Assembly (NCBI GenBank): GCA_021810145.1
Contig: JAJZJL010000007.1
Coordinates: forward strand, 1 to 60,840
Length of the DNA: 60,840 nucleotides
Origin: Planctomycetota bacterium
Lineage (GTDB): Bacteria > Planctomycetota > Phycisphaerae > WQYP01
Reading direction: 5' to 3'
In this document: piece after piece, positions 1 to 60,840 of the stretch
Numbering within the stretch: the stretch's first letter is position 1
How the letters are laid out: each line of letters starts with the position of its first letter
Program-made: the position numbers and the translations under genes
Notes under the pieces: model-generated
What the model was told of the DNA's origin: nothing
What the model saw: the letters and a program-made list of their open reading frames with translations, nothing else
Databases searched by the model: none

Positions 1-320
1 TTGCTCCCCACAACGCCCGGTTGGCTACATGGCTAACGGATCATTCCATGATGAACTCCTTTCAGTTCACAAGACACAGATGGTTTCACTGACGCACCAG
101 ATAGCGCGGATAAACGCGGATACGGGGAAAGCGATCAACGGCCAACGGCCAACGAACATTGGCCAATGATCACTGGTCACTGGTCATTGAATGAAGCTTC
201 CAGATTCTAGATTCTAGATTCCAGGTTCTAGGTTCTAGGTTCTAGGTTGTGCCCCCCACCCCACCCAACTACTTTCCCCACAAGCACTTACATTCATCGT
301 GAAAAAAAATCTTAAAGTTT
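1..320. other. Gene-free spacer with short degenerate repeats
   Basis: I see no convincing gene. It holds the first copy of the dispersed ATCCGCG/CGCGGAT spacer motif (about 95-125), short reiterations of GGCCAACG and CACTGGTCA (about 135-190), and a run of 7-9-bp TTCTAG-type units (about 195-248). Related TTCTAG words recur before the second PEP-CTERM gene (about 1735-1765). Confidence 0.6.
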
Positions 321-323
321 TCC

Positions 324-352
324 TTGACATACACATCAAAATGTTATACACT
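324..352 (+). promoter_or_regulatory. Sigma70-type promoter of the first PEP-CTERM gene
   Basis: TTGACA at 324-329 and TACACT at 347-352 are 17 bp apart, predicting a start near 359. The second paralogue has the same layout, which supports it. Confidence 0.75.
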
Positions 353-358
353 CCCTTC

Positions 359-726
359 GGCTAATGGAGTGGCCGAGAGAGCTTCACAACCGTCGAGAGA
401 GTGAGGCATCTCTGATTGAGCAGGACTTTTAGCTTTATTTAGCTTGGCTCAAAGCGAATCTGACGGCTCGGCAAATCGGGACGTCGCGCGTGTTGGTTGG
501 CATTCCGTGGTGCACCGGATTGCTGATGAACATGGGTGATCGTTTCCTTTTTCCCATGCGGTTTGTTCGCTCACCAGGCTAGCTGAAATAAATGTTGAAT
601 TTCATTCTGTTTTCACGGTTGGATTGTTTTAACCGTGCAGGATGAAAGGCCACAAAGGGATTGATTTTGGGGCAGGTTGCGGAAATTGAGAGCACCTCGT
701 AACCCAAAAAGCAGAAAGGACTATAC
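359..726 (+). promoter_or_regulatory. Long conserved structured 5' leader (copy 1)
   Basis: The promoter lies ~370 nt before the start codon, so the mRNA has a long leader. It is nearly identical to the leader of the second PEP-CTERM gene (1862-2232), whereas the two coding regions are much less alike. A composite hairpin occupies 601-646. Its inner stem, CACGGTT (614-620) with AACCGTG (631-637), has a compensatory T-A to C-G change in copy 2. Another hairpin forms near the 5' end, CTTCAC with GTGAGG. I do not recognise a known riboswitch. Confidence 0.55.
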
Positions 727-1488
727 ATGAAAAGCACATTAGGAAAACTTGGAATGGGCTTCGCGGGGGCAGTCGCCTTTGCAGGCCTGATGTCTGCTGG
801 CGTGCAGACGGCACAAGCCCAACTTGAGTTGGTACCGAATCCGGGCGGCTCGGGTAGTCTGGCGAACCCGCAGGTTAGTGCGACGTCGGGTGGTTATAAC
901 TATACCTATTATATGGGCATTGTTAACGGGGCCACAAATGCGACAGTTTTCACGCTTAGCAATCTCGATAATGGCGCAGCAACCCCCGGCTCGACAGCTA
1001 GCGACGGCCTGAATTATTCCGGTGCAGGTTACACGGGATCAATCCTAAACAACTTCTTCCAAATCTCGGATTTCAACGGCTACGTCTCCGATGCAACAAA
1101 CACGGCTAACTGGGGAACCTACAATGGTGCCACAACTCCGACCGGTACAACAATCCAGTTAACAGCGAATGACTGGACACTGGTGCAAACCGGCTCCACG
1201 CTCACTATGTACTATATTGGGCCTAACCTCCAGGTCAGCCCAGGTAACACGGACCTGATTGGAGCCTTCACGTTCAAATCCACGATCGGCCCTGGAAGCG
1301 TCCCTCGCAATAACTTCGATTCCACAATCAATAATGGTGGAGCAGGAACTCAGCCGCCGGTCATAAACGTCAACACGGGCGTAGAGGTTCCGTCGCTTCC
1401 CCTCCCCGCCGCCTTCTGGCCAGGTCTTCTGACCATCGGCGGAATGGCTGTTGTGGGCGGACTGCGGATGCGTCGCCGGACGGTCTGA
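727..1488 (+). CDS. Exported PEP-CTERM-like surface protein (paralogue 1)
   Basis: The 253-aa protein has a Sec signal peptide (residues ~1-31, ending AQAQ), a Gly/Asn/Thr-rich body without recognisable catalytic motifs, and a C-terminal sorting tail. The tail is a Pro-Leu-Pro-Ala-Ala-Phe-Trp-Pro motif, a hydrophobic helix and an Arg cluster (MRRRTV). This tripartite tail matches variant PEP-CTERM signals, which are normally processed by an exosortase and displayed on the cell surface or matrix. No exosortase is in the window. The start at 727 has an AGAAAGGA ribosome site and the same context as the paralogue at 2233. Function beyond export is unknown. Confidence 0.85.
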   Translation: MKSTLGKLGMGFAGAVAFAGLMSAGVQTAQAQLELVPNPGGSGSLANPQVSATSGGYNYTYYMGIVNGATNATVFTLSNLDNGAATPGSTASDGLNYSGAGYTGSILNNFFQISDFNGYVSDATNTANWGTYNGATTPTGTTIQLTANDWTLVQTGSTLTMYYIGPNLQVSPGNTDLIGAFTFKSTIGPGSVPRNNFDSTINNGGAGTQPPVINVNTGVEVPSLPLPAAFWPGLLTIGGMAVVGGLRMRRRTV

Positions 1489-1547
1489 ATGATTTGATGA
1501 ATCTGATTTCTGTGCACCAGAATCAGTGAGATCAACATAAATAAATC

Positions 1548-1587
1548 AAGCCGGGTTCATCGCGCAAGCGGTGGCCCGGCTTTTTTG
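1548..1587 (+). terminator. Intrinsic terminator of PEP-CTERM gene 1
   Basis: AAGCCGGG pairs with CCCGGCTT around an inner CATCGC/GCGGTG stem capped by GCAA, followed by a T run. An identical terminator follows the second paralogue. Confidence 0.85.
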
Positions 1588-1608
1588 TTTGCGGGGGGGG
1601 GGGATCAG

Positions 1609-1662
1609 CGGGGGCAGTATTGGTAAATATGGTCAGTATTGCCAGTATGTTCAGTACTCAGC
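1609..1662. repeat. Degenerate 9-bp CAGTATxxx repeats (copy 1)
   Basis: A few imperfect units of a CAGTATTGG-like word follow the first terminator. At the equivalent position after the second gene the same kind of unit forms a clean 20-unit array (3070-3249). The two arrays therefore share an origin but differ in expansion. Confidence 0.6.
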
Positions 1663-1826
1663 GATGGAACCTGGAATCAGTGATCAACGAGTGCCGGCGA
1701 GCCGGGACACGTTTTAGATTTAAGTTTCCAGGCCCCAGGTTCTAGACTCAAAGCTCTAGATTCTGCGTCCCAACCCCTTTCCCTACAAGCACATACCTTC
1801 ATTTTAAAAAAATCTAAAGTTTTTCC

Positions 1827-1855
1827 TTGACACAAACGCCAAAACATTCTACGCT
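1827..1855 (+). promoter_or_regulatory. Promoter of the second PEP-CTERM gene
   Basis: TTGACA at 1827-1832 and TACGCT at 1850-1855 are 17 bp apart. Position and spacing match the promoter of copy 1. Confidence 0.7.
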
Positions 1856-1861
1856 CCCATA

Positions 1862-2232
1862 AGCTAATGGAGTGGCCGAGAGAGCTTCACAACCGTCGAG
1901 AGAGTGAGGCATCTCTGATTGAGCAGGAATCTTAGCTGTATTTAGCTTGGCTCAAAGCGAATCTGACGGCTCGGCAAATCGGGACCTCACTTGTGTTGGT
2001 TGGCATTCCGTAGTGCACCGGCTTGCTGATGGCAATGGGCGGTCGTTTCTTTTAGCCGTGCAGTTTGTTCGCTAATCAGGCTAGCTGAAGTAAATATTGG
2101 ATTTCATTCTGTTCTCACGGCTGGATTGTTTTAGCCGTGCAAGATGAAAGGCCACAAAGGGATCGATTTTGGGGCAAGTTGCGAATGTTGAGAGCAACCC
2201 ATAGCCCTCAAAAAAAACAGAAAGGACTACAC
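1862..2232 (+). promoter_or_regulatory. Long conserved structured 5' leader (copy 2)
   Basis: This is the homologue of the leader at 359-726. The 3' hairpin is at 2103-2148. Its inner stem is CACGGCT (2116-2122) with AGCCGTG (2133-2139): one pair has changed on both sides relative to copy 1 while the loop is unchanged. That supports selection on RNA structure. Confidence 0.55.
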
Positions 2233-2946
2233 ATGATAAGCGCATTAGGAAAGATTGGAATGGGGCTGGCGGGGATAATTGCCTTCGCGGGCCTGATGTC
2301 CGTCGGCGTGCAGCAGGCCGGCGCGGAAATTATCCTCGCCTCTGGCACCCCGATTGAGACGGTTGGATCCGTTTCCGGGACCTATGACTTCACCTACGAC
2401 CTTGTATTTGGCGGTCCAGACGTCACACTCATGTCGGCGGGGACAAATAGAGCTTACGTCTCCCTCAGTATGGGATCCAGCAACACAGCTGACCTTTATT
2501 CCGTGCCCGTCCTGACCGTCACGGATACGGGGATAGGTGCCGCGGGCGGTAGCTTCGGCGAGGCTGGCGGGACGCCAACCTACCCATCCCCCGCAACCAC
2601 CGGTGCCTACGCCTTCGCGTGGTTTTACAACGGTGGCTCATACACTTCGTTGAGCCAAAATGAGACCATCGGCTACATCACGGTGGTTTCCAACACGGCC
2701 AACGCGGTCCGGCCAAGTGGTGTCAACTTTACTACGCAGGCCGCACAAAATGTGAGCGCAAATCTCCCCGGCGGCCAAGCCGCCATAACGCATGGATACG
2801 TTGACGTACCTAATATTAACGGGACCCCCTTGGCCCTTCCCGCAGGCTCCCCCTTGCCCCTTCCTTCCGCGTTCTGGCCAGGCCTTCTGACCATCGGCGG
2901 AATGGCTGTGGTTGGTGGACTGCGGTTGCGTCGCCGGACAGTCTGA
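2233..2946 (+). CDS. Exported PEP-CTERM-like surface protein (paralogue 2)
   Basis: The 237-aa paralogue of the 727-1488 product has the same signal peptide pattern (ISALGKIGMGLAG start) and an almost identical sorting tail (PLPSAFWPG, hydrophobic helix, LRRRTV). Its central region is diverged, rich in Gly, Thr and Ser. I chose the ATG at 2233 because it follows the same CAGAAAGGACTACAC context as paralogue 1 and starts directly with the signal peptide. The open frame extends further upstream, but only through the structured leader. It is probably a surface or matrix protein of unknown role. Confidence 0.85.
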   Translation: MISALGKIGMGLAGIIAFAGLMSVGVQQAGAEIILASGTPIETVGSVSGTYDFTYDLVFGGPDVTLMSAGTNRAYVSLSMGSSNTADLYSVPVLTVTDTGIGAAGGSFGEAGGTPTYPSPATTGAYAFAWFYNGGSYTSLSQNETIGYITVVSNTANAVRPSGVNFTTQAAQNVSANLPGGQAAITHGYVDVPNINGTPLALPAGSPLPLPSAFWPGLLTIGGMAVVGGLRLRRRTV

Positions 2947-3005
2947 ATGATTTGATGAATCTGATTTCTGTGCACCAGGATCAGTGAGATCAACATAAAT
3001 AAATC

Positions 3006-3044
3006 AAGCCGGGTTCATCGCGCAAGCGGTGGCCCGGCTTTTTT
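3006..3044 (+). terminator. Intrinsic terminator of PEP-CTERM gene 2
   Basis: Same AAGCCGGG...CCCGGCTT stem with a GCAA-capped inner stem and T run as at 1548-1587. Confidence 0.85.
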
Positions 3045-3069
3045 GTTTGCGGGGGGAAATCAGCGGGGG

Positions 3070-3249
3070 CAGTATATTCAGTATATTCAGTATATTCAGT
3101 ATATTCAGTATATTCAGTATATTCAGTATATTCAGTATTATCAGTATTATCAGTGTTATCAGTGTTATCAGTGTTATCAGTGTTATCAGTGTTATCAGTG
3201 TTATCAGTGTTATCAGTATTGGCAGTATTGTCAGTATTGGCAGTAGCGT
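3070..3249. repeat. Block-structured 9-bp tandem repeat (20 units)
   Basis: Seven copies of CAGTATATT (3070-3132) are followed by two of CAGTATTAT (3133-3150), seven of CAGTGTTAT (3151-3213) and four degenerate units. It lies between a terminator and the next gene. Because 9 is a multiple of 3 the array is open in several frames, but nothing suggests it is translated. Confidence 0.9.
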
Positions 3250-3484
3250 CAGTGTCCGGCGAGAGAACCTGGAATCTGTGATCAACGAATCCCGGCGCGC
3301 CGGGATTCGTTTTTAACCGTTGCTCCCGTATCCGCGTCTATCCGCGCTATCCGCGGTTCATCCCGTTGTCCCCGGATCGCTGGCGGATGCGATCGTCCCT
3401 TCGTGTTTGCAACGGAATGCGTATGGACAATACATTCGGCGTCGGTTGGTGGCTTTCATCGGCTTCGGAGCCTATTATTGGGTT

Positions 3485-4120
3485 ATGAAAATTCATACCA
3501 ATACCGGCGGCCTTGCCGCTACCAATGCTTACTTAATTGCCGATGAAACCACCGGTGATGCGGCCATTGTCGATGCGCCGCAAAATACCACAGCACCTCT
3601 GCTGAACGTGGCGCGGCACAATAAATGGAATATCCGTTACCTGCTGCTGACGCATGGCCATTGGGATCATACCAGCGACCACAAAGTTGTTACCGACGCC
3701 TACCCGGATGCCAAGGTGCTGATTCATAAGCTCGATGAACCGAAACTTATCAAGCCTGGCAGCCTGATTTTTACCCTTCCATACACCATTCCGCCACGCC
3801 GGGCTGATGGCTACCTGGAAGATGGCGCGACAATCAACATTGGAAATCTGGAATTCACAATCATCTTCACGCCGGGCCACTCCCCGGGGCACGTGGTGCT
3901 GTATTGCCCGGCCGAATCGCTGCTGCTTGCCGGCGATCTGCTGTTTGCCGGGGCCATCGGCCGCACCGATTTACCGGATTCAGATCCCGCGGCCATGGAA
4001 CAATCATTGCAGCGTGTGGCGGCCCTGCCGGACAATACCGCAGTGCGCCCCGGCCACGGCCCGCCAACCACCATCGGGCAGGAGAAAAAGTCGAATCCGT
4101 TTTTGACAAACAGAATTTAG
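3485..4120 (+). CDS. Metallo-beta-lactamase-fold hydrolase (glyoxalase II-like)
   Basis: The 211-aa protein has the MBL-fold metal ligands in order: THGHWDHTSD (HxHxDH), HSPGHVVLY (third His), GDLLFAGAIGRTD (bridging Asp) and a final GHGPPTTIGQEK (last His). This is the arrangement of hydroxyacylglutathione hydrolase-like and related thiolester hydrolases with two metal ions. The likely start is the ATG at 3485, where homology begins (MKIHTNTGG); the longer open frame upstream covers repeat-rich spacer. The substrate cannot be told from sequence. It converges on ilvH. Confidence 0.85.
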   Translation: MKIHTNTGGLAATNAYLIADETTGDAAIVDAPQNTTAPLLNVARHNKWNIRYLLLTHGHWDHTSDHKVVTDAYPDAKVLIHKLDEPKLIKPGSLIFTLPYTIPPRRADGYLEDGATINIGNLEFTIIFTPGHSPGHVVLYCPAESLLLAGDLLFAGAIGRTDLPDSDPAAMEQSLQRVAALPDNTAVRPGHGPPTTIGQEKKSNPFLTNRI

Positions 4121-4231
4121 CGTTTGGCGTCCCGGAAAGCAGGGGTCCCGGGGTGCGCGACAGATTCTGCGGGCAATGGCCCGTAATCCGCAATTGAACC
4201 ATACCGTTACAGAATGGATTGCTTCTGCATA

Positions 4232-4364
4232 GAACACCGTGGTGATAACCCGGTGGTTGGTTCGCGGCATAAGATCAACCACCGGATTATCATCCGGTGT
4301 TCACTGCTCATTGGTTCGCGGCATAAGATCAACCACCGGATTATCATCCGGTGTTCACTGCTCA
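4232..4364. repeat. Inverted repeat whose right arm is tandemly duplicated
   Basis: A ~28-bp arm at 4232-4259 is nearly complementary to 4275-4302 (CCACCGGATTATCATCCGGT core). The unit carrying the right arm is duplicated with a 54-bp period (4257-4310 and 4311-4364). It lies between the convergent MBL and ilvH genes. There is no T run, so it is not a standard terminator. Confidence 0.75.
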
Positions 4365-4398
4365 TTGCTTCCCCGTTCGCGGTTCGCTCTGCCGGTGC

Positions 4399-4992
4399 TT
4401 ATCCCGGCGGCGTGGCTTCGAGTTCGGCCTGCGTGGGTTGGCGTTTGCCGGCGGGCTTGACCATGCGCGGTGTTTCGGGCGCGTTTTCCATGGCTGGTTC
4501 ATCACCACTGCCGGGCTGCACGCCGCGGGCCATGGCAATGACACCGGTGCGGGCGAGTTCACGAATGCCATAGGGCCGTACGAGTTCCACAAACGCATCG
4601 AGTTTGTCTTCCTCGCCGGAGAGTTCCACCATAATGGCCTGATGGCCCACATCCACCACGCGGCCCCGGAACAGATCGGCCAGTTCAATAATTTCGCTGC
4701 GTGTGCGCGGTGTCACGCCGAGCTTCACCAGCATTAAATCCCGTGAAACATAAGGCGAATCTTTATAGTCGCGCACTTTCACAACAGTAACAATTTTGGC
4801 CAGTTGCTTGCGCACCTGATCCAGAGTGCGTTCATCCGCGATCACCACAATGGTCATGCGGGATAAATTCGGATCTTCCGTGCGCCCCACCACCAGAGAA
4901 TCAATATTAAATCCACGCGCGGAAAACATGTTGGCCACGTGCGAAAGCACGCCGGGTTCATTCATCACCAGTGCGGTTAAAATATGCCGCAT
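4399..4992 (-). CDS. ilvH: Acetolactate synthase small (regulatory) subunit
   Basis: The 197-aa protein begins MRHILTALVMNEPGVLSHV, an ACT domain, and contains the ARGFNIDSL motif of IlvN/IlvH. A second ACT-like C-terminal half (ELADLFRGRVVDVG) follows, then an ~35-residue low-complexity Pro/Ala tail. It binds valine and activates the catalytic subunit in branched-chain amino-acid synthesis. A GGAG ribosome site lies 8 nt upstream. It is downstream of ilvB on the same strand (~120-bp gap), so the two probably form an operon. Confidence 0.95.
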   Translation of the reverse strand: MRHILTALVMNEPGVLSHVANMFSARGFNIDSLVVGRTEDPNLSRMTIVVIADERTLDQVRKQLAKIVTVVKVRDYKDSPYVSRDLMLVKLGVTPRTRSEIIELADLFRGRVVDVGHQAIMVELSGEEDKLDAFVELVRPYGIRELARTGVIAMARGVQPGSGDEPAMENAPETPRMVKPAGKRQPTQAELEATPPG

Positions 4993-5113
4993 AATTCATA
5001 CTCCAATGCAAAAAATTGTCTTAAACCATTCATGCTTCGGTGCGGATCCATAATACAGGACCGCGCCGGCATCAACGGCAGCTTGAATCAACAGGATAAG
5101 GCCAAGGTGGGCC

Positions 5114-7009
5114 TCAGGCCAGCGTGCCCATGTCGCGTGCCATATTCGGTGGTGCCGATCCGACAATACCGAGTTCCATTTCATGAATGCCCTTACCGCT
5201 GGGCACCATGGGATAAACGTTTTCATCGGTTTCGCAAAGGAAATCCACCACGCACGGGCCGGGATGGCGGATCATTTCATCGACAACTTTCTGCACATCT
5301 TCTTTCTTTTCGCAACGGATGCCGCGTATGCCAAAGCTTTCAGCCATGGCCGCAAAATCCGGATTGATCATTTCCGTGTTGCTGAAGCGGCTGCCATAAA
5401 ACATCTTCTGCCATTGCCGCACCATGCCCTGAAAATTATTGTTCAGGATGGCCACTTTTACCGGCAACTGATATTGCCGGATTGTGGCGAGCTCCATGGC
5501 GGTCATGATAAAGGACGCATCGCCGTCAATATCAATCACCAGGTCCTTCGGCCGCGCCACCTGCGCGCCGATGGCGGCAGGCAGGCCATAGCCCATGGTT
5601 CCCAGTCCGCCGCTGGTAATCATGCTGCGCGGGATGCTCCAGCGGATAAACTGCGCCGCCCACATCTGATGCTGGCCCACGCCGGTGGTGAAAAAGGCGT
5701 TGCCGGCGGTGGCTTTGTTAATGGCTTCGATAATCGCCTGCGGCTTGGCCACCGGTGAATCATCACGATAGGCAAATGGATACTTGGCTTTCCATTGGGC
5801 AATCTGCTCCAGCCACTGCTGGCGCGGACGGTGTTCAATAAGCTCAATCATACCGGTAAGACACAACCGCGCATCGCCCACCACCGGCACATCCACCTTC
5901 ACGCTCTTGCTGATGCTGGTGGGATCAATATCCACATGCACAATTTTGGCCTTGGGGGCAAACAGCTTGAGATTACCGGTTACACGATCGTCAAACCGCG
6001 CTCCAATGGCAATAAGACAATCGGCATCCTGCACGGCATAATTGGCATACGCAGCGCCGTGCATACCCAGCATGTGCAGGCTAAGCGGATGATTTTCATC
6101 AAATGCGCCAAGGCCCAGCAACGTTGTGGTGCAGGGAATGTTCCCTTTTTCCGCCAATTCGCGCACTATTTTCCATGCACCGCTGATAATGGCTCCGCCG
6201 CCGACATACAGCACCGGCCGCTGCGACGCGTTAATCATTTCCGCGGCAGCTTTCACCATCCGGCTGTGGCCAAGGCGATAGGTTTTATACCCCGGCAGCC
6301 AGGGCGTATCATCAATGGCAGATTCCACCTTGTTGGTGGTGACATCCACCGGCAAATCCACCAGCACCGGACCGGGGCGGCCGGTTGTGGCAATAATAAA
6401 AGCCTCATTGATAATCCGGGGCAAATCTTTGACGTTCTTGACCAGATAATTGCGCTTGGTCACCGGCCGGGTAATGCCTGTAACATCCGCTTCCTGAAAG
6501 GCATCGTTCCCGATCACATACGTGCGCACCTGCCCGGAGAAAACAATCATCGGAATTGAATCCATGTAGGCGGTTGCCAGAGGTGTCACGGTATTGGTGG
6601 CCCCCGGGCCGCTGGTGACAATCACAATGCCGGGCTTGCCGGTGGCACGGGCGTAACCATCGGCCATGTGGCCGGCACCCTGCTCATGGCGCACAAGAAC
6701 AAAGTTAAGTTTGGTATCATAAAGCTGATCAAATGTCGGCAAAATGGCGCCGCCGGGATAGCCGAACGCATCGGTGACGTTGTGCTCCAGAAGCATCTGC
6801 AGCAATATCTGGGCACCGGTTTTTCCGATGTACCGATCCGTCAGACCCGTGGGATGCCCAAGAACCGGAAGTTCATTGCCGACTTCGGCTCCGGAATGGA
6901 CACCTGCCGCTGAAGGCGACGCTTCAGGCATTTTGTCAGTTTTGTTGGGCTTGGTGGTTTTGGAAGCTGCCGCTCTGGCCGCTCCCCCGCTGAGGGAAGT
7001 GCTGGACAT
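5114..7009 (-). CDS. ilvB: Acetolactate synthase large (catalytic) subunit
   Basis: The 631-aa thiamine-diphosphate enzyme condenses two pyruvates, or pyruvate with 2-oxobutyrate, in the first committed step of valine, leucine and isoleucine synthesis. It shows the N-terminal ThDP-activating Glu in RHEQGAGHMADGYAR, the FAD/central-domain segment GARFDDRVTGN, and the ThDP-binding GDASFIMTAMEL...NNN block. The first ~60 residues are an Ala/Ser/Lys-rich extension absent from most homologues. GAGG lies 5 nt before the ATG at 7009. The partner ilvH follows downstream. Confidence 0.96.
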   Translation of the reverse strand: MSSTSLSGGAARAAASKTTKPNKTDKMPEASPSAAGVHSGAEVGNELPVLGHPTGLTDRYIGKTGAQILLQMLLEHNVTDAFGYPGGAILPTFDQLYDTKLNFVLVRHEQGAGHMADGYARATGKPGIVIVTSGPGATNTVTPLATAYMDSIPMIVFSGQVRTYVIGNDAFQEADVTGITRPVTKRNYLVKNVKDLPRIINEAFIIATTGRPGPVLVDLPVDVTTNKVESAIDDTPWLPGYKTYRLGHSRMVKAAAEMINASQRPVLYVGGGAIISGAWKIVRELAEKGNIPCTTTLLGLGAFDENHPLSLHMLGMHGAAYANYAVQDADCLIAIGARFDDRVTGNLKLFAPKAKIVHVDIDPTSISKSVKVDVPVVGDARLCLTGMIELIEHRPRQQWLEQIAQWKAKYPFAYRDDSPVAKPQAIIEAINKATAGNAFFTTGVGQHQMWAAQFIRWSIPRSMITSGGLGTMGYGLPAAIGAQVARPKDLVIDIDGDASFIMTAMELATIRQYQLPVKVAILNNNFQGMVRQWQKMFYGSRFSNTEMINPDFAAMAESFGIRGIRCEKKEDVQKVVDEMIRHPGPCVVDFLCETDENVYPMVPSGKGIHEMELGIVGSAPPNMARDMGTLA

Positions 7010-8030
7010 AAAAACCTCATTTCAACATCGGCTGCATTGGAAAGGTTGGCATGGCGTCCGCCGCACGGCAGATTACACCAGCGCCCAACCAGGCCGCCAG
7101 TCCCGGCAAGCCGGGATAACGAATTTCTCCGAGCCGCAGCCCGTGATATTCGCCGTCGATGCAATAGTCATAGCAGGTTTAACAAAGAAATGCAAGCGGT
7201 GAGGGTTTGCCCTTCTTTTGCGCGGTTCCCCCACCTTTTTCCCTGCCCAGGATCGGCTTGCAACAGTGGATGATAGGCCGGACCGCCGATTTCAAGGATA
7301 ACACTGATACGATGGCAACGATCCGAAACGACCAACCAACATTCCGCATTAGTTACTGATCATTGTTCATTAGTTCCCGGGAGACAACGGGGTGAACCGC
7401 GGATAAAGCGGATGAACGCGGATACGGGGATAGTTCCCCAGTTATCCGTTTATTCCGTGCACGGGGTAAACCTCCTGCACGGATAGTGCGAATGGTCCAG
7501 AACTTGAGCAAGCCCTCCCTAAAGGCTGAAACCATAACGCAACACGACGGCTGTCCCCGAATTAAGGTAACACAATACCGCGCCAAGTTCCCACATTCAT
7601 GCGCCCCGTATCCACGCCATCCGCTTAGAGAGTTTACCCCGTGCGAGCCGGGGCGGTCCGTCCCATCTTACCAAACACACACAATGAGGCTGGCTGACGA
7701 GTGAGAAGTTGGGAGTTAGGAGGATTGTGAAGCGCTGTGCTTTGAACAGGTTCTGAATGCTGATCCGCAGATTGCACGGAGACAGTATTACAGTACGTGC
7801 AATATGGGTCAGTACCTGTCGCGCCGCACCGGGAATCATTGCTCCCCGGCGTGCCGGGGGGCGTTGACGGTTGACGCCCCCCTCGAGTATCAGTGTCATC
7901 CGTCAGATCTGTGGTCCGAACGATTTTAGCCATTACTCACGGGTAATCTTCTCATTGTGTTCGCAGGCAATCGCATGCATGTTGCGGAAGCGGTCATAGC
8001 CCCTTCAGGAATGATTAAATCAATGGCTGA
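7010..8030. other. Gene-poor spacer rich in dispersed repeats
   Basis: No convincing coding sequence. It contains ATCCGCG-type runs (about 7390-7450 and 7605-7625), CCCGTGCGAGCCGGGG/CCCCGGCGTGCCGGGG-type palindromes (about 7640 and 7845), and at about 7951-8010 a ~60-bp sequence repeated before aroB (50231-50290). Confidence 0.6.
7951..8010. repeat. Dispersed ~60-bp repeat upstream of the SRP RNA (copy A)
   Basis: It shares TTCTCATxGTGTTCGCA, GCAAT and GTTGCGGAAG segments in the same order with 50231-50290. By eye it is roughly 80% alike. Confidence 0.6.
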
Positions 8031-8060
8031 TTGGCCAGTTAACACCATCGATGCTATTAT
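8031..8060 (+). promoter_or_regulatory. Probable SRP RNA promoter
   Basis: TTGGCC (8031-8036) and TATTAT (8055-8060) are 18 bp apart, placing a start near 8067, just before the 5' arm of the RNA. Confidence 0.5.
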
Positions 8061-8075
8061 ATCTGTCTCGCGCGT

Positions 8076-8197
8076 GCGCCCCGGCCATGGTCGGGCCCGA
8101 TGCACGGGTTGACTGTGAACCTGGTCAGGTCCGGAAGGAAGCAGCCATAAGCATGTTCAGTCCGGTGCCGTCGGTAGCCCGACCTTGGGCGGGGCGG
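8076..8197 (+). ncRNA. ffs: Bacterial signal recognition particle RNA (4.5S, small type)
   Basis: It contains the universally conserved SRP helix-8 sequence GGTCAGGTCCGGAAGGAAGC (8123-8142), which binds Ffh. The ends pair over a long helix (CGCCCC at 8077-8082 with GGGGCG at 8191-8196; TCGGGC with GCCCGA), giving the single-hairpin shape of the small bacterial SRP RNA, about 120 nt. It directs co-translational membrane targeting with Ffh and FtsY. Exact ends are uncertain by several bases. Confidence 0.93.
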
Positions 8198-8253
8198 ACC
8201 GCGAAAATCAACACTTGACAGCGCAATGCAAAACCGCGAAATTTCAGGTCTTA

Positions 8254-8415
8254 GAGCCTGTTTGGAAACTCCGCCGGGAGCGCCTTGGCGCGGCAAACGG
8301 CCGTCTGCGGCGTCCTCGATCCTCAACATATTCCGGAATATGCCTCGGATCTGCGTCCTTGCATCCAACCATTTGCCCCCCCAATCCACCCGCATCGGAC
8401 TTTCCAAACAGGCTC
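8254..8415. mobile_element. 162-bp fold-back MITE, copy 1
   Basis: Termini GAGCCTGTTTGGAAA are perfect inverted repeats, flanked by TTA on both sides (8251-8253, 8416-8418), the 3-bp TNA duplication typical of IS5-group (IS1031/IS427-like) transposition. A perfect palindrome CATATTCCGGAATATG (8327-8342) sits exactly at the centre, and the two 81-bp halves are diverged inverted copies of each other. It contains no gene. A same-length copy lies at 47791-47952. It is inserted just 3' of the CWC gene. Confidence 0.85.
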
Positions 8416-8422
8416 TTAGCTA

Positions 8423-8647
8423 TCATTTTAACTTGTCGGTGCGCATTTCCGCTATGCGCTTTTGGAGGCACAGCGGACAAAAGCAATCCCCCGTATCGCC
8501 CGGCTTGGCCAATCCCGCAACAAGCGGCATATCAGCACACCAGCATCCGGCTCCAGTATTCTGACAGATAAACTCTCTTCCGCAGCGACAGCGCTTCACG
8601 CTTCCCGCTGTTGGCACGTTGTTATTATCCGCCATAGCTGCCATCAC
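8423..8647 (-). CDS. Cysteine-rich CWC-type small protein
   Basis: The 74-aa protein has the spacing of the cysteine-rich CWC family: CRCGREFIC, then CWCADMP, then CFCPLCL near the C-terminus. This implies one or two zinc sites. Molecular role is unknown. It lies just downstream of arsM on the same strand but is separated by ~50 bp. A MITE has landed 7 bp beyond its stop codon without damaging it. Confidence 0.75.
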   Translation of the reverse strand: MMAAMADNNNVPTAGSVKRCRCGREFICQNTGAGCWCADMPLVAGLAKPGDTGDCFCPLCLQKRIAEMRTDKLK

Positions 8648-8700
8648 TTTTATCCAAAATCCGCCTGCTGCCGGATGTGCCGGCGCACTATTTTTCCCAA

Positions 8701-9621
8701 TCAGTTTTTTACCGCAAAGACCTTCACACTCGCGGCATAGGCATTGACATCATACCGCCGCAGCACATCGGCAATATCCGCGTGCAATGGCTTGATGGGG
8801 GCCGAAGAATTGCAGCAGCCGGTGGATACAACGGTTAATCTTGATCCGCCTTTTTCCGCGGGAGGCTGCTGATGGCGGTCATCACTCATGGGCGTTGAGC
8901 AGCAGCCCACTTGTCCATCAGCCTGAGCGTACGCATTAAGATCCGCACCGCTGTCGATAACGGCGATACTGGAAAAACCGGCTTGCGCCAGATGCTGTTG
9001 ATATTCCTCAATGAGCACCGCACCGGCAATACACCCGACATAGGCGCCAATATTATTGGCGAGTTCGGCAGGCAGCGGCTTTTTTAACGCAATATCGCTT
9101 ACCGCCAGGCGGCCGCCGGGCTTGAGTATTCGGAATATTTCCCGCATGACCGCCGATTTATCCGGGGCCAGATTAATCACACAGTTGGAAATCACACAGT
9201 CGGCAGAGCCTGCGGGAAGCGTGGTGTTATCAATGGTGGCCAGGATAAATTCAACATTTGTGTAGGGCCGGCCATCCGGACCGTGTGCGGCATTTTTCCT
9301 GGCGCGGTCGATCATGCTTGGCGTCATATCAATACCAATGGCCCTGCCCGCCGGCCCGACTTTGGCAGCCGCCAGAAATACATCCAGCCCCCCGCCGCAA
9401 CCCAGATCAACGATGGTTTCACCCGAACGCAGCGACCCCATGGCGGTGGGATTGCCGCAGGAAAGCCCCATATTGGCCCCAGCGGGTATGGCTGCGAGTT
9501 CCGCCGCCGAGTAGCCGAACGATTCCGCCACAGCCCTTATTCCGGCATCCGCGCCGGAAAGACTTGATTGCGCTACAGCCCCATAGCGGGCCTGCACTTC
9601 ATTGACAATAGTTTGAGACAT
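8701..9621 (-). CDS. arsM: Arsenite S-adenosylmethionine methyltransferase
   Basis: The 306-aa class I methyltransferase has the SAM motif [15 protein letters not shown], the conserved NMGLSCGNP cysteine motif, [12 protein letters not shown] and VGCIAGA, whose cysteines match the arsenic-binding residues of ArsM. The C-terminal third adds GCCSTP and STGCCNSS. It methylates As(III) to mono- to trimethylated species. I chose ATG 9621 (AAGGATT ribosome site) over an upstream ATG at 9663. The start overlaps the acr3 stop by 23 bp, so translation is probably coupled. Last gene of the ars operon. Confidence 0.93.
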
Positions 9622-10765
9622 GTTCTGAATCCTTATGTAATATTTTCGTTGAACCATTAACACTGTTAATCATTGCCGGGCAGGCCGCATTGGCATCCAC
9701 GTCCGCACCCGCCGATACCGCATCTTTGAAAATCCGGCGTTGGAAATACAACGCCACATTCACCAGACCGATCATGACCGGAACTTCCACCAGCGGACCG
9801 ATGACCGCGGCAAATGCCGCTCCGGAATTGATTCCAAAAACCGCCACCGCCACCGCTATGGCCAATTCAAAATTATTGCTGGCGCTGGTCAGCGCAATGG
9901 TAGTGGTTTTGGAATAATCCGCACCACTCTTCCGGCCAAGCCAGAAACTCAATAGAAACATGATTAGAAAATAGACCGCCAGCGGAATCGCCACGCGTAC
10001 CACGTTCAATGGAATGTCAACGATCAACCGCCCTTTCAGGCTGAACATCACCAGGATGGTAAACAGCAGCGCGATAAGCGTTATCGGGCTGATGCGCGGG
10101 ATAAATTTTTGCTCGTACCATTGCCGCCCCGCCACGGGCAATAATACCGATCGTGTTAACAGTCCCGCGACAAACGGAATACCTAAATAGATTCCCACGC
10201 TTTCGGCAATCTGAACAATGGTCACCGCCACCGCACTGCCTTTGAACCCCAGCATGGGCGGAAGAACGGTGATAAACACCCACGCATACAGGCTGTAAAG
10301 CAGAATCTGAAAGACGCTGTTAAAGGCCACCAGTCCCGCGGCATATTCCGCATCACCTCTGGCCAGATCATTCCAGACAATCACCATCGCGATGCACCGG
10401 GCCAGGCCCACAAGAATCAATCCCGCCATCAGTTCCGGATAGCCGTGCAAAAATGCGATCGCCAGAACAAACATCAACACCGGGCCGATGAGCCAATTCA
10501 AGGTCAGTGACAGACCCAGGACCTTCCAATCGCGAAACACATTGCCGAGCCGCTCATAGCGCACCTTGGCCAGCGGCGGATACATCATGGCAATGAGTCC
10601 GATGGCGATGGGGATATTGGTTGTACCAATCTGAAATGCGTTGATAACCCCCGCACTGGATGGAATAAAATAGCCGATTGCGACGCCAAGGGCCATGGCG
10701 GCAAATATCCAAAGCGTCAGATATCGATCCAGATAATTGAGTTTGCGGGATATATGTTCAGTCAT
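9599..10765 (-). CDS. acr3: Arsenite efflux permease, ACR3 family
   Basis: The 388-aa polytopic membrane protein of the bile/arsenite/riboflavin transporter fold has about ten hydrophobic helices and the ACR3 signature in [18 protein letters not shown], including the conserved Cys needed for As(III). It extrudes arsenite. The start overlaps the arsC stop by 4 bp (ATGA) and its end overlaps arsM. A poorly conserved tail follows the last helix. Confidence 0.94.
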
Positions 10766-11220
10766 TGCCCGGCCTCCGTTGATGGAGCCAACAAAGCTTC
10801 CGGAAGCGTTGCGACAAAATCCCGTATTTGATCGCGCACGCGCCGATAATGGGTCAGAGCCTCTTCCGGCGTTTTGGCGGCCTTGGCCAGTTTTGGCGGG
10901 TCATCAAAACCAACATGCACAATGGCGGTCTTTTTTCCCAACCATGCCGGACAGGTTTCATTGGCATGGCCGCATACGGTAATGACCGCATCAAACGGCA
11001 CATTTATCAACTCATTGACATTTTTTGATTTATGAGCGCTGATATCCACTCCCGCCTCCGCCATGACCCGCACCGCGCTGGGATTTAAGCCATGCGTTTG
11101 AATACCCGCGGAATAGGCTTCAAGCACGTGGCTCTTCAGATGCCGCGCCCAGCCTTCCGCCATTTGGCTGCGGCAGGAGTTTCCGGTACAGAGAAAGAGA
11201 ATTTTCAGTTTTTGAGCCAT
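10762..11220 (-). CDS. arsC: Arsenate reductase, low-molecular-weight phosphatase type
   Basis: The 152-aa protein opens with the P-loop CTGNSCR (CX5R) after LKILFL, as in thioredoxin-coupled ArsC related to low-molecular-weight tyrosine phosphatases. It also has the [13 protein letters not shown] segment with the redox cysteines. It reduces arsenate to arsenite for export by Acr3 or methylation by ArsM. The gene lies 65 bp downstream of arsR and overlaps acr3 by 4 bp. Confidence 0.94.
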
Positions 11221-11285
11221 CGGATCACATTCCCATTATATACGCTTACACACATATATTAGCCAAAAAAAAAGGCTATTCCTCT

Positions 11286-11657
11286 TCATTGACAACATTC
11301 CGGCCCACACGCTTTGGCCCCCAGGCGTTTGCGGTCAAGCATTAATTCCGGCACGGTATTAAAACAGCTCCGCAGACAATTCATTAAACTCTGATGGAAA
11401 TCATCATCGGCCGGAATCAGCTTGTAGTGCATCCACAAGCCATCTTTACGAGCCTGCACCAATCCCGCCCTGCGAAGATACGCCAGGTGTCGGGAGATTT
11501 TAGGCTGTGACATTTCCAGCACGCGGACAATATCACATACACACAGTTCGCCATCCAAAAGCAGATGCAGAATCCGCAGGCGGGTCCGATCGGAAAATGC
11601 CCGGAACATTCGATCCGCTGATGCGCCAGAGACAGATTGTTTTACTGCCTTAACCAT
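11286..11657 (-). CDS. arsR: ArsR-family arsenite-responsive repressor
   Basis: The 123-aa winged-helix regulator shows RAFSDRTRLRILHLLLDGELCVCDIV, with the Cys-Val-Cys As(III) site on helix 3, then the recognition helix MSQPKISRHLAYLRRAGLV and a Cys-rich C-terminus (ACGPECCQ). I chose ATG 11657. The upstream frame reads through the promoter/operator, and no Shine-Dalgarno sequence precedes the ATG. The predicted -10 ends only 9 nt before it, so the transcript is probably leaderless or nearly so. Arsenite binding should release it from the palindrome at 11656-11675 and induce the operon. Confidence 0.92.
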   Translation of the reverse strand: MVKAVKQSVSGASADRMFRAFSDRTRLRILHLLLDGELCVCDIVRVLEMSQPKISRHLAYLRRAGLVQARKDGLWMHYKLIPADDDFHQSLMNCLRSCFNTVPELMLDRKRLGAKACGPECCQ

Positions 11658-11675
11658 ATATGCTATAGCATATAT
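11656..11675. promoter_or_regulatory. Perfect 20-bp palindrome, likely ArsR operator
   Basis: ATATATGCTATAGCATATAT is a perfect palindrome. It overlaps both the predicted -10 box and the arsR start codon on the minus strand, so a bound repressor would block initiation. Confidence 0.75.
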
Positions 11676-11696
11676 ACTCACCCGCCAATAAGTCAA
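11667..11696 (-). promoter_or_regulatory. arsR promoter
   Basis: On the minus strand, TTGACT (11696-11691) and TATGCT (11672-11667) are separated by 18 bp. Initiation 7-9 nt past the -10 falls at or within a few bases of the arsR ATG. Confidence 0.65.
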
Positions 11697-11988
11697 GCTT
11701 CCAGCAGAACAAAAATTAATACCCAGAGTCCGTGGCACTTTGCGTCCACTGGCCGGCGAAAGTTATGCCCAATCCTCTTTGGAGCTTTTCGCCGTTTCCA
11801 CCGTTTTGAAGATGCCTTATGAACCAGGCAAAAGCACAAAGACCGTGAGAGCGGCAGGACGCCATCCATTATCAGTGACCAGCGAGCAATGGACAATAAT
11901 GTGACAACTTTAGCTCAGGGCTTGGCAAAATGCTATATGCTAAATTCCCAATTCACTCTATCCGCGTTATCCGCGATATCCGCGGTTT

Positions 11989-13677
11989 CTACCGTCGCTG
12001 CTGCTTTGGTAACGAAAGAGAACCACGGATAACGGGGATGACGCGGATATTAGAAACGGTTCCGAAGGTGCCCTGGTTCACGCACTTTATCCGTTCAATC
12101 CGTGGAATTGTTTTTACATTCCATGCAAGATGAGCAGCGCAATAATCAACGCCGCACGCGGGGCACTTTTCATGGCCTGATTCTTCGCGTATAATTCGTG
12201 CTTGCTCAATCGCCGGAGTGGCGGAACTGGCAGACGCGCTGGACTCAAAATCCAGTTCTCGCAAGAGAGTGTGGGTTCGATTCCCTCCTCCGGCATCCGC
12301 AACAAAATCAACGCTTTCCCGCACTAGACGCGGCTTTCCTTGCGGGGCGGCCTTGGAATTCCCCATCAATCCTTGGTGGCACGCGGCGGCACGAAAAGGC
12401 ACCGTTTTGCCCCCAGTTTTCCCCCCTAATTCCCCCGCATGGAGTTCTGTAGATAAGTTATCTGTACCGGTGGGTAAGAGTACCTGCCGTTTGGATTCAC
12501 TTACAGGGCTTTCCATTGGGCTTGGTAGAGACTCAATAGCCCGGTTGGCATCGTGCAGACTCATGTGTGCGTAGGTGCCAAGGGTAAGCATCGGCGTTGA
12601 ATGACGGGCAAGCTCTTGGCAAGTCTTAATGCTTGCACCGGATTGCACCAGCCAGCTTACATAGCTGTGCCGCAGGGCGTGAAAATCCAGCTTACGGCCA
12701 TCGGTATCAACCGTGCGGAGAAAATCTCCCTTGCGCAGTTCCCGCCGCTCTTGGCCCGCTGCCATGGCTTTGTAATGGAGAGCACGGGCATAACGCAGGT
12801 CACTGCGGAACATCGCCCCGGTGTGGGTTCTGGCCACGGGAAACAGCACGGCATCTACGGGCTTGCCTACGAGCCAAAATTTTAACTCGGTGGTCAATGA
12901 TGCGCTCAACGGTTGAACATCATCGCGGCGTCGTTTACTGTACGCGGCCTTGAGCACCACGCAAGGCGGTTTATCTTCAAGGCGAAAACTCTTGGCCGTT
13001 AAACTCCGAAGCTCGGCGGCCCTTAAGCCGCTTCCACCAGCCAAGGCGTAAAGCATACTGCGGTCTACGCCGGACAAATTCCATCGCACCGGCCCGGCCT
13101 TGGTGTGGGTAATCAACGCGGTGAATTCTTCACGGCTCAAGCCCCGGCGGCGGATGATGCGCTCGGATTGCTGGATTGTGGTTTTCACTGTCAGGGACGC
13201 AAGGGCATCTTCGCCTACACGGCCATTACGCCAGAGCCAGCGGGAAAACATTTTGATGGCCCGGCGGTAATGTGCCACGGATGCGGCACTTAGGCCGCCT
13301 TGGCTTTCCAGTTTTGAAATAGCTGCGTTGACGGCCCTTGGCGTGAGTTCTCCGATGCGCTCAATCCCGGCAGCTTCGATGGCGGCGGTGCAACGGTGCC
13401 CGGTTGTTTCCGCGTGTAGCGCTGTGCCACCACGGGCGAGAATATCCGCCTTGAATTCAGAGAGGTGATCGGCCAGCGGGCGGCGCTCGGCAGCGGAGAA
13501 CCTATCCATGCTGGCGTCAATGATCCCGCTTAACCGCAGCTTAGCTTCCGTTGAAAGTTTGTTGGCAATCTGCTGCGCGGCAGACTTTTCAGAACCGCAA
13601 TTCTTTTTGTGCCAAAGGCCATCCGCACCCATGTAACTTGCAATCCAGCTTTTGCCACGTCGATAAACGCTTGCCAT
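11989..13677 (-). CDS. int: Tyrosine recombinase (integrase) reading through the att site
   Basis: The 562-aa open frame has an N-terminal arm-binding-like region (SVYRRGKSWIASY), a SAM-like core-binding domain (~65-165) and a catalytic domain. The catalytic set is complete: Arg219 (SGLRAAEL), His333-Arg336 (HALRHSYVS), His359 (ARHSTP) and Tyr369 (GTYAHMS). After ~residue 380 comes a long tail. From about residue 460 it is encoded by the antisense of the att core and tRNA-Leu, then by host DNA. The native tail is probably the segment stranded at 22158-22341 (see finding). It catalyses element integration and excision. Confidence 0.9.
   Translation of the reverse strand: MASVYRRGKSWIASYMGADGLWHKKNCGSEKSAAQQIANKLSTEAKLRLSGIIDASMDRFSAAERRPLADHLSEFKADILARGGTALHAETTGHRCTAAIEAAGIERIGELTPRAVNAAISKLESQGGLSAASVAHYRRAIKMFSRWLWRNGRVGEDALASLTVKTTIQQSERIIRRRGLSREEFTALITHTKAGPVRWNLSGVDRSMLYALAGGSGLRAAELRSLTAKSFRLEDKPPCVVLKAAYSKRRRDDVQPLSASLTTELKFWLVGKPVDAVLFPVARTHTGAMFRSDLRYARALHYKAMAAGQERRELRKGDFLRTVDTDGRKLDFHALRHSYVSWLVQSGASIKTCQELARHSTPMLTLGTYAHMSLHDANRAIESLPSPMESPVSESKRQVLLPTGTDNLSTELHAGELGGKTGGKTVPFRAAACHQGLMGNSKAAPQGKPRLVRESVDFVADAGGGNRTHTLLRELDFESSASASSATPAIEQARIIREESGHEKCPACGVDYCAAHLAWNVKTIPRIERIKCVNQGTFGTVSNIRVIPVIRGSLSLPKQQRR
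12212..12295 (+). tRNA. tRNA-Leu(CAA), integration site
   Basis: Cloverleaf with acceptor stem GCCGGAG/CTCCGGC plus discriminator A, anticodon loop CTCAAAA giving CAA, a long variable arm (TCTCGCAAGAGAG region), and T arm GGGTTCGATTCCC. No 3' CCA is encoded. Its 3' part (from 12233) is duplicated at 22342-22409, marking it as the attachment site of the adjacent element. Confidence 0.95.
12233..12300. repeat. Left attachment repeat (tRNA-Leu 3' part)
   Basis: 68 bp identical to 22342-22409. It covers the tRNA anticodon arm to just past the 3' end, and also lies within the integrase reading frame on the minus strand. Confidence 0.93.
12417..12437. repeat. 21-bp C-rich direct repeat, left copy
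   Basis: A TTTTCCCCCCTAATTCCCCC word also found at 22271-22291. On the minus strand both copies encode a Gly-Glu-Leu-Gly-Gly-Lys motif, once in the integrase tail and once in the detached tail at the right end. Confidence 0.8.
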
Positions 13678-13680
13678 AAA

Positions 13681-13896
13681 TCACCGCTTTTCTTTCTCCG
13701 GCTTATCCGCCGGTTTAACTTCAATATCCAAAGCCATAAACATTTTTCGCAGATTCTTGCCTTGAATGTCCCGCTTGCCGTTCAAGAAATTCGATACGCG
13801 GGACTTGGTTATCCCGGTGCGGCGCACAAGTTCATTTTGTGATAAGCCTTGGCGTTCAAGTTCCGCCCTAATCAGTTTCTTAAAATCCATTTTCAT
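13681..13896 (-). CDS. XRE-family repressor-like regulator
   Basis: The 71-aa Cro/CI-type helix-turn-helix protein has SQNELVRRTGITKSRVSNFLNG as the HTH and a charged tail. It sits 3 bp upstream of the integrase, so it probably shares a transcript with it and controls the element. A TTGACA-17-TAACAT promoter places the transcription start at the ATG itself (13896), implying a leaderless mRNA. An internal ATG (13890) is a possible alternative start. Confidence 0.82.
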   Translation of the reverse strand: MKMDFKKLIRAELERQGLSQNELVRRTGITKSRVSNFLNGKRDIQGKNLRKMFMALDIEVKPADKPEKEKR

Positions 13897-13902
13897 ATTT
13901 CT

Positions 13903-13931
13903 ATGTTAGCACAAAGAATAACCATTGTCAA
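13903..13931 (-). promoter_or_regulatory. Promoter of the XRE-int unit
   Basis: On the minus strand TTGACA (13931-13926) and TAACAT (13908-13903) are 17 bp apart. The -10 ends 6 nt before the start codon. Confidence 0.7.
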
Positions 13932-14052
13932 GCACAATCCAAAATTATTTTATGGAATAGGTGGCACGCGGCGCGGCTTGTTGGCCGTGACAACGCGAGC
14001 AGCGGAATAGATTGTCCAAGCCGGGGATTGCCGTGCGATCACGCCTTCAGGT

Positions 14053-15663
14053 TTACCGCACCGGTATTATCTTAACTACGAGGTCTTTTGCCACGGACAA
14101 ATTTATGCCATTCCATTTCAGATGGTAATAAAAATCCCCAGTAGTGTAGGTCGTTGCTTCCATTTTAGTTCCGCTTTTCATCTTGAAAACGTATCCCGTA
14201 ATGGGCAGAAGAGCGACTACCTTTTTCGGTTGAAAATAATGGGGGCTGCGGGCACAGTAGAGAATTTTTACCGTATACGCTGTACAGGGTGGAATCTGCT
14301 GTGATGGGACGTTGAGTGCGGGCACATTGGCTAAAAATCCTGCGGGAGGGGCCGTTTGCGGCAAGGGTCGGAAATAAACCTGCGACCGCAACTGCTGGCC
14401 CGATGGCAACGAAAACTGCGGCGTTTCGCGGGAAACGCTCTGGGATGATATTCCCACAACAACGCCATATACCGCTCCGCTGCTTGGAGTCTTTCCTCCC
14501 GCCGGAGCAACCATTTGGGCACCGCTTTGCGTGCCATGAAACGCGAGGGCGACTAGCCGCAAGTCTGTTCTCTGCATCTTGTACGCAGCCGCGGTTACCG
14601 TAGAACACTCTCTTTTTTCGCCAAATATTAGAGACTGGTTTACCTGCCAACCCATCGCATTAGGGGCCTCCCGCTTCAGGATGTCCAATTGCCATCGGTA
14701 TTCCGCTTTTTTCCTTAGCCGGGCCTCTTTACGAATTAATGTGAAGTGTTGGATGATCTGGTTGCGCAGGCGAAGCCTCTGGATGCGTAGTTGCCGTGAG
14801 AGATGGCCAGTAGCGGTAGTACTGCCGGCGATGACAAGATTGCCAGCGGCATCGGTTTTAAGGAAAGCGGTCACGCGGTGTCCGATAATTTTCTTTGGGT
14901 TGGTTTGGTATCTTGACAACTCGGCAGCAAGCGCCGGCACTGAGTTCCACTCCACTGGCTTCATCGCTTCCGCCAACATCTTCGGCCATTGGTCTGCCGG
15001 AATCGCGTCGCCTACGGCGTGGCCCTGTTCCTGCGACACTGTTTGGCCCCCAATCGGAAGGCCGCCGGGATGGAAAAGAGGAGAGGGCTGATTGACAGCC
15101 CCCGTCGGCACCGCGCGCGGCAGCAACATAGCGGCGGCGGCTTTGTCCTGTGCGAGTTGGAATTGTGCCGTTTTAAGTTGCGACATATCGCCAACGACCA
15201 GTTGGGCTTTACCGGCTTTCATATCCTTCGCCACGCTTGCATTTATGCTCGCAATTTTCCGCTGATCTGCGGAAATAATGGCGTCGGCCACCGCCTTGTC
15301 GCGTGCAAGTTCCAGTTTTAGCTCCGGTTGGGCAAGGCCGGTGGTGTTTGTTGCTGGCTCGAAGCCCGGCGGGAACGATGACGAACGTTTTTCGTTTGCC
15401 AAGCGGGCGCTGACGGATACGATAAGTTGCTGCGCCGCGACAACGGCGTTGGGGTCGCCCTTTTTCATGGCGGCAGAGGTGGCCGCGTTAAGGGCGGAAA
15501 TTTCAGCTTTGTCCGCCGCGATAACGGCTTGCCATGCTGTGGATTGTGCGCTGGCCGCCGCAATGGCCCGCACCTGATTCTGTGAACCCAGCGCAATGCC
15601 AATCGGTATGGTCGCCATTACCAAGGCGATTCGCCACCGGGGGTTGATGGTTAATGATTTCAT
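14053..15663 (-). CDS. Secreted element-encoded protein of unknown function
   Basis: The 536-aa protein has a Sec signal (WRIALVMATIPIGIALG, residues ~10-33). Residues ~45-95 and ~125-175 look like two copies of one Ala-rich helical unit (ADKAEISALNA...AMKKGDP...LAN and ADQRKIASINA...DMKAGKA...LAQDK). A basic helical stretch follows (~300-330) and then a Pro/Ser-rich C-terminal half ending in a beta-rich segment. I recognise no family. Its ATG overlaps the stop of the ParB-like fragment by 4 bp (ATGA), so it belongs to the element's operon. Confidence 0.7.
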   Translation of the reverse strand: MKSLTINPRWRIALVMATIPIGIALGSQNQVRAIAAASAQSTAWQAVIAADKAEISALNAATSAAMKKGDPNAVVAAQQLIVSVSARLANEKRSSSFPPGFEPATNTTGLAQPELKLELARDKAVADAIISADQRKIASINASVAKDMKAGKAQLVVGDMSQLKTAQFQLAQDKAAAAMLLPRAVPTGAVNQPSPLFHPGGLPIGGQTVSQEQGHAVGDAIPADQWPKMLAEAMKPVEWNSVPALAAELSRYQTNPKKIIGHRVTAFLKTDAAGNLVIAGSTTATGHLSRQLRIQRLRLRNQIIQHFTLIRKEARLRKKAEYRWQLDILKREAPNAMGWQVNQSLIFGEKRECSTVTAAAYKMQRTDLRLVALAFHGTQSGAQMVAPAGGKTPSSGAVYGVVVGISSQSVSRETPQFSLPSGQQLRSQVYFRPLPQTAPPAGFLANVPALNVPSQQIPPCTAYTVKILYCARSPHYFQPKKVVALLPITGYVFKMKSGTKMEATTYTTGDFYYHLKWNGINLSVAKDLVVKIIPVR

Positions 15664-15887
15664 CGTTCACCTCTTGAAATTAGGTCTTTTTGGTTACAGC
15701 CAGTATAAGGCGTCTCCTGTCGGTTCCACAAGCCAAGGCCACAGATGCTTTCAGCCAGTGCAATAATTTCCGGGTCGGCGGGATCAATCGGCCTATACAG
15801 TGTGTCATTTTCCGGCGCGGGTTTAATATCATCAATCGAAAACAGGACTAGTCCCGTTTCGGTTTTTGGTTCAATTTCAGCAATCAT
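15660..15887 (-). pseudogene. Truncated ParB/sulfiredoxin-like N-terminal fragment
   Basis: From ATG 15887 (GGGAG ribosome site) the 75-aa product matches the start of ParB-like proteins: LFSIDDIKPAPENDTLYRPI followed by DPADPEIIALAESI. It then loses similarity after GLGL and ends without the GHRR nuclease/CTPase motif. In the next 40 bp fragments resembling the lost continuation appear in other frames (GLVEP, then DRRRLILAV), consistent with frameshifts and deletion. The open frame extends up to a GTG at 16040. It may still be translated because its stop overlaps the next start. Confidence 0.6.
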
Positions 15888-16047
15888 AAAAACAGGCTCC
15901 CGAATGTTGTCCCGGCAATCACCAGGCGGCCAAGAATCATCCGCCAGCAGTTCGGCACAAGGCCCCAAGCCCGGCGGCGGCGTTTTAAACAGGCGGCAGT
16001 GGCGGGCAGCGGCATTGTGCAGCCGCCTCGCCACCGACACCGGACAA

Positions 16048-16197
16048 TTACTGTTGTCGCCGGGTTAATCCGCGCGTGTCAATCGCGGCCAGTTCGCCGC
16101 AGACCGCAATCCACAGCCGCTTTTCCCGGCGGATCAACCGTTGACCGGCGGCTTGCTTGCGAGCCAAGCGAATGTATGTGTCTTCTAAGGATTTCAT
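16048..16197 (-). CDS. Small basic hypothetical protein of the element
   Basis: From ATG 16197 a 49-aa basic peptide (MKSLEDTYIRLARKQAAGQ start) that looks largely helical. There is no clear ribosome site and no known family. It is kept because it fits the tight same-strand gene array between the TubC-like gene and the ParB fragment. Confidence 0.4.
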   Translation of the reverse strand: MKSLEDTYIRLARKQAAGQRLIRREKRLWIAVCGELAAIDTRGLTRRQQ

Positions 16198-16281
16198 GGG
16201 TGTGTCCAATCTGCCGTTATTCCGGCTTTGGGTGTTAAACCGCAATTAAAAGGCTTGCGGTTCGCCTTACGGTGGATTGTG

Positions 16282-16548
16282 TTAGGTCATAGGCCGCCAA
16301 TAAGCGGGATCCAAAACGTGTGAAGAAAACGCCTCCGCTTCGCCGTCAAGGGATACATACCGGCGCACCGGGTTTTGCTCGATCTGGAGCATGGCCAAAA
16401 CAGCAGGCTTGTGGTGCCGTAACCAGTCTTTTTGTACAGGTGTTAAGGCGGCCAAATTGCCTTGGATTTTTATGTTCCCATCGACGGCGGAAATGGCCAC
16501 GCCAAGAGCTTTCAATTCGGATAGAAAATTGGTGATTGTCAGGCTCAT
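16282..16548 (-). CDS. TubC N-terminal docking-like small protein
   Basis: The 88-aa protein resembles the TubC_N docking fold often seen in planctomycete mobile elements: a leading helix FLSELKALGVAIS, a beta pair DGNIKIQGNLAALTPVQKDWL, and a closing helix HKPAVLAML. A C-terminal extension ends AYWRPMT. Its ATG overlaps the stop of the upstream ATPase gene by 4 bp. It could be a partner or loading factor for the replication ATPase, which is inference from position. Confidence 0.65.
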   Translation of the reverse strand: MSLTITNFLSELKALGVAISAVDGNIKIQGNLAALTPVQKDWLRHHKPAVLAMLQIEQNPVRRYVSLDGEAEAFSSHVLDPAYWRPMT

Positions 16549-18386
16549 AAAAGCATATCCTCTTGATCGGTGTTTTGAATATAGGTTGACGCCGGGACGG
16601 GCGCGGCTGGTTGGCCAGTTTGCGGAACCGCTGGGGTATCAAACAGTCCCTTGGCGGGGGGTGTTTCCGGCGGTTCGGGTAATGGTGTTTCCGGCGCTCC
16701 CCCTAACACGTAAGGAACTTGGCACGCTACTACTTTGGGAGTGTTTTCCCCTTTGTTTTCAATAGGATGACAGGATGCCATATTGTTTGCGTGTGCCAAG
16801 TTATCCAAACTACTTGGCACGCTACTTGGCACGCTTGAATTTGGTGGCAGACTCCAGCGGTATTCCTTGGTTGAAAAGTCGCTTTCCCGGACGACGTTGA
16901 GGCTATCGGCGGCTCGCTGAACAGTGCGCCAAGACAGGCCAGCGGCGGAGGATTCGGCACGGATTTCCGACACCCGTTTTGAACCGCCAAAAAGATACCG
17001 CGAAAGCCATTCCTCGGCGGTGTTCCGCGCCTCTGGCTTCGGCCCCCTTATAGTCATGCCGCTGACCTCCGCCTGATGGTCATCCGCAGACATTTGTACG
17101 GGTTCATCTTCCCATTGAATAGCGGCAGGTTCCCCGCCGATTGAAAATGCCAAGCCGTCAGGCTGGCGGCAAAGGTTCATCTTGCCGGGTAAGAGTAGGC
17201 GGCGCTCCGGGTTATTTTCGTCGCGGCTAAGGTGCCATACGGCACGGGACAATCCAACAAAGCCGATACTGCCGAGAGCCATATCGTCAGCACTGGCGGC
17301 AGCGGACTTCCGCCGGTGTGCAACGATGACAATCGCACAATTATATTTCTCCGCCAAGGCCATCAGTGGAGCCAAAACCGCGCGAATCTCATTATCCCTG
17401 TGGCCGTCAACCTTGCCGCCAAGGAATGAGCCAATCGGGTCAATAAAAATTATCTTGACGCCGGGATGGTCTATCAACGCCTGTTCCAACTGTGCAATAT
17501 CAGCAAGAGTAAAGCCGCGTTCTTTTTTCTGGCCGGTGGAATCACGATACGCCACGGTTTTCAGAATGAAAATCTTGGAGCAATCCGCGCCGTGTGCATC
17601 CAATCGCGGCCTTATGGTATCGGCAGGATCATCTTCGCCGGACACCAGTATCACGTAACCTGGCGGACAGTGTGTTCCATCCGGCCAATATCCGCCGTTG
17701 GATATGCTGGACGCCATGAAAGCGGTCAGGAATGACTTCCCTTCGCCGGGTCGGCCTACCAACATGGATATACGGCCAAGCGGAATACGTCCCGGCCATA
17801 GCCATGTAATTTCGCGCGGCTCTATGTCATTCGCGCATTGCATTACAGCACCAAGGCCGCCAGCTTGGCCGATCTGCTGCAAGGCCGCCAACTGTGTTTG
17901 CGCGGTTGCTATGATGGTGTCCAGAATTGCATCACCAGCCGCACCATTGGCCATCTCTTGAGCTATCCGGATGAGTTTTCGACAAGCATATTTATATTTG
18001 ATGATTGACGCATAGCCGTCCGCACCGGCGGCGGACGGGACATCCCGGACGCAATCGGTAAAATAATCACGATCAAACTTAGATACGCCGTGCGACTTGA
18101 ACCAGTTTACCAGCTTGACGACATCGGGAGCGCCGTTGTCACTGATCGAATTTTCGGCATGAAGAAACGCTGTAATCTCTCGCCATAGCCGTTGGTGTAA
18201 TGGCGACACGAACATATCAATGGTCGCAAGCGTGATTGCGGCAGCATCATATCCCACTGATCCAAGTAATGCCGCTTCCGCCGGGTCACATTCAGGAATC
18301 AGTACGTCAATAACGGGCGGTTCCGCGTTCTGCCGCGGCCTCGCTGTAGTGGTGTGTTCGGTATTTTGTGGTATAGTCATGTTCAT
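16545..18386 (-). CDS. RepA/DnaB-like replication ATPase
   Basis: The 613-aa protein has an N-terminal DnaB-type helical domain (CDPAEAALLGSVGYD, residues ~30-165). A RecA-fold AAA ATPase follows, with Walker A GRPGEGKSF, ILVSGEDDPADTI, Walker B IIFIDPIGSF and the sensor VIVAHRRKS. This pairing is found in plasmid and island helicases of the RepA/AAA_25 group. A low-complexity linker and Pro-rich C-terminus follow. It probably drives element replication or maintenance. It overlaps the TubC-like gene. Confidence 0.82.
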   Translation of the reverse strand: MNMTIPQNTEHTTTARPRQNAEPPVIDVLIPECDPAEAALLGSVGYDAAAITLATIDMFVSPLHQRLWREITAFLHAENSISDNGAPDVVKLVNWFKSHGVSKFDRDYFTDCVRDVPSAAGADGYASIIKYKYACRKLIRIAQEMANGAAGDAILDTIIATAQTQLAALQQIGQAGGLGAVMQCANDIEPREITWLWPGRIPLGRISMLVGRPGEGKSFLTAFMASSISNGGYWPDGTHCPPGYVILVSGEDDPADTIRPRLDAHGADCSKIFILKTVAYRDSTGQKKERGFTLADIAQLEQALIDHPGVKIIFIDPIGSFLGGKVDGHRDNEIRAVLAPLMALAEKYNCAIVIVAHRRKSAAASADDMALGSIGFVGLSRAVWHLSRDENNPERRLLLPGKMNLCRQPDGLAFSIGGEPAAIQWEDEPVQMSADDHQAEVSGMTIRGPKPEARNTAEEWLSRYLFGGSKRVSEIRAESSAAGLSWRTVQRAADSLNVVRESDFSTKEYRWSLPPNSSVPSSVPSSLDNLAHANNMASCHPIENKGENTPKVVACQVPYVLGGAPETPLPEPPETPPAKGLFDTPAVPQTGQPAAPVPASTYIQNTDQEDMLL

Positions 18387-18453
18387 CCTTTATTATTTGC
18401 CGGTGTCGCTGATCAAAGCGCCCGGCCATTGCAAGGCCGGAACCGGCGGGGTG

Positions 18454-18645
18454 TCATCGGACAGGCAGGGCACGACAAAACCGATCCAGTTCAACCGGAT
18501 CGATCCGGACACATTTGCCAATTCGCACGGCGCGAATCTGGCGCGATGCGCAGAGTTTCCGGACGTAGCGCTGCGAAACTTGCAATCGCTCGGCAACTTG
18601 CGAATATGTCAAGAAGTTCCCATCAACGGGCGGGGTGGTGGTCAC
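18454..18645 (-). CDS. MerR/HTH_17-type excisionase-like protein
   Basis: The 63-aa protein has a winged-helix signature: LTYSQVAERLQVSQRYVRKL, then IRAVRIGKCVRIDPVELDRF. This is the pattern of excisionase/AlpA-type DNA-binding proteins, so it is a candidate Xis. I chose the GTG at 18645, which forms a GTGA overlap with the preceding stop. An in-frame ATG at 18690 would instead overlap the previous gene by 49 bp. Confidence 0.75.
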   Translation of the reverse strand: MTTTPPVDGNFLTYSQVAERLQVSQRYVRKLCASRQIRAVRIGKCVRIDPVELDRFCRALPVR

Positions 18646-18833
18646 GGTTGCACCGCTTTCGCCCGTCGCGGACGGCGCGTAATGTCGCATCGCAGTCTGC
18701 GCAGCTCGGCGCGTGCCACGTCAGCGCGTGCCGTATCGTCGGCCTGCACGGCCATCGCCAGCACAGCGCCCCAGTAGCCCACGCTATCGCGGCCTACGCG
18801 GTCGGTGTCCAGTGGTCGGGTGATCGTCGCCAT
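18642..18833 (-). CDS. Small element protein, first of the replication operon
   Basis: From ATG 18833, preceded by GGAG at 8 nt, a 63-aa Ala/Arg-rich, mostly helical protein (TDRVGRDSVGYWGAVLAMA) of unknown family with a basic C-terminus. Its stop overlaps the HTH gene start. As the first gene after the iteron-like repeats it could be regulatory, but nothing in the sequence proves it. Confidence 0.55.
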   Translation of the reverse strand: MATITRPLDTDRVGRDSVGYWGAVLAMAVQADDTARADVARAELRRLRCDITRRPRRAKAVQP

Positions 18834-18868
18834 GTCGTGTACTCCATATCTGTACACTTATGGGCGGC

Positions 18869-18955
18869 GGCGTCAATTCGGCGTCAATAAATAATGAAAA
18901 ACCCGCTATTTTAGCGGGTGGAATGGTGGTCAAGAATTGTCAATACGGCGTCAAT
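18869..18955. repeat. Iteron-like phased repeats GGCGTCAAT
   Basis: GGCGTCAAT occurs at 18869, 18880 and 18947, with ATTGTCAAT at 18936. Each pair has an 11-bp period and the pairs are ~5 helical turns apart, flanking a terminator hairpin. They lie just upstream of the excisionase/ATPase operon. Candidates are iterons, arm-type integrase/excisionase sites or operators. Confidence 0.6.
18896..18918 (-). terminator. Intrinsic terminator of the 18960-19607 gene
   Basis: CCCGCTA pairs with TAGCGGG, followed on the minus strand by five T. Confidence 0.75.
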
Positions 18956-18959
18956 ATTT

Positions 18960-19607
18960 TCATTCCTTTTGGTTTTCGGCGTGCTTTTCTTTGAATTTAC
19001 TAAGCCATCGGCGACAGCTTGATTCGCTTACGTCCACGCTCTGGGCGAGCGCTGGAATATCATTCATCAGCGTTGGATGCGCCGAACACTTGGCAAGCAG
19101 TTCCGCTTTCTTCGCTTCTGATGACGCCCTGGTCAGCCGTCCAACCCTATGCGATGCAGGCTCTCCCGCTACAGCGGCCGCGGCGGGTTGATCCGCTTGT
19201 CCAGCTATTTTGCCTGCCTCTCGCTCAAGTACACCGGCCACCATTGGGCACCCGAAGAGAATCGTCAGCTCAAGCTCACCATGCCCACCAGTGACGTTGC
19301 TATCCCATTCGTTTTCCCCAATGTTAAACACTTTCCGGTTGTCGAAGAGAACATGACAGAACCACCAGAAATTCTCCGTCACCCGCAGTGCTTCCACCGG
19401 GGGTGCCCACTCTATCGATTCCAGTACTCCTTTGTCAGCCAACCGGCGCAACAGGGATATGGCGCTCGTATTGAGATCACCGGCCTGCGGCAGCGGCGAA
19501 AGCCGAATACGCTTGTGCTCTGCCTCACGCTCATTGTAAATTTCAAGCTGGCGACGTATGCCGGTAGCTGTTGTCCCTAACAGGTTTACCCGTTCCGAAT
19601 TTGTCAT
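18960..19607 (-). CDS. Element protein with C-terminal helix-turn-helix
   Basis: The 215-aa product is of unknown family. The N-terminal ~130 residues are mixed alpha/beta with no motif I recognise. After an Ala-rich linker, the C-terminus (DIPALAQSVDVSESSCRRWLSKF) looks like a helix-turn-helix. AAGGA lies upstream of ATG 19607, and a terminator follows, so it is its own transcription unit. A regulatory or origin-binding role is plausible but unproven. Confidence 0.65.
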   Translation of the reverse strand: MTNSERVNLLGTTATGIRRQLEIYNEREAEHKRIRLSPLPQAGDLNTSAISLLRRLADKGVLESIEWAPPVEALRVTENFWWFCHVLFDNRKVFNIGENEWDSNVTGGHGELELTILFGCPMVAGVLEREAGKIAGQADQPAAAAVAGEPASHRVGRLTRASSEAKKAELLAKCSAHPTLMNDIPALAQSVDVSESSCRRWLSKFKEKHAENQKE

Positions 19608-20059
19608 ATTTCACCGTCCTTAGATCGGGCCAGCCAGAGCGTCAGGCGGACGGTGAATCAACCCAACGCTATGGCCAGTTCAGCGGTTGCAAGCCGCTTC
19701 CCGCAGATATTTTATCACGCCGCGCGGCGACACACCACTTATCCATCACGCGGCCCCACGTTTCATGTGTGTGCCAAAGCGTGCCACGGCACGCCGGAGC
19801 ATGCACAGCGATGGAGGCCGTGCCAACCACACGCCCATCACACTCGTGTAATTACTATGTTATATCCATTTTCCGGTGCGGGTGCGCGGACGTTCAGCCC
19901 TTCCTTGGTTCGCACTTCTTCAGTCCCTCCCGCAGTTCATGCCACGTCCTCGGCAAAGTCCGCCAGTGGTACCGACAAGGCCTCGGGCTTCAACCGCATA
20001 CTGATTCGCACGTCCTGATCCAGCCTATCCCAGCAGGCGTCGAAGATTATGAAAACGGG
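19608..20059. other. Non-coding spacer inside the element
   Basis: No gene seen. It should carry the promoter of the 18960-19607 gene. A segment around 19790-19880 (AGCGTGCCA...CACGCCCATC...) is similar to the region before the TonB-tailed gene (about 21910-21985), suggesting a shared regulatory repeat. Confidence 0.45.
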
Positions 20060-21772
20060 TCAGGATGTAAGCTGGTAGCGAATAACAAATTTACTTTGCA
20101 CCGGCTTTCCGCCGACGATATTGGGCAAAAACCGCGCCTGCAGGAGCGCCTTGATAATCGCCCGATCGATGCTCGTATGGCCGGAGGATATTAATACTTT
20201 TACGTTGGCCACCGTACCATTCCGACGAATCGTCAATTGAAATTTAGGGCTCACCAGATGCGCCGGCCACGCAGATTGGTATTTCCGGGGCATTATCGGA
20301 TTGGGCGGCGGCGTAACGATACTGCCGCCACCGCCAACGCCTGCTCCACGCCCCGGCCCGCTGCCAGTGGCGGATCCCAAGCCGTTCTGCGTTCTAGGTT
20401 TGAACAACTGCACCGCGCCACCACCCGCTGCGTGCGGCTGCAACCCGCGTGAATTTGGCAGTGGCCCACGGCTATTGGCCGCAACTGTCGGCAGATTGAT
20501 TACACCGGCAACGTCTCGGGGTGGATTTTCCAGCGTGCTATGCTCTACCGCGATCCGGGCGGTGGCCGAGGCGTGTATGGCAGATGCGGATGAATTTTCC
20601 AGTGTACTATAGCCTACCGCGTGCCCCTCGTTGATGTCCGCGCGGATATTCTCGCCACCTGCCACCGTTACGGGGTGCCTGTAGTCCAGCACGCCGGACA
20701 GCCCAAAACTCGTTGATGCGGGAATGATAAAGAAATAGCGCCCAGCCGGAATATCCGTGAAATGGTAATGCCCCTTAAAATCGGCTTTTGTTTTGGCGGC
20801 CATGGCTTTAAGTACCATCGCTTTGACCGCGTCGGAACCAGAAACATTGCCAATGCTTCCACCGCAAAGTCGATATGTTGTCTCGATAGTTTTAATAGCG
20901 GAAAAGGTGCCTATCCGTGGGGGAAGGTGGCCAGCGAGCAGCAGCCGTTTCTCCAGCGCCTTGTGGTACGCCGCTTGGGCCTGTTGGTACACGTCAAATA
21001 TGTAGCCTTCCGTCTCCTCTTCACTGCTTTCCGGGCTCCCCATGGGTTGGGACATCCGCCCCGCCACCGCGCTGCACTCCTCACACGCCCTGTGGTACGC
21101 CGCCCCTGCTGCCTTCCGGTAGGCCCTATGTACCTTGTCGCGGTGCCTTTCATATTCATCCATTGCTGTGTAGTACGCCGCCTGTGCCCTGTCGTACGCC
21201 CTGTATGCCTTGTCGTACGCCGCTGATGCGCGGGCTGCCTTGAGGTACGCCGCCTCCAACACAGGTATCCGCGCAATCAGTGCGACCAGCGCGGCGTGCA
21301 GTTTCGGTTGGTTAAGTATGGCAAGGACAGCGGCGCGCGGTACCGTCCGCCTGATAAGCCACACGTTCTTATCCCGGCCCAGGTGCATCACGCCCGCCGA
21401 GGTACGCCACCAAACGCGACCATGGATTGAACCGGAGGGAACAGGCAGGACAACCGCTACGGCCTTCTTGACACCTTGTATGCCCGCCTTAATTTCCCGC
21501 GATGTCTGGCCGGAAGCCCAAGACATCCAAGCCGCCAGGATTGCCACCAGCAGTAAGGCAACGGCAGCGGCGGCCCCAGTGGCGATAGCCATCACGACGG
21601 GATGCTGGCGGTAAATCTCCGTTAGCCGCGCCATCAGCGGCTTGCCCGGCAGTACCACCGCACCCGCTTCCAGCCTCGCACGACATTGGGCGCAGACAAC
21701 GGCCCCTTGCCAGAGGCAGGGCGTCTCATTAACGGCAATGACGCGCCTGCAATTTTCGCAAGTTTCTGCCAT
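20060..21772 (-). CDS. Zinc-ribbon, membrane, TonB-tailed envelope protein
   Basis: The 570-aa protein starts at ATG 21772 (GGGAGGAA ribosome site); the upstream open frame is not supported. Layout: cytoplasmic zinc ribbon (Cys5, Cys8, Cys27, Cys30), one transmembrane helix (~58-84), a region rich in Ala/Tyr (AAYDKAYRAYDRAQAAYYTA) that is probably coiled coil, a carboxypeptidase-regulatory-like beta domain (HYHFTDIPAGRYFFI), a Pro/Gly-rich linker, and a TonB C-terminal domain (FQLTIRRNGTVANVKVLISS...). It could span the periplasm and contact an outer-membrane partner. It is unusual cargo for a 10-kb element. Confidence 0.75.
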   Translation of the reverse strand: MAETCENCRRVIAVNETPCLWQGAVVCAQCRARLEAGAVVLPGKPLMARLTEIYRQHPVVMAIATGAAAAVALLLVAILAAWMSWASGQTSREIKAGIQGVKKAVAVVLPVPSGSIHGRVWWRTSAGVMHLGRDKNVWLIRRTVPRAAVLAILNQPKLHAALVALIARIPVLEAAYLKAARASAAYDKAYRAYDRAQAAYYTAMDEYERHRDKVHRAYRKAAGAAYHRACEECSAVAGRMSQPMGSPESSEEETEGYIFDVYQQAQAAYHKALEKRLLLAGHLPPRIGTFSAIKTIETTYRLCGGSIGNVSGSDAVKAMVLKAMAAKTKADFKGHYHFTDIPAGRYFFIIPASTSFGLSGVLDYRHPVTVAGGENIRADINEGHAVGYSTLENSSASAIHASATARIAVEHSTLENPPRDVAGVINLPTVAANSRGPLPNSRGLQPHAAGGGAVQLFKPRTQNGLGSATGSGPGRGAGVGGGGSIVTPPPNPIMPRKYQSAWPAHLVSPKFQLTIRRNGTVANVKVLISSGHTSIDRAIIKALLQARFLPNIVGGKPVQSKFVIRYQLTS

Positions 21773-22157
21773 GATTATGTTCCTCCCGAAGTTCGGCATT
21801 ATAGCAGTACAGAAATAGAACCGTCCAGCAGGGCCGCCGGTGTCCCAGTCGGAATCGGCATACAGCATGGCTCCCTGTCTCATGTACCGGTATGACAAGA
21901 GCGGCCCAAAGCGTGCCAGTGGTGGAAGCCATTTAGAACACACGCCCATCGCACACATACTCTTTCTATAACCGTTTCGCCGGGAATGTTGGCGAAAATG
22001 CCTGTCAAAACCGTTTTTCGGTGCGTTCGCGCATGAGTTGAGTACAGGATGAAATTCATTTTCTTCAATCCCTCCCTGTAAATTCATACCGGCGAAAATT
22101 AAAGCCGCATTACGCACATATCGCCAGTTCCGCCGACAAGACTTCCCGAATACCATT

Positions 22158-22341
22158 CTAACCGATACCGGCCATCAACAAGATAGCTTGTTTCACATTC
22201 TCCGGTAATGCTCCCCATCGCCCCGCAAGGCGCTGTAATTGGCCATCCGCGTTTGCGGAATTTGATTCGATTTTCCCCCCTAATTCCCCCGGTTGTTTTG
22301 GACGTGCAGAAAACCCTTTGTTTTCAATGGTTTCGTGATTT
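22158..22341 (-). other. Detached integrase C-terminal tail at the right end
   Basis: Immediately inside the right att repeat, the minus strand keeps the integrase frame open through the att core and encodes ~60 residues ending in a stop (PGELGGKIESN ... RWGALPENVKQAILLMAGIG). In the integrated state no start codon or promoter serves it. In the circular form it would fuse in frame to the integrase. It shares the GELGGK motif with the integrase's own pre-att tail. Confidence 0.75.
22271..22291. repeat. 21-bp C-rich direct repeat, right copy
   Basis: Matches 12417-12437 and lies 51 bp inside the right att repeat. Confidence 0.8.
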
Positions 22342-22409
22342 GACGCGCTGGACTCAAAATCCAGTTCTCGCAAGAGAGTGTGGGTTCGATTCCCTCCTCC
22401 GGCATCCGC
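22342..22409. repeat. Right attachment repeat (tRNA-Leu 3' part)
   Basis: 68 bp identical to 12233-12300. It lacks the tRNA 5' half, so it is not a functional tRNA gene. Confidence 0.93.
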
Positions 22410-22679
22410 GGAAAAATCATTGCTTTACTTTCCCGCAGTGGAAGCGTCCATTGGCTTTTTTCTTGCATTGGCCGCTTTTTCCAGTTATCCAATTTCCGAG
22501 GCACATGGGGCACACAACCACATTGGCATTACCGATGGGTCCAGGTCACGGCAGGATTCGCCATGTATTGCGACGCCCCCCCCCGGGGAATACACCTCTT
22601 CCAGTGAATCACGCATTGTTACGTGAACATTGGTCGATTGATTTTGCTTTCCATTGGTCAAAGTAGAGGCGTTTGGCGT

Positions 22680-23435
22680 TCAGCCTACTGTGCGCCGACG
22701 CAGTACAGGCAACAGGGCCAATACCGCCAGGGCCAAAAGTATCCATGTAGCCGGCTCCGGTACGACTGTGGCAGTGCCGATGAGTGTACCATTGCTGAAT
22801 TCAAACAGATCACCGGAACCGCCGATGGGCACAGCGAAGTCCAGTTGTGCGGGCGTGATGCTCGCGTTGGCGGTACCTACTTCATTAAGATTGAACTGTT
22901 GCGCCAGGGACAACCCGCTGATGATATCCCCTTCAGCCGTGCTGGGCGTCAACGTGGGAGCAAGACTGCCACCGACACTGTTGGCAACCTGCTGCAAAAG
23001 CGTCAGATCACCGGGGTTGCCGCTTAACAGTGAAGAAAATGAAACACCGTTGGCTGCGGCATAATCATTTTGATTAATCACCGCCGCCAGGTCCGAGGTC
23101 CCAATGGCTCCGATAATGGAATAATAACTGGGTGCGGCGGTCAACGACAGCGAATCATAGCCAAAGCTTACACGCCCCGTTGTCGGCGCGGTGTTGGACA
23201 AAGTCAAGCTTGGCCCCATCGAAACCGCACCGATATTGGCCGTGGTTGCACTAAGCGGCTCAATGAGCACCATGTATGGATCTGTAAGCGTAATGGGCGT
23301 CGATGAATTTGAAGTGAGGCTGTAGGAAACAGTCCCGGCAGGTTGCAGCGCCTGCGATGTGGCCGCGGAGAGCGTCAGCCCCAGCAAAGCAGCGGCAGAA
23401 GCGAAAACCAACCGTGAAGCATTTTTTAATCGCAT
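22680..23435 (-). CDS. PEP-CTERM protein (canonical sorting signal)
   Basis: The 251-aa exported protein has a signal peptide (LVFASAAALLGLTLSAATSQA), a Ser/Thr/Ala-rich body and a textbook C-terminal signal: VPEPATW, a hydrophobic stretch and RRRTVG. It is expected to be cleaved by an exosortase and released or anchored outside the cell. I chose ATG 23435 (GAGG site) over a TTG at 23450. Its tail is the classic VPEP form, whereas the two proteins at 727 and 2233 carry a PLPxAFWPG variant, so the strain uses both. Confidence 0.9.
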   Translation of the reverse strand: MRLKNASRLVFASAAALLGLTLSAATSQALQPAGTVSYSLTSNSSTPITLTDPYMVLIEPLSATTANIGAVSMGPSLTLSNTAPTTGRVSFGYDSLSLTAAPSYYSIIGAIGTSDLAAVINQNDYAAANGVSFSSLLSGNPGDLTLLQQVANSVGGSLAPTLTPSTAEGDIISGLSLAQQFNLNEVGTANASITPAQLDFAVPIGGSGDLFEFSNGTLIGTATVVPEPATWILLALAVLALLPVLRRRTVG

Positions 23436-23489
23436 GGCACCGGCCCTCAAAGAAAAACATTCGTCAATGACACCTATTGAAACTGGTGA

Positions 23490-24635
23490 TTATATCGACA
23501 CCGGGATTTTTCGGCTCGCATTAGCCTTTGATTTTGCTTTGCCGGTTTCGCTGGCGGATTTCACTTTTTCCACCTTGGCGGCGGCCAGGCCGGCTCCACG
23601 GTTCAAAGCATCAAGACGGCCGGCGAAATCCATGGCTTTGCGGTTTTTCCAACCCTTTTTGTGATACGCATAGCCGGCAATCAGCGGAAACGCCAAAGTG
23701 GCTTCGGAATACACCATCTGCTCATAAACAATATCCACCTTGCCCCAACTGCTGGCTTCACGCAAAGTGGAACTGGATAATGCGCCGTCGCGCACATCGG
23801 CAACGGTAATTTGAATGGCATACTTATGCATCGGGGCATCGGAACCGAGGATTTCAGCCGCCACGACAATGTCCTGCGTGAAGTTCTTCGGCACCCCGCC
23901 GCCAATCATGAATATGCCGGTCTCACGATTCATGAGTTTAATTTGTGTAAGTTCGCGGAAATCTTTGACCGAATCGATACTGACATGGCTTTCCGGGCGG
24001 TTGATCTGATGGACAACCAGGCCAAAGCCGGCGGAGCAGTCCGAAAAGGCCGGGCAGAAAATTGGCACGCCCTTTTCATGTGCGGCGAGGATAATGCTGT
24101 CACGATTTTTCACATTCTTGGTCAGGTACCGTCCCATGGCGGCTATAAACTCGCGGCTGCTGCACGGGCCGGGTGGAAGCGAGTCGGCAATGAGGCGCGT
24201 GGTATCATCACAAATTCGCAATTCATCTTCGTCAATGTATGTATCATAAATGCGGTCGATGTGCAGTTCTCTCAGCACGGTGTCATCGGCGTACTGCGAA
24301 CCGAGATAATGATGAAAGCCCAGAGCCTCAAAAAAATCCTGATCCACCATATTGGCTCCGGTGGAGACAATTGCATCAACCATGTTATTGCGAATCATAT
24401 CCACAATAACCTTTTTTAAGCCGGCGGAAATCAGCGAACCCGCCAGGGTCAGAATCACCGCGCACTGCGTATCGCGCAACATCCGATCAAAAATATCCGC
24501 CGCACGATACAGATCGCGGGAGGTAAAGGCCATGGACTTCATTGATTCCACAAGCGGCAAAATGCCGGCCTGCGCTGTGATATCAATGTGGTTGACAGTT
24601 TGCTTGAGAAGGTCCTTGCGATTCATCCTGGCCAT
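23490..24635 (-). CDS. speY: Deoxyhypusine synthase-like enzyme (homospermidine synthase type)
   Basis: The 381-aa deoxyhypusine-synthase-fold protein has the NAD-site segments STGANMVDQDFFEALG and MIGGGVPKNF, and EASSWGKVD with the catalytic lysine. Bacteria lack eIF5A; bacterial homologues studied so far make homospermidine from spermidine or putrescine, so a polyamine role is the best guess. The symbol follows that usage. AAGGA lies 9 nt before ATG 24635. A probable structured RNA with a terminator lies upstream on the same strand. Confidence 0.85.
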   Translation of the reverse strand: MARMNRKDLLKQTVNHIDITAQAGILPLVESMKSMAFTSRDLYRAADIFDRMLRDTQCAVILTLAGSLISAGLKKVIVDMIRNNMVDAIVSTGANMVDQDFFEALGFHHYLGSQYADDTVLRELHIDRIYDTYIDEDELRICDDTTRLIADSLPPGPCSSREFIAAMGRYLTKNVKNRDSIILAAHEKGVPIFCPAFSDCSAGFGLVVHQINRPESHVSIDSVKDFRELTQIKLMNRETGIFMIGGGVPKNFTQDIVVAAEILGSDAPMHKYAIQITVADVRDGALSSSTLREASSWGKVDIVYEQMVYSEATLAFPLIAGYAYHKKGWKNRKAMDFAGRLDALNRGAGLAAAKVEKVKSASETGKAKSKANASRKIPVSI

Positions 24636-24804
24636 TCTAATGATCCTTTAATTGCAGAGAGTTAATTGAAAGCCGACACACATTGTGTCCCGACATTTAA
24701 ATGTTCTGTGAAACCTGACGTCCCGTACCGCGATGAAATTTCAACTCATTCCCACTGGCAATCTCGTAAATTCCCCCCCGAGATTATCAGGGGGAAACGA
24801 ATTT

Positions 24805-25005
24805 GCAAAATAAAAAGCCACCGCTTTTTCTGGAAAGTGGACTCACTGCCATCTGTACGTTGCCGCTATAACCCGGGCACTTCCAGTACAGCCGTGTTCC
24901 ACTTTTCGGTCGCGTTAAGGTCGGCCCTCAGCCCCGAGCCATTTTCATATGGTCGCGTCAGAACTTAATCTGACGACCCGTTGCCAGCGACCTGCGGTGG
25001 CTACA
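24805..25005 (-). ncRNA. Candidate ~200-nt structured RNA upstream of speY
   Basis: On the minus strand a promoter (TTGCAT-16-TATACT) predicts a start near 25005. The 5' end (AGCCACCGC) is perfectly complementary to GCGGTGGCT at the 3' end, directly before a T-rich run, giving an end-to-end closing stem. Internal helices include GGTCG-TCAG/CTGA-CGACC, AAAGTGGA/TCCACTTT and CTGTAC/GTACAG. Size and closed shape resemble 6S RNA, but I cannot confirm that. It could instead be a speY leader with an attenuator. Confidence 0.5.
24812..24829. terminator. Intrinsic terminator, possibly bidirectional
   Basis: AAAAAGC and GCTTTTT arms surround a short loop, with a T-rich tail on the minus strand. It closes the candidate RNA. 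Confidence 0.6.
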
Positions 25006-25011
25006 TAGATT

Positions 25012-25039
25012 AGTATAGCCGGCCAACATCGAAATGCAA
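25012..25039 (-). promoter_or_regulatory. Promoter of the candidate structured RNA
   Basis: On the minus strand TTGCAT (25039-25034) and TATACT (25017-25012) are 16 bp apart. Confidence 0.5.
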
Positions 25040-25108
25040 GAGAAAAATGTTCATTTTTTTCCTGCGACAGAACAGCGTTTAATGAGCCGGAAACCCTGCT
25101 TTTCCGCA

Positions 25109-27148
25109 TCACCCGGGCTGCGGCATGGTTCCCACCGATGGCCCGGCAGACTCCGGTGTTCCCGGCAAATCCACCGTGCGGCGCTGCTGCTCAAGTGCCA
25201 GAATATCGCCCACTGTAGGCTTGGTAAGTGCCTGGCCGGTCATGATGCGCTTCACATCTTCAAAATCCAATGTTTCATATTTGATCAGCGCATCTTTCAG
25301 ATTGGACAATTCCGCTTTCTTTTCAGTCAGCAACTCGCGGGCTTCGACATAAGCGGTGCTGATTAAGCGATGAACTTCACTGTCAATGAGTTCCGCGGTT
25401 TTGTCACTGTATTCCCGGGCACTTTCAAACCACTGAGCGTTTTCATCGTGGCCGAAACGTATCGGCCCCAGCGCATCGCTCATGCCATAATTGCATACCA
25501 TCTCACGGGCGATGTTGCTGGCCATTTTGATGTCCATGCTGGCACCGCTGGAAATTTCCCCGATATACAGTTCCTCGGCAATGCGACCGCCAAAAAGAAT
25601 CCGCAATTCCGCCAGCAGATATTTGCGGCTGTAATAAAACCGATCCTTTTCCGGCAGGGAGAACGTGGCACCGCCATAGGAGCCGCGCGGAATAATTGTT
25701 ACCTTATGGATGGGATCCGCACCGGGCGAAAAATATTGCACGACCGCATGACCCGCCTCATGCCAGGCCGTGAGTTGCCGTTCTTCTTCATCCACCACCC
25801 GGCTCTTGCGGGCCTTGCCAAAGCGAATCTTGTCACGGGCTTCTTCCAGATCCACCATTTCAATGGCTTCGCGGTTGAACATCGTTGCAATCAGGGCCGA
25901 TTCGTTAATCATGGCCGCGAGATCGGCACCGCTGAACATCGGTGTCTGGCGGGCCAGACGCAGCAGATCCACATCAGGCCCCAGTTTCACTTTGCGGGCG
26001 TGTACTTTGAGAATTTCATACCGCCCCTTGATATCCGGCAACGGCACGATAACCTGCCGGTCGAACCGGCCCGGACGGGTTAAAGCCGGGTCCAGCACAT
26101 CGGATCGGTTGGTGGCCGCCACCACAATGACCTGATCATTGGTATCAAAGCCATCCATCTCCACAAGAATGGCGTTAAGCGTCTGCTCACGTTCATCATG
26201 GCCGCCGCTGGAAAAGCCGTTGCCTCGCCGCCGCCCCACGGCATCAATTTCGTCAAGAAATACGATGCAAGGCGAGCTTTCCTTGGCGGTACGGAACAGA
26301 TCCCGCACCCGGGAGGCACCAACGCCGACAAACATTTCCACAAAATCTGAACCGCTGATCGAGAAAAACGGCGCTTCCGCTTCACCGGCGATGGCCTTGG
26401 CCAGCAATGTTTTTCCGACGCCCGGAGGCCCCACCAGCAGCACCCCCCGCGGAATACGACCGCCCAATCGTTGAAACTTCTTCGGATTTTTCAAAAAGTC
26501 AACGATTTCAGCGAGTTCCTCTTTGGCTTCATCAATACCCGCGACATCACTGAAGGTAATATTGGTCAATTCCTTGGACATCATACGGTGGCGCGAACGG
26601 CCAAAATTTCCCAACATGCTCATACCACCTCCGGCGGAACGGAACTGACGGGATACCAGGAAATAGACGATCGCAAAGACCAGAATAAAGGGCAGATAGT
26701 CCACCAGAAAAATATTCAGGAAATCATTGGACTTCTTATAGTTAAAATTCGGTACGGCGTACTGATGCGCCTGCGTTTCCATAATCGCCCAGCCGTTGCC
26801 GTCCAATGCCGTGCGCGGAATGTTCGTCTTTTCGCGCAATGAACTGGTCGTCGGTGAACCGGGCGCAATTTGCTTGAGCTGAAAATCAATCTGACCATCG
26901 CTGTAGACAACCAGAGACTTGATATTCTTATGCCGCAACGCACTGTAAAAAGTGCCGGAATCAACTTTTTGCGCACCACCGGGATGCTGCATCAGGATCA
27001 ATGCAAATACCACGAGGCACAATATGACCAGCCAGCCCAACATGCTGCGGCTGAATCTGAAATTATTGTTATCCCGACCGGGCCTGTTATTACCGGAGCC
27101 ACCTTCACGCGAAGGGCCTCTTGATGGGTCTTGCTGCGAGTCCGCCAT
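25109..27148 (-). CDS. ftsH: ATP-dependent membrane zinc protease
   Basis: The 679-aa protein has two N-terminal transmembrane helices ([16 protein letters not shown] and [16 protein letters not shown]) around a periplasmic domain. An AAA+ module follows, with Walker A GPPGVGKT, Walker [16 protein letters not shown] and the second region of homology [20 protein letters not shown]. The M41 protease has the HEAGH zinc motif. It degrades membrane and short-lived cytosolic proteins. The ATG at 27148 follows GAGGAAATTTC. The C-terminal ~30 residues are variable. Length is usual for the family. Confidence 0.97.
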
Positions 27149-27443
27149 GAAATTTCCTCATAAAGGGCGACCGGTGAAATCATTCCACCGGGAAAATCAT
27201 TCCAGATCATTATAGTCGGTAATGACCGGAAAATGGAACAGATAATATGATAAAAACGGGGCGGCCGGTTTAAAATTTGAAAATTCACCTCTCATCCGGA
27301 CAATTCCATCTGTCGCCCGCCGCCAATTGAACATACTCCAGAGCCTCCGGTGCTCTGAATTCCGCCGGCGCAGGCGAGGCAAGTGCATATACTTCCAACT
27401 TGTTTTGATGGTGCTCTTGGAATCGCCATACGCCTCTTGCCGG

Positions 27444-30221
27444 TCAGGTTGCAACCTCCTGAAGTTCCGGTTTAAGCGCTGCTGTATTGCCGCGATGCGA
27501 TTGAAGCCGGCATAACGTCTGCAGCAGATTCAGAGTTTTGCGATCCACATCCGCAATCATGGCATCGGACAATTCTCCAGTATCGATCAGTATCTGGTTG
27601 GCTTTGGCAAAAGCGCGCTGCCAGACAATATTCTGCTTCAGGGCTTTTTCCACAAACGCCACCGGGCACGACAGCGTCCGCAATGATTTTTCCAATGCCA
27701 GACTGTTATCCACCGGCGGGAGCTTCCCATGCCGGCCGGCTCGGCCGCGACCGCCGGAGGCGACTTGCAGATCGGCAAAGCTCTTATTGGGCGTTCGCAC
27801 CCGCAGATCAGCAAGCAACCGCAGATGCGGCAAAATGGCGGGCAAAGCCTTATCCAGCATCGGATAGTTGCCTGCCTGCGTCCACAGGGACGGAGGTTTC
27901 CAGTTCGCAAGCCAATTTGGCATTTCCTCCGGAGGCATGGGCTTGGCGATGGCATATCCCTGTGCCATGGTCCCCAGACCGCTGGCCAGAAGGACCAGCC
28001 CCAGTTCCGGGCTTTCCACCCCTTCCGCCACGAGTTCCCGGCGGGTAATGCGGCAAAATTCAGATAACGAGGTGATAATGGCGTGGTTTTCATACCGCGT
28101 CCACATCCCCCGGACAAACCGCTGGTCTATTTTTACCGCATAACATTCAATGCGCTCAAGGTGAACCAGCGATGAGGCACCGGTGCCGAAATCATCCAGA
28201 AGAATCGGCAGGCCCAGTTTGCGGGCACCGGTGAGAAAATCGTCAAGATCATTCAAATCACGTTCGGCGGCACTTTCCAGAATTTCCAGATGCAGCCGGC
28301 CGCGCGCCTGCGGGTACTGCTCAAGCAGGCCTTCCAGAAAGGCCAGACTCTTATGATCTCGGAGAAATATCGGAGCGAGATTCACAGATACCGGCACCGA
28401 CAGCGGCGTGTTGTGCCACTGTTGAATCTGAGCACATGCCTGCTGCAGCACACGGCGATCAAAGGTCAGCAGATGATGGGTGCCTTCAATGGCGGAAAGG
28501 AATTCCACCGGACTTAATATCTTGCCATCGCGCTTGACCCGCGATAACGCCTCCATCCCGCGCAGCTTGCCGGTACGCAAATCCACCAGCGGCTGGAAAT
28601 AGAGTACCGGATCATTATCCTTGAGATAATTGATCAGAAATTCGCGCACCTCTTCCTTGCGGCGCATCTCGCTTTCCATGGTGTGGTTAAAGAAATTATA
28701 CCGGTCTTTACCGGCCCCCTTGGCTTCGTAGAGTGCTATATCCGCGTGGCGCAGCAGGTCCTGCGGCTTGGCGTCATCCATGGGAAATAGCGTCAGCCCC
28801 AGACTTCCGCTGATTCCGGTATGGGTCTGGCCTCCGATGACAAAGGGTCGATGAATTTCCGCCAGCAGACGATCAATAATCGGCAACACCACCGAATCAC
28901 ACTCCAGGCCGGGAAGAACGATTAAAAATTCGTCCCCACCGAGCCGCGCCAGTGTGTCGCTGTCACGTATACAGGGCCTTAATCGTTCGGCGACAGTCTG
29001 CAGCAGCACATCGCCGGCACCGTGCCCGTATAGATCATTGATCTGCTTGAAACCGTCCAGATCGAGAATTCCAACCGCCATTAAACGTTGCCGCCGGCGC
29101 GCGTCCGCGGCGCCTTGCGTGAGCCGGTCCAGTGCCAACTCACGGTTGGGCAGACCGGTAAGCATATCATGCGTTGCCTGATGGGAAATCTGCCGCTGTT
29201 CATCCCGGCGTTTCAAGCCAAAGGCAATATCTTCAGCAAAGCGGGTTAACAGATCCCGCTCCCGCGGGCCAAAAGCCATGCAATGATCTTCATAAAGCAC
29301 CAGCACCGCTTCAACCCGTCCGGCGATTCGTACAGGAACGGCCGCCAAAGCCTGCAGGCCGTATTTTATCGCTGCGGCGCGCCACGGTGCCATGCGGGTG
29401 TCGGTTATAAAGTCGTTTACAACCACCAGTTCACCGCGTCGCCATGCTTCAGCCGCCGGACTGCGTCCGGTTTCATCGCGCCGATCAGCCGAGATTGGAG
29501 CCTCTCCCAGAGCCTCTCCGACAAAATCAGCGGCACGCCCGGCATGCGCCATCGGCTCAATAACGTCACCCCGCCGCACGCCCACCCATGCCAGAGGAAA
29601 GCCACCCTGTTGCGTTGCGGCCTTGCAAAATGCCGCAAAGAAACCTTCGTGACCACCTATGACCGCACGCTGAACGGCAGCCAGAGCGTCATATAGCCGC
29701 GTCATACGTCTGGCTTGCTTTTGGGCCTCACCGCTCTCCATGGCAAGAGCCAGCATCTCCGCAAGCAAACGCAGTCCCTGGCGCTGCCAACCAATTGGCG
29801 GCTTTGTCAACGGATGGTTCCATTCCAGTGCCAGAATTCCATGATTCCCAGCTTTACGACCATGCAGCGGGGTATACCATAATGATCGCGTGCCGGCCGC
29901 AATAAGCTCCGGAAGCGCGTCAGCCTGCGCGGCATAATCACGAATAAATAATTCGCCGGTTTCAATTGAAGTTAATGTTGGAACTGCGTGCTGCAGGGGC
30001 AAGCGAACGTGCATCAGCTTACCCTGAGCGATATCCGGTAGACCATAAAAATGGGAATACCGCCACCAGCCATCCGAATCCATCGTGGCCAATGCAGCCC
30101 CGCGTGCTCCGGCGGTCCAAGCCGCGAGTTGCAACGCTGCCCCGATGAAATTATCTGTTTGCGTAGGTAGCCGTCGCAGTTTTTTCCAGAATCGCGGATA
30201 AGTTAATATTTTATCAGGCAT
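27444..30221 (-). CDS. GAF-GGDEF-EAL cyclic-di-GMP protein
   Basis: The 925-aa cytosolic protein has two GAF-like sensory regions (~20-150 and ~180-330), a GGDEF domain with an intact RLGGDEFLIVLPG active site, and an EAL domain with GMEALSR, LEILES, DDFGTG and VKIDQRF. Both catalytic motif sets look intact, so it may make and break c-di-GMP in response to a ligand. A ~130-residue C-terminal extension is unassigned. I used ATG 30221; a GTG at 30245 is in frame. The gene stands alone. Confidence 0.9.
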   Translation of the reverse strand: MPDKILTYPRFWKKLRRLPTQTDNFIGAALQLAAWTAGARGAALATMDSDGWWRYSHFYGLPDIAQGKLMHVRLPLQHAVPTLTSIETGELFIRDYAAQADALPELIAAGTRSLWYTPLHGRKAGNHGILALEWNHPLTKPPIGWQRQGLRLLAEMLALAMESGEAQKQARRMTRLYDALAAVQRAVIGGHEGFFAAFCKAATQQGGFPLAWVGVRRGDVIEPMAHAGRAADFVGEALGEAPISADRRDETGRSPAAEAWRRGELVVVNDFITDTRMAPWRAAAIKYGLQALAAVPVRIAGRVEAVLVLYEDHCMAFGPRERDLLTRFAEDIAFGLKRRDEQRQISHQATHDMLTGLPNRELALDRLTQGAADARRRQRLMAVGILDLDGFKQINDLYGHGAGDVLLQTVAERLRPCIRDSDTLARLGGDEFLIVLPGLECDSVVLPIIDRLLAEIHRPFVIGGQTHTGISGSLGLTLFPMDDAKPQDLLRHADIALYEAKGAGKDRYNFFNHTMESEMRRKEEVREFLINYLKDNDPVLYFQPLVDLRTGKLRGMEALSRVKRDGKILSPVEFLSAIEGTHHLLTFDRRVLQQACAQIQQWHNTPLSVPVSVNLAPIFLRDHKSLAFLEGLLEQYPQARGRLHLEILESAAERDLNDLDDFLTGARKLGLPILLDDFGTGASSLVHLERIECYAVKIDQRFVRGMWTRYENHAIITSLSEFCRITRRELVAEGVESPELGLVLLASGLGTMAQGYAIAKPMPPEEMPNWLANWKPPSLWTQAGNYPMLDKALPAILPHLRLLADLRVRTPNKSFADLQVASGGRGRAGRHGKLPPVDNSLALEKSLRTLSCPVAFVEKALKQNIVWQRAFAKANQILIDTGELSDAMIADVDRKTLNLLQTLCRLQSHRGNTAALKPELQEVAT

Positions 30222-30488
30222 TTTAATTCCGCCGCGCCAAGTCACAAAAATCGACCCAGCCAGCCTAAGTTATCGGCTTAAATGGCGTACAATTTAAATA
30301 ATTCGCCAATTTTGAAAAATTGCCGCCGTAATATGCGAAAAAGCAGATTACACTCCGCTGGACCGATCGCTGCTTGTCAAAATTAGAGTTATCGGACAAT
30401 CTCTATTGTGCCAATCAGCCCATTGCAATGCAAATTAATGCGATCTTAAAGAATGCCAGGCAGCTTCATACCATCACCGCGAAAGGTT

Positions 30489-31235
30489 TTAGCCGTCGAC
30501 GCTCATGGCCGGCGAAAAGGAAATCAATGCAATGTCCAATTCTCCAATCTCCCGGCGGACCATCGGATCGCATAGGGTTTGCACCTCCAGCGGGCGCTGG
30601 TCGCGGTAGCTTGACGATAATTGATAATCGAGACCGGGATGGCAACTTAATTCGGTAATACCAGGCTCAAGCCTCCGTAAGAGCTTACATAAATTGGCGG
30701 TAGAAACGTATTCCGGCATCGGACGCAATTGTTCATCCTGTCCATAAAAATCACCGCAGAAGCGCACCGCCGAGCAATCGCCCCGCAAGACGATGCCCAT
30801 CGGCCCCGCCAATTCACGCATCAGCACCTTGATCGCTTTCTGCTGATGCACATGCTGATGGGAGTCCAGATGCGTTGGGTTCCGTCCCATCAGTTTCCTG
30901 AACGCATCAAGCTGGCGTGCCAACTCGTCTCTCACCGCCGCGGGATCGTCCAAGCGTACCACATAATTCGTTTGCACCCACTGATCTGCCTGAAGTTCCC
31001 ATTCCCCAAGTTCAACATGCAATCCCACACTGAATCCAGAATCCCCGGCGGCATATTCCGCCGCAGCTTGTGCCGCCGGTCCACGCACCATCAGGCTGGC
31101 GCTGGTTAATACCCCGTGTTCCCGACATTGAATAATGCCGCGATTGGTTTCGGGGCTTAACCCAAAATCGTCCGCATTGATAATCAGTTGTTTGGATGAT
31201 CCGCCGGCGCAGCTATTTGAAGAAGCATTCAACAT
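30489..31235 (-). CDS. ChbG/YdjC-type carbohydrate deacetylase
   Basis: The 248-aa protein has the YdjC/ChbG/HpnK metal-site signatures: IINADDFGLSPETNRGI, SASLMVRGP, VGLHVELGE, HLDSHQHVH and ELSCHPG. These enzymes deacetylate N-acetylated sugars using a divalent metal. It is the last gene of the overlapping glycan operon; the start overlaps the preceding glycosyltransferase stop by 7 bp. This suggests deacetylation of the GlcNAc-like residues of the product, which is inference. Confidence 0.87.
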   Translation of the reverse strand: MLNASSNSCAGGSSKQLIINADDFGLSPETNRGIIQCREHGVLTSASLMVRGPAAQAAAEYAAGDSGFSVGLHVELGEWELQADQWVQTNYVVRLDDPAAVRDELARQLDAFRKLMGRNPTHLDSHQHVHQQKAIKVLMRELAGPMGIVLRGDCSAVRFCGDFYGQDEQLRPMPEYVSTANLCKLLRRLEPGITELSCHPGLDYQLSSSYRDQRPLEVQTLCDPMVRREIGELDIALISFSPAMSVDG

Positions 31236-32398
31236 CCGATTTGATCCATTACCTGCCCCAACACCTTTTCCGCGGCAAAGTATTCTTCCGCGATTTGCCT
31301 GGCCGCCCGGCATTGACCGGCGTAATCGGTTTCAATCGCATCAACGGCAGAGAGAATATCATCCATCGTCTGGAATGAAAACAATCCTTTCCCGGTTGGC
31401 AGATGGTTGCTGAAACCGGTTTCCTGATTAATCACAGGCCGCCCGGCCGCGAGATAACATGCACTGCGGTCGCTGAACCATCCGCTTTTGAGGCGAATGT
31501 TCTGATCTTTGGCCACTGTAAATTCTCCACGCGATTGCCGGATGTACGCGTTGTAACGGTGCATATCTCTTGATATTTCTACCGGATCAGCCAGATGCCA
31601 CCGGTGTGATTCCAGCAGTTTTCGGGTATCAGCGTCAACACCGGCGGCCAGTTCAAACGCGGTATCACGGCGCTGCGGCAGATCAACAAATTTAAGGAAT
31701 TCGCGATCCTTTGACCAGTAATAGCTTTCGTCCTGGTAAACGATGTCCCGTCCCTTATTCTTCCAGGTTGCAATGGTATTAAAAGCCGCACCCGATTCTG
31801 CCGGCAGCGGTTCCCACAGTTCCAACAGCACCGGCTGTCGCGTGGGCCGCCAGTGGTATCTTTCTGCCGGCAATCGGCAATCCGGGAAACCGAGATTTTC
31901 TCCGTAGGTAAAGTGGTGCGTAAATAAGTCCAATGCGGCAATGGTATCTTGGTGGCCCTGTGCAATGCGAATCTGTGAGACCACCGGATCGGTTTCGAGA
32001 TACACCCGCACCGGACAATTCAGATGTTCCTCCCGCAGTTCCTGCGCCCCGGTAACATTGATCATTACATCCGCCGTCTGGTAGAGATCCGCAATCTGAT
32101 TTTCAGTCATACCGTAGCATTTTCCGCCCTCATAATGTCCGCGGAACGCCCAGCGGTCGGACAGACCATGCCGGCTTAAAACCGGTGCCACCGTATTGAT
32201 ATTGGCTGTGGCATCCGGCGAACAATCCCGGAGATCAGGGTTGTAAATCCAGCGCGCGGAATCTTCGATATAATAGGGATCGTACCCGAGTTTGCGCAAA
32301 CCCAGCAAAAAATGCAGAAACTGGTAGGTAACCCCGGCCAGTGGATACCAGAACAGAATTCCAAAAACAATTATCTTAGGTCTCGTCGGTTCAGCCAC
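31229..32398 (-). CDS. GT-B-like glycosyltransferase
   Basis: The 389-aa protein starts KIIVFGILFWYPLAGVTYQF, a Rossmann-type first strand followed by a glycine-containing turn, and ends with a region typical of GT-B C-terminal domains (ACYLAAGRPVINQETGFSNHLP, then GLFSFQTMDDILSAVDAI). It is similar in style to CgeB/GT4-like enzymes. Donor and acceptor are unknown. I chose the GTG at 32398 because AGGAG lies 7 nt upstream; it overlaps the previous stop by 8 bp. Confidence 0.8.
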   Translation of the reverse strand: MAEPTRPKIIVFGILFWYPLAGVTYQFLHFLLGLRKLGYDPYYIEDSARWIYNPDLRDCSPDATANINTVAPVLSRHGLSDRWAFRGHYEGGKCYGMTENQIADLYQTADVMINVTGAQELREEHLNCPVRVYLETDPVVSQIRIAQGHQDTIAALDLFTHHFTYGENLGFPDCRLPAERYHWRPTRQPVLLELWEPLPAESGAAFNTIATWKNKGRDIVYQDESYYWSKDREFLKFVDLPQRRDTAFELAAGVDADTRKLLESHRWHLADPVEISRDMHRYNAYIRQSRGEFTVAKDQNIRLKSGWFSDRSACYLAAGRPVINQETGFSNHLPTGKGLFSFQTMDDILSAVDAIETDYAGQCRAARQIAEEYFAAEKVLGQVMDQIGC

Positions 32399-32984
32399 TG
32401 CTGTTCTCCTGCTGGCGCAACGCGCGTACGACTCGCGCCGGATTACCCGCCGCAATACAGTATGCCGGTATATCCTCATTGACCACTGACCGCGCTCCGA
32501 TGATGCTGCCCTCACCGATGTGAACCCCCGGCAGGATACAGCAATCAAAGCCGATCCACACGTTGTTGCCGATCACCACCGGGCGGGGATTAACGGGAGC
32601 AAACAATTGCCGATTACGCGTTGCGGCATAGGCTTCGAGCATTCGCCGGCGCGCGGCGACATCTTCCGCGGCGCGGAAATTATCCATAATGACAACATTC
32701 CACGAAAGCAGACAGTGCGTGCCAATGGATACACGTTGATCACAAATCAGCCACAGGCCATTGAGTAACGTGAACGTGCCGACATGCAAAACCGCTTCCG
32801 GCCCCATATCAAACATGCAACCGATATACGTGGAACTGCTTTCGCCAAGAACGACCGCGGTATCCTTCCGGCTCCGGAACAGATGAAAGCTATACGAGGT
32901 CTCAACATACGCTCCATCACCGAGCAGCACATTCTCCGGAATGCAGCCGGAGTGCCAGTCATTGGGAATTTTCCGATCGGTCAT
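32391..32984 (-). CDS. Left-handed beta-helix acyltransferase 2
   Basis: The 197-aa hexapeptide-repeat protein of the maltose/galactoside O-acetyltransferase group has a WNVVIMDN segment (the usual catalytic His position reads Asn), then VVIGNNVWIGFDCCILPGV and GSIIGARSVV, ending GNPARVVRAL. The start overlaps the neighbouring paralogue's stop by ATGA. It is a tandem paralogue of the 32981-33553 product and may acetylate a different position of the same glycan. Confidence 0.82.
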   Translation of the reverse strand: MTDRKIPNDWHSGCIPENVLLGDGAYVETSYSFHLFRSRKDTAVVLGESSSTYIGCMFDMGPEAVLHVGTFTLLNGLWLICDQRVSIGTHCLLSWNVVIMDNFRAAEDVAARRRMLEAYAATRNRQLFAPVNPRPVVIGNNVWIGFDCCILPGVHIGEGSIIGARSVVNEDIPAYCIAAGNPARVVRALRQQENSSG

Positions 32985-33553
32985 GGCAACTCCACCGCGC
33001 GCGCGGGATTTCCAGAAACCTTCGCGCCCGCCGGCACATCGCGTGTTACGACGCTGCCCGGACCGATCCACGCACCGTTGCCGATATGCACGCCCTTGAA
33101 GATTGTTGCATTAGGCCCGATCCATACGTCATCACCGATGACAACCTCCTTGCGCTGCACGTCGGGGCGAGCCAAACCGTCCGCCGCCGGCGAGCAGGCC
33201 ACGGCATCCGCAATTCTCAGCGCCGGAGCGATGGGGTGAAAATCACTGTCGGCGATAACGGCATTCCACCCGATAAGAACATAACTGCCGATGGATATGG
33301 ATAATTCGCACATCAGCACGGCACTGGTAAAGCAACAGAAATGGCCGATTTTAATCCGGCCTTCCGGCCCAACCGAAAATTGCACGCCATCCATTGTGGC
33401 ATGATCGCCAATGACCAGCGATTCAGAACCTTGCCCGCGAAATCGTCGAAACGCGGCCGTGCCCATGATATGGGTATTTTCACCCACATGAACACCGGCA
33501 GGTATTGTGCCGCTGTCCCAAACCGCCTTTGATTCCTGGTATTGACCGCTCAT
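32981..33553 (-). CDS. Left-handed beta-helix acyltransferase 1
   Basis: The 190-aa hexapeptide-repeat protein has WNAVIADSDFHPI (the likely catalytic His is in DFHP) and repeats such as VVIGDDVWIGPNATIFKGV and GAWIGPGSVVTRDV, ending GNPARAVELP. This is the family signature of O-acetyltransferases using acetyl-CoA. It overlaps the ABC transporter stop by ATGA. It retains the His that its downstream paralogue seems to lack. Confidence 0.86.
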   Translation of the reverse strand: MSGQYQESKAVWDSGTIPAGVHVGENTHIMGTAAFRRFRGQGSESLVIGDHATMDGVQFSVGPEGRIKIGHFCCFTSAVLMCELSISIGSYVLIGWNAVIADSDFHPIAPALRIADAVACSPAADGLARPDVQRKEVVIGDDVWIGPNATIFKGVHIGNGAWIGPGSVVTRDVPAGAKVSGNPARAVELP

Positions 33554-35412
33554 GAAACCTCCACCGATTGCCGATGCGGTTGCGATTGCAATTCATATAA
33601 ATGGCGATACAGGCCATCATGCTCAATGAGCTGATCGTGTCTACCGGTTTGAATGATTTCGCCGCCCTGAAGTACAACAATTTGATCCACATGTCGAACC
33701 GTGTGCAGATGATGCGCAATAATGATGGTCGTCCGCCCCGCCATCAGCCGCTTAAGGGTAGCCAGAAGATCAGCTTCGGTTTGTGCGTCCAAGCCGGTTG
33801 TAGGCTCATCGAGCACAATGATGCGGGCATCCTTTAAAAATGCTCTGGCCAGAGATAATCGTTGCCGCTGGCCTCCGGAAAGCATCACTCCGCGTTCTCC
33901 GATGGTGGTATCAAATCCTTCCGGCAGTGCCTGAATAAAATCCCAGGCTCCGGCAGCGCGGGCAGCGGCATGAACCTCGTTCACCGTGGCGTCCGGACGC
34001 GAATAGGCAATGTTCTCCTGAATACTGACGTCAAAGAGCACCGGCTCCTGCGGCACAATTGCAATCTGCCGCCGCAACGATTGCAACGTCAGATCTCGCA
34101 AGTCGGAACCGTCCAGCAGTATCCGCCCCTGTACCGGGTCATAGAACCTCAGAATCAGCCCCGCCAGCGTGGTTTTGCCCGCCCCGGACGGCCCCACAAT
34201 CGCCACCGATGAGCCAGCCGGAATTTTCAACCGCACATCGCGCAATACGGTCTGCTCGGGTCGGTAGCGGAAACTGACATGATCCAGTTCAATTTCTCCC
34301 CGTACCGGTGATTTTAATTCCACGGCCGTCGGCAAATCACAAATCAATGATTTTTTATCCAGAATTTCAAATACCCGAATGGCCCCGGCTACTGATCCCT
34401 GTATGGAAGAGGCGGTGTACGAAAGCGTTTCCAGCGGCTTGAACAACATCGCCGTATATCCCGCCATCAGCACGATATCACCGGGGGATAATTCACCGGC
34501 AATCACGCGGCGTGCCGTCATCCAGATGACCGCGGCAGTCCCGAAAGCCAATAAGACCGCCACCCCGCTTTGACTGCCGGTTTGCAGCAATGTCAGCCGC
34601 AGATTGGCCTTCAGGCTCTCGCGGGCCTGATTGGCAAAACGGGTTGATTCGTGCGTCTCGCGACCGAACGCCTGCACCGCACGGATCCCCCCCAAGGTCT
34701 GCTCCACGCGTGTACTGACACGGCTTTCATGTTCATGCACGCGCGTGGACAGCTCCGTTGTCGGCTTTTCGAGGCGGCGTACCAGCAGCAACAGCAGGCA
34801 ACCGATAATCAAAGCGACCACCGCAATGCTCCAATCCTGCCCTACCATCACCACGGCAATGCCCAGAAGCGTCACGACAGACGCAATGCCGGGCACCAAA
34901 CCCTCATTAAACAAGGACTGAACCGAATAGGTATCCCAGGTAATGCGGTACAGCGAGTCGCCTACGGTGGTAGCGTCGTGAAAACCTATCGGCATTCGTT
35001 GAATATGTTCAAAGACGCGACAACGCAGTTTGAAGACCATCCGCAGGCCGGACGCAATGAGCAACCATGTGCTTACAACGCTGATGGCCGCACTTCCCAG
35101 GCTGATCAGCAGCAGGGCCAGGCACAACAAAGCGATCAGTCCCAGCTTTCCATGACCGAACGGCACCAGATGCGCCATGAGATGTTGTGCGGCAATCAGA
35201 AACTCCGGTGGAGATTTCTTCGTGGCAACAACGTTCATGATGAACTTCAGCGGCCAGGGTTGCAAAAGTGCCAGCACGGACCCCGATAGCATCAGCGCCA
35301 CACCGGCGATGGCAATGCGTATTTCCCCCACCATACATAAAGACAGCAGCCGCGCGGCCGTGCGGAACGCGCCGGGGCGGGATACCGGTACCGTTTCGCC
35401 TGGCGGATTCAT
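33550..35412 (-). CDS. ABC exporter with fused membrane and ATPase domains
   Basis: The 620-aa MsbA-type half-transporter has six transmembrane helices in residues ~30-330, then an ATPase domain with Walker A GPSGAGKTT, Q-loop VPQEPVLF, signature MLSGGQRQR, Walker B IIVLDEPTTGLD and H-loop IAHHLHTV. It acts as a homodimer. Position within the glycan operon suggests it exports a lipid-linked sugar or an oligosaccharide. It overlaps both neighbours by 4 bp. Confidence 0.92.
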   Translation of the reverse strand: MNPPGETVPVSRPGAFRTAARLLSLCMVGEIRIAIAGVALMLSGSVLALLQPWPLKFIMNVVATKKSPPEFLIAAQHLMAHLVPFGHGKLGLIALLCLALLLISLGSAAISVVSTWLLIASGLRMVFKLRCRVFEHIQRMPIGFHDATTVGDSLYRITWDTYSVQSLFNEGLVPGIASVVTLLGIAVVMVGQDWSIAVVALIIGCLLLLLVRRLEKPTTELSTRVHEHESRVSTRVEQTLGGIRAVQAFGRETHESTRFANQARESLKANLRLTLLQTGSQSGVAVLLAFGTAAVIWMTARRVIAGELSPGDIVLMAGYTAMLFKPLETLSYTASSIQGSVAGAIRVFEILDKKSLICDLPTAVELKSPVRGEIELDHVSFRYRPEQTVLRDVRLKIPAGSSVAIVGPSGAGKTTLAGLILRFYDPVQGRILLDGSDLRDLTLQSLRRQIAIVPQEPVLFDVSIQENIAYSRPDATVNEVHAAARAAGAWDFIQALPEGFDTTIGERGVMLSGGQRQRLSLARAFLKDARIIVLDEPTTGLDAQTEADLLATLKRLMAGRTTIIIAHHLHTVRHVDQIVVLQGGEIIQTGRHDQLIEHDGLYRHLYELQSQPHRQSVEVS

Positions 35413-37955
35413 CGATCATTCCTGACTTCACATTCACCGGGGCGGCATCGGCGAATATATTTAAAGATCACCGCCAGCGCCGCACCGGCATCCATCGATA
35501 TGCGCAGGGCAATCACCCCGGCCACCACCAGTATGGGAATGGCGCCGGGCCAACTGCGCGCACCAAGATCAAACAACCCCAACGCCACGAGCGTAAAGAG
35601 AATCACCAGAATAACGCGAGGAAATGTCGGCCAGGTGCGCAAACGCACGAGTTGTCGTCCGCTGCCATGCTCTTCAATGGCCATACGCATGCGCAGGCCA
35701 CCGAACGTACCGCTGCGGCACGCGATATCCCACCGGTCAAAATCACCGCCGCGCTGCACGCACAACCCCTCCTGCTTGAGAAACATTTCCAGATCATTCA
35801 AACGATCGTCGGCACCGCGCCAGGTTTCACTCCAGAGCACAAATTCCCGCGGCACAGGAATATCCAGACCGCTTGGAAACCGCATACGCCATGGCGATAA
35901 GCCACGTGAAAGCCGTCCGCGTAAACGCGCCACCGGTTGAATGAGGTAACACCACATGGTCAAAAGCCGCAATTTTAATACTGCCGCTCTTGTGCGCGGA
36001 ATTTCATCAAAACGGCAGTAAAACGCGCCGATTACCGCCTGCGTGATGGTGGCCGCCATGGCCGCCATGAGCAACATGCCCAGCACCACCGGGTGCCAGT
36101 AGAAGCCCACCATGAACATCACACTTAAAGCCAGCACGCCCAGATACCATTCCGGTGTCATCGCCAGAGACGTCAGCACGCCTGGTGAGCCGTGGTAGAC
36201 ACTCTGAAACAATGCTCCACCCCACGAGCCATGATAAATGCGGCGCATGCCCCAATTTAGAAATTGCCACAGGCCGCGGCCATACAGCCGCCCATGCCAT
36301 GCGATATGTCCAAAGGCATTGTATTTTTCCGGCCATTTGCGTTCCAGCATCGCTTCGGCTTTTCCGTAGTTCAACTGCTGTCGCCAATACGCCCGCAACG
36401 AATTGCGGCGCTTGTGCCACACCACGGCTGCCGGGCTGAAGCCCAGATGCCACCCCTGCGCCTGCAACCGCCAGCAAGCATCAACGTCATCCCCGGCAAT
36501 GCGGAACAACGCATCAAACCCGCCGACAGCGCGCAAAGACCGGGTCAGAAAAGCCATGTTACAGCCGGGAATATGCTCGGCCTCCGTATCGCTCAACAGC
36601 ACATGAATCGGACCGCCGGGCGAATGCGCCACGGCATCGGCAATATCGGCATCACCGGGGGGCGCAATGTTCGGTCCACCCACACCGACAAATCTGCCGG
36701 TGCGGAATGTCTCGACAAGAAAATGCAGCCAATAAGGCGTTGGACAAGCGTCGTCATCAATATAAGCGACTATTTCACCGGTAGCGGCCGCCAAACCGAC
36801 ATTGCGGGCGTTGCTGAGACCTTTGTTTTCTGATTGAATTAATTTTACCGGATACTGGCGCACAATCTCCGCCAGCGAGTCGGTTGAACCGTCATCCACC
36901 ACGATGACTTCATAGTCAGAATATGGCAGTGCGCAAACACCTTCCAGACAAAAACGAATCGTGCGCGAGCCATTATAGCTGCAGATGATCACGGATATTC
37001 GGGGCCATTTCGCATCCAGCCGGAACGGCACGTTGGCAAAGGTATCTTTCACGGCGGTCAATGCCGGCTTCGGCTCGCGATCACGCGTGGTCAGGCCAAA
37101 CGCCCAACCGGTAATTTCATTTCCCCCGCGGTACCATTCATCCGTCCAGGCAAACAAAAAGGTTCCAGCGCAGCCACTTTTAAATACCGACCGAATCTGC
37201 CAGCCCAGCGTTGCCGCCTGCTGTGCTTCTCCTTTGGATAAGCTGTCCAGCCCGATTTCCGCCAGCAACAATGGCTTATCCCCGGCAATATTATGCAGGC
37301 GGCTGATATATCTGCGAAGTTTATATTTCTCCTCCAGGTAGACGTTCATGGCCATGAAATCCAGGAAGGGCAGATACAGATATTCGGTGGTTGGATAATT
37401 GACATACGTAACCAGTGCGCCAGGGTCCACCTGCTTGGCCACGGTGTACAACTGCTTTAAAAATCGTTCGATTCGCCTGAACCCGTACCAGCGGACAATC
37501 GGAGCGGGAATTTCATTGCCGATGGCGAACGCCATTAATGCCGGATGTCCGGCGCACTGTTGTACGCCTTTTCGCACACGTTCGATGATGGAATCCCGCG
37601 TTCGCGGATGGTCCAGAAAGGCAATGTGCTGTTCCCACGGCAATCCCACCAGCACATACAAGCCGTGGCGTTGGGCCGCGTCCAGCAGCCAGCGGGGTGG
37701 AACCGTATATACCCGCACGCTGTTAATACCATGTTCGGCCATCATGGCAAAATCTTCATCCACCTGCCTGGGTGTGTGATATTCACAACCATCGGCCTCC
37801 GGGCGGAAGGGTCCGTAGGTTACACCCTTGATAAGGAATGGCTGGCCAGCCCGGCATAGAAATTTGCCATGAACCGACAGCCGCTCATCCGTTTCGCTGG
37901 AATAAACCACCGGCGACGGCGTTACTGTTAAAGGTGATAGAGTTGTCTGCGTCAT
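35409..37955 (-). CDS. Glycoside hydrolase-glycosyltransferase (GT2) fusion, membrane-bound
   Basis: The 848-aa bifunctional protein has, at residues ~25-330, a TIM-barrel glycosidase-like domain of the GH2/GH5 type (FLIKGVTYGPFRP, HGINSVRVYTVPP, AIGNEIPAP with the acid/base Glu, LLAEIGLDS with the nucleophile Glu). From ~340 a GT2 domain follows (ISVIICSYNGSRTI, VVDDGSTDS, YIDDDACP, and the GDDVDACWRLQ motif). Hydrophobic helices lie at ~605-650 and near the C-terminus. It may build and trim the same glycan. First gene of the six-gene overlapping operon. Confidence 0.88.
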   Translation of the reverse strand: MTQTTLSPLTVTPSPVVYSSETDERLSVHGKFLCRAGQPFLIKGVTYGPFRPEADGCEYHTPRQVDEDFAMMAEHGINSVRVYTVPPRWLLDAAQRHGLYVLVGLPWEQHIAFLDHPRTRDSIIERVRKGVQQCAGHPALMAFAIGNEIPAPIVRWYGFRRIERFLKQLYTVAKQVDPGALVTYVNYPTTEYLYLPFLDFMAMNVYLEEKYKLRRYISRLHNIAGDKPLLLAEIGLDSLSKGEAQQAATLGWQIRSVFKSGCAGTFLFAWTDEWYRGGNEITGWAFGLTTRDREPKPALTAVKDTFANVPFRLDAKWPRISVIICSYNGSRTIRFCLEGVCALPYSDYEVIVVDDGSTDSLAEIVRQYPVKLIQSENKGLSNARNVGLAAATGEIVAYIDDDACPTPYWLHFLVETFRTGRFVGVGGPNIAPPGDADIADAVAHSPGGPIHVLLSDTEAEHIPGCNMAFLTRSLRAVGGFDALFRIAGDDVDACWRLQAQGWHLGFSPAAVVWHKRRNSLRAYWRQQLNYGKAEAMLERKWPEKYNAFGHIAWHGRLYGRGLWQFLNWGMRRIYHGSWGGALFQSVYHGSPGVLTSLAMTPEWYLGVLALSVMFMVGFYWHPVVLGMLLMAAMAATITQAVIGAFYCRFDEIPRTRAAVLKLRLLTMWCYLIQPVARLRGRLSRGLSPWRMRFPSGLDIPVPREFVLWSETWRGADDRLNDLEMFLKQEGLCVQRGGDFDRWDIACRSGTFGGLRMRMAIEEHGSGRQLVRLRTWPTFPRVILVILFTLVALGLFDLGARSWPGAIPILVVAGVIALRISMDAGAALAVIFKYIRRCRPGECEVRNDR

Positions 37956-38013
37956 TATCCACTACTCCTCAGCTCGTCCCACCGGAGGTCCCAATCCTCC
38001 ATTATAGCACATA

Positions 38014-39168
38014 TCATCGAATTGCCATAAGATGTGCCACTTCCAGGGCCACACGGCGGGCGGCCGGCATTTGATCGGAGAATTCCGCCATTGGAGCAGT
38101 CAGAGTTGCCAGATCACGTGACATGGCTTCGCGCTTTTCCGGATTGGATAATAATTCGATTGTTGTATTAATAATGGGTTGAACCGGGCCGTAAAACGGC
38201 ATGAATTCCGGAACCAGTTCCCGATCAGCCAATATATTCACCAGACAGAGAAATTTGCTCTGAATAAGAAATCGGCCAACGAGGTTCCATTTCCACCAGG
38301 CCACACGATACAACACAATCATGGGCTTATGGTGTCGGGCAATTTGCAGTGTGGCGGTTCCGCTGCACGTCAGAACCAGATCCGCCCAACGGATAATCGC
38401 ATCCGTGGCTCCGGAACGCACGTCAATTTTGGCACCGTACCGCGGAAGAAAATTGCGGATTTGCCACGCCCGATCCTCGTCCGCCGCCGCAGCCACTGCC
38501 GCCACAGCGGGAAATTTCCCACGCACGGCTAAAAAAGTTTCCAGCATCGGCGGCAGGTTTGCCGCAATCTCCGCCTTCCGGGACCCCGGCAGCAATGCAA
38601 TCCGCAGGGCGGCTCTGGGTAAGGGAGGTTTCAGGTTTTCTGGATCCGTTTCGGCCCGGTTGGCCGCCTGATCAAACAGGGGATGCCCGACATATACGGT
38701 ATGCACCCCCTGATGACCGAAATATTGCTGTTCAAATGGCAGCACACAACACAGCGTGTCCACCGTTCTGCGTACCACTTTGATTCGCCACGGTGCCCAG
38801 GCCCAGAGTTGCGGGGCAACATAATAACATATCGGGATGCGTAATCGTCGACCAAGACGCGCAATACGCAAATTCACCGTTGGCGAATCGATGGGAATAA
38901 TCACGTCGGGCCGGTCTAGCGCCAATTCTTTTTTCAACCGCCCCAGCAAGTCCAGCCAATAACCGGCTTGCGCCACCGCGCCAACGAGCATGGCCGAATT
39001 CTTGGTCGGATCAGCAAACAGGCGACAGCCCGCCTTTCCCATTTTCGAGCCACCGATCCCGATGAACCGCGCTGTGGGGAATTCACCGCGCAAGGCCTCT
39101 ATCAACGCGGCGCCAAGAGCATCTCCGCTGTGTTCGGCTGCAGAAATAAAAAATACCGGCGAACTGAT
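38014..39168 (-). CDS. lpxB: Lipid-A-disaccharide synthase with a probable ATC start
   Basis: The 384-aa GT19 enzyme joins UDP-diacylglucosamine and lipid X in lipid A synthesis. It shows FISAAEHSGDALG (the LpxB N-terminal loop), DVIIPIDSPTVNLRIA, YYVAPQLWAW, LLPGSRKAEI and LTCSGTATLQ. The conserved N-terminus lies upstream of the first usable ATG/GTG/TTG (TTG 39105). In that frame the only fitting codon after the panB stop is ATC at 39168, with AAGGAG 9 nt upstream. The resulting length matches the family. It follows panB directly. Confidence 0.88.
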   Translation of the reverse strand: MSSPVFFISAAEHSGDALGAALIEALRGEFPTARFIGIGGSKMGKAGCRLFADPTKNSAMLVGAVAQAGYWLDLLGRLKKELALDRPDVIIPIDSPTVNLRIARLGRRLRIPICYYVAPQLWAWAPWRIKVVRRTVDTLCCVLPFEQQYFGHQGVHTVYVGHPLFDQAANRAETDPENLKPPLPRAALRIALLPGSRKAEIAANLPPMLETFLAVRGKFPAVAAVAAAADEDRAWQIRNFLPRYGAKIDVRSGATDAIIRWADLVLTCSGTATLQIARHHKPMIVLYRVAWWKWNLVGRFLIQSKFLCLVNILADRELVPEFMPFYGPVQPIINTTIELLSNPEKREAMSRDLATLTAPMAEFSDQMPAARRVALEVAHLMAIR

Positions 39169-39171
39169 GGC

Positions 39172-40035
39172 TTATGACTCCTTCACGCCATATCCATGGC
39201 GAGCCTGCGGGTATTCACGCAATTCCACCGCCCGTACATACGCCCTGGCCGCTTCCGCGACGGCTGCGGGAACGGTGCCAAAGCGTTCGACAAACCGCGG
39301 AACCGTTTCACTGTAACCAAGCATATCATGCAACACCAGTACATGGCCATGACAACTCGGTCCCGCCCCGCACCCCATAACCAGACACGGCACTGTTTCC
39401 ACAATCCGGCGGCTTACCCGGTCCGGCACCGCTTCCAAAAGCAGCATCTGAGCTCCAGCTTCCACCATGGCCGCACTTTCCCGCACCAGCCGATCGGATT
39501 CCTGTTCGGTGCGCCCCTGATAACGGTATCCCCCCTGCTGGACGGCTCGCTGCGGCAATAACCCCAAATGAGCGCACACGGGAATGCCTGCCATTGACAT
39601 CGCCCGAACAATGCTTTCATGCCGCAGATCGCATTCAAGCTTGACGCAATCAACACCCGCTTCCGCCATGAACCGCTTTCCGTTAGCCACCGCGGCTTCC
39701 TCCGTGGCATAACTGCCAAACGGCATATCGCCCATCACAAACACATCCGGGGCACCGCGCCGCACCGCACGCGTCAGCAATATCATAAAATCCATCGTCG
39801 CGTGAATCGTTGAATTTTCACCCAGTACCGTTGTGGCTGCGGAATCCCCTACCAATAGTATCGACACCCCACAAGCTGCCAGGATTTTCGCGGTTGGAAA
39901 GTCATAGCACGTCAGCATCGCGATGGGCCGATTCTCCTGCCGCATCGTTTTAAGACTATTAAGCGTTATTTTGCTTCCGGTTCCCGATGCCGGGTTTGCG
40001 GTGGCAAGCTTGCGATCGACAGACTCTACAGACAT
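39172..40035 (-). CDS. panB: 3-methyl-2-oxobutanoate hydroxymethyltransferase
   Basis: The 287-aa TIM-barrel enzyme makes ketopantoate for pantothenate/CoA synthesis. It has the family motifs LTCYDFPTAKI, VGDSAATTVLG, DMPFGSY, VKLECD, GHLGLLPQ-like AHLGLLPQ, EAVP and LVLHDMLG. The stop codon is 3 nt from the inferred lpxB ATC start, and its last codons supply the lpxB ribosome site (AAGGAG). The pathway draws its substrate from the valine branch begun by ilvBH elsewhere in the window. Confidence 0.96.
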   Translation of the reverse strand: MSVESVDRKLATANPASGTGSKITLNSLKTMRQENRPIAMLTCYDFPTAKILAACGVSILLVGDSAATTVLGENSTIHATMDFMILLTRAVRRGAPDVFVMGDMPFGSYATEEAAVANGKRFMAEAGVDCVKLECDLRHESIVRAMSMAGIPVCAHLGLLPQRAVQQGGYRYQGRTEQESDRLVRESAAMVEAGAQMLLLEAVPDRVSRRIVETVPCLVMGCGAGPSCHGHVLVLHDMLGYSETVPRFVERFGTVPAAVAEAARAYVRAVELREYPQARHGYGVKES

Positions 40036-40074
40036 ACGCTGACTCTTTTTCCAAAGCCGATATTCACAAACTGA

Positions 40075-40356
40075 TTATAACGAATTGTCCATGATTTGCC
40101 GTTGCAGGGCGTACAGCCGCATAAGCCATGACTGATCTTGGCACCGTCGTCGGCGATCCGCCATCGGTTGCGCCGGTGCGGTGATGCCCACGGCGATGCG
40201 CCCGTAAGGGAAGTCTAACGCCAGAAAATTGAACCCGGAGTATCGCAAGTAAATAAACACTACCTGACTCTCAACCTCACATTCCGCCGATCGATAAACA
40301 CGGCACACGTCGAATCGATTCTGAAATCTCCCATTCCCATATCCGCGATGCCGCAC
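40075..40356 (-). CDS. Hypothetical small protein between mannanase and panB
   Basis: A 93-aa open frame fills the gap between the GH26 gene and panB. The middle (QVVFIYLRYSGFNFLALDF) looks like beta structure and the end (SWLMRLYALQRQIMDN) like a helix. No family or clear ribosome site is seen, and the N-terminus may start further in. Confidence 0.4.
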   Translation of the reverse strand: MRHRGYGNGRFQNRFDVCRVYRSAECEVESQVVFIYLRYSGFNFLALDFPYGRIAVGITAPAQPMADRRRRCQDQSWLMRLYALQRQIMDNSL

Positions 40357-40364
40357 GAGAGAAT

Positions 40365-41888
40365 TCAGTAATGCAGCCAGTTTTTCGTTTGGGAATAGGT
40401 CAGCACATCCGGCTGATTGTATAGCTTCTTCAGGGAACTGCGATTTTCATATTGCGGCCTGACACGACCGACCCAACTTACCGCGTAATCCCAATAGACA
40501 CCGAAATGGAATGACTTCTCCGCGTTCACCACGCCGCCAAATTCCGTCATGGCGATAACTTTATTGGAGAAATGCTTCTGGCAGTTCCACCACAATTTAC
40601 TCAGCGGATCATCGGCGTTTTTGGGATATTGATCCACCCCGACAATATCCACATATTTATTTCCAGGATACCATGCGCCCGTACCCGCGGTGGTGTAAAC
40701 CCAGATTAAATTATGCAGATGAAAATGGAAGGTCAGTCGGTTATACATCAATCGCCACAGCTTTTTGAAAGGCTTGGGGCCATGTGCTCCCCACCAGAAC
40801 CAGCCGCCGGATGCTTCATGCAGGGGTCGCCACAGGATCGGTATACCCGCATTGTCAAATTTCTTCAGTTGCGCGGCAATGGCATCGATGTTACTGATCA
40901 ATAAATGGTAGTTTTTGCCGCCGGGATGCGCCAATACCTCGGCGATATTAAATCTGGTTGATTTGGTGTAAAAGCCGGACCACCAGTGCGAGCTTACCAT
41001 CTTTCCCTGCGCGTTGACGTAATTGTCCTTGATTAGCTCAGCCGGAGCATTCCAATGCCAGGAAACGGTAATGATGAATCCCTGCCGCGCAGCGCCGATG
41101 AGTTGTTGCACTTCATGGTGCGGATCAGCCCCATACTTCAACCGGGTGGGCGAATAATCCATCAGGTCGCCTCCGATGATCGATGGGTATTGCCCCGTTA
41201 CTCTGTGCACATAACTGGCATCCGCGGCGCTGTAGACGCCAGTCAACATTCTTCGACCATACGCCATAACGAGGTGGCGCATCAATGATCGCGCCTGCGG
41301 CGTGGCATCCGGATCACTTAAGTGCGGACTTGGCCGAATCGGGGGTGGATACTTGCGGCCCGCGGTAAAGGTGATTGAATCAATGCTGAAATAACCCCAT
41401 CCTCTGCCAATGGAGACCACATTTTTCCCCGCCTTTAATTCCACCAGCCCGGCATCAAAATTGGCGAAGCGGTCTGGCGAGGCGGGAAACATGCTCGAAT
41501 ATTCACTTCCGTTGATCGTCAGTGAAAAGCCCTTTTTCCCCGGAGAACTGTAACGGATATTTGCGTCATACAACCCGGATTGCGGAACCTGGAATATCAG
41601 AATCAACCGGTCGCCGGGCTTTACAAAGCCTGTCACATAGTGCTTTCCTTGAAAACCGGGAATGCTGTCGGCCAATGTAAGCCCCTTCCGTTGACCACGC
41701 TCCGCAAGCTGAGAAAGGATGGGGCCGGCAGCCCGCACCGGCGAGAGCTGCAGCAGCGTCAGGAGTAACCAGGACAACGCAACCGATGCCAATGGCATTG
41801 GCTTCACCCGGTACCGAGACCGATCATGTTTATTTTTACTTCGATCAATGGCCTGCGAAGCGTGGCTACTATGATGGCGATTGCGCAT
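40365..41888 (-). CDS. Secreted GH26 beta-mannanase with N-terminal carbohydrate-binding module
   Basis: From ATG 41888 (507 aa), a long basic N-region precedes a signal helix (LASVALSWLLLTLLQL). Residues ~70-190 form a CBM35-like beta domain (GLYDANIRYSSPGKKGFSLTI). A GH26 barrel follows with the acid/base Glu in WRPLHEASGGWFWW, the nucleophile in AMTEFGG, and MLTGVYSAA/VSWHWNAP motifs. It should hydrolyse beta-1,4-mannan outside the cytoplasm. Upstream ATGs exist (41927, 41981). The gene stands alone. Confidence 0.88.
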   Translation of the reverse strand: MRNRHHSSHASQAIDRSKNKHDRSRYRVKPMPLASVALSWLLLTLLQLSPVRAAGPILSQLAERGQRKGLTLADSIPGFQGKHYVTGFVKPGDRLILIFQVPQSGLYDANIRYSSPGKKGFSLTINGSEYSSMFPASPDRFANFDAGLVELKAGKNVVSIGRGWGYFSIDSITFTAGRKYPPPIRPSPHLSDPDATPQARSLMRHLVMAYGRRMLTGVYSAADASYVHRVTGQYPSIIGGDLMDYSPTRLKYGADPHHEVQQLIGAARQGFIITVSWHWNAPAELIKDNYVNAQGKMVSSHWWSGFYTKSTRFNIAEVLAHPGGKNYHLLISNIDAIAAQLKKFDNAGIPILWRPLHEASGGWFWWGAHGPKPFKKLWRLMYNRLTFHFHLHNLIWVYTTAGTGAWYPGNKYVDIVGVDQYPKNADDPLSKLWWNCQKHFSNKVIAMTEFGGVVNAEKSFHFGVYWDYAVSWVGRVRPQYENRSSLKKLYNQPDVLTYSQTKNWLHY

Positions 41889-42274
41889 CGTGATGATCTC
41901 TTTTATAAGATGAATGCGGTCATTCATCGGCGATTCCGTCAAACAATCAACGATACAGCGCCGTTTAATGCCCGCAAGCATGGGAAGCGCAAAAATATTT
42001 AGCGATAGCGCAATGCGGTGGCATTACGCATGAATTGCCGGAGTTGGCATATGTTGTGCGAGCCTGGAACGAAGATCAGATCATTTATTGCCATCCGGTG
42101 CGATCCGCGCGTAATTCAGCGCCGGGACGAAATGTTGACCGCAACCCAATGACCGGCTGCAGATCGGGCGTAAAGCGTTGAAGACGCTTAATCTTGAACC
42201 GCTGTTCGACACCGTACGGCACGCCAGGGCAATGCGGCATTTACCTCTCGGATCAGATCAAGCACGTTACGAGA

Positions 42275-42775
42275 TTATTCGTCGCCGGATGGCCCGTACA
42301 TGCCCGGAACCGGAACATCGTTCAAACGCAGATACACACACACGATGGCACGATGGTGAATAATGTGATTGAGGACAAAACTGCGGATCATCGCAGCCCG
42401 CGGCATCGCCAGAATCGGTTTACCGCCGCTTAGCAGCGTCCAAGTCTGACCGAACTGCTCATCTTTGGCCGCCAACAGTGCGCTTCGCGCAGCACTGACA
42501 TTGCGATCGAAATGCCGCAATATATCGCCGCGGCTCGCAAGGGCAGGCACCTGATACGGTTGGCCGCCCACGGGAGCAAGATCCAGCGACGGCGATGTCA
42601 GTATAACGGTAAGCCAATTGACCATATCCGCGAGGTGATTGGCATTCCAGCCAATGGTGTGAGATTTTCGGTGCGGCTGCCACTCAAGCTTATCGTCGGG
42701 AATACGTTCCAGCACTTTGCGCGTATTGGCCATTTCCTGATCAAACTCCGGCAACATCGATTGGGCATAAGTCAT
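42275..42775 (-). CDS. DinB-superfamily metalloprotein
   Basis: The 166-aa four-helix-bundle protein of the DinB/YfiT type has its three-His metal site in NANHLADMV, and LNHIIHHRAIVCVYLRL near the C-terminus. Members act as thiol-dependent S-transferases or detoxifying enzymes; the substrate is unknown. GGAG precedes ATG 42775; the longer upstream frame has no support. A VOC protein follows upstream on the same strand. Confidence 0.82.
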   Translation of the reverse strand: MTYAQSMLPEFDQEMANTRKVLERIPDDKLEWQPHRKSHTIGWNANHLADMVNWLTVILTSPSLDLAPVGGQPYQVPALASRGDILRHFDRNVSAARSALLAAKDEQFGQTWTLLSGGKPILAMPRAAMIRSFVLNHIIHHRAIVCVYLRLNDVPVPGMYGPSGDE

Positions 42776-42970
42776 GGGAAACTCCGTCAATAATTCAGAA
42801 AGAGATTTATTCGTCACGCGACACGGATAACAAGGCTCAACTGTGGCCCTGTCGCATGCCTGCGTAACGCCGAGCACCGGGCGCAAGACACCAATGAACT
42901 GACCCGCAGTTTGCAATCAGTCCGAGGTGTATCTTAACCTTGCCGTCCCGCTGCAAGCAAGTTGCCTTTT

Positions 42971-43417
42971 TTACCGGTTCGGTCGGTCGGCCGGCGACTG
43001 CTGCACGACATGCACCATCCAATGCACACCAAAGCGGTCGGCAACCATGCCGAAACTGGATGAGAAAAAGGTCTTTTCCAACGGCATAAACACGGATCCT
43101 CCGTTGGAAAGCGCTGTAAAATATTCTTTGGCCTCCGCATCACTTTGAACATTCAGGGAAAGCATGATGCCCTTGAACGTCGGATTTCCAAGACTTTTGC
43201 CATCCGACACCAATATTACCGTTTCACCTACGCGAACGGCGGCGTGGCATACTTTTTCCCCCAGATCCGGCGATGGTTTCCACTTCTGTGGATCCGGATC
43301 AGATGGAATTTCCTTGTACCGCAGCAGCATGAGCACTTGAGCGCCCAGGGCCGTACGATAAAACGAGATCGCTTCATCGCACCGCCCCTCGAAATTGAGG
43401 TGGGGTTGGATAAACAT
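42971..43417 (-). CDS. PhnB/VOC-family glyoxalase-like protein
   Basis: The 148-aa vicinal-oxygen-chelate protein has the paired beta-alpha-beta-beta-beta modules typical of PhnB-like proteins: IQPHLNFEGRCDEAISFYRTALGA at the start, then SSSFGMVADRFGVHWMVHV at the end. Such proteins bind a metal and small molecules; the function of this one is unknown. Confidence 0.86.
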   Translation of the reverse strand: MFIQPHLNFEGRCDEAISFYRTALGAQVLMLLRYKEIPSDPDPQKWKPSPDLGEKVCHAAVRVGETVILVSDGKSLGNPTFKGIMLSLNVQSDAEAKEYFTALSNGGSVFMPLEKTFFSSSFGMVADRFGVHWMVHVVQQSPADRPNR

Positions 43418-43526
43418 GATGTCTCCTTTGAAAAATACCGGCCATAAAACCAGGCCGTCGAATCAATGGCTTTCCGCATCAGATCGCCATGGAATCAAGG
43501 TCCGCAATCCGCCATCACGCAGATAA

Positions 43527-45565
43527 CCCAACCTTCGCACTTTGGCACAAAAAAAGGCTCTGGCGTTCAACCAGGGGTAAAAGTCTGTACCATAAACTCA
43601 TGCGGAATTCAGGGGGGGGCTACCTCCATATACGGTGCCAGGGCCGCCAATTGACTGGCGTAGATCTTCGGTGGCGGCTGTTCCGGAAGATGCAGCCCCA
43701 GCTTATTGAGCAGCAATTGCTGCTCCGGTTCCGGTTCAGTATGGCGGGCCATCACAAGACAGCGCCCGTCGTTGACCGGAAGATGCACATCAATCATCTG
43801 GATTGCGGCAAGTTGCTCAAGCACCGCACGGGGTGTCAGGCCCGGTGCGTGCTGGCGGGTGCGCATCTGCAGGGTTGCCGTCAGGGCGTATCCCATGAAC
43901 GCCACGAAGATATGCGCCTCCACCCGGGGCTGAACCTGATGATGAATGGGGCGAATATTCAAATCACTCTTGAGGCATTTGAACGCGGCCTCAATATTTG
44001 TCAGTTGGGTGTACCGTTGCCAGAGCACTTCAGGATCCTCCGCCTTCAGGCTGGTGCGCAGAAGGTAATGGCCATCAAGTCTTTCCGCCTCCTTGAACTC
44101 CTCCGTGCGTAAACGGTAACGGAATGTTTCACGGGTCACGGGTTCTCTGGCCTTGGGAATCTCAATGGCCACCAGTCCCGCAGCGCGTCCGGCCTCGTGC
44201 CGCAGCACCCCGATGCGTTGTAATAACTGGTCCCGATTTGGCAGGCTTCTGCGCAGGGCCAACAGGCCCTTAAAGAACCGTCTTAATTTCCTGCGACGAA
44301 TAGCCACTTCCTTGTCCTGCCGCCCGACGCTCTTTGCCAGAACCCAGAGTTCCAACGCATCCTGCGAGAGCTTGACCTCCACACCGTCGCGAACCTGCTT
44401 CCATGGCTTATCCAGAAGTTGCCGCTCAAGAGCACGTAGTTTTCCCTTGGGTGTGCCAACGAGATAATCAATGCCACGGTTCCGCATCTCCGCCAGAGTC
44501 TGCTCGGTGGGAATCCCGCGATCCATGATCCACACCCGCCGGGCCTGACCGTACAGGTCTTCGATGTTTTTGAGGAATGATGAAAGGGTGGTTTTATCCG
44601 ATGTATTGCCGGGCATAACCTCATACGCCATCGGCAAGCCGTCCGGGGTCACAATCAACGCGATGACCACTTGCCGACAATCCGGACGGCCATCACGGCT
44701 GTAGCCATGCTTGGCCATGGGAATCTCCTCACATAATCCTTCAAAGTACGTGCTGGTCAGATCATACAACAACACATCAAACGAGACGCTGAACAAGTCC
44801 CTCCAACGCCTCTGCAGGTGCCGGAACAAATCCGCACGATGTTCCATAATCCGATCCAGACAACGGTATAACCGATCTTTGCAGGCCACTGCGCCATCGA
44901 CATCCAGGAGTTCATCCATGGCACTGCGATTAAACCACTGGCGATGCAGGCGGAACTCGCTGCCCGGTGCAATGAGTCTATTGACCACCAGCAAAGCCAG
45001 TACCTTCTCCCACGCCACACCTGAACGCCCATCGGCCATCAGACGCGAACGCCAGAACTGATCCAACTGCAACTCGCGCCACAGTTCACAACCCAGCCAG
45101 CAGTCACCATAAAACCGGGGACGGTGAAGCTTGATCTGATTCAAACAGATCGCCACGCTGTTGAGCTGGTCCGGGGGAACCACTTCGGGCTCGGCAAACA
45201 GCGTCATGGTTTGCATTTGCCCACGCTGCGGATCAAAGACCCGCAAGGCTCTTTGCCAGGACTCCTTCTGCGAACTGGTGAGTTCGCCCAGATAGGCCAC
45301 CTGCCGCTGTATCCATCGCCCCTCGGCGACGCACCGCTTCTCCATCACGCGATGATAGGTGTGCGATTTCCCATTCTTCTTGCGATCACTGGCACTGATG
45401 AACATGGGTATTAATATCGCAAACAAGGCCCCAAAAAGACAGTAAATTTCCCCCAAGTAGGTCTGTACCAGAACGGTTTTGAAAAAAAACACCGCTTTTT
45501 GATAGCGACAAGGCCCTTTTCCTATTTTTTTCGATCAAAAACACACGCAAAGTGCGAAGGTTAGG
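43527..45565 (-). mobile_element. IS1634-like insertion sequence (~2.04 kb)
   Basis: An 18-bp imperfect inverted repeat (CCxAACCTTCGCACTTTG) at 43527-43544 and 45548-45565 encloses one transposase gene. I could not identify a clear target-site duplication, so the outermost bases are approximate. Confidence 0.8.
43609..45405 (-). CDS. IS1634-family DDE transposase
   Basis: From ATG 45405 (598 aa), the protein has DDE-type blocks: LLYDLTSTYFEG with the first Asp, the VWIMDRGIP second Asp block (preceded by MAYEVMPGNTSDKTTL), and the C-terminal LTNIEAAFKCLKSDLNIRPI with the catalytic Glu. An internal DUF4277-like N-terminal region is present. It catalyses cut-and-paste transposition. The frame is intact, so the element may be active. 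An open frame upstream to 45492 reads into the terminal region. Confidence 0.88.
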   Translation of the reverse strand: MFISASDRKKNGKSHTYHRVMEKRCVAEGRWIQRQVAYLGELTSSQKESWQRALRVFDPQRGQMQTMTLFAEPEVVPPDQLNSVAICLNQIKLHRPRFYGDCWLGCELWRELQLDQFWRSRLMADGRSGVAWEKVLALLVVNRLIAPGSEFRLHRQWFNRSAMDELLDVDGAVACKDRLYRCLDRIMEHRADLFRHLQRRWRDLFSVSFDVLLYDLTSTYFEGLCEEIPMAKHGYSRDGRPDCRQVVIALIVTPDGLPMAYEVMPGNTSDKTTLSSFLKNIEDLYGQARRVWIMDRGIPTEQTLAEMRNRGIDYLVGTPKGKLRALERQLLDKPWKQVRDGVEVKLSQDALELWVLAKSVGRQDKEVAIRRRKLRRFFKGLLALRRSLPNRDQLLQRIGVLRHEAGRAAGLVAIEIPKAREPVTRETFRYRLRTEEFKEAERLDGHYLLRTSLKAEDPEVLWQRYTQLTNIEAAFKCLKSDLNIRPIHHQVQPRVEAHIFVAFMGYALTATLQMRTRQHAPGLTPRAVLEQLAAIQMIDVHLPVNDGRCLVMARHTEPEPEQQLLLNKLGLHLPEQPPPKIYASQLAALAPYMEVAPP

Positions 45566-45722
45566 TTAGAAATAATGCTTTCGGCCGCGCCTGCCGATGG
45601 CGGGGCAGAGCATTGCGGGCGAAACCGTCTAAAACAATGGAATGTGTCTTTTGATCAACGATTGTAACAGCCGGTGCCGGTTGTGTATGGCCGAGTTTTG
45701 TCCAACAATCGCGGCCACGAAA

Positions 45723-46376
45723 TCATTCCGACTTGGGCTGGAAGCCTACTGCGTAGCGGTAGAAAATGCGTGAAATGCGGCGGGCCAGGATGACGACCAG
45801 GCCGTTTTCGACAGCTTGCGGGCTTTGACTTACAGCCGTGGAGGTGGGAATGCGGGCAATGATGGATGCTCCGGGGGAACCGTCTTTCGGCCAGAGGCGA
45901 TTGCCGTTTTCATCGACAACTTTTACCATCGCGTCCGCACTTCCTTTGGTCAGTTGCCCCGCACTTTCGAGCGTGATATCAAAGCGTTTCACGTAGATAT
46001 AAATAACATCATTGGCATGGACCGCATGGGCGATGTCCGCAATTCCCATGGAATGGTATTTCTCCGGGTTTTGTCGCTGCAGAGCCACAATCCGGAAGGC
46101 CGGTACAAATTGATTCGCGCATTTGTGAGAATAAAGCGTTTGATTTACCAGTGTCATCAACGTGGCCATGGCATGAATGCTTAACTGGCTGTTGGCGGAT
46201 GTATCGATCAGCACCAGAACCCGGTTCTTCACGGGCAGTTTGTAAAGTGCCGCATGAGAACCGTTGCCGGCAAAAAGATAAGCCAATTCACATCCGCCCA
46301 GACAAAAAGCGGTCGTGATCATCAGCGTGGCCAGTAAAGTCGCTTTGAGATAAAATGCTTTAATTCGCATAGCCAT
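45723..46376 (-). CDS. Putative lipoprotein B
   Basis: The 217-aa protein has a signal peptide and lipobox (CLGGC near residue 28), then an alpha/beta body: VLVLIDTSANSQLSIHAMATLM, VIYIYVKRFDITLESAG, and VVILARRISRIFYRYAVGF at the C-terminus. It resembles the paired lipoprotein encoded just upstream in plan: both have a strand carrying a VLVLIDTSA- or VAIVVYEDAS-like motif. The genes overlap by 17 bp, so the products probably act together in the envelope. No named family. Confidence 0.72.
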   Translation of the reverse strand: MAMRIKAFYLKATLLATLMITTAFCLGGCELAYLFAGNGSHAALYKLPVKNRVLVLIDTSANSQLSIHAMATLMTLVNQTLYSHKCANQFVPAFRIVALQRQNPEKYHSMGIADIAHAVHANDVIYIYVKRFDITLESAGQLTKGSADAMVKVVDENGNRLWPKDGSPGASIIARIPTSTAVSQSPQAVENGLVVILARRISRIFYRYAVGFQPKSE

Positions 46377-47040
46377 TGCCTCGATTATGCCAGGTGTAAA
46401 AGCAGCGTGCCAGCAGGGTGCTGAATCGCTGCAAAGTATTCATACGTACCGTATTGGCATCGGTGTTATATCCCGGCAGTGGCCCGCCCTTTGGCCATCT
46501 GGCATCAATATCCGTGTGAAACACTTCGCCATCACCTGGAATGTTCATGTTGTAAACGGCAACATGGGCCGCGATATCCCCTTGCAGAACGTAATTGGTC
46601 TGCTGGGAGTGCACCGTATAATTCAGCAATTCAATGTACACCACGCGCGAAACGCCGAAATGCCGGCCGATGGTTTTCACGGGTAAAACATCCCAGTTGG
46701 GATTGGCATTCTGGTAGTTCAATACCAGGTGATAATCCAGAATATGTGCCTTGGGAAGATGCTTTTTCAGCGCTGCGGAAACAAATGCGGAAACTTCCTC
46801 CTGCGCCTGCGGATAGGTGAACATGGTTGAGGCATCTTCATATACCACAATGGCCACGCTCTGCTTTTCCAACCCGCGGTATTGCGGCTTTACCGCAACG
46901 CCCATGGCGTTTTCAGCCGCCAATCCAAGAAATGTGCAGCCGCCGATTCCCATGAACAGCACCAGCATGGTCAGAACCATTGCCACGCCGCCGGGTGTCA
47001 TGTATTTAACGTATCGAGTTGTAGGAAAAATAATATTCAT
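46360..47040 (-). CDS. Putative lipoprotein A
   Basis: The 226-aa protein has a hydrophobic N-terminus and lipobox (FMGIGGC, Cys ~35). The body includes SVAIVVYEDAS, an amphipathic SAFVSAALKKHLPKAHIL segment and SRVVYIELLNYTV, as in outer-membrane-associated lipoproteins with an ABC-type-periplasmic alpha/beta core. Shared features with lipoprotein B, whose gene overlaps this one, suggest an ancient duplication. Function unknown. Confidence 0.72.
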   Translation of the reverse strand: MNIIFPTTRYVKYMTPGGVAMVLTMLVLFMGIGGCTFLGLAAENAMGVAVKPQYRGLEKQSVAIVVYEDASTMFTYPQAQEEVSAFVSAALKKHLPKAHILDYHLVLNYQNANPNWDVLPVKTIGRHFGVSRVVYIELLNYTVHSQQTNYVLQGDIAAHVAVYNMNIPGDGEVFHTDIDARWPKGGPLPGYNTDANTVRMNTLQRFSTLLARCFYTWHNRGNGYAN

Positions 47041-47144
47041 TCGTTGTTCCTGGCTATGAACTACCCGCTATGCCTGATTCTTCCGCACGCGGGCCGGTTT
47101 TTCAGTCCGCTGTAAGCTCGCCAAAGCTCCGCCAAGTGGGGATT

Positions 47145-47648
47145 CTAACCGTGGTGACGGAACCATGCACTCATAATAAAAATTTTATATCCCCATGCGC
47201 CCAATATGATCGCCGCAGCGCAGATCAGAATCTTCCACCGGTTCCATGCAAACCAGAAGAATGATGGGCCATACCATTTGCCGGTGGTCACACCCAGGCC
47301 TCCGACGATCACGCTTGCCACCGCCAGAAAACCGACCATGGCACCACCGGGCTGTGTTGCCAGAGCTGTGAGCCATTGTCCATGGGCGACATGGGATACC
47401 GCCGTGGTGTAGCCGCAGGTAGGGCAGGGCCAGCCATATTCGGTATAAAATCCGCAGGGTGGCAGGCCCAGTTGCGTATGCGTTGCCAGACCCGCGGGGC
47501 TGGGATTCAAATACACGCCGATTCCCAGCATCGGTACAAATACCAACAGCAGAAAACCGGACCACAATCGAATGCGATGCCGATACGCCCATGCGTATGG
47601 ACCGCTTAATTCAATGGGAAATTCAGGTTTTTCAATTACCTGCGACAT
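47145..47648 (-). CDS. DUF2752 membrane protein
   Basis: The 167-aa protein has a hydrophobic N-terminal helix, then the DUF2752 signature PCGFYTEYGWPCPTCGYTTAV and two more membrane helices (VGFLAVASVIVGG and ILICAAAIILGAWG). The CPTCG cysteines may bind a metal or be redox-active; function unknown. TATAAT lies 7 nt before ATG 47648 with no ribosome site, pointing to a leaderless mRNA. A longer frame upstream has no support. Confidence 0.8.
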   Translation of the reverse strand: MSQVIEKPEFPIELSGPYAWAYRHRIRLWSGFLLLVFVPMLGIGVYLNPSPAGLATHTQLGLPPCGFYTEYGWPCPTCGYTTAVSHVAHGQWLTALATQPGGAMVGFLAVASVIVGGLGVTTGKWYGPSFFWFAWNRWKILICAAAIILGAWGYKIFIMSAWFRHHG

Positions 47649-47655
47649 GACAGAG

Positions 47656-47685
47656 ATTATACCGGACTTGCCACTGGACAAACAA
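47656..47685 (-). promoter_or_regulatory. Promoter of the DUF2752 gene (leaderless)
   Basis: On the minus strand TTGTTT (47685-47680) and TATAAT (47661-47656) are 18 bp apart. The -10 ends 7 nt before the ATG. Confidence 0.6.
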
Positions 47686-47790
47686 TCGTCATCCATGTGC
47701 GCCGCCCGGCGCACCGTTAAATTTGAAAAATGGAACGGGCCTGTGACAGATTCTGCAAGGCCTTAATGGTCCTGATCCCTGGCTTTTTAA

Positions 47791-47952
47791 GAGCCTATTT
47801 GGAAACTCCGCCGGGAGTGCCTTGGGGCGGCAAACGGCCGTCTGCGGCGTCCTCGATCCTCAACATATTCCGGAATATGCTTCGGATCTGGGTCCTTGCA
47901 TCCATCCATTTGCCCCCCCAATCCACCCGCATCGGACTTTCCAAACAGGCTC
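47791..47952. mobile_element. 162-bp fold-back MITE, copy 2
   Basis: Same length and sequence plan as 8254-8415, with the terminal repeat GAGCCTATTTGGAAA slightly decayed at one end and the central palindrome again exactly at the midpoint (47864-47879). Flanks are TAA and TGA, i.e. TNA words but not an exact duplication. No gene. Confidence 0.85.
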
Positions 47953-48060
47953 TGACTCTGTCGTTACCGGCATCATCGGCCAAATCCATACTCCAATCCA
48001 GCTCGCCATCACATATGCCCGCCGTACCCAAAACTAATTTGCGCGTTGCTTCCCGGCGCG

Positions 48061-50100
48061 GGGCCTGTTGATTTAGTCATTTTTTGCGTACCGTCCAATA
48101 TTCCCCCTTACGCCGCGCTGGGGTGAAAAAAATCCAGGCAGGACGCCTCCGGGGTGTTTTTTTCTTCCACGGCAAAAATTGACTGCCTGATTGTGTTTTT
48201 TCCCGGTTTTTCACCTGGGCAGGTGCTTTCGGCACCGCTGCCGGGGCTTATGCCGGGGCCACACCCCCTTTCACGGCTGATTCTTGGCGCAGTGCCGCCA
48301 TGACGCTTATGAGCTTTTTGAGATTGAAGGCCGCCGTTATCCAACGCCACTCCATGCGTACCTTGTTGATACCACGGAGAAGGAACTGTCGAACATTCAT
48401 GACGTTCTTGATAATACCGAACGGGGATTCCGCCACCGCCATGCGTTGGCTGTAAGTTTCCTTGCCCGCCGGGGTCTGTATCCGCGCCGTGGCGCGCTCC
48501 CGCACCGCATCGTATTCATCCCGGTAAACCCGCCGTTGTGTTTGGTTCTTCCGGAGGCATTGGCTGGCCAGTGGGCATTGGTGACATTGACCGCATTGAT
48601 ACACCCGGTAAATGCCTCTGCCGCTGTCACGTTGATAGGTTGTCGTTTCGTAGAAGCTCAAGGCCTTGCCCATCGGGCAGTAATAACGATCTGCGGATGG
48701 CTGATAAATAAAAGCCGCCTTATCGAGTACCTTGGACTGGGCATTGATCGGTAAAGCCGCCCGCTGGCTTTCTTCCACCGCCACTGTGGGTTCTTCACGC
48801 ACAGCCGGATTATTTTCAAATTCCTGCCGGGCCGGGATCAGGGCCTCAATCCGGCGTTCTTCTAGACCGGCCAGATTCGGGCCGCTATTAAAGCCGCTGT
48901 CGGCTAAGACCTTTTCGGGTTTTTCACCATATTGTTCTTCAATACGATCCATGGATGGTATCAGGGTCGCTTCTTCATTATTGCCCACCACCACATCGGC
49001 ATCCACGATCAAGCCCCCCTTGGTCTCGGTACTGGCCATGGGAGTGTAATTCGGGGCGTAACCCCCTTGCTTATTGGGCAATACTCGGGCATCCGGGTCG
49101 GCCAGTGGAATCTGTGGCCCTTTCGCCGATACATCTGAACGCGATCCCCTCTTATCCTGCATGGCCTGTAATTCCGCCTTGGCGTACTGAAGTTTGGCTT
49201 TCCGTTGCTCCAACGTATGCAGATCAGCCGGAAGTTTGCCGGAACCCGTCGGTTGGGGGCCAAAAAGCTGCCGATCCCGCTGATCCTCCTGCTCCGCCGT
49301 CTTGAGCAACTCGGTGATCTGCTGGTCGATCTGTTGCTCCAATTCCTCAATTTTATTCTGCCGGGCCGTGTTATACCGGGCATTATTGGCCCGTACCCGC
49401 GTGCCATCGGAACATATCTGGTTCAGGCATGCCACCCCCATACCCCGTGCCAGAAGGATGATGTCACGAAAGACCTTCTTTAATTCCTTGTCAAAACGTG
49501 TGCGGAACTTGGCAAAGGTACTATGGTCAATCTGACGCCCCTCCACCAGCCACAGAAAGTCCAGCCGGTTGGTACAGGCATCCTCCAGCTTCCGGCTGGA
49601 ACGAATCCCCAGCGTCAGTCCATAGAGAATCGCCCCGGCCATCACCCTGGGGGCAATCGGCGGCTGCCCGGCGACAAGAACATACCGCGACTCCCAGGCC
49701 GACCAATCCATCTGCCCCAATACCTCATCGACCAGCCGTACGGAATGGTCCGAACTGATGGCGGCATCCAAGGTGAGCGAGAACAGCACCGCCTGTTCTC
49801 GTATCATAGGTGCCTGATTCCATCGGATCATGGTGGATTCTCCGTCAACAACAACCATCCCGGCACACTGTCGGCGATGGCGTAGAGCAGTATACCATAA
49901 CACATAGTGTAATGCAAATGACTATACTACTAAATATAACTATTCCACAAAGGCGAATCGGGCTTGAACAGACCGGGCTGCAACAGGGTCGGCCCGCTCC
50001 GGGGCTGAGACTGAAGCTGGGCCGGCGATTGGACGTCGGGCTGGCGAACCGGGACGCCCGGCGGGCGAGCAAAGGCTGTGCCAATTAAATCAACAGGCCC
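48061..50100 (-). mobile_element. IS1182-family insertion sequence in a palindromic target
   Basis: A 15-bp perfect inverted repeat (GGGCCTGTTGATTTA) at the ends is flanked by CGCG on each side (48057-48060, 50101-50104). Removing the element and one CGCG leaves CCCGGCGCGCCGGGG, one of the palindromes common in spacers here. The element is 2,040 bp. Confidence 0.85.
48248..49831 (-). CDS. IS1182-family transposase
   Basis: From ATG 49831 (527 aa), it starts with the family N-terminus (MIRWNQAPMIREQAVLFSL, HSVRLVDEVLGQMDWS), followed by DDE blocks: QICSDGTRVRANNARYNTA, GLIVDADVVVGNNEEATLI with KVLADSGFNSG, and SQRMAVAESPFGIIKNVMNVRQFLLRG. A Gln/Glu-rich coiled segment lies at ~180-230. The frame is intact. 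The 3' end leaves ~190 bp to the left terminal repeat. Confidence 0.9.
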   Translation of the reverse strand: MIRWNQAPMIREQAVLFSLTLDAAISSDHSVRLVDEVLGQMDWSAWESRYVLVAGQPPIAPRVMAGAILYGLTLGIRSSRKLEDACTNRLDFLWLVEGRQIDHSTFAKFRTRFDKELKKVFRDIILLARGMGVACLNQICSDGTRVRANNARYNTARQNKIEELEQQIDQQITELLKTAEQEDQRDRQLFGPQPTGSGKLPADLHTLEQRKAKLQYAKAELQAMQDKRGSRSDVSAKGPQIPLADPDARVLPNKQGGYAPNYTPMASTETKGGLIVDADVVVGNNEEATLIPSMDRIEEQYGEKPEKVLADSGFNSGPNLAGLEERRIEALIPARQEFENNPAVREEPTVAVEESQRAALPINAQSKVLDKAAFIYQPSADRYYCPMGKALSFYETTTYQRDSGRGIYRVYQCGQCHQCPLASQCLRKNQTQRRVYRDEYDAVRERATARIQTPAGKETYSQRMAVAESPFGIIKNVMNVRQFLLRGINKVRMEWRWITAAFNLKKLISVMAALRQESAVKGGVAPA

Positions 50101-50230
50101 CGCGCCGGGGCGGTTCATCCCATCCTGCCAAGAAGCTAATCCGATTTGCCATCGCAGATATCCGCTGCACCCACAAATCAGTTTGCCCATTGCTTCCCGG
50201 GTGAGCCGGGATTTATTACGCATCGGCCAT

Positions 50231-50290
50231 TTTCTCATGGTGTTCGCATGCAATAGCATTTGTGTTGCGGAAGTGGTCACAAGCCCCGCG
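50231..50290. repeat. Dispersed ~60-bp repeat upstream of aroB (copy B)
   Basis: Counterpart of 7951-8010. Both copies end ~60 bp upstream of a plus-strand gene, aroB here and the SRP RNA there. Confidence 0.6.
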
Positions 50291-50349
50291 GGAACGGACA
50301 GGCTTGCCAGGCAGGCACAAATTACAATTTTCCGCTAAAATCCTCTGCC

Positions 50350-51474
50350 ATGTCAGAAATACAGATACAACTTCCACCGTCCACCGCCATCGCTTATCCC
50401 GTATTGGTCGGTTCAGATCTGCTGCCGGAACTTGGCCAGCGGGTCAAACAACGCGCGCCGGCTCCGTCGTGCGCATTGATTTCCGATGGCCATGTTGCCA
50501 AGCATTATCTTCCCATCGCCAGGAGTTCTCTGGAGTCCGCCGGCTATCGGGTTTGCAGCTTTGTATTTGCCGCCGGTGAAGCCAATAAAACGCTGGCCAC
50601 CGTGAGCGCGGCGTATGATGCGCTGCTGTCCGCCCGTCTGGAGCGCTCCAGTCCGGTTATCGCATTGGGTGGCGGCGTAACGGGTGATCTGGCGGGGTTT
50701 GTCAGTTCCACGCTGCTGCGCGGCGTGCCATTTATACAGGTGCCCACCACGCTGCTGGCGGCGGTGGATGCCAGTGTCGGCGGCAAAGTGGGGGTGGATC
50801 ATGCCATGGGAAAAAATCTCATCGGTGCGTTTCATCAGCCCTCGGCTGTGTTTACCGATGTCAGCACATTCAAGACGCTTCCACCACTGGAAATTCAATG
50901 CGGATTGGCGGAATGTGTAAAACACGCCATTATCAAAGATGTCAAACTCTTTGATTTTATTGAACATCATCTTTCTGCTATCAGCGCCTGCGATTCCGCG
51001 GCGCTGGCGGAGCTTGTGGCATGGAATGTGCAGATTAAAGCCGCCGTGGTAATGGCGGATCCCTTTGAACGCGGGGAACGGGCCTTGTTGAATCTGGGCC
51101 ATACCTTTGGCCACGCGCTGGAAACGCTGGCCGGATACGCCAATTTGGCCCACGGGCAAGCGGTGTCTTTGGGGATTGTGGCGGCCTGCCACCTCGCGGT
51201 GCAACGCGGAGAATTCCCGCCCGCTTCGGCATTGGCGGTGGAATCTCTGCTTAAACGCATCGGCCTGCCCGTGCGAATCGCGATTGCCGATCCGGCGGCG
51301 GTTTTGCGGGCCATGGGCAGCGATAAAAAAATTATCTCCGGCCGCCTGCGATTGATATTGCCCACGCAGCAGATTGGAAAAGCCCGCATTGCCACGGACA
51401 TACCCGAATCTCAGATCATGCAGGCCATCGGCTATATTCAGCAGCAGGGAGCTTTGCCGCATGAGTGCCGCTGA
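50350..51474 (+). CDS. aroB: 3-dehydroquinate synthase
   Basis: The 374-aa NAD- and zinc-dependent enzyme carries out the second step of the shikimate pathway. Motifs: VIALGGGVTGDLAGFVSSTLLRGVPFIQVPTTLLA, DASVGGKVGVDH, KNLIGAFHQP, CGLAECVKH, NLGHTFGHALE and HGQAVSLGI (zinc ligands in the last three). The ATG at 50350 begins the conserved region. Its last bases overlap the dprA start by 14 bp, so the two are co-translated. Confidence 0.96.
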   Translation: MSEIQIQLPPSTAIAYPVLVGSDLLPELGQRVKQRAPAPSCALISDGHVAKHYLPIARSSLESAGYRVCSFVFAAGEANKTLATVSAAYDALLSARLERSSPVIALGGGVTGDLAGFVSSTLLRGVPFIQVPTTLLAAVDASVGGKVGVDHAMGKNLIGAFHQPSAVFTDVSTFKTLPPLEIQCGLAECVKHAIIKDVKLFDFIEHHLSAISACDSAALAELVAWNVQIKAAVVMADPFERGERALLNLGHTFGHALETLAGYANLAHGQAVSLGIVAACHLAVQRGEFPPASALAVESLLKRIGLPVRIAIADPAAVLRAMGSDKKIISGRLRLILPTQQIGKARIATDIPESQIMQAIGYIQQQGALPHECR

Positions 51475-52732
51475 TTCAACATCCGCCGCCAGTGAGCCTT
51501 CCCCGCAGCGCCTGGCCGCGTGGATGATGCTTTCGCTTTGCAATGGAATCGGCCCGGTTCTGCTGCGGCGCTTGCTTGATGCACTGCACACGCCGGAAAA
51601 TATTCTCTCCGCCTCCATCAGGCAGTTGGCTGAGGTGGATGGCATCGGCCAAAGCCGCGCCCAGGCCATAGCGCGTGGCCGGGAACAAATTGATGTCAAT
51701 GCTGTTTTTGCGGATTGTCAGCAGCGGCACATTCGCATTATCTGCCCCGACCATGCCGAATGGCCGCCGGGCCTGACCCGCATACCCGATCCGCCAACCG
51801 TGCTGTATATCCGCGGAAAAATTCTGCGTGACGATATGCTGGCTTTGGGAATTGTCGGGGCGCGCCGCTGCACGCTCTACGGCCGGGAGCAGGCTGATAA
51901 ATTCGCCTCCGCTCTGGCGGGCGTGGGTGTGACGATTGTCAGCGGCGGAGCGCGCGGCATCGACACTGCTGCGCACAGCGGCGCTTTACGGGCCGGCGGT
52001 CGCACCATTGTGGTGCAAGGCTGCGGACTCGGGCATTGTTATCCGCAGGAAAATGCCGAATTATATGATCGCATTGTGGATGAAGATCGCGGCGCGATTA
52101 TCAGTGAATTACCACCGGACCAACCCCCGCTGCCGGAGAATTTTCCGCCGCGCAACCGCATCATCACCGGCATGTCGCTGGGGATTCTGGTGGTGGAAGC
52201 CAACTTGCGCAGCGGTTCACTGATCACCGCCCGGCTCGCCGCTGATGATTACGCCCGGGAAGTCTTCGCGCTGCCGGGGCGCGTGGATTCCGCGGCCAGC
52301 AGCGGTACGCACCATCTGATCAAAACCGGCGCAGCGGCGCTGGTGGAATCCGTTGATGATATTCTCCGCGGTTTGGGACAAACCGATTTGATACACCCGC
52401 CCGCGGATGAAATGGCGGCGGAAATGTCAAAACGCCGCCCCGGGCGACGGCGCGCCGCTACGCCCGAAGAGCCAAACCTGTATGCGCCCTCGGCCGCCAC
52501 CGAAACTCATACGCCGGCCATGCAATTAACCGCGCCGCAACAGCGCATTGTCGCCTGCTTTTCCGGTGAATCGCTGGATGTCGATGAACTCTGCGCAACA
52601 TCGCAGCTCCCGCCGGCGGTGATTATGGCCGAATTGACCTGCCTTGAAATCTCCGGCATCCTTCGTCGGCAGCCCGACCGTCGCTATATTCTCAACCCGG
52701 AAACAACAACGAATAATGCCCGGCCAGCCTGA
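51461..52732 (+). CDS. dprA: DNA-processing protein A (ssDNA loader in transformation)
   Basis: The 423-aa protein has an N-terminal helix-hairpin-helix-like part (LCNGIGPVLLRRLLDAL, VDGIGQSRAQAI), a Rossmann core with the DprA signature ALGIVGARRCTLYG, SGGARGIDTAAH, VQGCGLGHCYPQEN and FPPRNRIITGMSLGILVVEA, and a C-terminal winged helix. It protects incoming single-stranded DNA and loads RecA. ATG 51461 overlaps the aroB stop. Confidence 0.95.
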   Translation: MSAADSTSAASEPSPQRLAAWMMLSLCNGIGPVLLRRLLDALHTPENILSASIRQLAEVDGIGQSRAQAIARGREQIDVNAVFADCQQRHIRIICPDHAEWPPGLTRIPDPPTVLYIRGKILRDDMLALGIVGARRCTLYGREQADKFASALAGVGVTIVSGGARGIDTAAHSGALRAGGRTIVVQGCGLGHCYPQENAELYDRIVDEDRGAIISELPPDQPPLPENFPPRNRIITGMSLGILVVEANLRSGSLITARLAADDYAREVFALPGRVDSAASSGTHHLIKTGAAALVESVDDILRGLGQTDLIHPPADEMAAEMSKRRPGRRRAATPEEPNLYAPSAATETHTPAMQLTAPQQRIVACFSGESLDVDELCATSQLPPAVIMAELTCLEISGILRRQPDRRYILNPETTTNNARPA

Positions 52733-53022
52733 CCGGATCGTCATATCGGCTGCGAATGCAGCGGGCATTTTCGGCGTGACCGCTGCCCGATGCGCTGCGC
52801 ATCCCGGCAGCACGCTAGAGAATCCCACGCAAGAAAATGCCCATCCGCCCCAGATTCATCACCGCCACCCCGGCAGGGGCGGCATCGCAGAACTTTCATG
52901 TTTGGCTTGCAAAAAGCGGATAATCATTCCAACCCGGGATTGTAAAAGTGGCCCATTCAGTGAGATATCATTTATCTCCGGTTCGGCTTCAGGCTAAACC
53001 AATATTTAGTATAAGCAATGGC

Positions 53023-53379
53023 GTGTTGGAAAGAGTATTCTGTCAGGACCCATTGGTTGAGGAAACCCTACGGAACAACGGCGTTACCGATGACGCTTTG
53101 CGGGAGACAGAGTTGGCTATATTGCGCAATGCCGGCTCTACCATTGCGGGAACCGGCGGGCTTAAGAAGATTCGGTGCCATAGCCGGGACCGCGGTAAGA
53201 GCGGTTCAGTCCGGATTATATCTGCCGATTACCCGCATGCCGGACGAACGTATATGCTGGCCGCCTTCGGAAAAGATGAGAAAGATAATCTCAGCCGAGG
53301 GGAGTGCCGGGCTCTTTTCAAGCTGAAACGCGACCTCGATGCGGCAGTGGAAAAATGGGTGTCTCATGATAACAGCTAA
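53023..53379 (+). CDS. RelE/HigB-like toxin
   Basis: From GTG 53023 (118 aa), it begins LERVFCQDPLVEETLR and contains GTGGLKKIR, RGKSGSVRIISADYPHAG and LAAFGKDEKDNLSRGE. This is the RelE/HigB-type mRNA-interferase pattern, which cuts mRNA on the ribosome. A GTG at 52948 would add 25 residues without family similarity. The downstream antitoxin start overlaps its stop by 14 bp. Toxin-first order is usual for HigBA. Confidence 0.8.
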   Translation: MLERVFCQDPLVEETLRNNGVTDDALRETELAILRNAGSTIAGTGGLKKIRCHSRDRGKSGSVRIISADYPHAGRTYMLAAFGKDEKDNLSRGECRALFKLKRDLDAAVEKWVSHDNS

Positions 53380-53707
53380 GAAAAAACGCGGCGTGAATCC
53401 GGCTTTTGAGCGTATCCGTGCCGGGTTAAAAAATGCAATTGCCCACGCGGAAGGCCGCCGGGTCCTGACGGTGCGAGAGGTTCACCTGCCGCCGGCACCG
53501 CGCCCGATGACCGCAGCGCAGATCGCATCGCTGCGCGTTGAGGTCCTGGGGGTCAGCCAACAGGTGTTCGCCGGGATGCTCAATGCCTCTCCCAAAAGCG
53601 TCCATGCCTGGGAGCAGGGCCGATCAAAACCCGCCGGAACCACTCTGCAATTTTTGCGCATTTTGGAACGCCGGCCCGATATAGCGCGAGAATTGGTGGA
53701 AAAATAA
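53366..53707 (+). CDS. HigA-like XRE antitoxin
   Basis: From ATG 53366 (113 aa), a basic N-terminal part is followed by an XRE domain: TAAQIASLRVEVLGVSQQVFA, then LNASPKSVHAWEQGRSKPAG. It should neutralise the overlapping toxin and repress the operon. The HTH is at the C-terminal end, as in HigA2/RelB-like antitoxins. Confidence 0.82.
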   Translation: MITAKKKRGVNPAFERIRAGLKNAIAHAEGRRVLTVREVHLPPAPRPMTAAQIASLRVEVLGVSQQVFAGMLNASPKSVHAWEQGRSKPAGTTLQFLRILERRPDIARELVEK

Positions 53708-54153
53708 ATAACTCTCAAGCCATTGCTTCCGGGGGTATTCTATTGTGCTGCCGCCGTCGGCAAGCCCCCGCTTTCAAAAAAGAACTCTGCTTCCCAGCTT
53801 GTTTCCGCGATGGCGGTGGTGCCGTGGCTTTTCCGCTAAGCCGCTGAACAAGTGCGACAACTTTCGCGCTGCCGCCTTTACGGGCAAAGTACAATGCGTC
53901 GCGGTGTTTAACTTCGCATTCCCCTGCGTCCAGCAATAGCGCACCAACGCGGACCGGTCTTTTGGGAGATGCCACCCGGAGGTGCCGTGCCTAAAAGCCA
54001 AATGAAAAAACGCCGGGTGGAGATCGCGGCAGCAATCAGTGCGGTTCAAGGCTGGTTGGAAAAAGGCCGCGGCTCAAATCTTTTGGTTCATTTGGAAAGC
54101 GTGCATTTACCCCACCGCACATGCTATACTTATTTAAGAAAGCGGGTGACCAC
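53708..54153. other. Spacer without a convincing gene
   Basis: Open frames exist on both strands (e.g. 53715-53975 minus), but none shows a ribosome site, a family motif or a clear start. It may hold decayed sequence. Confidence 0.5.
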
Positions 54154-54438
54154 ATGGGGTGTTTTCTCATACTTTTCGGTTTTTTCTGGCCGCGGGTGGT
54201 GCTGGTATTGCTGTGGCTGTTTTCAGCTTATCCGCAACGGGCGTTTCATGGAATGCTCTTTCCATTGCTGGGATTTATTTTCCTGCCCACGACCACACTG
54301 GGGTATGAATTGGCGATGAACTGGAGCGCTCATGGCATAACCGGTTTATGGTGGATTTTGCCTCTCGTGGGATTGTTGCATGATCTGGGCCACCTTGGTT
54401 ATTCCAGCGGATGGAAAAACCGCCAGGCTGCGGCATAG
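54154..54438 (+). CDS. Small membrane protein
   Basis: From ATG 54154 (94 aa), three hydrophobic segments: GCFLILFGFFWPRVVLVLLWLF, GMLFPLLGFIFLPTTTLGYE and GLWWILPLVGLLHDLG. The pattern GCFLxLF...PLLGFxFLPxTTL is one I have seen in uncharacterised bacterial membrane proteins. Role unknown. It ends 27 bp before tatD. Confidence 0.65.
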   Translation: MGCFLILFGFFWPRVVLVLLWLFSAYPQRAFHGMLFPLLGFIFLPTTTLGYELAMNWSAHGITGLWWILPLVGLLHDLGHLGYSSGWKNRQAAA

Positions 54439-54465
54439 CGGTCCGGCTTATGGTAAAATTCCATC

Positions 54466-55242
54466 ATGTTGATTGATACACATTGTCATCTTACCTATGA
54501 AGGCCTGGAAGAGCGGCAGGTGGATGTTGTGCAGCACGCGGCATCGGCGGGCGTGAATCGCATGATCTCCATCGGCACACATCCGGCGGATCATCCGCGG
54601 GTACTGGAAACAATCGCCGCTTTTGGCCAGGTATTTGCGGCCCTGGGCATTCATCCGCATCATGCCGCCGAGGTGGCGGAGAATTTTGCCGATGAACTGC
54701 AATGGGCCATTGGCACTTCTCCCAAGGTGCTCGCGGTGGGCGAATGCGGGCTGGATTATCATGGCAACTCGGCATCCCCGGAAGTGCAGAAAAAAGTTTT
54801 TCTACGGCAGATTGAACTGGCGGAGCAATTGCAACTGCCGTTGATTCTGCATGTGCGCGACGCGCACGACGACGCCCTGGAGATAATGAAACATCATTCG
54901 CAGGTGCCCTTTGTGGTGCATTGTTTTACCGGCACCCCCGACCAATGTGCCCGTTGGATGGAATTACACGCCTATATCGGATTTACCGGTGTGATCACCT
55001 ACAAAAATGCGCCCGATGTACGCGCAGCCTGCAGGCTCGTGCCGGAAGATCGCCTGCTGATTGAAACAGATTCACCCTATTTATCGCCACAGGCAGTTCG
55101 CAAAATAAAGCCCAATGAGCCGGCGTTTGTGGCCCACGTGGCCCGGCAGGTTGCCGCTGAGCGCGGCTGGACGCTGGAGCAAACCGGTGCCATAACCTCG
55201 GCCAATGCGGCGCGGTTGTTCGGTAGCGCCCTGGCGCAGTAG
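54466..55242 (+). CDS. tatD: TatD-family metal-dependent DNase
   Basis: The 258-aa TIM-barrel protein has IDTHCHL at the N-terminus (metal-binding HxH), GECGLDYH, LHVRDAHDD, VVHCFTG, and a C-terminal IETDSPYL with the metal Asp. The family has 3'-5' exonuclease and AP-endonuclease activity in DNA repair or quality control. Length is normal. Confidence 0.93.
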   Translation: MLIDTHCHLTYEGLEERQVDVVQHAASAGVNRMISIGTHPADHPRVLETIAAFGQVFAALGIHPHHAAEVAENFADELQWAIGTSPKVLAVGECGLDYHGNSASPEVQKKVFLRQIELAEQLQLPLILHVRDAHDDALEIMKHHSQVPFVVHCFTGTPDQCARWMELHAYIGFTGVITYKNAPDVRAACRLVPEDRLLIETDSPYLSPQAVRKIKPNEPAFVAHVARQVAAERGWTLEQTGAITSANAARLFGSALAQ

Positions 55243-55310
55243 GTGCCTGTCACGATCCTGTCCCTATTAAAGTCGGACTTCGCATGGTTTCGGCTCCGGG
55301 CACGGTTCGG

Positions 55311-55994
55311 TTATGGCGGGGGCTTTTTCAGCAGTGTGCGAATCTCGGTTAATGATGCCGCAATGCCATCCATGTGCGGGTTCATTTCCAGCGCCTGCTG
55401 ATAACACCGTTGTGCCTCCGGGAAATTGCCGAGCTACGCATGGCAATGGCCCATGCCCGCCATAGCGCCGAAATGTTGCGGCATGATATCCAGTGCACGG
55501 CGGCAATCAGCAATCGAATCGGCAAACCGCTCCGCCAGGTAGCAGGCAATGGCACGCTGATTATAAGCCTCGGCAAATTCCGGATCGGCCTGTATGGCAA
55601 GATTACATTTTTCTATTGCCGTTTCCAGATTGCCATGCTTGAGATGGTGCGTGCCGCACTTGAGGTAACAACTGGCGCGGCTTTTGCCGGCACGGAACCA
55701 GATGGCCCATAGCGCATCTTCCGCGTTTTGATGCACCTGCGGGTCGGCATCGTGAAGGGCGGCCGCCAGCGGAACAATCGCCTGTTTGTCGCCAAGCAGC
55801 GTTAATGCCATCACCGCGGCACGGCGAACTTCAAGCTTTGGATGGCGCAGAAATTCGCATAATTGTTCACCGCACCAGGAGCGTCCAATGCGTTCCGCCG
55901 CCCGGTTCAAATCACTACTGCGCACAAACGGTGCAACGACATCCAGAAATTCCTGCGCATCGTCACGGCTGAATGATTGTTCACTGGGCATCAT
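55311..55994 (-). pseudogene. HEAT/TPR-repeat protein interrupted by an in-frame TAG
   Basis: Starts at 55994 with HEAT-like helices (LEVRRAAVMALTLLGDKQAIVPLAAAL), then TPR units (GNLETAIEKCNLAIQADPEFAEAY and FADSIADCRRALDIMPQHFGAMAGMGHCHA). A TAG at 55436-55434 then ends the frame. The same frame continues beyond with a perfect TPR second half (LGNFPEAQRCYQQALEMNPH) to a TAA at 55311-55313. So this is one point mutation, a sequencing error or readthrough. The upstream part alone is 186 aa and may be functional. Confidence 0.75.
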
Positions 55995-56185
55995 AGCAAT
56001 ACTTCGTCCCGAATCGGTACCGATACTGCTCGTATCCGATCAATGTCCGCCCCAGACCGCCTTTCGTCCGATCAACGTGCGGCTGTTCCGCACCACTGAA
56101 TTTATACTATTCTAGGCGGCAATGACATATTAAGACAAACCGATTTTTAAGCAGGCGCTCGGTACATCTGACATGGACCGGTAAA

Positions 56186-56422
56186 CTAGAATCCGTTCTG
56201 GCCGCCAAAGGGCATGGCACCGCCACCTGTGCCAGAGTAGGAATGGGACTGTTCAATGGGGTGCGGGTCGAGAAAATATTGGCTTTTGCCCTGTACATTC
56301 TGATCGCGTCCGGTAAAAAGCTCTTCCTGGCAGCCGCCAAGCAGAGGCATGGAACATAAAACCGCCAGCGCCAGCACGCTCCGGACTTTGAATTTACATG
56401 AAACCTTATCTCGCCGATTCAT
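56186..56422 (-). CDS. Small lipoprotein
   Basis: From ATG 56422 (78 aa), a basic start, a hydrophobic segment (VLALAVLCSMPLL) and the lipobox LLGGC, then a short mature part ending in GGGAMPFGGQNGF. Envelope-anchored, function unknown. Confidence 0.7.
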   Translation of the reverse strand: MNRRDKVSCKFKVRSVLALAVLCSMPLLGGCQEELFTGRDQNVQGKSQYFLDPHPIEQSHSYSGTGGGAMPFGGQNGF

Positions 56423-56455
56423 TGTTATGAATCTCCTGAACCATTTCTGTACCAT

Positions 56456-57754
56456 TCATTGTAGAGATTCCAGATGCTTTTGAAAGTGATTGCCCCACAA
56501 ACACCCTCCAGCCGCAGAATGGAAATGCCTGCGGGCAATCGTGCGAATCAGGGTTGACATTTTACGCGGTGGCTTGCAGTGCCAATCTGTTGAGCACGCC
56601 GGCCCGTGCCAGATTCTGCCAATTTCTATCATTGGCTTTCCCGGCAACCGGGACCTTGTCGGCTTGTGGCGCACGGCCATCCATTGCGATTTCTAACACC
56701 AGGACGTTAACCCGCATCACCGCCCACAAATCAAATCGCCCGTTGCTCGTTGCTCGTTGCTTGTTAATAGTTGATGGTTGCCCCCTGTATCCGCGGCATC
56801 CGCGCTATCCGCGGCCCTCTTTCGCCCTCGAAGTAATAGTGCCGGCCCAACCCGCTGGTGCCGCGGATAGCGTGGATGCAGTGCATTGAGCACCGAGCAT
56901 TTGGCATTTAGCACCAAGGTCTTGGAACATGAATCTTCACCTGCCGGCCCCGCCTGCCACCCCGCCGCGCCGGGGACCACCGAACATCTTCCACTAACTA
57001 CTGGCCATCGGTCATTGCTCATTGCCTCCCGGCGCACCGGCATGTGTCCCCCGTATCCGCGTTATCCGTGAAACCGGTGGCCCTTCGTCTTCATGGAAGC
57101 CACGGAAACGATAAAACACCGCCCCGGCGCGCACGGGGTAAACCTCCTGCGCGGATAGCGCGGATTGTTCAGGAATTGGGCGAAGCATGTCTTACACTTG
57201 AAGCGCCAAAGCCAGTACCGTGGATGTCCCGCAACGGCGCAACACCACGCCAGTAGTGTGGAGGGGTGCGCCCCGTATCCGTGGCATCCGTTTCACCCGT
57301 GGTCCGTCGCATAAGACTTCCAAGCGCAATCCCGCACCGGTTGAAGATCCCGGTCGCTGTCCGCTACCGGGAAGTCAACCCACATGACCACTGATTCCAC
57401 GGATTCAACGGATAAGGTAGCGAAAGGTGGTCTGCTTTTTACTTTCGGGCAATCGGCCCGGGGTTTGGCATTAGGTAGATCTGGATTTTATTACAATATG
57501 CGCCAGTGGTTGCAGAATTGGTCAATAAATTCAGTAACGGGTGCGGCGGGTCTGGTGGATTGAGTCCACAGGCAAATCTTTGCGTGCCGCAGAGAACTGG
57601 ACGGATTGTGGTACGGATGCAAGCGGGGTAAGTTGCGGTCAAGAGCTTAAAATGTAACGCTATTTTCAGGTAGCCGGGAAACAATTGACAAAGAGGCGGA
57701 AGAGGCTGGCGGAGGACCTGGTGAGTTTGCAAGGAACAACGGTGGACGGACCGC
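56456..57754. other. 1.3-kb repeat-rich spacer
   Basis: No gene seen. It holds the left 225-bp repeat (56783-57007), several runs of ATCCGCG/CGCGGAT (about 56790-56815, 57050-57070, 57275-57300) and CCGGCGCACCGG-type palindromes (near 57030). Confidence 0.6.
56783..57007. repeat. 225-bp direct repeat, left copy
   Basis: About 97% identical by eye to 60616-60840. It includes the ATCCGCG run and a unique-looking 180-bp block (AAGTAATAGTGCCGGCCCAA...). The two copies flank the BlaI/BlaR1 cassette. Confidence 0.9.
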
Positions 57755-57783
57755 TTGACAGATGTTGCTTACGAATGTAATCT
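57755..57783 (+). promoter_or_regulatory. Promoter of the blaI-like gene
   Basis: TTGACA (57755-57760) and TAATCT (57778-57783) are 17 bp apart. The first operator overlaps the -10. Confidence 0.8.
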
Positions 57784-57804
57784 ATAAATCGCTTACAAAT
57801 GTAA
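57769..57804. promoter_or_regulatory. Two BlaI/MecI-type operators
   Basis: TTACGAATGTAA (57769-57780) and TTACAAATGTAA (57793-57804), spaced 24 bp, match the TTACAnnTGTAA core of BlaI operators. One covers the -10 and the other the transcription start. Confidence 0.85.
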
Positions 57805-57819
57805 TCAAAAAGGACGGTG

Positions 57820-58200
57820 ATGAAAAACATTCCTAAGATTTCCGAAGCGGAGTGGGAAGTCATGAAGGTCCTGTGGGCTAAAGGTCCCTGCTCGGCCCGT
57901 GATATCATCCTGGCCCTAACGCAAGGTGATCCGGATTGGCATCCAAAGACGGTTAAGACGTTTCTGGGGCGACTGGTTGCCAAAAAGGCTATTGCGTTCG
58001 AAAGGGAGGGGCGAGCGTACCTTTATCATCCTTTGGCCAATCGGGCGGAATGCGTTTCGAAGGCCAGCGAAAACTTTTTAAAGCGGGTCTTCGACGGCGC
58101 GCTGAGGCCGATGCTTGCACACTTTGTGGAGAACAGGAAGCTTTCCGCCTCGGAAATTCGGGAACTAAGGCGGTTGCTTGAACAAAAGGGGGAACCATGA
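57820..58200 (+). CDS. blaI: BlaI/MecI-family repressor
   Basis: The 126-aa winged-helix protein opens ISEAEWEVMKVLWAKGPCSARDI and contains DWHPKTVKTFLGRLVAKKAIAFEREGR, the BlaI/MecI recognition and wing region, then a helical dimerisation C-terminus. The family is proteolysed when the partner BlaR1 senses its signal. ATG 57820 has an AAAGGA site; a GTG 3 bp earlier is also possible. The stop overlaps the next start by ATGA. Confidence 0.93.
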   Translation: MKNIPKISEAEWEVMKVLWAKGPCSARDIILALTQGDPDWHPKTVKTFLGRLVAKKAIAFEREGRAYLYHPLANRAECVSKASENFLKRVFDGALRPMLAHFVENRKLSASEIRELRRLLEQKGEP

Positions 58201-59993
58201 ACGCGTTACCCGCACCACTGACAGCCTTTTTTTTCTGCCTGCTGCGGATCTCATTGCAGGCCGATATTTTGATTTTGCTGGTGTTAGTGGCGCAGTGGCT
58301 GTTTCGCAACCAGCTCTCTCCGAAATGGCGCTACGCGCTTTGGCTGTTGGTGGTGTTGCGTCTGGCGTTGCCGTGGTCGTTGCCTAACCCAGTCAGCGCC
58401 GTTGGCTTTTTTCAGCATCATCCGCTGGTTGCCCCGGGTATTGCGTCAAACTCGGCGACTACCAGGCCCGATCACACCGGGGCGTACAAACAATCCGTCC
58501 CACCGGGTGGCGGCGACGCGATGGTTTCGTTGGCAACACAGACCGCTACGACCGCATTCGCGTGGCTCGAATTCAGGCAGAACTGGTTGTTCGGCGCGTG
58601 GCTGCTCGGTGCAGTGGCGCTTCTGGCTCGGCTTCTGGCATCCGGGATCCGGATGCGGTGGGGAACCCGGCGCAAGCGGCCCTTAACAGACGCGGTGGTA
58701 CTGGATTTGCTCGAGGACTGCAAACAAGAGATGAGAATTTACACCCCGTTGGCGATTATCGAGACCGATACCGCTACGAGTCCCGCTTTGTATGGATTCA
58801 TCCGGCCCCGCCTGCTCCTGCCAGCCGGGTTGAGGAAGGCTTTTTCGATATCGGAGCTGCGTCATGTGTTTTTGCACGAGCTGGGCCATATCAAACGCGG
58901 CGACATCCCCGTGAACTGGTTGGCGACGTTGCTGTTGATCCTGAACTGGTTCAATCCTCTGGTTTGGTATGCCTTCCATCGAATGCAGGCTGACCGAGAA
59001 TTGGCGTGTGATGCGCTGGCTTTGTCTTACAGCGGCGATCAGGAAAGGCAGGCCTATGGGCGCACGGTAATTAAGGCGCTGGAATTGTTTAGCCTTTCGG
59101 CCGTTTCGCCGGGCATGGCTGGAATACTGGAAAATAGGAACCAAATGAAAGCGAGGATTCGTATGATCAGACAATTCAATAAATCGGACGATTGGCCAGT
59201 GGCGGCGGTGGCGTTATTCATTAGCCTTGCACTGGTTGGGTTCACCGGTACTCAATCCAGCGCGGGTGCCGCGCCGAAAACCGCCGATCTGCACAACTCC
59301 GTCCCCAGGGCCCCTGCTGCGGCACGGGGCAGGCCGACGGTCGTCTCTACCTCGCCGCAGGTGGGGGCAATGGATGTGGATCCGGCCATTACCAGGATCA
59401 CTGTCACATTCAGTCGGGACATGGAGAGGGGATTTTCATGGACCGGCGGCGGCCCGGATTTCCCCCCAAGTCCTGCTGGACAACGCCCATATTGGATTAA
59501 TAAACGCACCTGTATTTTACCCGTCAAGCTTCAGGCCGCCCACTACTACCGGGTGGGCATCAATTCCGACGGCTACAGGAACTTTCGCGGCGTGGACGGT
59601 GCGGCGGTAAGGCCGACGGCTATTTATTTCACCACCCGAGGTGCTGGCCGACGATTACAACGTATGGCCGCCAAACCAGTGATCGTGGCACTTGTTCCGA
59701 AAAACGGAGCGCGGAACGTGAACCCGAATCTGGCGGAAATCCGCGTTACCTTCAGTGTTCCGATGGCGGCAGGATTTTCATGGACAGGCGGAGGCCCCGA
59801 CTTCCCAACGGTTCCCAATGGGAGGAGGCCATACTGGAACCAGAATCACGAGACCTGCGTACTTCCGGTGAAGCTGGAGCCGGGCCACACGTATCGTTTG
59901 GGCCTCAACAGTCGATCCTACAAAAATTTCCAGAGCAGCGGCGGCGTGCCCCTGGTGCCGGTTCTCTGGAGTTTCACAACAAGGAAGCGGTAA
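58197..59993 (+). CDS. M56/BlaR1-like membrane protease with two Ig-like domains
   Basis: The 598-aa protein has transmembrane helices near residues 5-30, 40-65 and ~120-150, an M56 metallopeptidase domain with FLHELGHIKRGD (HExxH) and NWFNPLVWYAFHRMQADRELACDALAL, and a last helix (AAVALFISLALVGFTG, ~345). Instead of a penicillin-binding sensor the C-terminus has two Ig-like (Big_5/SbsA type) repeats, each with ITVTFSRDM or IRVTFSVPM, FSWTGGGPDFP, RPYW and CxLPVKL. It should cleave BlaI on stimulation; the signal is unlikely to be a beta-lactam. Confidence 0.86.
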   Translation: MNALPAPLTAFFFCLLRISLQADILILLVLVAQWLFRNQLSPKWRYALWLLVVLRLALPWSLPNPVSAVGFFQHHPLVAPGIASNSATTRPDHTGAYKQSVPPGGGDAMVSLATQTATTAFAWLEFRQNWLFGAWLLGAVALLARLLASGIRMRWGTRRKRPLTDAVVLDLLEDCKQEMRIYTPLAIIETDTATSPALYGFIRPRLLLPAGLRKAFSISELRHVFLHELGHIKRGDIPVNWLATLLLILNWFNPLVWYAFHRMQADRELACDALALSYSGDQERQAYGRTVIKALELFSLSAVSPGMAGILENRNQMKARIRMIRQFNKSDDWPVAAVALFISLALVGFTGTQSSAGAAPKTADLHNSVPRAPAAARGRPTVVSTSPQVGAMDVDPAITRITVTFSRDMERGFSWTGGGPDFPPSPAGQRPYWINKRTCILPVKLQAAHYYRVGINSDGYRNFRGVDGAAVRPTAIYFTTRGAGRRLQRMAAKPVIVALVPKNGARNVNPNLAEIRVTFSVPMAAGFSWTGGGPDFPTVPNGRRPYWNQNHETCVLPVKLEPGHTYRLGLNSRSYKNFQSSGGVPLVPVLWSFTTRKR

Positions 59994-60039
59994 TGCTTGT
60001 CGCAGGCTCATGTGATTTTGACTGAAAATGGAGCGAATG

Positions 60040-60468
60040 ATGAAAACCCGGCCAACCTCGGTGACGGTGATCTGTTGGATTTGGGTTGTCGTGGGGACAA
60101 CGGCGATGATCTTCGTTCCACTAGCTCTAATGAACGGCCCGGCACCCCGCGCTTTGATGGATCGTGAAGTCCGCGCATTGGTCGCTGGTAATCTGCTTCC
60201 AGTGTCGGTCCAATGGGAAATAGGTTTCACAAAAATACTGGTGATACTTATCGCTGGCATTGCGATGCTGAGGGGACAAAACTGGGGCCGCCTTCTATTC
60301 ACAATCGTGGGTGCGGTCAACCTCGTGATCACGTTGGCAATGGCTCCTGCTGTCTACACGACAGCTCAAATTCAAGGCATTATCGTGTACGTCGTGGTCG
60401 TCTTCTTCCTTTTCCGCCCGAAGGCTAATGAGTATTTCAGCGGGTCCCGGAGGCAGACCGCTGTGTGA
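60040..60468 (+). CDS. Four-helix membrane protein
   Basis: From ATG 60040 (GGAG at 6 nt; ATG also at 60028 and 60037), 142 aa with about four hydrophobic helices (VTVICWIWVVVGTTAMIF, ILVILIAGIAMLRG, LFTIVGAVNLVITLAM, GIIVYVVVVFFLF). Resembles small uncharacterised membrane proteins. It sits 45 bp after the M56 gene and may share its transcript, making it a possible effector of the cassette. Confidence 0.65.
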   Translation: MKTRPTSVTVICWIWVVVGTTAMIFVPLALMNGPAPRALMDREVRALVAGNLLPVSVQWEIGFTKILVILIAGIAMLRGQNWGRLLFTIVGAVNLVITLAMAPAVYTTAQIQGIIVYVVVVFFLFRPKANEYFSGSRRQTAV

Positions 60469-60615
60469 CACAGACGGGCTTCCGTTTATAGGAAAATAAT
60501 CCGAACGGGGGCGGCGGGGTTAGTCGATTGGATCACTGTATCGGGAATCTCGAGCCTGGAACTTGGAATTTGGCATTTGAAGCCTCGCTCCGGCGCACCG
60601 TGATTGATTGCTCCT

Positions 60616-60840
60616 CCCCGTATCCGCATCATCCGCGCTATCCGCGGTCCTCTTTCGCCCTCGAAGTAATAGTGCCGGCCCAACCCGCTGGTGCCGCGGA
60701 TAGCGCGGATGCAGTGCATTGAGCACCGAGCACTTGGCATTTAGCACCAAGGTCTTGGAACATGAATCTTCACCTGCCGGCCCCGCCTGCCACCCCGCCG
60801 CGCCGGGGACCACCGAACATCTTCCACTAACTACTGGCCA
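60616..60840. repeat. 225-bp direct repeat, right copy
   Basis: About 97% identical to 56783-57007 and cut by the window end, so it may extend. Only a handful of mismatches, in the ATCCGCG run and near it. Confidence 0.9.

Follow-up and report, generated by a model that had tools for sequence, protein, structure and literature searches.

In phage lambda, attP is located outside the integrase gene (int). In Myxococcus xanthus phage Mx8, attP lies within int, and integration recombines the gene so that it acquires a new 3′ end (PMC6070905). This modifies the specificity of Int and does not inactivate the enzyme, and the related case of Mx9 is similar (PMC6070905, a review of myxophages); the swap of the Mx8 C-terminus was described in the 1990s (PMC6070905). 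Mx8 and SSV have been cited in the Islander paper as integrases that extend across attP (PMC4383910). In archaeal SSV-type (suicidal) integrases, attP is inside the integrase gene and integration splits the gene (PMC8371274), and a recent archaeal review describes self-disrupting recombinases as exclusively archaeal (PMC8371274). Integration-dependent immunity of mycobacteriophage BPs also relies on an attP inside a gene, where integration shortens the C-terminus of the product (PMC4557955). In ICEKp1 and ICEclc, int is expressed differently in the integrated and the circular state (PMC13023037). Here, we describe a planctomycete element whose integrase gene is, as read from its sequence, whole only as a circle or in tandem, and from which integration removes a conserved C-terminal module.

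The window, meaning the whole 60,840-nucleotide stretch of DNA that was analysed (contig JAJZJL010000007.1 of a Planctomycetota bacterium, assembly GCA_021810145.1), contains a 10,109-bp mobile element at 12233 to 22341, bounded by an exact 68-bp direct repeat. This att core is made up of the 3′ 63 nt of tRNA-Leu(CAA) plus 5 nt. The features of the element and its target are as follows.

12212-12295, + strand: tRNA-Leu(CAA), the target gene, intact at attL
12233-12300, no strand assigned: attL core, 68 bp, 3′ part of tRNA-Leu(CAA), antisense and in frame in the integrase gene
22342-22409, no strand assigned: attR core, the second copy, 68 bp identical to the attL core
12301-13677, - strand: integrase gene, section shared by both states, with an arm-binding-like N domain, the core-binding domain, the catalytic domain and the beginning of the linker
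11989-12232, - strand: stretch of host DNA by which the integrated integrase ORF is extended at its 3′ end, ~80 codons, not conserved
22158-22341, - strand: severed integrase tail, 60 codons and a stop codon, sharing the int frame in the circular form only
22161-22253, - strand: conserved tail motif, predicted helical hairpin (ADGQLQRLAGRWGALPENVKQAILLMAGIG), from the tail profile (own-genome match, E 1.7e-11), the codon-position test and the AF2 model of a relative
16545-18386, - strand: DnaB-like helicase/RepA-type ATPase of the element (PF13481, 6.1e-31; phrog_19)
18454-18690, - strand: excisionase-like HTH protein, candidate recombination directionality factor (TIGR01764, 43.7 bits against a cutoff of 28.8, thus exceeding the NCBIfam cut-off; phrog_66 excisionase, 3.8e-08)

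The severed tail is adjoined by a 698-aa frame (20060-22156) whose product has short repeats rich in alanine and tyrosine (KAYRAYDRAQAAYY) and a TonB C-terminal domain, an odd cargo given the small size of the element. Just beyond attR, a host gene (22680-23450) ends with a PEP-CTERM-like sorting signal (VPEPATWILLALAVLALLPVLRRR). On the other side, a host arsenic-resistance cluster (8701-11738) directly adjoins the tRNA-Leu target outside the element; it comprises genes for an arsM-like methyltransferase, an ACR3-type transporter, an arsenate-reductase-like phosphatase and an ArsR-family regulator, identities assigned mostly by eye, with Pfam support for the ArsR regulator only.

The integrase has both the domain (PF00589, E 1.4e-13) and the catalytic residues of a tyrosine recombinase. 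The R-K-HxxR-H-Y residues are invariant among 13 relatives and all precede the att core, so the catalytic core is intact in both forms, as the original prediction had it. In the integrated state, the ORF runs from 13677 to 11989 on the - strand and encodes 562 aa, with ~80 codons past the core; a single-sequence AlphaFold run of this form gave a mean pLDDT of 35. Joining the ends of the element in silico instead yields a 542-residue integrase (~541 aa had been predicted) ending in ...WGALPENVKQAILLMAGIG, with its stop at 22158-22160. The prediction that the core lies inside the integrase frame, and that the right copy keeps this frame open for about 60 more residues, thus agrees with the exact 68-bp in-frame repeat and the 60 codons found behind it. 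Read-through into ~80 host codons was also correctly predicted for the window, but it is not a conserved feature, as the host-side codons past the core range from 0 to >500 in relatives, many of which stop within the tRNA.

The design extends well beyond the window. A related integrase is present in 289 of 392 genomes of the same phylum, and the best 80 GTDB loci carry nearly all Planctomycetota or planctomycete-group labels, a few others being labelled only 'bacterium'. A tRNA lies within 1.2 kb downstream of 105 integrases; 92 of these read at least 15 nt into it, 83 in antisense, and the read-through integrases use at least 18 tRNA isotypes. Where a second copy of the core could be located, the far-end frame led into a tail in most cases, while two read-through integrases (L038 and L065) have no recognisable tail. 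Isolate phages and plasmids searched with the window integrase held no relatives, and the integrase of locus L209 gave weak catalytic-domain matches only. Judged from these comparisons, this int-att-tail design is found again and again across the phylum. The genome that contains the window has one locus (L006; G000:C34:10627-10764) in which a window-like integrase linker runs into antisense tRNA-Arg; this locus lacks an integrase catalytic domain and is a decayed sister of the window element. Four further tail motifs in this genome (G000:C198:29138, C85:20159, C94:23259 and C149:7640; L278-L281) probably represent right ends left by other elements or by decayed ones.

All frames of an antisense tRNA are often open, and the continuity of integrase and tail could therefore be mere luck downstream of the core, with the tail motif reflecting att DNA. 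Indeed, different elements read the antisense tRNA in different frames, all three being represented (core peptides of the GFEP-, DSN- and IRT-type), and after shuffling, a core-to-tail linker is open one time in three. However, use of all three frames also means that the tRNA does not dictate the frame match. The match was examined in elements in which integrase and tail share a segment of at least 16 bp and both ends lie within the retrieved DNA (about one third of the read-through integrases). In all 35 such pairs, the frames agree and are open from the catalytic domain to the tail. Leaving out L040, where the longest shared segment is an arm repeat and not the core, integrase and tail form a single open frame across the core in 34 of 34 paired elements (L107 and L110 among them being close relatives), against 1 of 70 tests in which an alternative frame was open over the same stretch. 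As 23 of the 34 pairs were not used in building the tail profile, their frame agreement was not selected for, and its probability under a random frame is ~1e-11. In tandem arrays, moreover, non-cognate neighbour tails at the same spot and distance are out of frame in seven cases (L115+L116, L117, L120, L126, L131, L164 and L195). Together with the codon-position variation of the tails (below), these results led us to reject a chance open frame, which is scarcely credible. Besides these seven loci, L051 and L113 also look like related elements lined up in tandem at a single tRNA; the L051 integrase carries an internal stop, and its frame matches that of the neighbour's tail. Continuous int-tail ORFs occur in L182, L191, L208, L209 and L245.

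Since the integrated tail codons sit in a short open frame, they might alternatively be translated from attR as an independent small protein or peptide, with the continuity with int being incidental. This is very improbable: the 34 of 34 tails in frame with int across the core speak against it, as does the window tail, which lacks an ATG between core and motif and has just a TTG within the core.

The tail profile was built from eleven tails, in which W and LP are invariant. At E<=0.1, it finds tails in 157 of the phylum's 392 genomes; most of these tails sit in short frames, and often an integrase lies downstream of them, on the contig and strand that carry the tail. Among 60 distinct tails, W is kept in 59, L in 58 and P in 55, and diversity at codon positions 1, 2 and 3 is 0.47, 0.33 and 0.63. 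By this pattern, the tail is conserved at the protein level, with a W..LP core. Searches of Pfam, PHROGs, NCBIfam and PDB sequences with the tail returned no known domain. An AlphaFold model of the contiguous relative L209 (91-row alignment) contains an N-terminal sheet-plus-helix, core-binding and catalytic domains, a disordered region at 427-532 (the attP-encoded linker and core) and then a two-helix hairpin (pLDDT 85-87). The fold of the model matches Tn1549 Int and full-length lambda Int, and its N-terminus consists of three strands and a helix.

A conserved C-terminal tail that is lost upon integration could act as a degron, keeping Int low in the circle until integration removes the tail and stabilises the enzyme. 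An attP inside a gene with a C-terminal proteolysis tag is established for the BPs repressor (PMC4557955). In the tails studied here, conservation instead resides in an internal hairpin (W..LP), and the extreme C-termini are variable and not ssrA-like (MAGIG, ENGE, EGGQQ, KVEL), making such a stability switch improbable.

The original prediction had proposed looking for the attP junction in reads, and such a junction is present in an assembled contig. A 100% identical element from another metagenome (L127, MAG JA4.bin8) has integrase linker, core and tail contiguous at its left end without host DNA, while its right end extends 3 nt past the core into the tRNA; in MAG WY1.bin118 (L128), the same element is integrated with the same flanks. 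Assembled data thus contain an attP-type junction, from either a circle or a tandem copy. L127 need not be a free circle: it could be such a tandem copy, or could result from attL and attR reads assembled together. The bin that contains L127 has its own tRNA-Leu, a different allele with no integrase adjoining, so the L127 contig may stem from another community member. A terminal-repeat search for circular contigs found none beyond L127, and the exact attP junction was not found in IMG/VR.

Within the coding sequence, direct repeats lie on either side of the core. Those of the window are the following.

12417-12437, no strand assigned: putative arm-type integrase site on the integrase side, within the int coding sequence and made of tandem ~11-bp units, 21/21 identical to 22271-22291
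22271-22291, no strand assigned: putative arm-type integrase site, tail side, inside the tail coding sequence

A direct-repeat pair on both sides of the core is found in 30 of the 34 elements, above the 95th percentile of mismatched element pairs (P ~1e-18). The repeats often consist of two ~11-bp units, and their sequence is element-specific; the copy in the integrase linker usually lies 105-170 bp before the core, and the one in the tail linker mostly 50-63 bp behind it. Their codon phase is random, which argues for DNA-level sites; for the same reason, we rejected the GELGGKTGGK-type repeats as meaningful peptides. The flanking repeats are probably arm-type integrase sites embedded in coding sequence, and their fixed spacing around the core in these 30 of 34 elements is the arrangement expected for a heterobivalent integrase.

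These features suggest a heterobivalent tyrosine integrase of a tRNA-targeting element whose attP, roughly 250-300 bp with the core between two arm sites, shares the reading frame of int near its 3′ end, upstream of the conserved C-terminal tail. An excised or incoming circle would carry the continuous gene and make tailed Int. Integration at the tRNA gene cuts int within the core and leaves the tail codons at attR, and the chromosomal gene would then make a tail-less Int with an arbitrary antisense-tRNA or host C-terminus, until excision rebuilds the tail. A circle can yield no Int other than the tailed one, so a role of the tail in integration is most likely, and tailed Int would be the integration-proficient form. 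Loss of the tail may lower or redirect activity, thereby favouring the integrated state and limiting re-excision until excisionase is made, and tail-less Int together with the excisionase-like protein (18454-18690) would serve excision. We consider such a state-dependent enzyme, with an integration-favouring tailed Int from the circle and a tail-less Int from the chromosome that favours the integrated state until excisionase appears, the probable reading, though by no means a secure one. More tentatively, and just short of a reading that we would favour, gene topology may encode recombination direction throughout the phylum: an attP-borne hairpin would license integration, and the reaction would remove this licence until excision rebuilds the gene.

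The main rival to this scheme holds that the tail is a passenger, i.e. a domain of use to the circle, either structural or in contact with DNA or host factors, with tail-less Int being about equal in activity; the swap would then be a side effect of compact int-attP packing without regulatory meaning. We regard this as unlikely, yet it deserves serious weight. Of 133 classified integrases, 31 stop early, before the core; they are scattered over the tree, forcing at least 19 changes. The tail is therefore dispensable in some lineages and unneeded for catalysis. Such scattered tail-less relatives suit a passenger, as do the arbitrary lengths of the post-integration C-termini and the expectation that a compact int-attP module transfers well; the same repeated occurrence on the tree also points to a regulatory rather than a catalytic role of the tail. 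Against a passenger stand the phylum-wide conservation of the tail at the protein level and the strict frame continuity, which imply that selection acts on the circular-form protein, and the changed behaviour that an altered C-terminus confers in Mx8 (PMC6070905). The original prediction had named homologues ending before the att core as grounds for refutation: a minority does so, and the majority does not. Its central claim, that the circular form restores a specific C-terminus which integration replaces, holds in the window and phylum-wide, with the same tail type recurring in frame among other planctomycete integrases.

If state-dependent, this enzyme would add to the usual account of integrase direction, in which the choice is ascribed to accessory proteins and promoters, a reaction that rewrites its own enzyme. 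Tailed and tail-less Int form matched natural pairs suited to direct tests. The design also accounts for the antisense-tRNA C-termini that gene callers would assign to many planctomycete integrases, and a tail beside a tRNA fragment can serve as a marker of the far end of such islands.

Compared with the described systems, the window integrase resembles the lambda-type heterobivalent integrases in its catalytic residues, the putative arm-type repeats flanking the core, a predicted arm-binding-like N-terminal domain and the accompanying excisionase-like gene. In ICEKp1 and ICEclc the switch lies in the promoter, whereas here it would lie in the protein. The BPs gene encodes a repressor and its lost tail is an ssrA-like degradation tag; in the window element, attP is in the integrase and the tail end is not ssrA-like, which places it outside the BPs type. 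The original prediction had drawn an analogy with archaeal split integrases, and an attP inside int is indeed shared. However, SSV-type integration parts an N-terminal piece from the catalytic C-terminal piece and destroys the gene, whereas in the window the whole catalytic core stays on one side and only the tail is lost, so the element does not fall into the SSV type. The nearest analogue is instead Mx8 Int. In the Mx8 sequence (L277, int 5085-6809), the antisense tRNA 3′ end is in frame at residue ~456, some 60 residues past the catalytic Tyr region at 393, and is followed by ~110 residues. Both integrases have attP in the int frame with equal geometry, and in both integration changes the C-terminus only; they differ in that the tails are unrelated, and that one belongs to a single phage group and the other to a phylum-wide family with a shared tail motif. 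No clear relationship between them emerged from BLASTP (E 0.25) or from the tail profile on Mx8 (-2.5 bits). By its anatomy, the window integrase would thus work like Mx8 Int, membership by descent not being supported. The kind is already known from Mx8, though rare; in the literature that could be searched, there seems to be no earlier description of a family spanning the phylum, of its conserved tail or of its frame and arm-site anatomy. Contrary to the statement that self-disrupting recombinases are exclusively archaeal, a self-rewriting integrase is here kept by selection in a widespread bacterial family.

Follow-up and report, generated by a model that had tools for sequence, protein, structure and literature searches.

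A Putative BlaI/BlaR1-Type Switch With a Tandem Ig-Like Outer Domain in a Planctomycetota Genome

Organization of the Locus

The window, meaning the whole stretch of 60,840 nucleotides analyzed here from a Planctomycetota bacterium, carries a compact two-gene unit of about 2.2 kb. The first gene encodes a BlaI/MecI-type repressor and the second a BlaR1-type receptor protease, and the ATG of the receptor gene overlaps the stop codon of blaI (58197 vs 58200). The features of the locus, all on the forward strand (+), are as follows.

57755–57783 (+): promoter of the blaI-receptor operon, read from the sequence (-35 TTGACA at 57755–57760, 17-nt spacer, -10 TAATCT at 57778–57783)
57769–57780 (+): candidate BlaI operator 1, TTACGAATGTAA, with one mismatch to TTACANNTGTAA, overlapping the -10 element
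57793–57804 (+): candidate BlaI operator 2, TTACAAATGTAA, an exact match, 24 bp downstream of operator 1
57820–58200 (+): gene of the BlaI/MecI-type repressor, 126 aa (Penicillinase_R match; MecI/BlaI structures)
58197–59993 (+): gene of the BlaR1-type receptor protease, 598 aa (Pfam M56 and Big_5; structure model; fold match to S. aureus BlaR1)
58875–59012 (+): zinc protease motif region, HELGH at residues 227–231 and ELACD at residues 268–272, aligned to BlaR1 H201, H205, E242 and D246
59196–59252 (+): last transmembrane helix, residues about 334–352 (hydropathy; helix in the model), joining the protease to the Ig pair
59334–59633 (+): first Big_5 Ig domain, residues about 380–479 (Pfam, domain alignment, model), with FSWTGGGPDFP at 413–423
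59673–59987 (+): second Big_5 Ig domain, residues about 493–597 (Pfam best stretch 493–595, domain alignment, model), with FSWTGGGPDFP at 527–537
60028–60468 (+): predicted membrane protein 3' of the receptor gene, 146 aa if started at the first ATG and 142 aa if started at the one at 60040

Among 100 relatives searched for the receptor, three of the same family carry it in full (G017 with 72% identity, G006 and G002 with 57–58%), and in all three blaI lies upstream of the receptor and the promoter bears twin operators with a spacing of 23–24 bp. A fourth, G004, holds a C-terminal receptor fragment at a contig end. The named equivalents of the locus come from metagenome assemblies of Phycisphaerales and Planctomycetota. 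In G017 (L003, contig C12) the reading frame of the receptor changes near residue 63–72, either through an error of sequencing or through a real, recent lesion.

The first-pass annotation had described a three-gene cassette that included the membrane protein in its 142-aa form and held no antibiotic resistance gene. The latter point stands, and the former was given up. The product of 60028–60468 has no Pfam or NCBIfam assignment above cut-off, it found no match in any of the 60 relatives of its own search, and the genes 3' of the receptor in the relatives are different ones; the conserved cassette therefore consists of two genes. Direct repeats of 237 bp with 96% identity (56771–57007 and 60604–60840) flank the blaI-receptor segment. 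This repeat is a dispersed element with 54 matches in its own genome and short matches or none in the relatives, and the contig end falls within one of its copies.

The BlaI Repressor and Its Operators

The repressor is an ordinary member of its family, as had been proposed. The product of 57820–58200 matches Penicillinase_R with 124.3 bits (E=4.1e-36, Pfam) and the MecI structure 1sd6 with E=3.2e-23, and it is homologous over the whole length. The known cleavage position of BlaI/MecI proteins is N101-F102 (PMC9834060), which aligns to H101-F102 here with F102 kept, and so both the domain and the conserved cleavage position place the protein among the BlaI/MecI repressors.

BlaI-type operators lie on the operon's own promoter, and the twin sites are kept in relatives, where they stand 23–24 bp apart (L032, L033, L034, L036 and L050). 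The -35 element, the 17-nt spacing and the -10 element are identical in L032, L033 and L034, with one or two changes in L036. The position of operator 1 is conserved in the relatives, the first site of L032 having two mismatches. The promoter overlap and the conserved twin sites together support direct autorepression.

A wider BlaI regulon, which would follow from operators in front of other genes, was sought as the annotation had advised and was rejected. In six genomes, the scan with TTACRNNTGTAA gave few further sites, fewer than the reversed-pattern control and none shared in context, and a one-mismatch scan with the extended operator pattern gave no additional target common to the genomes, so that outside the blaI promoter no site was shared by either the exact or the one-mismatch scan. 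In its own genome the one-mismatch scan returned 17 sites vs 7 in the control, a figure that includes both-strand palindrome counts and three hits in the blaI promoter. One lone operator site on G000:C47, some 120 nt in front of a gene of glycosidase type, proved to be without a counterpart. Degenerate BlaI targets may exist elsewhere.

The Protease Core of the Receptor

The receptor was proposed to hold a BlaR1-like protease core, and domain, residues and fold all bear this out. Peptidase_M56 covers residues 15–324 with E=2.2e-61 and 208 bits against a curated cut-off of 31 (Pfam), and both zinc motifs of the family, HExxH and ExxxD, are present. H201, H205, E242, D246, Y261 and R294 of BlaR1 align to H227, H231, E268, D272, Y287 and R320 of the receptor. 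The autocleavage site S283-F284 of BlaR1 aligns poorly, falling on G306-M307 within a gapped stretch, and F284 appears not to be kept. The model of the full receptor has a mean pLDDT of 79.5, and its best fold matches in the PDB are the cryo-EM structures of S. aureus BlaR1 (8exs, E 1.7e-10).

Hydropathy places helices near residues 13–31, 48–66, 131–149 and 334–352, and both Ig domains follow the last of these. In BlaR1, too, the sensor comes after the membrane part and protrudes from the cell (PMC9834060), and the helix layout with C-terminal Ig domains thus gives the same arrangement. The first outer loop (residues about 58–128) has a pLDDT below 50 at 61–107 and is variable in sequence among relatives. 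Taken together, the protease and the repressor look functional, and the receptor probably works like BlaR1. The name BlaR1 is not warranted, since the receptor scores 187.6 bits where the NCBIfam BlaR1 equivalog requires 400, and it has no penicillin sensor.

The Ig Pair as Outer Domain

In place of the penicillin sensor, the receptor carries a tandem Big_5 ectodomain, in agreement with the earlier proposal. Big_5 (PF13205) is matched in two stretches with E=8.2e-13 and 49.4 bits against a cut-off of 23.6. The pair is modelled by AlphaFold as beta-sandwiches with a mean pLDDT of 94, and it matches Ig domains in the PDB. FSWTGGGPDFP occurs exactly twice in the receptor, at about 59433–59465 and 59775–59807. 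This repetition is not due to chance, because both domains are kept in place and in sequence in the equivalent genes at 57–72% protein identity. None of the penicillin-binding motifs SxxK, SxN and KTG occurs in the 246-residue tail of the receptor, and Pfam finds no class D beta-lactamase-like sensor domain, as is typical of BlaR1 and MecR1, on the protein.

The best PDB matches of the Ig pair in Foldseek are the tandem domains of mycobacterial L,D-transpeptidases (E about 1e-6), which have been described as Big_5 (PMC3605043). The structures superpose loosely, with a TM of about 0.3 and an rmsd of 12 A, indicating a common fold and not a common function, and a PDB sequence search with the Big_5 subfamily gave no significant match. 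In the transpeptidase LdtMt2, a pocket between the catalytic domain and the second of the Big_5 domains has been reported to bind a peptidoglycan sugar and, weakly, beta-lactams (PMC9094749), and with the fold match this leaves room for a wall-related signal. The Ig pair is very basic in the window's clade (charge +18 to +19). This charge was considered as proof of an anionic ligand, an argument weakened by the related Limisphaerales pair (L036), which is not basic, and by other exported proteins encoded in the window that are basic as well.

Spread of the Domain and Apparent Exchange of Tails

The word FSWTGGGPDFP had been put forward as a mark of this sensor, with a search for homologues sharing it as the check. 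It is indeed present in each repeat and the search did find further M56 fusions; as a signature of M56 sensors it was rejected, since most of the 52 word-bearing loci in one genome-collection scan are not M56 proteins. These loci belong to Planctomycetota, Verrucomicrobiota, Lentisphaerae, Sumerlaeaceae and a few others, and the word marks a widespread Big_5 subfamily on many unrelated proteins. The domain occurs on M56 fusions (L032–L034, L036, L043, L050, L067 and L074), as free secreted pairs (L035, L041, L042 and L044) and fused to other proteins, such as an S41 peptidase (L045); it is common on proteins without a signalling part. Of 298 genomes sampled from the window's class, 88 match strongly, in most cases over one domain alone, and the whole pair is matched at M56-receptor length only in the window's family. 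G491, from the class to which L036 belongs, holds a further fusion of M56 with the pair.

Signalling proteins of three kinds carry the word-bearing Big_5 domain, namely M56 receptors, an ECF sigma factor and a Ser/Thr kinase. The Singulisphaera ECF sigma factor (L075:2954–4312) and the kinase (L023:1–1896) both carry it at the C-terminus after predicted membrane stretches, and this position favours a sensing role.

A tree built from 58 M56 cores gives good support to the four-receptor clade that includes the window's protein. This clade adjoins the Limisphaerales-type receptors L036 and L187 by a weakly supported join (90/64), and L043 has no resolved position. The four single-domain fusions fall at four separate places, three of them within well-supported groups whose nearest members lack Big_5. 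The sister proteins L006 and L050 have a common M56-DUF3887 front, and only L050 has Big_5; between matching flanks, Big_5 and an unrelated domain appear at the same place. Other M56 tails include LamG (L188), STN (L191), a WD40-like tail (L175), DUF3887 with TPR (L006) and a cyclase-like tail (L002). From these relationships, the sensors of M56 proteins look exchangeable, the Ig pair being one among many.

The cyclase-like tail belongs to the only other M56 protein of the window's own genome (G000:C55, 717 aa), where it resembles squalene-hopene cyclase. A second BlaI is encoded directly upstream, without a TTACANNTGTAA operator, and the protein is a candidate for another sensor swap. The Limisphaerales receptor (L036:1414–4315) has three Big_5 domains, and directly behind it lies a gene for a secreted Big_5 pair. 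This pair is 60% identical to receptor residues 309–530, from before the last helix onward, as if part of the receptor gene had been duplicated.

Comparison With Known Systems

The BlaR1-BlaI and MecR1-MecI systems of staphylococci and bacilli have in common with this locus the M56 core with its H-E-H-E-D residues, the BlaI partner, the paired promoter operators, the helix layout and the C-terminal outer domain. They differ in having a class D beta-lactamase-like sensor, whereas two Big_5 Ig domains are found here, and a beta-lactamase or PBP2a gene, neither of which is present here. Judged from its sequence, which shows the order of the genes, the domains, the catalytic residues, the operators and their conservation, the locus is a real and conserved variant of the BlaR1-BlaI switch.

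In cyanobacteria, PetP and PetR are likewise a BlaR1-family protease and a BlaI-family regulator that serve a non-beta-lactam signal (PMC7896320). They differ in responding to copper, controlling the copper-dependent swap between plastocyanin and cytochrome c6 through the targets petE and petJ, and no Ig pair is known from that account (PMC7896320). A new signal for such a pair is therefore not unprecedented. Other M56 proteins of Planctomycetota and Verrucomicrobiota have the same core, several with BlaI upstream, and differ in their tails. LdtMt2 also has two successive extracytoplasmic Big_5 Ig domains; there the pair precedes a YkuD catalytic domain, identity is about 16%, and the protein has no protease or signalling role. 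In the open-access literature searched, whose coverage is incomplete, no paper describing the M56 and Ig-pair architecture was found. What seems new here is the type of sensor and the modularity of the M56 core, BlaI/BlaR1-type pairs for other signals being known.

Proposed Mechanism and Alternatives

We favour, with a probability of roughly 0.7, a proteolytic switch of the BlaI/BlaR1 type whose sensor has been exchanged: the Ig pair would read an extracytoplasmic cue and induce mainly its own operon. From the operator position and homology, BlaI dimers on the two operators would repress the shared blaI-receptor promoter. The predicted topology puts the receptor's zinc protease inside the cell and, beyond the last helix, its two Big_5 Ig domains on the outside. 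By analogy with S. aureus BlaR1, a ligand at the Ig pair would cause a change that is relayed via the last helix and activates the protease, and BlaI would then be cut at the H101-F102 position, which would end repression. Since no conserved target besides the operon was found, induction would mainly raise the repressor and the receptor, plus any unrecognised or local targets. Unlike in BlaR1, the signal would not pass through covalent binding of a beta-lactam. As to the ligand, our guess is a polymer outside the cytoplasm, for instance peptidoglycan or some other glycan of the wall, prompted by the L,D-transpeptidase Big_5 match near the peptidoglycan-sugar pocket (PMC9094749) and by the basic pair in the window's clade. 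A surface protein is, also as a guess, nearly as likely. The signals suggested by the annotation, namely envelope stress, a polymer or a protein partner, are compatible with these findings. Counting against the favoured reading are the apparent loss of the autocleavage residue F284, the fold-only likeness to the transpeptidases, the charge of the Limisphaerales pair, which is not basic, the basic nature of other exported proteins of the window, and the frequent occurrence of the word-bearing domain on proteins that have no signalling part.

Tandem Ig domains are often protein binders, and it is a possible, if less probable, reading that the pair senses a protein and not a polymer, possibly by pairing with secreted Big_5-pair proteins. 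Pairs of this kind are commonly encoded as free secreted proteins (L035, L041, L042 and L044), and the receptor-like secreted pair of L036 is encoded directly behind its receptor. However, the window's own genome has no free pair, the receptor being the only match of the pair profile, and no conserved neighbour gene could encode a partner.

The Ig domains could also be an anchor instead of a sensor. A mere wall anchor or spacer, with the membrane helices or the first outer loop reading a metal, redox or membrane cue, seems unlikely to us; PetR/PetP show that the BlaI/BlaR1 family can serve a non-beta-lactam signal (PMC7896320), and the word-bearing domain also stands on proteins without a signalling part, but the first outer loop is poorly ordered in the model and variable, while the Ig pair is strongly conserved.

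More doubtful still is a closed circuit, in which the receptor would sense free Big_5-pair proteins, or the surface that they coat, like with like, and the main product would be the Ig ectodomain itself. If so, induction would add Ig domains to the cell surface, and a secreted pair of the L036 type would be a separated output arm.

Lastly, a sensor of beta-lactams or of beta-lactam damage, whose Ig pair would bind the drug or wall fragments without acylation, is very improbable: the fold similarity and the pocket reported in LdtMt2 (PMC9094749) speak for it, but that pocket requires catalytic-domain residues that the receptor lacks, penicillin-binding motifs are absent, the cassette holds no resistance gene, and the genomes scanned have no operator in common at any other gene.

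Significance

To our knowledge, BlaR1 has been studied almost solely as a penicillin sensor. With M56 cores bearing many outer domains in the Planctomycetota and Verrucomicrobiota loci gathered here, the sensing of penicillin seems to be one of several uses to which a general proteolytic receptor is put. The Ig-pair system keeps the catalytic residues and the operators of the model system, and it should be testable in laboratory hosts.
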